Positions 1 to 32,430 of a DNA stretch of 32,430 bases are shown piece after piece. Location of the stretch: assembly GCA_001600495.1 (NCBI GenBank), contig BCKE01000043.1, positions 142,492 through 174,921 of the forward strand, read 5' to 3'. Made by a program: the position numbers and the translations under genes. The number at the start of each line of letters is the position of its first letter. The stretch's first letter is position 1. A model generated the notes under the pieces. It saw nothing but the letters and a program-made list of their open reading frames with translations. It ran no database searches and was not told the DNA's origin. Source of the stretch: Pilasporangium apinafurcum. Its lineage: Eukaryota; Oomycota; Peronosporomycetes; Pythiales; Pythiaceae.

Positions 1-230
1 GCCAAAATATTATGTGCTAAAAGGCAGTTGCGGATTTTTTGAGTTTAGGAAAACAACTGAAAACTGGCACCGTTGGCTCGCGGATTGCTTGTTAAAAAAA
101 TAAATATAACCTCATTTTAATGACATTACCATTTATGCTATCATTCACCTTGACTGTATTTGCTTTTCATTTTGTGGTGGTCCATCTCGAATAGCTACAC
201 AGTGGAAGGAATCTTAGGCAAGCAACAAGA
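1..230. other. 5' flank of TOP3B
   Basis: AT-rich, stop-dense sequence with no convincing reading frame. It should hold the promoter and 5' leader of the topoisomerase gene. An initiator-like TCATTCACC lies at 141-149, about 90 nt before the start codon. Nothing else is recognisable. Confidence 0.5.
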
Positions 231-3200
231 ATGCGGACGGTTTTGATGGTGGCAGAGAAGCCTAGCATCGCCGACTCAATCGCGAGAGCACTGGCGACCT
301 CTCCTTACAAACCTCGCGGTGGAAAAACGCCTATTCACGAGTTCCCAGGCGAATTCCAGCGCGCACCGTGTCTCTACAAGGTGAACTGCTGATAGTGCAA
401 GAGTCTGGTTGCGGTCTATATACTCATGGGTTGTACTGCTGTTGTTGCTCTAGGTTACATCCGTCACTGGTCACATGTATAGCTGCGATTTTCCACCTGA
501 GTATTCCAGTTGGGATGCTGTGGATCCCAGTGTATTGTTCATGGCTCCAACAGTAAAGAAAGCGGAATCACCTGCAATCTTCAAGTAAAAAGCTTATACC
601 AGACTAGCATGGAAGAATGCTGAGCCAATCACTAAATCTATTGTATATGTACATTGTAGACAACTGCAGTCGGAGGGGAAAAATGCCGATGTACTTGTGC
701 TCTGGTTGGATTGCGATCGAGAGGTTTGATGTCAAAATGATTACCATCCAATGCTCTCAATAGCACCAATTTTATATACACGCTGGCATGTATGTAGGGC
801 GAGAATATCTGCTTTGAAGTAATTGATGCTGTGAAAGCGCGTATGAAGAAGCAAAGCGACGGTCAACCACTCATCCTGCGTGCCAAGTTCTCCGCCGTCA
901 ACAAATCCGATATCAAGAAAGCGATTGAGAATCTCACGTACCCGAATGAAAATGTAGTCACTATATTATCAACGTCAAAGCCTCCAGGCTGAAGTGAATA
1001 ACATTTACTGGGCTGTGTGGCTGATGGATATGCAGGAAGCGCTTTCCGTGGATGCACGACAGGAATTGGATCTGAAAGTCGGTGTGGCGTTTTCTCGGTT
1101 TCAAACGCGGTACTTTCAAGGTCGATATGGAGATCTGGACTCGACGCTTGTGTCGTATGGTCCGTGTCAGACACCAACGCTTGGATTTTGCGTGGATCGA
1201 CACGATGAGGTGCATTCAGTTATTCTCTGTTATTTAAATCATGTTGTCTGCTTAAAGCCGTGACAAGTCTTGTATATTGCTGTGGGAATGTATAGATTCA
1301 ACAGTTTCAGCCAGAAACATTTTGGACATTGGATGTGGAAGTGAATAAAGGAGGACAAACGATCCGACCAGAATGGGACCGCTCACGACTCTTTGATCAC
1401 GAGGTTAGAGAGAAATGTTTGATGTTTGTATCTGTTTCGAAACAATTAGTGATTTATGACTATTGTATCAGGCGGTGTGTACATTTCATGGACTTGTGAA
1501 AGATGATGGTAAGAGCTGACATGGGAAGCTTGTTCTACAATTATTAAACATAGTGCTTAGCTACGTTATATATGGTTGAAAGGCATGGTTAAAGTGGTGA
1601 GCGTGAAAACTTCAGAAGTTTCTCGACCACGCCCTACTCCACTGAATACTGTCCAAATGCTGCAGGTAAAGTCATTACATGATTTTCATTCATGGGAAAT
1701 GGCGTTTCGCTCTAAGTTTTGAGTATATGTTGTGATATATGCAGCATGCCTCCAAAACTCTTGCGATGGGTCCATTCACGACAATGCAGATAGCTGAACG
1801 GCTCTACTTGCAGGGGTACATTTCGTATCCACGTACTGAGAGCACCGCGTACCCAGAAAGCTACGACATTCGAGGAACGCTCGCCCAACATGCATCAAAT
1901 GCTGTAAGTTAACAAAGAACCATCACGCGGTTCACCAATAAATCTCTGCAGACTAATACTGCCGCGAAGTGCCTGACCTGTGTATACACTTAATTTGTGC
2001 TTAGTATTGGGGTGAGTATGTTCAACTATTGCTACGAACGGGTTTCCAGCGACCGAAGAAAGGTGTCGATGTCGGAGATCACCCACCGATTACACCTGTC
2101 CGTCCGATGCAGCCAGGGGAGCTCTCGGGGGATATGGCACGGTTGTACGACTTTATTGCGCGTTATTTTATCGCCACCGTCTCGCCTGATGCAAAGTACG
2201 AACAAAGATGTTGTATTTGCTTCCTATGGTCGTATATATTGGACATATAACCTCTTTTTGGTAGGTTGCTGGCGACCAAGGTTCAGTTCTCATGTGGTGG
2301 TGAAAAATTCAGCCTCTCTGGCCATCAAATCATCAGCAAAGGCTTCACGGAGGTTATGTCGTCTGCGTCCCTCGCCGAATCGTACCTTCCAGACTTAAAG
2401 AAAGATGAGGTGCTCCCATTGCAATCCATAAAGGTGCGCAACGGACAAACGTCGCCACCAGGATACTTGACCGAGGCGGAATTGATAGGTCTCATGGAGA
2501 AGAACGGTATTGGCACGGACGCAAGTATCCCGGCACACATCAACAACATTTGTGTGCGCAACTACGTGCAACTAGGCAGCGGACGCACACTTATCCCGAC
2601 CAACTTGGGCATTGTACTCGTGCATGGCTACTACAAGGTCGATCCAGAGCTTGTGCTTCCCCGAGCGCGTGCCGCGATTGAAGAACAGTGCACGCTGATC
2701 GCGAAGGGCGTGGCATCAAAAGAAAGCGTGCTAGCGCACTCACTGGCACTTTTCAAGAGCAAATTCGACTACTTTGTCAAAAAAATTGCATTTATGGATT
2801 CGCTTTTCGAGGCAACGTTCTCTCCTTTGGCTGCGACAGGAAAACCACTCTCGAAATGTGGTAAATGCTCTCGGTATATGAAGTATGTCAAGCTCAAACC
2901 GCAACGACTGCATTGCTCGACGTGCAATGAGACTTACAATCTGCCACAAAATGGCACTATCAAGCTTTACAAAGAGCTGCGGTGCCCGTTGGATCAGTTT
3001 GAGCTTGTGTTATTCTCGTTGGGCAACACGGAAAAAGCCATGGGCAAGTCGTACTCATTGTGTCCCAATTGCTACAACAACCCGCCGTTTGATGATATGG
3101 AGAAAATGGGCTGTGATTCGTGTCTGCATCCGACGTGTAAGCACTCACTGATTCGCAACGGCGTGTTCATGTGTCCAGGCTCAAGCGGTGGAAATGACCA

Positions 3201-3624
3201 TAGACAACCAGAGTCAGCTGTACCCTGCACCGGCACGATGGTGTTGGATTCGAACAGTAAACCTAATTGGAAGATGGCATGCAATACCTGCAACCTATTA
3301 ATCAAGTTCCAGACGTCAACAACACCAATTCACAACATTCAGACGCGGAAGGGAGAAACATGCGACGAGTGTGGATCGACACTCTTGGACGTTGAGTTCC
3401 ACAAGGACAAATCGCCACTCAAAGACGGCCAGACAACGTATGTGGGCTGTGTCTTATGTGATGAATTTTTGAATAACTTGACTGAGATGAAGCAAGGGCG
3501 CTTGAAGCACATTGATCTCGTCCGTAGCCGCCGGGGTGGCAGAGGACGTGGACGCGGACGAGGGCGCGGTCGAGGCGGAGCGCGACGTGGCCCGAAAGGG
3601 TTGTTATCTGTGGACGAGTTCTAA
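231..3624 (+). CDS. TOP3B: DNA/RNA topoisomerase III beta, 11 exons
   Basis: Type IA topoisomerase that cuts and passes single strands of DNA (and, in the TOP3B branch, RNA). Exons: 231-380, 454-584, 660-723, 798-953, 988-1209, 1311-1403, 1472-1508, 1583-1665, 1745-1903, 2005-2195, 2265-3624. All introns are GT-AG and the phases close, giving about 881 residues (human TOP3B has 862). The N-terminal TOPRIM fold is shown by MVAEKPS with its catalytic Glu and by the metal-binding [15 protein letters not shown]. The active-site Tyr is about residue 340 in [10 protein letters not shown]. The C-terminal third has many CxxC pairs (zinc ribbons), and the last ~30 residues form an Arg/Gly-rich RGG-type tail typical of TOP3B, not TOP3A. 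In animals this tail goes with RNA binding and TDRD3 partnership; that is family knowledge, not shown here. The start was chosen because it gives the family N-terminus [12 protein letters not shown]. Confidence 0.93.
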
Positions 3625-3863
3625 ATCAAGAATGGATGATGTTGTCGTAGGGTCATACATTCGTTCTCACATTCAACATACTTTAACAAGTGTCACCGCC
3701 AACTTAGTTTCCTTTGGACCAACTGTATTCTTTTACCTTTTCTTCCTTACACACAGAGCTCAGATGCGTACGTCCTACAGATATTACAAAATTGGGATCG
3801 GAGAGCAAACACCTACGACGAACTTACAAGATACTTCTTTCTGTCCATCGAATCTGATGATCA

Positions 3864-5865
3864 TCATGCGCTACCAGAGGCTGCCGCGACTCGCGGTTCG
3901 ATTTTCAATGACCGCGCAAAGCACGTTTCAGCGTCGGGATATTGCATTGAGCAGCAAAGATGTTCCTATTAACAGACAAATGATCACGATCAGCGAATGT
4001 GTATTTGACCAATCGAACCGTAACGGAAAACGAATTACGTACCAATACTCGATTCTCTGTAGGCAGCAAGTATGGGATCTTCTGGAAGAAGAGCAACCTC
4101 CGAATCAACGACCCAATAAATCGGATCTAGGACACGAGATCATTTGAGTGTGTTAATTATATAAGTAATCTAGTAGAGGCAAGTTTAGCAAGACTCACCT
4201 TCTTAAAGTTGATTAAATCGCCCTCCACACGATCAGGAAACTCTTGCATCGCAAGCACATTCTGAAGCACGACACCTAGGTACGGGATAAGTGGCGGTGT
4301 AGACTCCTTCTGCAGTTTGTTGAGTGGTCGGGCTCCATTCTCTGTATACTTCTTCAGATCGTGCCAGAGATCTCGTGCCTGTGGAGAAAGACGGCCCCAT
4401 GTCTTTTTTAATCGAAAAATGGATGAATCGTTTGTAGCATTCATTACAGCCATGAAACCATCCAAATTTTGCAATGGAGACAACAAAACACCAGCCACCT
4501 GGCAAAAACAAAAAACAACGAGAAAAAAAGCGTTGAGTTTATCATGCAGTCATACATGATAGCGCGATTGTATCACTGTACCTTGATGAAATATGACAAT
4601 ATTTCTGCTCGTTGGTCCACATCATCGCGCTCCAGAATAAGGCTGACTACCCAGACAGAAATATGATTGTGTAGCAAGCGCAAACGCTGATAAGCTGGTG
4701 TTGTTGCTGCATTTTTCTTCGATGCTAAAATCTCGGAAACTACCGTACAGTAAAAGTTTTTGCGTGAGAAAACATAGACGAAGAGATCCTTGCGAAGCAA
4801 ACTTGCAACCAACTTACCTTTGATCTTGCTGAACAAATAATGCTGAAGCAGAGTGATTTGTTGAGCGATGATGCTTGCATCCAGATCCAATAACCTATGG
4901 AAAACACCAAGAATTAGTCTCTGCAACTGACACAGAACAGCCATAGAATGTGCAAAATTACCATAATCGTGTCATACGCTCTGAAGAAGGATTTCTTCCG
5001 AGCGTAACACCACGTGGTTGCCATGGAGTAATGGTCGTCATTCGCTCCGACGGAGTGCGTTCGTTTGGTTCGTTTTTGATGACGAACGACTTCTTCGTAT
5101 CACCCGACCACACGCCAGCGATTGATAATCGCCTTCTCATATTTTCTGAGATGATCTCCATGCCTGTGGCTGTTCCAAAGAGTTCGTCGTCCAGGAATTT
5201 AAGCATGGGGTTATTTTGCTTAGCCGAACAGATAAAGTGCTTGAGTGACGTGTAATCTTCTTCACAAAACGACAAAATCTGGAATTCTTGCATGCGATTG
5301 GAATTGCACGACTCGACGAATGAAGGTAGCAGAGAATCACTCAGCCATTGTGCGCATTGCGGGTCGACAGCAGCATCAAATGGAAAAATTTCTTCGCAGA
5401 AGGTGCTGATGTACTTGCAGACATCCATGTTACACTCCATCTTGTGCTTAATATTCTCCACCATTTTGTCCAGTGTGTGCAAAACCATACGTACAACATA
5501 AAATTTCTCGTCAGAGCCCATATGACGCTTCAATACATCCTAACCAACGACAACAATAAGAAAAAGGTTAACACCGCATATCACACAAGAAACTGGCATG
5601 ACCAGTCAGCATGGGAATTGATTAAAAATTGATACCCGGAGGAAGTCGATCATTTCGATATAGTTCGAGTCGTAGTTGCAGTGCCAAACCAGCGCATCCA
5701 CTTCTTCCAAACGATAGCAATCGTATCTCAGCAGCAAATCTGCAATAGCGTGGAATGTTCCAGCCACTACCTCTAGTACTCCATCGTTGTCCTCGGTCAC
5801 AAGATTCTTCGTCATCAATGACCCGCCATTTGTATCCTGACACTGACCAAGGGACATGGGGATGT

Positions 5866-5902
<37 letters not shown>

Positions 5903-8900
5903 ATCATCAAGCTGATCGTCGTCTTCATCACTTTCGCCAGGTCCATCCTCGTCGTCATGCTTCGGTGACATGTTGCCATCATCGGCAAACCTGCTTGCTT
6001 CTGCCATTTCATTTGCTGACTGCCCGTAGATATCTCGCTTCTCGCCGTCTCCTTTACGCATTTTGCTCAAAACATACTGGTAGATGTCGTCACCTCCATA
6101 CAAACCAGCATAATGCAGCGGCAGTCGATATAACTCACACACCAATGTTTTATCTGCGCCATTCTCCAGGAAAAAGTCGATCGTAGCGATCACGGAAGGA
6201 TTATCAACATGCAAACTATTGCGGGTATCATCCAAGTAACGCTTGTGCTTAGAAGGCAATATCGGTTTAGCAACATTCTTAGTCATCACTTGACCTTTGG
6301 CTACGGCAACCATGAGCGGAGTAAGTCCAATACTGGTTCTCGCATCGACTTTACATCCTTTCTCGATAAGAATTTGGCAAATTTGATTATTCGCAACGGC
6401 TGCAGCAAAGTGAAGAGCTGTCTCACCCCGCAACGTACAAATGTTGGCTTGTGCACCATAATCCAGAAGCGCTTCCACCACATCCAAGTGTCCTTCTTTT
6501 GCAGCAAATGTCAGCGCACTCATCCCCCGTTGCCAGTTGCGTGCATTCAAGTTTAAGTGACTATCAGCTTCCACCATTACATCAATACCATGGAGACATC
6601 CTGCCTCGCCAAGCAGCATAAGTGGCGTGTTCCCGTATATATCCATGGTATCTAGTTGGGCTCCGTGCGCTATCAACTTCTTCATGATCATCACTACTTT
6701 TTCGGATGGGCGAAAGGATGGAGTCTTGGAGCTTCGCAGAGAATTGCCAACTGAAACAGCCAAAGTGGAGGACGATGGTGCAGGGAGACAGCATGGCAAC
6801 CCAATCATGTGCAATACACTTCGTCCATATTCACCAAGTGTTTTCACCTTCGCTCCGTGCTGTAACAGATACGAGACGACGTTGTAATGCAACGAACTGA
6901 CTGCGACGTGTAATGGAGTATTACTGCCGGATTCATGTGCGACGTAATTAACATCAGCGCCATTGGCAAGTAGCATTTGCACACTTGAGACGTCACCACG
7001 TTGACATGCGTGAATAAGTGCAACATTCCACAAAGACTTGTTCGCCGTCAGGATTTTGAAATAGCTATGTCCTGGGATAAATGCAAGTCGATGGGGAGAC
7101 GTTGACTCTCGTAGGAGATTCAATATATCCAAGTAAGGCCACAGGACGACATTCTGTCCATTGATTGTTACAAGAACATGTCCGCGAGTAACAGTAGATC
7201 CCACAGCTGACACACCGTTTGGATGAACATGCTGTACAACAGCTCCATACCGATATGTCGGCTCCACTTCAATATCAAGCACACGGCGCCAGTCTCCATC
7301 GATCGATAGCGTAATTTGATCTTTGAATATGTCTTCAAGCACTGCAGGAATACTCACATTACTGATAAACTCCACTGCATGGTTAAAGATACTGAGTGTA
7401 TAATCCTCCTCAGTGTCTTTTCCAGTAGCCCACGAACCACTTAGTTCAGTGAGAAGGGCCTTCAACGAGAGAAGATTCTCTAGACCACTATTGGAGAGAA
7501 CATATGTGAAAATGGGAATAATGTCATCCGTTTCCAGCGGTTCGACATCCACGAGTTTGTTATGCTCTTCAGCATACGTAAGTTGGATCTCTGTAATAGT
7601 GTTCACGAGTACGTCATACTTTGCAGATGGGAGAGCCACCATCGCCAGTTGGGATAACACTTTTGATGCTTTCCGCCATTCCTTCCACGACATTTGATGC
7701 AACGGAATGTTGAAATACGTTTGATCCTTTCCTTGGAGCCATCGCACTTTACGGTTGATTGCTGATTCATCTTCATGGTACGCACGTCGCAAGTAAATGT
7801 TGATATTGTCTTGAAGCGGGGCAAAAAGCACTTCTTCCACGTGGCGTGCAACAGCTGAGCGAATATCGTCCACTGAAATCGGCAATGACCCTTGCCTATC
7901 AGCGCTATTTCCATCCGTTGCGTTGGGATCTTTTAGCAGTCGTAAGATGCGTGACGCGTGATCCTTCACGATTGAATCCGTGATTGAGGCATGAAATTCC
8001 CGGAACTGGCGCAATGCGGAAGGGCTACGATACTCAAAGTTCTTGACGAAGCTCTTGCACTGGGCTGCCTCGGATGACTTGCTCGTGTGCAGAAGGCGAC
8101 GAAGCTCCGCAACAATTCGAATACTGCGGTCGTCCATTGGTCCTCGTGATTGAAGTCCACTGGCAGCGGCTGTACCAACCAGAGATGCTGATGGTGGGAG
8201 TTCTCCACCATTTCCTGACAGACTCTGCAAATGGCACACCCACGCACTCACATCTTCATCGTCCCACCCTTGACAAATGAACGAATCATCGCCACGCGCG
8301 ACTTCAAAGCAGTATGGCCGTTTTGTTTCATAGGTCTCGAGAAATCGAACAGTGATTGGTCCGTCCTGCAGATTCACCTCTCCACGCAATTTACCAAAGT
8401 TATTCCCTTTATAGTATTGTAGTGAGGCCGAATATTCGCCAGTTGTTGTGTTTGTGCGCTTGACTAAGACAAAATAGCGCCGCTTCCATGTTTTCCTATG
8501 CCAAGAGAAAAATCACAAAAGAGATAATAACCTGATCAGAACCACATAACACACAATTTTGCGAAAAGCTATGTAGCTGTCCATATAGATGCGACCTACC
8601 AGACGTTCGCCTGCTTAAAAAGCCATCCACTGCGGATGAGTTGGCGATCAACAGTGATTGAAGAGGCTCGTCCAGATACGAGTGAACCGCTACTGGAGTA
8701 GGTCATCAACTCAGTGGGCCGGGACGACATGCGTAGCAACGTCTCTGGGTCTGGTACTGTCACACTGTGCTTTCGCGACGATTTCGAGGTTTTTCGTACG
8801 CGGCGGGTCGATTGATGCCACGAAAATTTCTTCGCGCCTGCAGGTTTCTGTCCATTCATAGCGTCGAACGCCTGTGCATCTTCGACGGTCTGTAGTACAG

Positions 8901-9222
8901 GCACATAATCGTCATTGGCATTCTCATCGTATTCGTACGCCTCTTCGTAATCTTCTTCATCGTCGTCGTCATTGCCCTCGTACATAGTGAAACCAACAGA
9001 TGACCGACGTTTCCCGGCTTCCAAGACCGGGATATCATCACTCGGTTTCACTTGCTTCACGGTGACTGCCGTAGGTGCGATATAAGGCTTCAATGGTGGT
9101 AGTGACGACGATGACTTGTCGTTAAAATCGGGTAGTTCATCTAGCAGAAATGCACTAAAACTCACTTTTTGTTTAAGCATAGGGGGCGATTTGGTGCCCG
9201 TGTTTGCGGTTCCGGTGGACAT
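3864..9222 (-). CDS. PH-VPS9-PDZ-ankyrin-RasGEF multidomain guanine exchange factor
   Basis: Predicted to activate both a Rab5-type and a Ras-type GTPase at a membrane. Exons in transcript order: 9222-8600, 8495-5636, 5539-4962, 4894-4818, 4739-4582, 4498-4199, 4126-4043, 3965-3864, about 1,593 residues. After an acidic N-terminus comes a PH domain spanning the first intron (SGWLFKQ, then WKRRYFVL). A VPS9 domain (about 7850-7350) has TDDIIPIFTYVL and a later EEDY, matching the Asp and Tyr of Rab5 exchange factors. A PDZ-like segment lies near 7315-7075, ankyrin repeats near 7025-6140, and a poly-Asp stretch at 5865-5909. A REM-like helical region precedes a full RasGEF catalytic domain: LLDLDASIIAQQITLL, RLKKTWGRLSP, PYLGVVL, GDLINFKK and a final SLKIEPR. 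The start at 9222 has a strong CCACCATG context. An in-frame ATG at 9300 (poor context) would add 26 residues. The 78-nt intron at 4740-4817 is in-frame and stop-free. Confidence 0.88.
5865..5909. repeat. ATC/GTC trinucleotide microsatellite inside the GEF gene
   Basis: A run of tca/tcg triplets on the + strand, read on the - strand as about a dozen consecutive Asp codons between the ankyrin repeats and the REM-like region. It is length-prone and could vary between strains. It makes a flexible acidic linker rather than a fold. Confidence 0.85.
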
Positions 9223-9300
9223 GGTGGACTCACGGGCTTCTTTATTTTGTTGTATAGCTTGAATATTCACCCACGGACTACCGCCGTGGAATGGATGCAT

Positions 9301-10364
9301 CAAATGCGGGAATTACCCGCTACAAAGAGAGATCACAGAAAGAGACAGACAGCAAGAGGAACGACACTACCTCTCCCAATGAACGATGCCAGAAACGAAG
9401 ACAGCGACGCGCCTGTTGGGCACACGAGCGATAGGTAGAGAGGAATTAGAGACACAAAGTCTACCACTCTCTCACCCTCTTACTCTCCCACAAACAATTC
9501 AATCGCACCCCAAGCGCACTCGTCGTTGCGCGCTTCTGCAATCTGTTGCTCTTCGTGTAAAATCAAGGAGAGGGAATACAGTCAGGTTTCTATGGAGGTG
9601 GCACGAAGGTAACACAAAAAACGACACACGTAATCGTATTGTGAGTGCATTTAGGATACTTAATAAAGGTATACACAATACCAGATATACTATATTAAAA
9701 TGTATTAAATAGTATACTTTATCAAATCATAAAGTGATATTTAGTAAGACGTATCAGAATCATGGTGCCTCATCTCGCATGTGCTGAATTCTCTCTCTTC
9801 ATCAGCTGGGAACCATCATTCTTTACCGGATATATAATATGGAGAGGTGCAGCATCGCTCCTGCACACGTCCATGCTCTCTGTCGATTGCTTGCCGCTGG
9901 TGAGTCTTCTGCATTCACTGTGTACAATTACCAGACAGGGATCAGAATAAGTTAAGTCGTGGCGTTCAAAAACGGACTTTTCCTTCTCTCTTTTTTTCGT
10001 GACGTGTCTATCCTTGAAGAAGAAGCCATAGCTCTTCAGGCGCTGGTTGTTGATACTTCACAACGGACGTTAAGACAGGCACAGCGAATGATCCCGTATC
10101 TGGCTTCAGACACGGCAATGCCAATTATATGACGAGGATGCTACGTCATGTAGAGGACCGCACTGTGCCAAGTGGCGTCCATACCGTATGCCTCTGGTCT
10201 GAACTCAGAATCTAATCCGCGTTCCACTTAACTAAAACCATCACATGGTGCACTTTTGGGAGCGTGAGTCATGGTGATGGATTTGGTGCTGGGACAAACT
10301 CTGGTGAACCATACCAATGGATTTTCGACCCACGGATGCACGCAAAGCAACTTCCGGCGATCCG
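9301..10364. other. intergenic, upstream of the GEF gene and downstream of kinase A
   Basis: No gene supported. 9301-9600 should hold the GEF promoter and leader; it is CT-rich on the minus strand, with a possible leader-intron acceptor (ctttgtag) just upstream of the 9300 ATG. 9650-9730 is very AT-rich. A + strand frame from 9839 is open with one stop at 9953 and closes at 10125; it resembles nothing I know. Confidence 0.5.
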
Positions 10365-11948
10365 TTATTTAAAGCAATCGTTCAATTCTCGCAATGATTT
10401 CCGAATCATAGCGTGTTTTTTGTCAAGCAATCTTGATGCCGATGAGGTCATACGATTCTTAGTCAATTGATAAGACAGCTTCACTTTCAACTTTGACTGC
10501 ATGAATGAAAACAAAACAAGTTTTCGTCAATTTGCGGGGGTACGCTTGATGCATTCATAAGGTGGAATGATGTTATCTTACCATCAGCATGAACGAATTG
10601 ATTGGAGTAAAGGCTTCTTTGATTTCTTGACTACTGACACGTACGATGGGTCCTTTGTGCGTAGCATCGTTAGAACTTTTCGTGTGAGATAGTAACCACG
10701 GATGAGAAACGAGCTCTGGCAGCGTAATCCGTTTGCTCGGATCCTTTTCCATCATCCGCTTCATTAACTGCACACATTCTTCGTCAAGTGTGGGTGAAAA
10801 CACTAACGATTTCTCTCGAATGCATTTCATCAATTCTGGCAACGACGATGCCTTACTGCCAAAAGGTAATGTGCCTTGCAAAAGGATGTACATGGTGACG
10901 CCCAGCGCCCAAATGTCCGCTTGGTACGGATCGTAACTCTTTCCCGTCGTGCATTCTGGTGCCAAAAAATGATAAGTGCCCGCAGTGCTTCGTAACATCT
11001 TGTTGTCGTCTTGATCACATATTTGCGCGACTCCGAAGTCAGTCAGTTTGTATTCTTTATTGTCTCCAACCAGAATATTCTAATTCATCATTCATAATTT
11101 AGATCATCACCTGATTATTATGAAATTTTGTCATTACCTCAGGTTTGATGTCGCGATGACAGATCTTGTTGTAGTGCACTGCAAAGCCAATAGACACCGT
11201 GTTAAGTATTTGTCCATGCGCATAAGCACTTCTATTTAAAAGTGAGATTTTTCTCTTACAATAGCTGAGTCCTGAAGCCACGTCGCGAATGCACCGCCGC
11301 ACATCTTCTTCCTCTAATACACCTGAGGAACTATCTTTATAGTACCGGAAGCTCTTGCTATCCCATTGCATGACCTGACCGCCACGAACCAACTCGAGTA
11401 CAAGAAACAATTTGTCATCTTCCGGGCTGTCAATCACCTGCGACATTGCCCTGTAAGTTGCGAGTTGCAACACATAATCACACCAAAACAAAATTGATTA
11501 ATTACCTCATGCAGTTTAACCAAGTTGCTGTGAGCAAGTTTCTTCATGATCGCAATCTCGTGTTGCACTTTCTAATGGATAGCAAACTTCTTAAATCCCC
11601 CATAGACCCACGGAAATGGAAAAGAGATGACCTAACATACCTGAAACGCATCACTGAGCAACATCTTCCCATCTACGAGCTTGTATGCGTACTGCCTTTT
11701 TAGATACGACTTGTTCAAAATCCTGAGCGCCTACAAAAAAGAAATGTTGGTACAATCATATTCTGCCTACACGGCATTGAAAAGTCAGCTCCACTTACGT
11801 ATTCTTTGCCATTGGTATCCTTGCTTAAATAGACTTTTGAGAACGCTCCTTTGCCAAGGATGTTGAAAATGATGTAATTATTGACGTGGCTTGTCTCTCC
11901 TTCATCGTTCTCTTGGAGATTAACCATACCCGTTTCAATAACACTCAT
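10365..11948 (-). CDS. CaMKK-like protein kinase A, short tail, Lys-to-Arg in VAIK site
   Basis: Ser/Thr kinase of the CaMKK/SnRK1-activating group. Exons: 11948-11799, 11730-11641, 11571-11506, 11437-11260, 11178-11138, 11079-10582, 10496-10365, 384 residues. The glycine loop is LGKGAFSKVYL (31-41). The catalytic loop CHRDIKPE (Asp 171), LTDFG (Asp 189) and LAPE are intact. The beta-3 ATP-anchoring Lys is Arg (ALRIL, residue 53, codon AGG), although its neighbour paralog has AVK. The ~20-residue insert between beta-3 and helix C and the post-kinase segment (VRVSSQEIKEAFTPINSF then SKLKVKLSYQL) match the CaMKK autoinhibitory/calmodulin-binding region in layout. The last exon was placed by its similarity to the paralog; it ends at TAA in 10365-10367 after a basic 43-residue tail. 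It could be an inactive or weakly active kinase. It is divergent from kinase B. Confidence 0.87.
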
Positions 11949-13826
11949 GCTTTCCGTACAAGACCGCTGTTACCAAATTTCCCAATATCACCAGCCAATA
12001 CAAATCAACGAGTCTTCAGTAGATAGCTCTGACAGATCACTTTATACTCTGGCGGTGAATTCCCGAACCGATTCTTCAAGCAGCCAGTCGAAGACACAAA
12101 GCAGAAGCGATTTGGTCGTACTTCTTTAACAATCTCAATCTTATCGGCACAGTCACTTGACGCTAGCAAAATTGTGATGCACATATGCTAATTATATCGC
12201 ACATAAGATCACAGGAGCGTCATCTGATCGGATCTATATGCGACAGGATAACGCATAAACATACATGCGGAACAGTTTCAAACCAGCATAAGTTTTACTC
12301 GCCATCATGACGAGCCCACCTTTCCAATACTGGCAGATAGAATATAGTAAACGGCGACAGTATTGGTCAATATGAGGAGTTCATCCTACATATGATAAAC
12401 TTACCGAAACCAAATCCGTTAACAATAGCATTTTGCCGTCAAACTGGTCAGACATCATGTAGTCTCTTACATCGGTTCTATTATAAGTGTTCGAACGCAT
12501 TGGATCAGTCTCACACTTCTGTTGAAACCTAGCGCGACTTTTCCGACAGTAAAGCATCTTGAAAATTGGACGTGAGAATCGTGAGGCGACGAATGGGATC
12601 AGGATCTTGTTAACGTAAATATTCATGTATCTACCATGTGCGTTGCGAAGATATTGGTCGCGTTCACCACGCTCACAGCTCTCACGTTTGATCTTCAACC
12701 TGCCCTGCTTCACTGTCGCTTCGTTGCGTCACCAACAAGCAATCGACGATCCTGCTACTTGTGTGTGGGTAAATGATGAAGATCATTTGTCCGTCGTACC
12801 GACTAGTGTATCTACGAATGAGCGCTATCCAATTCCTTTTCGATTATGTCCCATGACCAACAGCTCTTAAAACAGTTTGTGACATCGAGTTCGTGGTGTA
12901 GTACTGATGTCTCCACCACCGCCATCTAAGAAGTGGATCTTGTTTGGCCGCAGCCTACGCAGAGCTTCCTGTATGCTCAATTTTTGTGGTTAAGCTCACC
13001 GGAAGCTCTTCGCAGTCTGCTGTCAAAAAGAGCTATATAGCATGGTGATACGTACGACAGCAGCCGTCTTCTGCAGTCAATTTTACACGTATATGTGTTT
13101 TTTTTCATCTATCTGATCTTACCATTTGCATCTTGTCTTTCATCCCACCGAAAGAGAAAATGGCAGTCGATCGCAGATTTGAGACAACTGGATCAGCAAA
13201 ATAACTAACACAGTTGAGAAGTTACCTAATAATCTATAGTTTTAATCAAATACTTGTCTAAGAAGGACTATTTATGCTCTAATTTGGTCTCTCAGAAGAG
13301 CTAACTTGAACCAGCACGCTTGTGCAGCCTCACTACGAAAGGAAACATAGCATTCCATGATCACGACGACAGCATGCAGGGCATGGAGTTCATTGGAGCG
13401 GAGAAAAACTCACATGTCTACGAGTGAACATTTCTATGCACAGTGCTCTGCGATACTCATTTTTTAACGAGTCTATTTAAGACGGAAAGAGGTAAGGCTA
13501 ATGAAAGGGCTCAAGATGAGAAGCCAATCGAGTGCCATACTCTTACCTCTGCCTCCACTACCACGTGTAAGATAAGAAAAGAGGAATGGGCACGTAAATG
13601 ACCCACAATTTGAGATTCCTCATGTGTGTATTTATGTATGCAATTGTATATGATATATATATAGCGCAGAATATAATCGAGGTATGGTAGTCCAAGTTTT
13701 TCACAATCACTTTCAAACACAGTACGTTCAGTGCATCTGACCAGAGATCGACAATTCTCTGGGTATCGTAGTGATAGTCCTTGCTCATTTTACCAGACAA
13801 GTGAAGTGATTCACAGCATAATAAAC
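11949..13826. promoter_or_regulatory. shared 1.9-kb upstream region of the divergent kinase pair
   Basis: Stop-rich in all frames, with no supported gene. It must hold both promoters, since kinase A reads left and kinase B reads right. The only site that stands out is the initiator-like sequence at 13783-13795. A short inverted repeat (ccaatactg / cagtattgg) lies near 12325-12365. Confidence 0.5.
13783..13795 (+). promoter_or_regulatory. oomycete-type initiator candidate for kinase B
   Basis: GCTCATTTTACCA fits the oomycete initiator consensus (GCTCATTYYNCA) well and sits about 32 nt upstream of the ATG at 13827, where transcription starts usually lie in oomycetes. Position and match are seen; the function is inferred. 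Confidence 0.45.
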
Positions 13827-16804
13827 ATGACCGTAGTCATTGAGACGGATGTTGTAGAGGTCCAAGTCGACAACGATGGCGCAACAAGTCACGTGAACAA
13901 TTACACCATCCAGCATATGCTTGGACAAGGCACTTTCTCCAAAGTTTATTTGGCAAAGAACGGCAAAGACGAAGAATATGTGAGTGCAACAATGATGAAT
14001 TAATACAGTGTGTTGCCTGGCATGACGAGACTTGCATCGTTGGGCTTTATGTGAATTCTCTAGGCCGTGAAAATCCTTAACAAGTCGTTTCTCAAGAAGA
14101 AGCGAGAATATAAGCGCGTTGAAGGAAAAATGGTCTTTTGCAACGCCTTTCAGGCATGTCCATCGTTGTCAACATTGATTGTTTCGCAATAGACCATCTG
14201 CACTCTATGCTAAATCGTTGTATTGTTGCTTATGTATCAGAAAGTTCAACGAGAGGTTGCGATCATGAAGAAACTGGCGCACAATAACTTGGTCAAGCTA
14301 CATGAGGTAGCCAATTATGTGTGGTGATTTTGCACGTGGGAGTTGCGGCTTACCTTTTCGCCACAAATGCTATCGTAGGTGATTGACAATCCAGCAGATG
14401 ACACAATGTTTTTGGTGCTGGAATTAATTCGTGGCGGCCAATTGATGCATTGGGACGACAAGAATTTTCGCTATCGCGCAGACACCGCAACAGGTTTGCT
14501 CGACAAAGAAGATGTTCGTAATTGCATACGAGATGTGGTCTCTGCGCTCAGCTACCGTAAGAAGACAAGTTTGGTCAAATGTTTAATTGTCTGGTTTATA
14601 ATGGTGCTAATGCTGTTTACTCTGGTATCTAGTTCATCACAACCAAATCTGTCACCGTGATGTCAAGCCTGAGGTTGGAGCCCATGCAAAATGCTTTTGT
14701 TTATATTGTCAGCCTGACTGAATGGATCTGTGATTGATGATATGTTACAGAACATCTTAGTCGCGGACGATCATTTGTACAAATTGGCTGATTTCGGTGT
14801 GGCACATATGCATAGTCAAGACGAAAAGAAATTCTTGCGTAGTACTGAAGGAACGTATCATTTCCTGGCCCCAGAGTGCACCACAGGGAACGAGTATGAC
14901 CCGTATCTGGTCGACATTTGGGCGTTAGGGGTGACCATGTTCGCGATGCTGGTGGGCTCGCTGCCATTTGGAAGTAAAGCAGCATCACTCACACAAGTGA
15001 TGGACAGCATTCGAGAGGATAGGTTGGAGATTCCATCCAATATAGACACAGAGTGTGTGGAGCTGATGACACGTATGATGGAAAAGGATCCCAGTCAACG
15101 GATCACGATTGCGGAACTTCAGTCACATCCATGGCTGATAGAAAACACAATGCGTGAACGTCAGGAATCAGTCGTGCAAGTGAGTGAGCAGGAAATCGAA
15201 GACGCATTCACGCCTGTGAACAATTTTATTCTTACGGTAGGTTTATGTTTCATATTCAGTTTAATATCGCGGACTCATTTGATATTCATCGCGTGTGCAC
15301 ACAGACAAAACTGAAAATGAAGATGTCTTCCCGCTTGGCGAAGGCGCGAATGTTCTTGGTGGCTAAAAATGAATCACCTAAGCACGGCATCGACATGGTA
15401 CAACCAATAACCAATGTCGATGAGCACTTGCCCAACGTGGAAATTAGTCTGAACGATGCACCAAGAGCATGTGAACAGTCTCAGGGATCAAGAGCATGCA
15501 AACAGTTTCAGGCACCACCGCAGATGCGTCCGACAGTGAAAAAGCGTAAAAGTTCGCTCCATGAGTCACTGAATGGCGCAAAGAATGGATTAGCTTCAAT
15601 ATCAACGTTATTAACGCCGACCTTGCACTCAAGGAAGAGCAAATATTTAGAGATGTCATGCGAATCAATGACACCGATAGAGCCCTCTGAAGAAATGGTG
15701 CTATCGACCACGCTACTGCACACATCGACACGGGAGGAAGAAGTCTATCCCACGGAAAAATTGTCTGCTGCGGTTAAGCCCTTACCGGAACACTTTTCTT
15801 CAGGTTCGGTGTCTGAACTTAAAGTGTGGGTGGACCAACACCAAACTAAGCTGCCACTATTAGACGTACATTTATCCCCAGCTATTATACCAACTACGTC
15901 ATCAACAACGGAATGTGATTTGAATGATGCTCAAGTTTTCGCGAACGCAGTTACTGCAAAGGAGGTTGTATCGCAACTTCCGGTGATGATACAACGACGA
16001 GATGACAATGCAATAACAGGTGAAAGTGGTGAAGCACTTGACATAACGATTCATGCAACCTCACCAGAGCAGTCCCTGGTGCCTCAAAATCCCTCGTTAG
16101 CCATAGCGAGTTCTACTACTCATGTCCAACCGACTAGAAAAGACATACCAGCACGACCCCTTACACCCAGATCAAAGGTGCCTCAATTGTCAAATTCGTC
16201 TCTGAAACCTGTCAATGTAAGCACCGAGCAATCTCAGTCATCTCCCAAGGTATCTCCTCGGCGAACGTCAGTCAACATGGTTTCCGAACAATGTACATCA
16301 TGTGGCCCTCACACAAGCTCAGTGTCGTGCGCGCCTTCCGTCGGCAAAGCCCTCATCATGTGTTTATCATCGGATGACCACGAATGCTCATGCAGAAATA
16401 GTCAGGATGAACATGAATCGGATCGTCATTGTGACGCTGCCGCTAAATCACGGTACCGGACGGCACCACAACTTCGAGTAACAAGGCGCAGTTCTGCTAC
16501 GACAGTTGAACAAGCAAAAGTCGAGACATGTGTGTCATCTGACATGGCTACTGCTCAACCTCTGCTAGACAACGCAAGATTTCACACTAGTCCGAGAGTA
16601 ACAATGATACAATCGACGCTGATGGAGTCACAATCGAGCACCAATGAGTCAGCGGTCCACAGACATTCGGGCTTGAAAAATAAGGATTTGCTTGAAGGGG
16701 TCATTCGACACAACAGCTCAGTCCGATTGCTGATTTTCGATCCAAAGAAAATAAGCAGAGGACGTGTTGATGTCCCTAAGGCGTCGGTATGTTCAATCAT
16801 GTAG
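13827..16804 (+). CDS. CaMKK-like protein kinase B with long Ser/Thr-rich tail
   Basis: Paralog of kinase A with the same exon plan: 13827-13979, 14064-14153, 14241-14306, 14379-14556, 14633-14673, 14751-15236, 15305-16804, about 837 residues. The middle exon sizes (90, 66, 178, 41 nt) equal those of kinase A. All catalytic residues are present: LGQGTFSKVYL, Lys 54 in AVKIL, CHRDVKPE, LADFGVAH, FLAPE. The segment VVQVSEQEIEDAFTP followed by TKLKMKMSSRLAK corresponds to the CaMKK autoinhibitory/calmodulin-binding region. The last exon then adds about 480 residues, rich in Ser, Thr, Pro and Gln with no recognised domain, ending in CSIM, which resembles a CaaX prenylation box. Intron 2 begins with GC (CAG|gcatgt). 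An in-frame open stretch runs upstream to 13731, but the ATG at 13827 (ATAAACATGACC) aligns with the start of kinase A. Confidence 0.88.
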
Positions 16805-17053
16805 AAGTAGTTCACTATGTAGAGTTATCTAAAAAGAAGATGAGAGAAAAAAAAAGAGCACTGTTTGCGAAATGCTTACCTAGTGTTATCTAACACGAAT
16901 CACGTGATGATCAACGTTTAGTCCACCGCTCATAAGCGCCAAGTTCCTACATGGATACATTCACCATTTTCTACAAGAGCGTCACTGTAAATTATACCGC
17001 AGACGGTATATATACTGTTAAAACCGGTATATGAGGTTCTTTTTTCCGCTAAA

Positions 17054-17070
17054 GAACATTCTTTCGGGAA
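17054..17070. promoter_or_regulatory. heat-shock-element-like cluster upstream of HSF-like gene 1
   Basis: Reads GAA-CA-TTC-T-TTC-GG-GAA: two inverted nGAAnnTTCn-type pairs, one base out of the regular 5-bp phasing. It lies about 340 nt upstream of the HSF-like start codon, which suggests self- or cross-regulation. Confidence 0.4.
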
Positions 17071-17340
17071 AGACGTGGCTGTGGCATTGGGTACATTTTT
17101 CTCTCTGGGCGCCTATGAAAGCGCGCCAGCGCACATCCGACTACTCCACGGCGGCGGGAAAATACTCGTTGACGTGCTATTTGCATACCCAACAAGAGAC
17201 AAAAAGAGAGGTCACCTATTCGACACCACCATACACCGAGTTTGACTGGCTGTGGTGTGTGACACGCCGCCCCCCATCCCCTTCTCTTTTTTTGTTTTGT
17301 GGTATTCATATTTTACGAGGTGCCAAGTTCACTACATCCA

Positions 17341-17357
17341 TCATTCTTGTACTTTCC
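17341..17357 (+). promoter_or_regulatory. initiator-like site of HSF-like gene 1
   Basis: TCATTCTTGTACTTTCC resembles the oomycete initiator plus flanking T-rich element and sits 52 nt upstream of the ATG. Two core positions differ from consensus. Confidence 0.3.
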
Positions 17358-17392
17358 CAGACAGGCGAACAACTAGAAAACGGGGTCACTTA

Positions 17393-18292
17393 ATGACGCT
17401 ACCTCTCTCGTCCGCTGCTCAGCCACTTCCAGCAATCGCCACGGGCTTCGTGCGCAAGCTGTACCGCATGTTGGACCAGGAAAGCGTTGCCATTATCGCC
17501 TGGGACCGCTCAGGCAAGTCGTTTTCGATCTACGATGGTGACAAACTGAACGATTGCGTACTGCCACGATACTTTCGTGGAAGGCTCTTTGCGTTCAGGC
17601 AGCAGCTACTGGACCATGGTTTTCAGTGCATAGCCAACACCCACGGTCTCGCAGTGGAAACCTATGCACATGAGTTTTTTGTGCGTGGGTGTCCGGGAAA
17701 ACTGAGTTTCATTGCGCGCACGCCGCAGGCAAATAGACCGCGGCGCCGCCCATCTAGAAGCAAAAAGGCCAAGGCGCTGGCTGAAGCCAAGCGCGCCGCT
17801 GCTGCTGTAAATACCAACACTGCTAATGCTGCTCCTCCTACAAATATGAACATACTCCCACCCACTCTTCTTGACCCAGTGAGTATGAAGGTGGAGGCAA
17901 CTGAGCCAACGGTTAAACCGGAGCAGTTGCAGCAGAATCCACTCTTTGCCGCCGACGATTGTTGGGATTTTTCACAATGGGTGGCGTCAAAGAGTCCGTT
18001 GCTATTTGAGAACAAGATCTCCCCGCGCGGCATTGATGAGATACCAGACTTGCTGCTCAATGACAATGCCGCTGCCGCAGAGATGTGTTTCTCTGATGAC
18101 ACACTCAGCACTTTGATGAATTTGATCAATACCACCGTGTCAGTGGGGCCGTATGAGTGCATAGGTAGTAGTGGTGGTTCATGTGTTCCTTCGACGGTGA
18201 AGGGATCTGTTACCAATCCTGCAGGGATTGTAGAGACCCACCAATTTTCCGATGACACGCTCAATTCCATGATGCAATGGATTGGTGACTGA
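17393..18292 (+). CDS. HSF-like transcription factor 1
   Basis: Single-exon protein of 299 residues. An HSF-type winged-helix DNA-binding domain occupies about residues 16-110: GFVRKLYRML, W-D-R-SGKSFSIYDGDKLND, VLPRYF, and a final FVRGCPGKLSFI. The recognition helix is unusual: where classical HSFs have SFVRQLNMYGF, this has AFRQQLLDHGF and is one residue shorter before it. A basic stretch (RPRRRPSRSKKAK) after the domain may be a nuclear signal. No HR-A/B heptad-repeat coiled coil is seen. The C-terminus has an NPLF motif and two FSDDTL...M.L/W acidic-hydrophobic motifs, possibly transactivating. The open frame continues upstream to 17252 without an ATG; the ATG at 17393 is the first. Likely nuclear; targets unknown. 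Confidence 0.85.
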   Translation: MTLPLSSAAQPLPAIATGFVRKLYRMLDQESVAIIAWDRSGKSFSIYDGDKLNDCVLPRYFRGRLFAFRQQLLDHGFQCIANTHGLAVETYAHEFFVRGCPGKLSFIARTPQANRPRRRPSRSKKAKALAEAKRAAAAVNTNTANAAPPTNMNILPPTLLDPVSMKVEATEPTVKPEQLQQNPLFAADDCWDFSQWVASKSPLLFENKISPRGIDEIPDLLLNDNAAAAEMCFSDDTLSTLMNLINTTVSVGPYECIGSSGGSCVPSTVKGSVTNPAGIVETHQFSDDTLNSMMQWIGD

Positions 18293-19229
18293 ACCACACT
18301 CCATGTGTTCTCAGTGAACGCTTTGATCAAGGAAATGACCAGCTAGCAATATTTTTGAAACCCCATGTCGGTCGATGGTGACAAAGGGAACGATGAGAGT
18401 TGAAACGTTCTCATCATCATCGCCATTATATCAACTGCCTGCAAGCACTACGAAGAAAACAAAAAAGCAAACAAGAAAAAGCATCAGAAAAAAGAAAAAA
18501 TCCCAGAAACAAGCAAGAGACGAGATTCCAACTGTATTTGGTGCACAGAAGCTTACTACATGTCAAGCCAGCTAGATAGAAGAACCAACGAGCATTGGCG
18601 ACAACGAAGAAAAGAAAAAACCAAGCGAGCTACATATCAAGCAAACCAGAAATAAATCAAGAACTCATGAAGACAAACCAGCAAAACGATAAAACAAGAG
18701 AACGCTGACAGCGCCAATGTCCAAGCACGTATATGTCCGAAGCCTATAAACCCATTCCCGTATCAAGCGTCAAGTGTCCAGCGTCAAAGCACCAAGCGTC
18801 TGCTCCCAGCTCCAGCCAGTGACAGGAAGGCAAGGTCCATGTCATAGGAAGGGAGCGTATGGGAGCACACAGACACTGTCTATACGTCGTAGTTGTTAAC
18901 AAAATAAAGCGAAAAGAAATGGAACCAAACGGAGTAGGAAAGAGAGAGAGAGGAAGAGAAAGAGAGGGAGGGAGACTGTAGGGAGGTGCTGCTGGTTCCT
19001 TTGCTTTGCTTGGCGGTGGTGGTGGTTTCTGGTTGTTTCTTGTTTCTTTTCACAGACTCTAACGAGTCTAGCCTTCCACACAATAAAGGAGAGTATTCTC
19101 CACCTGTGCATTGTATGGAACAGATAGGAGAGCACACACATAACCTTTTTCTATGCTCTACGCACACCATTCTTTTGGGTATGACTAACGTCGGTACTAA
19201 GTCTACTGCTGGTAATTGGCATATGGACT
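18293..19229. other. intergenic, A-rich and simple-sequence
   Basis: No gene supported. 18430-18720 is very rich in A and AAG/AAC runs on the + strand; 18930-18980 is a GA-rich tract. The sequence looks like a long 3' flank of HSF-like gene 1 running up to the inverted-repeat element. Confidence 0.5.
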
Positions 19230-19296
19230 AACTGTGTAGACACGTTTGAAAAGTCGGTAGACTCTCCCACTGTCCATGGACACTCTTCCTACACTC
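19230..19296 (+). repeat. left terminal inverted repeat
   Basis: Begins AACTGTGTAGACACG and ends TTCCTACACTC. Its reverse complement is found at 19972-20038 with six transitions. Confidence 0.85.
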
Positions 19297-19655
19297 TATT
19301 CTACATATCAGTAGCTTCACAAAAACAATTTGTGTATCGAGCATGCACATCGGCTCGATGAGTCAGGGACTCAAGTGCAAGCAAGCGCGACGAACAGGAG
19401 GCTGATGCGCCAACAAAAAATGCGCTCAAGTACTCGATTATTACCACGAAGTGAGTGACGCTCTGCCACAATCCCGTCATCCAGCAAGAAGTAAATGATC
19501 GGCTTTTTGGTGAGCTTTTGGGCGACGCATCCATTTCGTAAATTATGTTTCCTTCAATCCAGATTTGGTTGGAAGATGTTGGCACATCTGGCAAAGCGGT
19601 TAGTGCCCACGCCAAGCCCTCATGTTTATATTGCCCTCGGTAATTAGTATGATAG

Positions 19656-19979
19656 GACTTCGTCAAGGGCCATGCGCACGTACCCATGAAGCGGTTCACA
19701 TGTGAGCTGGCAAGGCGCGCAACCGTGCTGCAGATCGACGAATACCGTACGATTCAGCGATGCTCCGAGTGCTACCAGCAGCTCGAAAAGACACCATTTC
19801 CGACGAAAAATACTGATGGAAGTGTGGGTGCCGAGCTCTCCCACCAGGTTATCTACTGCAACAATAGCGAGCGTAGAATCACGTGGGAGCGATATGTGAA
19901 TGCGTCAAAGAACATCCTTATACTCGCTATGTGTCTCCTACATGGATGCCCAAGACGATTCGAGTTGCGACGAGTGTAG
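19656..19979 (+). pseudogene. C-terminal fragment of a Fanzor (TnpB-like) RNA-guided nuclease
   Basis: The frame from about 19656 to the stop at 19977-19979 reads like the end of TnpB/Fanzor proteins. It has KGHAHVPMKRF, then ELARRATVLQIDEYRT, a zinc-ribbon start RCSEC, a later YCNN, and the RuvC-III block ERYVNASKNIL. Family knowledge: the last block is normally RDxNAxxNI, its Asp being the third catalytic acid. Here that Asp is Tyr, and the fourth zinc Cys is also lost. Two stops (TGA, TAG) lie just upstream in the same frame, and GDASIS, which resembles the part just before, occurs at about 19520-19540 in a different frame. It is therefore truncated, frameshifted and catalytically dead. 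The stop codon lies inside the right inverted repeat. Confidence 0.72.
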
Positions 19980-20038
19980 GAAGGGTATCCGTGGACAGCG
20001 GGAGAGTCTACCGACTTTTCAAACGCGTCCACACAGTT
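19972..20038 (-). repeat. right terminal inverted repeat
   Basis: Reverse complement of the left repeat: GAGTGTAGGAAGGG at its inner end, ACACAGTT at its outer end. It lies 232 bp upstream of the start of HSF-like gene 2, so it may be part of that promoter region. Confidence 0.85.
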
Positions 20039-20270
20039 TATCCGTATTCTGGTAACCGCCAATGGGTATATGGTCTCAACTGCTCCAAAAACCCAATTTC
20101 AGCCAATGATTTTTCTTATGATAGAATTTCCACCAATCATTATGAGATTCAGATAATAGAGAACAACTGCCTAGAAACGAAAATTGCACACAGAAAGCGT
20201 TCCTCCATAATTACTCAGCAAAATTATCACAGCTCAAGGTAGCCAAATTGATACGCATAACCTCTCAGAA

Positions 20271-21773
20271 ATGGCAGCGGGCATCGCAACAGGCTTCGTG
20301 CGGAAGCTCTACCGCATTTTGGACCACGAGAGTAACGCCATTATCAGCTGGGATGCCTCGGGCACATCATTCTCCATCCATGACAGTGACAAGCTTAACG
20401 ATGAGATCCTGCCCCAGTATTTTCGCGGGCGATTGAGTGCGTTCCGACAGCAATTGATCGACCACGGCTTCGAGCAGCTCGAGTGCGAGGACGATGAAGT
20501 GCGCGAAGTGTATATGCATCCAGATTTCCAGCGTGGATGTCCAGGAAGACTGAGTAATATCGTTCGAATCCCCAAAAAATCAAAGAAAAAAGGTGCTTCT
20601 CAACAGATTACAGCCACTATTAATGGGTCAGCAACTCATAATAATCATAATTTGCTAGCACCACTGACGGTAACATTGAACGGCAACACTACAAAACGCG
20701 CTCGTCCTGGTGGCGAACAACTTGGACGAGATCCCTCCGTGGCACTGGAACAAAAGCGGGTACGCGTGGAGCCATCATGGCCAACAACAGCGATGAATAA
20801 CAGCGAAATCAATAGCAACAGCGAAATGGGGTCTGTAATGACAAAAAATCCGCTCTTCTCGAATGACCCAGACATGGGATCACTTTCACTAGCAAGAATA
20901 GCTGAAACTGGCCTTTTGCCAGCCAGTACAGACTTGCCTGAACCGATCAGTTATCTCACCAAATCGTCTGGTGATGATTCTCAACAACAGCTTCCATCCG
21001 ATTCATCAGTGTCTACCGTCAGTAGTGTGAATGGATTACAAACATCTGCTCCTGTACCCACAGCATCAACCGCAACTTCAAGCATTATGGAAGCGACCAT
21101 GTTTTCGGATGACATGGTTAAATCAGCGCTTTTCTTTTTGGTATCAAGCTCCATGACTGGACTGGAAAACGGCGGATCAACTGCAAATACGAATGGAAAT
21201 GCTGCTGCTATTGATGCTGTGCCAACAGGTCGCGATCAAAAGAACTTGAACACAGGTTTTTTAGCGGCACTGTTGGCGTCATCGTCGACAGGAGCTGCCC
21301 CCAACGCGTTGAGCGAATGGGCAACATCGTCCTCAGCCTCAAATCCGCTCTTCAGTGACCAAAGTACCGCTGATGATGATGAAGATCAAGACAGCATCTG
21401 GAATTTGTTGGTGGCGTCGTCGATCGATCGCGTGAAAAATGTGATTTCGGATGAAATTTCGCCGCAGGAGAAACTCAAGCGCATTCTTGCTGAACGAGAG
21501 AAACTGGAGGAACAGCGGCTGAAGATCGGTGCTCCTGCTCCTGCGATAGTGAACATCACTAGCAGACCGAAGCCACCGACTCATCCAAATCCACTCTTTG
21601 CTGCTAGTGCGTCCAAGACGAACGCTTTTGTAGGGACAGCAACCGGAAGTGGAGGTAATAATTCTTCTACTCCGTCTACTACACGAAATGGACCAACTGA
21701 TGACGATCTCTGGCGGCTGCTCATGTCTTCATCTGTCGATTCGTTTCGACGAGCAGCGGAGTTTGAGGTGTAA
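20271..21773 (+). CDS. HSF-like transcription factor 2
   Basis: Single-exon, 500 residues, paralog of the gene at 17393. The HSF-type DNA-binding domain is at about residues 5-104: GFVRKLYRILDHES, W-D-A-SGTSFSIHDSDKLND, LPQYFRGR, AFRQQLIDHGF, RGCPGRLSNIVRIPKK. The same altered recognition helix is present. A Lys-rich patch (KKSKKK) follows. Instead of an HR-A/B oligomerisation region, the domain is followed by a long Ser/Asn/Thr-rich stretch. The C-terminal two-thirds repeat a unit: NPLF (codons near 20847, 21341, 21588) and acidic-hydrophobic blocks such as FSDDMVKSALFFLVSSSM, DSIWNLLVASSIDRVK and DDDLWRLLMSSSVDSF, which resemble AHA-type activation motifs. A short charged coiled coil (LKRILAEREKLEEQRLK) lies near residues 403-419. 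The function is probably sequence-specific activation in the nucleus. Confidence 0.87.
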   Translation: MAAGIATGFVRKLYRILDHESNAIISWDASGTSFSIHDSDKLNDEILPQYFRGRLSAFRQQLIDHGFEQLECEDDEVREVYMHPDFQRGCPGRLSNIVRIPKKSKKKGASQQITATINGSATHNNHNLLAPLTVTLNGNTTKRARPGGEQLGRDPSVALEQKRVRVEPSWPTTAMNNSEINSNSEMGSVMTKNPLFSNDPDMGSLSLARIAETGLLPASTDLPEPISYLTKSSGDDSQQQLPSDSSVSTVSSVNGLQTSAPVPTASTATSSIMEATMFSDDMVKSALFFLVSSSMTGLENGGSTANTNGNAAAIDAVPTGRDQKNLNTGFLAALLASSSTGAAPNALSEWATSSSASNPLFSDQSTADDDEDQDSIWNLLVASSIDRVKNVISDEISPQEKLKRILAEREKLEEQRLKIGAPAPAIVNITSRPKPPTHPNPLFAASASKTNAFVGTATGSGGNNSSTPSTTRNGPTDDDLWRLLMSSSVDSFRRAAEFEV

Positions 21774-22937
21774 GTAACGCTGTTAGTGTAGTAGAAGAAG
21801 CGTGAGTGAGAGGGTTGAGACGTTTTTGAGGCTGTAATTTAAATCTATTAACCACGTGAATACCAATTGGGAAAGGATTATGTTATCGTCACGTTCAACT
21901 TCGTTTCACTTAATGACGATGCTGCTGAGATTAGTAGTGACGTTGCCTTCCTGGCACAGTTCTGTGAGGTCATTTGACTCTGAAGACTGGGTAATTTTTC
22001 TTAGGCATGCGATGCACCAGGCCAAGTTGTAAAGCATGTTTTTGTGAATATGGATAAATGGATGGTCTGCTTTTTCTATTCGTGGAGATATCCTCCAAGT
22101 ATTTGGATGGCAACGTCCAGGACCTCATGATGAAACTCTAGATATGACCGAATATAGATTCGATTGGCAGCGTAGAATAATGATATCCCTCCTCTTTGCG
22201 TCCAATTGCTGACTATATTCTTTTTCAATTTCTTGCATCCGTTCGTGGATGCGTTCTCAAATTCTCGCTCAAATCTCCACATTATCTATTACATTTATCT
22301 CCTCTTGTTTTTCTGAGGAGCATGAAGGTGATGGAGGAAGCGGATTGTGTAGCGACTCGTATAGCACTTTGATGGGCTTCCCACCTCTACACGGACTGAA
22401 GGGATTCTAGAATAAGTAACGACTACCATTAAGGCTACGGGTCGTCCGATTCGGACACCTAGCTTATTTGTTTATACTAATGAACGGTGAAGATAATGTT
22501 TGCTTTTCGTTCTTGCGTAAGATTCCACATCGCAACAATCGTTGATTGAGAAATGATTGATCATACTGCTGGTTTGTTACGATGCACTGGTCCTTTTCAA
22601 GATAATACCTTTCCTCAAGGTTGCTGACTGAATCTCACAACTTTCGCTTTCATAACCCCTCTATCAATCAAGTCCAGCGAGAGGAACTTCAGAAAAGGTA
22701 TCGCTGCAAGAATAGAGTAATGTATAACGTTCACGCATACGATGTTGGGGTGAAGCGGCATGGGTAAGATTAGCTGCGACAAGAAGACCCACATCATCAT
22801 ATTCTAGATTCATCGAATGATGGTAATTCACAGAATGTTGGTCGATGTCAATGTTGCACAAGATCACGACTGGCTCACAACTAATTTCTCCGTGCAAAAA
22901 GCGAAGTCAAGAAAAAGAAGACAACAGGACAAGAAAA
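21774..22937. other. intergenic, no gene supported
   Basis: AT-rich and broken by stops in every frame. A 45-codon minus-strand open stretch near 22130-22265 reads like a charged coiled coil, but has no start, no splice partner and no recognised family. The CX9C gene promoter must lie in the right part. Confidence 0.45.
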
Positions 22938-23381
22938 ATGGCTCGATCGCGTCGCTCCAGTGCACCAGCCCCCGCTCGCAAACCTGCAACTAGCCCTGCA
23001 AAGCCTGCAAAAACGGCTCCAGCCCCAGCTCCCACCACAACGTCTGCTGCACCTGTGCCTGCAGCTCCATCGCAGGGTGGAGGCATGATGGGCGGATTGA
23101 TGAGCACCGTCGCAGAAGGTTTTGCGTTCGGCACGGGCAGCGCTATCGCTCGCCAGGCAGTGAACTCGGTTGTAGATTCATTTAGCTCCAGTGATAAGGA
23201 AGCGCCTGCACCGGTAGCTGCTGCTGCTGCTGCTGCTCCACCAGCCGCCACCGCTGATGTGTGCTTCAACGACAACAAGTCGTTCATGGACTGCCTCAGC
23301 CGCAGCACGAACGACATCTCAGCGTGCCAGTTTTATTTGGACGCATTAAACCAGTGCAAACAACAAAGCGCGTATATGTAA
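22938..23381 (+). CDS. twin CX9C (CHCHD2/CHCHD10/Mix17-like) mitochondrial protein
   Basis: 147 residues, one exon. The C-terminal CHCH domain has two CX9C pairs: Cys 109/119 and Cys 130/140, which in this family form two disulfides after Mia40-driven import into the mitochondrial intermembrane space. The N-terminus is basic, Arg/Ser/Ala/Pro-rich (MARSRRSSAP...), as in a presequence-like segment. The centre has the family's Gly/Ala-rich hydrophobic stretch (GGGMMGGLMSTVAEGFAFGTGSAIA). An Ala run is encoded by GCT repeats at 23217-23237. CHCHD2 and CHCHD10 relatives act in cristae and respiratory-chain maintenance. The start at 22938 (AAAAATGG) is the first ATG after the upstream in-frame stretch and gives the usual family length. 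Confidence 0.9.
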   Translation: MARSRRSSAPAPARKPATSPAKPAKTAPAPAPTTTSAAPVPAAPSQGGGMMGGLMSTVAEGFAFGTGSAIARQAVNSVVDSFSSSDKEAPAPVAAAAAAAPPAATADVCFNDNKSFMDCLSRSTNDISACQFYLDALNQCKQQSAYM

Positions 23382-24437
23382 ACGATAAACGCGACCGAGA
23401 AAGAAACGACAAACATAGAATGTCGATAGAGAATACAGTGATATGCAAAACAAATATATACCAACCCGATTTATAGAACTGAATGACGCTGGTCCGGTTT
23501 TTCAATTGTATTTGGACTTTGTACGGATTCATAACATTTTCTCCCTGCTTTGCTAAATCAGATGGACATAGATCTATTCATGACCGTTTCTGAGTGGGAG
23601 GACAGTCTGAGTCGCAGACGTCAAAGAGTGGCTAATCTGTGTATCCCAAAGAAGAGAGTCCCGCTCATGAATCCATAACCCACACATACACTATATTACA
23701 TCGGATGTAAGGTTTCTGGATAGGATTTCATCGAAGAATCATACCCTCACATCTGCTTATATGAGGACATGAACGAGACAAAGAGTATAACCATTCTCTT
23801 CCTTTCTACACGAGTTCCAGATAAAGCGATGGAATCCTTTTAGTATTATTTTGTCAGCCTGCCAATACTTTGTTCATTTTGTCATGCATAACTACATTTT
23901 CCGCACACGAGCCCAACTGCTTCACCAAACACACATGGCTCACTCATCTACAGTACGTTCCGTCTATAATAGAAGCAAGATCTTTCAGCTACGCAGTAGT
24001 GTCATCACCAATTTCAATCGCTACCAGAAACAAAACAAAAAACCCTACCAACCAAAAAACCACAAATGCCCTGGTTCAACACAACCGAACTTAAACCGCA
24101 CTTCAAATAGAATACAATAACAATTGGTAGATAATCCATTTTAAGAAAATCTTATTGGATAAAATTACTTTAAAAATCCTTTATTAAGATGTACCACAGT
24201 GATACTAACAGGGTTTCTCCACCGTGAAGAAAGAAAATTGGCGCAACACAAAGCCCGCGCGTGTGTGAGTGTGTGGAAGACGAGCAGCAGGAAATCACCA
24301 GGTGAAGAGCTAGGAAGAAACAAGCGTGTGTGCCTGTGGTATCCCTAGCACTTACCTAAATCAGTAAACAGTTAGCCAATACGAGAAGGAAAGCAGAGTC
24401 CGACGCCGCGTATCGCCGGAGCAAGAGACGGGAAGGC
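23382..24437. other. intergenic, no gene supported
   Basis: 3' flank of the CX9C gene and promoter of the AMPK gamma gene. Frames are short and low-complexity. There is an A-rich stretch near 24030-24060, followed by AT-rich sequence to 24180. No repeats or RNA genes are recognised. Confidence 0.5.
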
Positions 24438-26075
24438 ATGTCCCGCGATGGCTCCTACCGCACATCGTCCGCTTCGGCGGGGTTCGAGGACGATCACATG
24501 GGGGAAACTCCAGCTGCATCTCCATCCACAACAACATCGTTTACGCTGAATGGGTCTTACGCATCCTCGCTGAGCCCACCGCTCTCAGTGACGCTTCCAA
24601 ATTCGTCGTCGGGGCTCGATCTCTCGCAGGCGTCGGCGTTTGACGTCGTCGCTGAGGCAAAGAAGGTCATTCGCGCGTTTCTGCAGGAGCATCACTGCTA
24701 CGATTTGATTAAAAACAGTGGGAAGGTAAGGCGAGAGAGCAGTTGATGTTGATTGAGGAAGGGGAAGCGCCTGGTAATATGGAATGATGGTCACATTTCT
24801 GAACTGTGGAGCTGTTTGTTGGCAGGTGGTGGTGTTTGACATCAAGATCCCGATCAATTTGGCGTTTTTTGCATTAGTAGAGCATGGTATGTCCGAGGTA
24901 GCTTCTAATGAATTATTGTTGCTGGCATGGACAGTGTTTTCATTGGGCAGATGTTGTGATTGTTTGTGGTATATCATTTAGATATCAAATCGGTGCCAAT
25001 TTGGGATGCTGACCAGGGAAAATTTGTCGGCATGTTCACTGCGACGGATTTTGTGAATATTTTGCGCCATTTCTATATTCGAGGGTCGCCGATGAATGAA
25101 TTAGCAGAGCATAGCATCGCGTCCTGGCGAGGTGAGCTGTTTCAATCTGCGATTTATTCAAGCTCCTTTATTTATGTGTCTTCTTTTTGCTTTTTATTTG
25201 ATAGCGATTCCACGGTCACTGTCCATGGCCCCCATGCGTGAAGGCATGATCTCCATCATGCCGGAAGACTCGCTATACGACGCATGCAAGATTCTGCGCG
25301 ATAATAGGCTCCATAGACTCCCCGTGTTAGATCCGGTGCAGAACTCGGTCTTATCTGTCCTCACTCATAGCGGCATTCTGGAATACCTTGTGTCGACATT
25401 TCGAGAGCAACGACGGCTGTTCGATCAACCTATTTTCGACTTGGGCATCGGCGTCTACAGTGGTGTGATCACGGTACCAGAGGACATGCCGCTGATCCGC
25501 GTCCTGCATACACTCATTGAGCGAAGAGTGTCAGCTGTTCCGATCGTGGATTCGAGTGGTATGTAGTCAAGCATTCTATCTGTTATACATCGTTGCCTAA
25601 AGTGTACTCTCTCGTTGACTCGATTGTTGTATAGGCATTGTTGTGAATATTTATTGTGTATCAAATGTCACTGTAAGTCATAGCTGAGCTGTCGATGAAT
25701 GATGATGGTGTCTGGATTCTGACATTACTTTTGTGTGCAGGAATTGGTAAAAGACCGCTCTATGACTCAGTTAGACATGCCTGTGGGCGATATTCTTAGG
25801 ATTCAAGCAGCCGAGGTAGGAAATGGACGTTATACAGTTCATTGCTTGCTTTACTGGCTGTTTAACTGATAAGCACGTGATCAATGTGGGATTAACTATC
25901 ACTACAGGGAAATATCGGTGAAGGGCTTCATTTATGCTACAAGACCGACACGCTGCACATGATCTTTGAACGATTTGCGGCTGTGAAAGCCCACCGATTA
26001 GTGTGCGTCGATGAATACTCTCGATGCGTTGGGATTGTATCACTAAGTGATTTGTTTAATTATTTCATTCAGTAA
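24438..26075 (+). CDS. PRKAG: AMPK/SNF1 gamma subunit (four CBS domains)
   Basis: Nucleotide-sensing regulatory subunit of the AMPK/SNF1 heterotrimer. Exons: 24438-24725, 24826-24886, 24982-25131, 25205-25558, 25635-25672, 25741-25815, 25908-26075, about 377 residues, all phases closing. After a Ser/Thr-rich N-terminus of about 65 residues come HHCYDLI, VVVFDIKIPINLAFFALVEHDIKSVPIWD, then CBS repeats. Key sites: TATDF in CBS1, LTHSGIL in CBS2, and SLSDL at the end of CBS4 (nucleotide-ribose Asp kept). In CBS3 the expected D of the xxxD site is Asn (IYCVSNVT). RLPVLD and HRLVCVDE are typical gamma strands. Two likely upstream-kinase relatives (CaMKK-like) lie 8-14 kb away. Confidence 0.93.
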
Positions 26076-26484
26076 GTACTAGCAAGCATACGAGTGAAAG
26101 ACCAAAGCAACCCTACCACATTAAAAAATACAGAGTTGACATCACAGCCATCTCTCAAGATAAAAAAAGCTCTTTTCCACCTCAAATGCTCACCAACAAT
26201 GAGAAAATGGATCACACCAATGGCAAGCAGAAGAAACGATAATTATTATCACGACAAAGTTCTTTTTATGCGTCGCTCCATTGTCCATGCATCGAAGGTT
26301 GGGTGCGAGCCAGATCGGGTAGAGGTGGACTCGGATTAGTTTGGGCTGTTTGAAAATGGGTGACTCATATTTGGTTTTTATATCCAAGCCGTATCGGGTA
26401 CTCTGATCCGAAAATTTCGATTTTGCCCATCAACCTTCACTCTCATCCGATACCTCCGACTTTTTCGGCACAAAACGAAGAAAC
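26076..26484. other. intergenic region before the SVIP-like gene
   Basis: No coding potential. An initiator-like TCACTCTCATCC at 26437-26448 lies about 37 nt upstream of the next start codon, a plausible transcription start. Confidence 0.4.
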
Positions 26485-26859
26485 ATGGGCTGCTGTTCCT
26501 CCAAGACACAGTTAAAGAATGCAAATGAGCCCGCTACAACACGATATGGCGGAACCGTTGGCACAATAGCTGGTGGTACTACGAATAAGACTAACACTAC
26601 CGATGGCGTACGTGAACCGACGATGTCCGAGAAGCGCGCACGAGCCGCCGAAGCGGCGGAAAACCGAAAGGGAGATTGGCGACAAGGAGGATTTAACGAC
26701 CCCGAGAAAGCCAAAAGCGTGGCGCTTCGCCGTGAGAAGGACGAGTTACTGGGGAAGATCTACAATCGCTATAGTGTGTTGGGCAAGGAGCCACCAATTG
26801 GTCTGCCATCATGCGATGTTGATCAACTCCGACGACACCTCGAAGGAATTCGCAAATAA
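26485..26859 (+). CDS. small SVIP-like protein: acylation site plus VCP/p97-interacting motif
   Basis: 124 residues, one exon. The N-terminus MGCCSS has Gly at position 2, two Cys and a Ser at position 6, a consensus for N-myristoylation plus palmitoylation, so membrane anchoring is expected. Residues 51-61 (RARAAEAAENR) match the VCP-interacting motif R-x5-AA-x2-R exactly. The combination of an acylated N-terminus and this motif is the hallmark of animal SVIP (small VCP-interacting protein), which restrains ER-associated degradation at ER and lysosome membranes. This protein is longer: a Thr/Gly-rich spacer before the motif, and a C-terminal part (FNDPEKAKSVALRREKDELL, then LPSCDVDQLRRHLEGIRK) I do not recognise. 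Confidence 0.75.
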   Translation: MGCCSSKTQLKNANEPATTRYGGTVGTIAGGTTNKTNTTDGVREPTMSEKRARAAEAAENRKGDWRQGGFNDPEKAKSVALRREKDELLGKIYNRYSVLGKEPPIGLPSCDVDQLRRHLEGIRK

Positions 26860-27301
26860 AACAGAGCGTTTGATCGAGTGTTAACAAGGAGAAATGACCG
26901 CTCGAGTGGAAACTGGAGCAGTTTACATGCATTCTATCATAGTTTCCTGGTATCCGGTCGTTAATATTATGTGCATCTAATCGTTTTTTATTCATCAGCA
27001 TGTCCAACATGTCTTGCCATCATCTGTAAGCATTATTGCCATGTAAAGCTGTTCGTGACCCATTCATGCGACATTCGCGTCACCTTTATTTAGTTTTGGG
27101 CTTTATAATTTGGGCTCTGTGGTTTGTCATACAGTGTTAGTGTGGATGCCGTCAACTGTTAATTTGGGTTGTGCAGCTCTTTACAATGTTAATTTGGGTT
27201 CTGAAGCTCTTTATCTTGTTTTGGGTTTCTGTAACAAAGTTTGCCATCCATCAGTGAGTTTGTGAAAGGGAGAATCGAACCAAAAGGAAGAAGAGGTCAA
27301 G
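26860..27301. other. intergenic region upstream of DRG1
   Basis: No gene supported. Contains a two-copy 30-bp tandem repeat and several further TTTGGG(C/T)T words between 27090 and 27232, about 70-210 nt upstream of the DRG1 start codon. Confidence 0.5.
27157..27216 (+). repeat. two-copy 30-bp tandem repeat upstream of DRG1
   Basis: Unit begins TGTTAATTTGGGTT and continues through AGCTCTTTA; copies at 27157-27186 and 27187-27216 are near identical, with a partial third copy (TTGTTTTGGGTTTCTG) directly after. It may be promoter or leader sequence. Confidence 0.7.
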
Positions 27302-28487
27302 ATGTCGACGACACTCGCTAAAATCCAAGAATTAGAGGCCGAGTATGCGCGGACGCAGAAGAACAAGGCAACGATGAAGCACTTGTGTCTGCTGAAGGCC
27401 AAGATCGCGAAGCTTCGGCGCGAAATCACCGACGGTGGGTCAAAATCTGGTGGTGGCGGCACTGGTGAGGGTTTTGATGTCAACAAAGCTGGTGATACGC
27501 GCGTCGGGCTCGTCGGCTTTCCATCTGTGGGGAAATCGACATTACTGACCAAACTGACGGGCACGTTTTCCGAAGCGGCGTCCTATGAGTTTACGACGCT
27601 CACGGCGATACCTGGCACGCTGCACTACCGTGGAGCGAGAATCCAGATTTTGGATCTGCCTGGGATTATCGAAGGTGCGAAAGACGGTAAAGGGCGTGGG
27701 CGACAGGTTATCGGTACAGCACGTACATGTAATGTGATCTTGATTGTGTTGGACGCAATGAAACCAGCCACACACAAGAAACTCATTGAGTATGAACTGG
27801 AAGGCTTTGGGATCAGGTATGCAGTGTCAGAAGTTGGTGAGTGTGAACAGACGACTTTATGCTTAAAATTTCTATGCATTTTTGTTCTGTAGATTGAATA
27901 AAAAGCCGCCAAATATGGTGTTAACCAAGAAAGAGCGCGGTGGGATCAATTTCCAGACAACCTGTACACAAAGCGAATTGGATGCTGAGACGGTGGGACA
28001 GATCCTTCACGAATACAGGATTCACAACGCCAACATTACGCTACGTGAAGACATCACGGCAGATCAGTTGATCGACGTTATCGAAGGCAATCGTGTGTAC
28101 ATCCCATGTTTGTACGTGCTGAACAAGATTGATCAGCTTACTATCGAAGAATTGACGATCATCGACCAGATCCCTCACAACGTGGTCATCTCGGCCCACC
28201 ACGGGTGGAATTTGGATGAGTTATTGGAGACGATTTGGGAATATTGCAAGATGATTCGCATCTATACGAAACCCCGCGGCCAGATGCCGGATTATAACGC
28301 GCCTGTTATCCTACATTCCGAGAACCCAACAGTCGAAGATTTCTGTTTGCGGATCCATAAGACTTTGCTGAAGCAGTTTAAGTACGCATGGGTGTGGGGG
28401 TCGTCGGTCAAGCACCAGCCGCAGAAAGTGGGCAAGGAACACTTGTTGCAGGATGAAGATATCGTACAAATAGTAAAGAAAATGTAA
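27302..28487 (+). CDS. DRG1: developmentally regulated GTP-binding protein 1
   Basis: Cytosolic translational GTPase of the Obg/DRG family, in eukaryotes bound by DFRP1 (ZC3H15/Tma46) and acting at stalled or slow ribosomes. Exons: 27302-27816 and 27893-28487, 369 residues (human DRG1 has 367). Seen: N-terminal helical region [22 protein letters not shown]1 GFPSVGKST (72-80); Thr-rich switch I; G3 [17 protein letters not shown]4 NKID; and a C-terminal TGS domain ([20 protein letters not shown] ... ARG-like [16 protein letters not shown] ... [10 protein letters not shown]). Nothing is missing. The single 76-nt intron splits an Arg codon. Confidence 0.96.
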
Positions 28488-28863
28488 GCAGCGAATAGGC
28501 AGGTTCCCCACTATCACGCTGTTTGTTTTTTAAAGATTGGAAACACAATCGCAGGATGAATGGCTTAGGTTGATGTCCCTAATGTTGTTGGTGCGACTTG
28601 ACCGGTGGGTTAGTTTGACTTGGTTCTTTTATTGCAGCCTTTCCATGAGATCATCTTGCTGGATGCGTTGCGTTGGTTTCATTTTCGCAACAGTTTTGCA
28701 TCACAAACACTTATGGCTTCACCTGATTTTATAAATATACTTCCCCATAGATGACTGAGAAAATCCAACTGCTACGACCTGCTCAATAGAGCAAAGAGCG
28801 GAGTTGACAGCAACGCGAGTGCTGTATTCCAATCGAGACAGGCTAAAGTAGTGTGCAGCAAGC
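28488..28863. other. intergenic between DRG1 and syntaxin
   Basis: 3' flank of DRG1 and promoter/leader of the syntaxin gene; no open frame of interest and no recognised site. Confidence 0.5.
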
Positions 28864-30272
28864 ATGTTGGATCGATTAGCTGAGATTAAAGGCAAGTCGC
28901 CTAAGGGAGACGAAGTTGCTATCGATATTGATGTACGTGAGCGCGAATTGCTGGCCCACGCTTTTCTATTCATCACCATTGGACATTGCCAATATAAACG
29001 TCGAATGCTTTTGTTGTGTTTGTAGAATAAATCGTAAGGCTCAGAAGCACGCAGGCTCCTAACACTGCTCTCGATAACCCTGAATTCGAGCTTTAATCCT
29101 TATTTGCACTTGTGTTTTGCAGACACTCGGTCGTTCGGCCAAAGTTCATGGAGCAGTTCTTCCGAGATGTGGAAGAGATGCAAATGGATCTCGCCAACAT
29201 TAGGTACATTCTGCCAGTGCTATGATCCATGACCGAGCCAGTTTCTCATGATATAAGATTCATGGCTGCAGCTTAGGAACACAGAAGATCACCGAGCTTA
29301 ACCAAAAAGCTATCCTTGCCACCTCCAACACTGAAGAGCAAGGTAAGCCAATACTGGGCTGTTCTTCGTATTCTTCATTTCCACTGGATGCAGATCTAGA
29401 AGCTAAAGTTTCGAATTGGCATGTGTCTGATCAATCTATGTAGCGACAAGTAATGAGCTTTCGTTGGTTATTGAAGCCTCGAACAAACTCGCTGCACACG
29501 CAAAAGGATTGCTGGAATTACTGAAGAAAGAGTCGGCAGATCGAAAAAAAGACAAAGCCACACCTCTCTCAGAAATTCGGTTCGTTGCACGACTGCTGCT
29601 TTTCATTCTTCTTGGTGCTGAATCACGTAGCTGACTGTGCTTGCTGTTCATAGAATTCGTGAGAATATGTGTGCGACACTTACGAAGAAGTTCATGGATT
29701 GCATGAAAGATTACCAGAAGGCACAGGTAACTCCTGCTCTTTCTTCAGATGAACACGCTCGTTTAGTGGCGAATTCTTGATCTGATCATGCATGCTTCCC
29801 GCTTCGTTGTACGCCACAGCAAAAATACAAGAGCGATATGAAGAACAAAGTCAAGAGGCAAGTGCAAATCGTCAAACCTGACGCGTCTGAAGAAGAAATT
29901 GACGCCGTCATGCGCTCTGGTGATCCTGGCTCTATCTATAAGAGCGCCATCTTACAAGGCACCGCCGACTCAATCATGGACGTCTATCTAAATTGCCAAG
30001 ACAAATACCAGGACGTACTGCGCTTGGAGCAAAGCGTCGCCGAACTTCACCAAATGTTTCTTGACTTGGCGTTGCTAGTGGAACAGCAAGGTGAAATGCT
30101 GGACCAGATCGAATTCCAAGTACGCACAGCAGCCAACTACGTCGAACAAGGTAATATGGAAGTCCAAAAGGCACTGAAGAGTCAAAAATCGGCGCGCAAG
30201 AAGAAGTGTTGTTTACTATTCATCGGCATCGCTATCGTCTTAGTCATTGTCCTTGTCGCTGCATTTAAGTAA
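28864..30272 (+). CDS. Qa-SNARE, plasma-membrane-type syntaxin, with 8-nt microexon
   Basis: Tail-anchored membrane-fusion protein, about 296 residues. Exons: 28864-28932, 29026-29033, 29123-29203, 29272-29342, 29444-29579, 29654-29726, 29820-30272. N-terminal MLDRLAEIKGK, then the Habc bundle beginning RPKFMEQFFRDVEEM and the linker QKYKSDMKNKVKRQVQIVKP. The SNARE motif (about 195-260) contains LHQMFLDLALLVEQQGEMLDQIE with the zero-layer Gln typical of Qa-SNAREs. A basic juxtamembrane stretch KSARKKKCC precedes one C-terminal membrane helix. Cys pairs at its edge could be palmitoylated. The 8-nt exon AATAAATC is required: without it the reading frame from exon 1 into the Habc exon is lost. 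The group is closest to syntaxin-1/SYP1-type, which serves secretion. Confidence 0.93.
29026..29033 (+). other. 8-nt coding microexon of the syntaxin gene
   Basis: AATAAATC is flanked by ...tttgtag and gtaagg. It carries codons for Asn-Lys and two bases of a Ser codon, shifting phase 0 to phase 2, which the next exon needs. Confidence 0.75.
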
Positions 30273-30425
30273 ACAGCAATACAACCAAGAACTAAACAAA
30301 AAAGAAATTATAGACAATTGATTCTTCTTGTTTTCTGTGAACTCGTACCTCAAAGCTATGCACATGCTCCTGAGTTGTTGATCAAAATAACTCGTGACCG
30401 CTTGTGCCGCTTTCTCGATGATACC

Positions 30426-32208
30426 TTAGTTGCCTATTCGATTTTTCTCACTGGACTTGAAGACATCACAGATAGCCGATTTGAAGCAATCGATATTATA
30501 ATCAATGATTCCTTGCTTCATAAAGTTTTCCGAGCGCAGAAGGCACACGAGAGCGAGGTAACTACACAAGAAAAGTGAATTTATATATACCAGACGCTGC
30601 TCCAGTGCCAGCTAACAGCTACATAGCAAACGTACTTGTTGACCTCGCGAAGGTAGAGCACCATTCCGTTGTTGAGCTTGATGACAGAGGAGGACTCAGA
30701 ATCGTAGGCCAACCCATCACCATCACCATCATCCTTCATCCCATAGATACAGGAAACATCGATGACGACATCGATCATATCGCTACAGAGCTCGTACGAC
30801 TGCATGTCGACAGGATTACTGTCAGTGGCGATGTACACTTTGCTAACGACATCAAACAAAAACGACTTCTCCATGTTGCAGCTCTGCACAAACACAAAAT
30901 CATTCCAGAAAATGCATGAATAAACCGCTTAAACCTGGAATTGAACCAAGAAAGCTGAATTCCACCGTGATGAGAATGTTGAGTAGATTCTCCAGCGTTG
31001 GCAATTGCGGAATCAGCCTCTGCACCACTTTGCTGAATGCTTCAAAAATACTGTGATCATAAATGCTACAGGAACATACAATCATATGTTTAATGCAATA
31101 GTTGATTATGTACTCCCCTTTTGCATTTCGCCACTCAGCAACACCAACCTCGTTAGATAGAAGCTCATGTGAATATCTAACTCCCCATCGTTGATTTCAT
31201 CCGTGATCTGTTGTTGGATCTCACGCTGGCAATCTAAATGAGTAATAAGTTAAAGCACATAGAGAGATAATTCTTGTCAAGCATGATTGGGCATATTTCC
31301 AATTGACTCCATGTGAGAGGAAAAAACAACGTACCGATCTTGTGGTCATCGGAAAGGAACAGGTCGCCGTCGACCTTGTGGATAAACACTTCAAAGAAAA
31401 TTTCAGGGTTGTAGCGGTGCGCACGTGTAACCGTGTCATGCAAGCGCGCCAACGCTTCCGCATACGGTTCGTCTTGTGCGTCAATGACGAACACAATCGA
31501 GCCACAATTAGCAAAGATCATCTCTTCGTTCACCAGCTGCCCACCGTATACCAGATCCTCTACACAGAATCACAGCAGAATCATTAAATACAATATGATA
31601 TGCATTAGAACCACAAAATTACACATGACCCACAACATGCAACGATTCTTGTCAAGAATCGATACCTTTAAAATCATAATCGCCGGGAAAATCCCAAATC
31701 TGGAATTGCACAAACGAATTGTTGGCAATGTACTTGATATCAAGGCTGTTGGTGCCTTCTAGGAAAAGCGTCTCATGTGGCGACATCTTATGGAACACCA
31801 CGCGCTGTATACTGGACTTGCCACTCCTACAAAAATCGTACGAACACAATTCGTTAGAATAATGCATTTTACTGACTTATCTAATGTGCAAGTCTAACTC
31901 ACCGACGTAAGCCCATCAGTAGGATGCGCGGTTTATTCTCTCCCGTTAGTGTAGTGGTGTCATCACCATATCTACGAAGCACGTACAGTGATGGATGATT
32001 TGGCAACAGTACTCTCGCATGCACATTCGTTTGTTTAAAGGCTCCTTACCCTTGCGACATGGGATATCCCTCCGAATCTACAGCATCAAAAGCAGTAAAA
32101 TACGTATTAAGCACATATGCATCCAAAAAAGTAACCTGTCATCTGTGTTGATCACATGAGTGCTGTCAAACATCACGTACAGCCATTCTCCGTCCAGTCC
32201 AAGTTCAT
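30426..32208 (-). CDS. RRAGC: RagC/RagD (Gtr2-type) GTPase
   Basis: Lysosomal/vacuolar Rag GTPase that, paired with a RagA/B partner, recruits TORC1 in response to amino acids. Exons: 32208-32181, 32077-32050, 31971-31903, 31826-31666, 31559-31335, 31233-31149, 31065-30966, 30883-30636, 30561-30426, about 359 residues. Seen: P-loop GLRRSGKSS split by an intron, [17 protein letters not shown]3 [26 protein letters not shown]4 [36 protein letters not shown], and the C-terminal roadblock domain ([48 protein letters not shown]). The RagC-specific GLRRSGKSS and DFPG residues set it apart from RagA. The 5' end is uncertain: ATG 32208 with two 28-nt exons (phase fits), or ATG 32060 directly (MSQGYGDD). 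It converges on the syntaxin gene, with 153 nt between stop codons. Confidence 0.9.
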
Positions 32209-32319
32209 TTCTGCACTTGTTTCCCTGCTCAGATCGGTCTTCTTCTCTTGTTCTCACGTTAAGCAACATGGTCGAGTTTAGCAAAATTTACCGTTTACAT
32301 AGCTTAAGATTGTAATTAT

Positions 32320-32390
32320 ACCAATAACGTACTTTAATTATGACAATTTACCAATAATTCACTTTAATTATGACAATTTACCAATAATGT
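32320..32390. repeat. AT-rich tandem repeat, 30-bp period
   Basis: ACCAATAA words recur exactly every 30 bp (CCAATAA at 32321, 32351, 32381), with the unit ACTTTAATTATGACAATTT between. Two full copies and a partial third, just upstream of the RagC/D gene at the window edge. Confidence 0.8.
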
Positions 32391-32430
32391 GGCAATAATG
32401 GTGGTTTGCTGCAAGTATTACCTATATATA

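Follow-up and report, generated by a model that had tools for sequence, protein, structure and literature searches.

An 857-bp unit at 19206-20062 of the 32,430-nucleotide stretch of DNA analysed here (the window) is very probably an old, shortened copy of a Fanzor transposon: an internal deletion removed part of an element that has inverted-repeat ends and is present in many copies. The limits of the unit were obtained by aligning its arms to the right ends of 20 relatives. The copy is most likely inert now, because the left tip is badly decayed and little of the Fanzor protein is left, a catalytic residue being among the losses. Inverted terminal repeats enclosing Fanzor sequence are common to several copies in the genome, and comparison with a longer member reveals the pattern of a ghost or deletion derivative: the ends are kept and the interior is lost.

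Arms and protein remnant of the window element

The following features were assigned (window coordinates):

19206-20062, plus strand: complete 857-bp element, from one inverted arm to the other; limits from the right-end alignment of 20 copies and from the tips
19206-19296, plus strand: left arm, repeating the right end in inverted orientation and strongly diverged at its outer 15 positions
19972-20062, minus strand: right arm, holding the stop codon; tip agrees with the family at 13/15 positions
19297-19501, plus strand: inner left part; homology to the inner sequence of L027, L011 and L033 starts at about 19314
19501-19508, no strand: internal-deletion junction (L033 474/1782); 1308 bp of an L033-type element are absent
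19508-19979, plus strand: C-terminal part of Fanzor, with the open frame 19656-19979 and the TNB zinc finger
19204-19205, no strand: TA beside the left end, candidate target dinucleotide
20063-20064, no strand: TG beside the right end; TA occupies this place in the 12 sister copies

The core of the inverted repeat is formed by 19221-19296 and 19972-20047, two arms of 76 nt with 67/76 identical positions. A preliminary description of the locus had reported a 67-bp pair with 61/67 identities and had called the repeats well conserved. The pair is real but longer, extending to 91 bp per arm (74/91 identical), and the good conservation holds for the inner part but not for the outer 15 positions, just 7/15 of which match between the arms. 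Compared with the family terminus, which was read by eye off the right ends of the 20 copies, the left tip matches at 7/15 positions and the right tip at 13/15. A chance origin of the arm pair is excluded by its BLAST E value of 7e-22 in the self-comparison within 2.1 kb. The 76-nt pair was the only match in this comparison, so there is no antisense Fanzor sequence after the left arm. The neighbouring dinucleotides, TA before the left arm and TG after the right arm, do not form a clean target duplication. From about 19314 the inner left part reads as a 5′ part of the Fanzor gene. The element lies between two open frames of the same orientation (17252-18292 and 20271-21773), both with heat-shock-factor DNA-binding domains.

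Only the C-terminal part of the protein is still open. The frame 19656-19979 encodes 107 aa and its stop codon (19977-19979) lies inside the right arm, as described before. In the profile search proposed earlier as a check, the 107-aa product matched Pfam PF07282 (Cas12f1-like TNB) with E 1.9e-4, but its 22.0 bits fell short of the curated cut-off of 26.3; the match to NCBIfam guided_TnpB was weak (E 0.03) and far under the family cut-off. The sister copy L015 reached 25.0 bits with PF07282. PDB searches with the window fragment and with a piece of the longer relative L033 returned no Fanzor match. A profile of eight C-termini did not find Fanzor in PDB either; its weak matches included LaTranC (E 1.0 and 1.3), which we take to be a TnpB-related nuclease.

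In an alignment of eight C-termini the window copy has Tyr in place of the RuvC-III Asp, which is present in all seven other copies. Where five of the seven others read SECR the window reads SERR, a zinc Cys being replaced by Arg; L028 has SEYR at this position, and L023 is frame-shifted there and across the finger. Zinc cysteines are gone in each of L016, L017, L021 and L028. The pair preceding the zinc finger is TI in the window and TS or MS in the others. Measured against the motif [TS][TS]xx-C4-...-RD, quoted for the C-terminal half of Fanzor by Bao and Jurka 2013 (PMC3627910), the window copy deviates by TI, by being one Cys short and by RY; in the sister copy L012 all three features are intact (TS, four Cys, RD). 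The loss of the Asp and of one zinc Cys, from which the preliminary description had concluded that the nuclease is dead, is borne out by the alignment: the nuclease remnant is dead, with the remaining protein missing or broken. Judged from the same residues, the window copy is a decayed member of the Fanzor family.

The distribution of substitutions over codon positions was determined in the C-terminal region of 21 copies, after the near-duplicates L013 and L020 had been dropped. Substitutions common to at least three copies favoured the third position (33, 21 and 49 at the three codon positions, 107 of each; p 3.3e-4, with columns treated as independent and 11 of the 21 copies belonging to one clade). 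Rarer substitutions had no bias (37, 45 and 39; p 0.84), and neither had the changes private to the window (2, 5 and 3). The pattern suggests past coding constraint on Fanzor followed by neutral decay.

Relatives with inverted repeats

The genome of the window (36.5 Mb, 136 contigs) was searched with the window element (best 40 of 303 candidate places scored), with its left 300 bases (best 40 of 213), with the C-terminal protein (best 150 of 589) and with the PF07282 profile (best 150 of 852). Since the best candidates alone were scored, all copy counts are lower bounds. The repeats, whose uniqueness in the genome would have spoken against a transposon, occur at many places. All 150 scored places of the profile search pass the cut-off, and the genome thus carries at least 150 places with a TNB domain. 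Twenty copies were retrieved at first and nine further stretches later. Many copies had been anticipated, together with some carrying full-length Fanzor, clean duplications and empty sites; the copies are there, but no intact member of the window's family was seen among those examined, the frames being broken. On viral contigs, 45 stretches matched the pattern for relatives and none of them was confirmed.

The most informative relative is L033, a unit of about 2.15 kb with inverted ends of about 100 bp and a longer but broken Fanzor frame. Most of its interior is collinear with L028 and L035. L033 contains a 289-residue open piece reaching a RuvC-I-like motif (GIDSG), and further pieces continue up to the zinc finger. 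By itself, the 289-residue piece gave nothing Fanzor-like in Pfam or PDB, and the L027 piece and a 251-residue piece of L028 gave nothing Fanzor-like in Pfam and NCBIfam. It is the shared C-terminal half that links the inverted-repeat form to Fanzor.

Alignment with L033 agrees with the proposal that the Fanzor gene belongs to an inverted-repeat transposon of which the window holds a short deletion derivative: the window element lacks L033 positions 474-1782. Three other copies lack different segments (L026, 572-1772; L011, 621-1664; L034, 353-2113), and each of the four deletions left both ends in place. The shortest derivative, L034, measures about 380 bp. Identity between the arms is 74% in L033, 85.5% in L034 and 80% in L035, compared with 88% for the inner arms of the window, which are thus the best kept of these. 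In L011 and L028 the left arms are longer and include antisense Fanzor sequence. In L026 a separate inverted pair of 125 bp (2817-2941 and 3332-3456, 98.4% identical) spans the end of the element and the flank outside it; this is probably a recent inverted duplication.

A sister subfamily with an IS607-type left half

The preliminary description had tied the Fanzor gene to an inverted-repeat transposon. The right end is found with other left ends as well: 12 of the 20 copies fetched first begin with an unrelated sequence that does not repeat the right end in inverted orientation. These 12 copies are 1513-1703 bp long. When one left half of this type was used as query, 30 of the 40 scored places (best 40 of 590 candidates) started at query base 1-3.

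In all four copies scanned (of the 12), the upstream piece matches the TnpA of IS607. With NCBIfam transpos_IS607 the E values were 2e-10 (L025), 5.5e-8 (L015), 1.8e-6 (L021) and 0.047 (L017), all under the 110-bit cut-off; Pfam Resolvase matched L025 (0.0036) and L015 (0.024), also below cut-off. The OrfB helix-turn-helix exceeded its cut-off in L009, L015, L016 and L017. Genome-wide, 131/131 candidates matched the TnpA family at E up to 1, with none over the cut-off, and by hand count 97 of these matches start at profile position 86 or later, i.e. they are without the N-terminal part. The TnpA remnant of the sister subfamily is truncated in this way. Merging the best 150 of the 589 protein-search places yielded 144 Fanzor places; 57 of them are preceded on their own strand by an IS607 TnpA match no more than 2 kb away (median distance 842 nt), 4 have one on the opposite strand and none has one downstream. 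The window element itself has inverted ends, which sets it apart from IS607 elements, and no TnpA remnant was seen in it.

Past the helix-turn-helix, the frame of the sister copies enters a DRDVNAARNI-like stub ahead of RuvC-I. The stub reads as the end of a Fanzor2, similar ends being present in L030-L032. L019 forms a bridge: it has the sister-type left end and the TnpA piece, and the sequence behind them shows 50-52% similarity to the L031 and L032 Fanzor. L018 and L020 are 99.2% identical over 1562 bp and their flanks do not match further, so the sister subfamily appears to have been mobile recently.

In a tree built from 23 copies of the right part that both forms have in common, the 12 IS607-type copies form one clade with a support of 0.996. 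With midpoint rooting this clade is nested within the inverted-repeat copies, several other nodes being weak (0.31, 0.71). The terminal branch of the window copy is 0.136 long, and L018 and L020 are nearly identical. The inverted-repeat form thus looks like the older of the two, whereas movement of the IS607-type form is recent.

With an IS607-type left half joined to the right half of the window's family, these copies look chimeric. Tentatively, the sister subfamily may be a true chimera, although we consider this somewhat doubtful. Its left half would be of the IS607/Fanzor2 type, comprising the left end, the C-terminal half of TnpA, the OrfB helix-turn-helix and a stub like the RuvC-III end of a Fanzor; its right half, with RuvC and the right end, would come from an inverted-repeat Fanzor element. 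The subfamily would owe its spread to acceptance of this right end by an IS607 recombinase. Two unrelated transposition systems would in that case be served by a single end sequence, and a mere exchange of ends could carry Fanzor genes from IS607 to inverted-repeat elements or back.

Transposition and relation to known elements

The junctions of the 12 sister copies were inspected for target sequences. TA is present at all 12 right junctions and at 10 of the left junctions as placed; a one-base shift of L016 would add an eleventh, and L017 has no TA on the left. Thus 10 of the 12 copies, or 11 with the L016 shift, have TA on both sides, which fits a mariner-type duplication and a serine-recombinase crossover alike. 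The joined flanks of seven sister copies were used to look for empty sites and none was found, all 14 matches being the copies' own flanks.

DDE_3 was the only DDE family searched in the genome; the search gave 59 matches from 89 candidates, and no transposase bounded by the family ends was found, one neighbourhood having been examined. At L037/L036 (C4:719429-720013) a DDE_3 frame halts just ahead of an inverted-repeat end of the window's family. It was considered as the partner transposase and rejected: the frame stops just short of the repeat, outside it, and the element seems to have inserted directly behind the DDE_3 stop codon. Four of the 59 DDE_3 places (contigs C7, C15, C34 and C135; by eye) have a scored PF07282 place no farther than about 1 kb away, a hint that other Fanzor families may include elements with a transposase.

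From other Fanzors a guide RNA is expected at the right end. The right end gave no Rfam match at E up to 1, folded no better than shuffled sequences (z 0.10, DNA parameters), and had a covariation term of 0.11 with 1/9 compensated pairs; a guide-RNA structure is not supported by these results.

We propose mobilisation in trans: a transposase encoded elsewhere would have recognised the ends of about 91-100 bp and joined them to TA. The simplest mover would be a Tc1/mariner-like enzyme, as in the oomycete Fanzor1 elements described earlier. As long as full-length copies were alive, their Fanzor, guided by an RNA from the right end, could have cut vacated sites again and thereby preserved the element, and the deleted copies would borrow this service. 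The preliminary description had suggested that the window copy could still be mobilised by an intact relative. Given the diverged left tip, the long terminal branch, the TA/TG flanks and the failure to find a transposase (DDE_3 searched), this is not supported.

The inverted arms of the window could also be explained as the right ends of two separate Fanzor copies lying head to head, with no inverted-repeat element involved. This does occur: in L010 and L025 the left 'repeat' is part of a neighbouring inverted copy, with Fanzor on the other strand. For the window, however, the explanation was rejected and is highly improbable. The junction between left arm and inner sequence is crossed by the match in 7 of the 40 scored places, the window included, and it is common to L033, L034, L035, L036 and L026, which lie on different contigs or at distant positions; nor is there antisense Fanzor behind the left arm. 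The shared junction already largely refutes head-to-head copies. Scarcely more credible is that the locus has been kept as a working 'ghost' whose right end continues to supply a guide RNA to Fanzor proteins produced at other loci. The well-kept right tip and the description of Spu-1 ghost loci with guide-RNA regions (PMC10432273) speak for it, but folding, covariation and Rfam detected no conserved RNA structure. The window-private changes also lack codon bias, a point that bears on the protein only.

A more serious competitor, still unlikely in our judgement, concerns the mover: an IS607-type serine recombinase would have acted on two inverted right ends with a TA crossover, the inverted-repeat form having arisen from an IS607-type element by replacement of its left end with an inverted right end. 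The recently spread 1.5-1.7-kb subfamily has the same right end with a TnpA remnant and without an inverted left end, TA at both junctions suits a serine recombinase as well as mariner, and IS607 exchange is stated to take place at matching dinucleotides (PMC10711439). On the other hand, inverted ends are absent from IS607 elements, the midpoint-rooted tree nests the IS607-type copies inside the inverted-repeat copies, which makes the inverted-repeat form look older, and bacterial IS607 uses GG according to the same paper.

Compared with known systems, the window copy can be regarded as an ordinary relic that fits a known kind, the partial and ghost loci of Spu-1 from Spizellomyces punctatus. 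Saito et al. 2023 (PMC10432273) report 42 loci in which Fanzor is complete or partly kept, and 134 'ghost' loci that consist of the repeats only. Like Spu-1, the present family has a parent of about 2.1 kb with inverted repeats and one Fanzor frame, no transposase was found between the repeats, and copies without part or all of the Fanzor gene occur. It differs in the repeats, which are 33 or 30 bp there and about 91-100 bp here, in that no intact family member was seen, and in having a sister subfamily with an IS607-type left half.

According to Bao and Jurka 2013 (PMC3627910), inverted-repeat elements are carriers of Fanzor1, among them a Fanzor-only Mariner-type one in Pythium; PUl-4 carries Fanzor1 only, with Mariner repeats and TA duplications, and Fanzor2 is present only in IS607-type elements. 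PUl-4 and other oomycete Mariner-type Fanzor1 elements resemble the present family, by description and not by sequence, in carrying Fanzor only, in their inverted repeats and, as far as the window copy's left end and the sister copies go, in TA at the ends; the difference is that no mariner transposase with these repeats was found here. The likeness to Fanzor1 elements would be one of size and repeats alone. MITE-like derivatives offer a further parallel, being short with both ends kept and having several different internal deletions, the extreme being L034; but there was no single homogeneous burst, and the copies are old, each with a distinct deletion.

The relatives matter more than the window copy itself, as many Fanzor places have an IS607 TnpA remnant upstream and other copies of the same Fanzor half lie in an inverted-repeat element. 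Yoon et al. 2023 (PMC10711439) sought Fanzor1 in IS607 elements as an evolutionary intermediate and report none. If its Fanzor half is Fanzor1, the mixed subfamily may be an exception. It would then be a mixed form of the kind sought as intermediate, though apparently secondary, and the transfer of Fanzor between transposon systems would be testable within one genome. No report of an IS607/inverted-repeat Fanzor chimera was found by title or abstract among open-licence papers.

To IS607-type Fanzor2 elements such as ISvMimi the sister subfamily is alike in its left half, with the TnpA remnant and the OrfB helix-turn-helix. The window element differs from them by its inverted ends, by an N-terminal region unlike that of the IS607-type copies and by having no TnpA remnant. 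Another IS607-type Fanzor is present in the genome at L029 (C135:16000-20189), where a 691-residue frame with Fanzor has the mimivirus TnpB-like L79 as its best PDB match (E 7.6e-17) and an IS607 TnpA match with stops inside lies at the same place. L030, L031 and L032 constitute a second Fanzor family; they are about 98% identical in the 3′ parts compared and 87-95% identical in one 5′ part, and this family is probably young.
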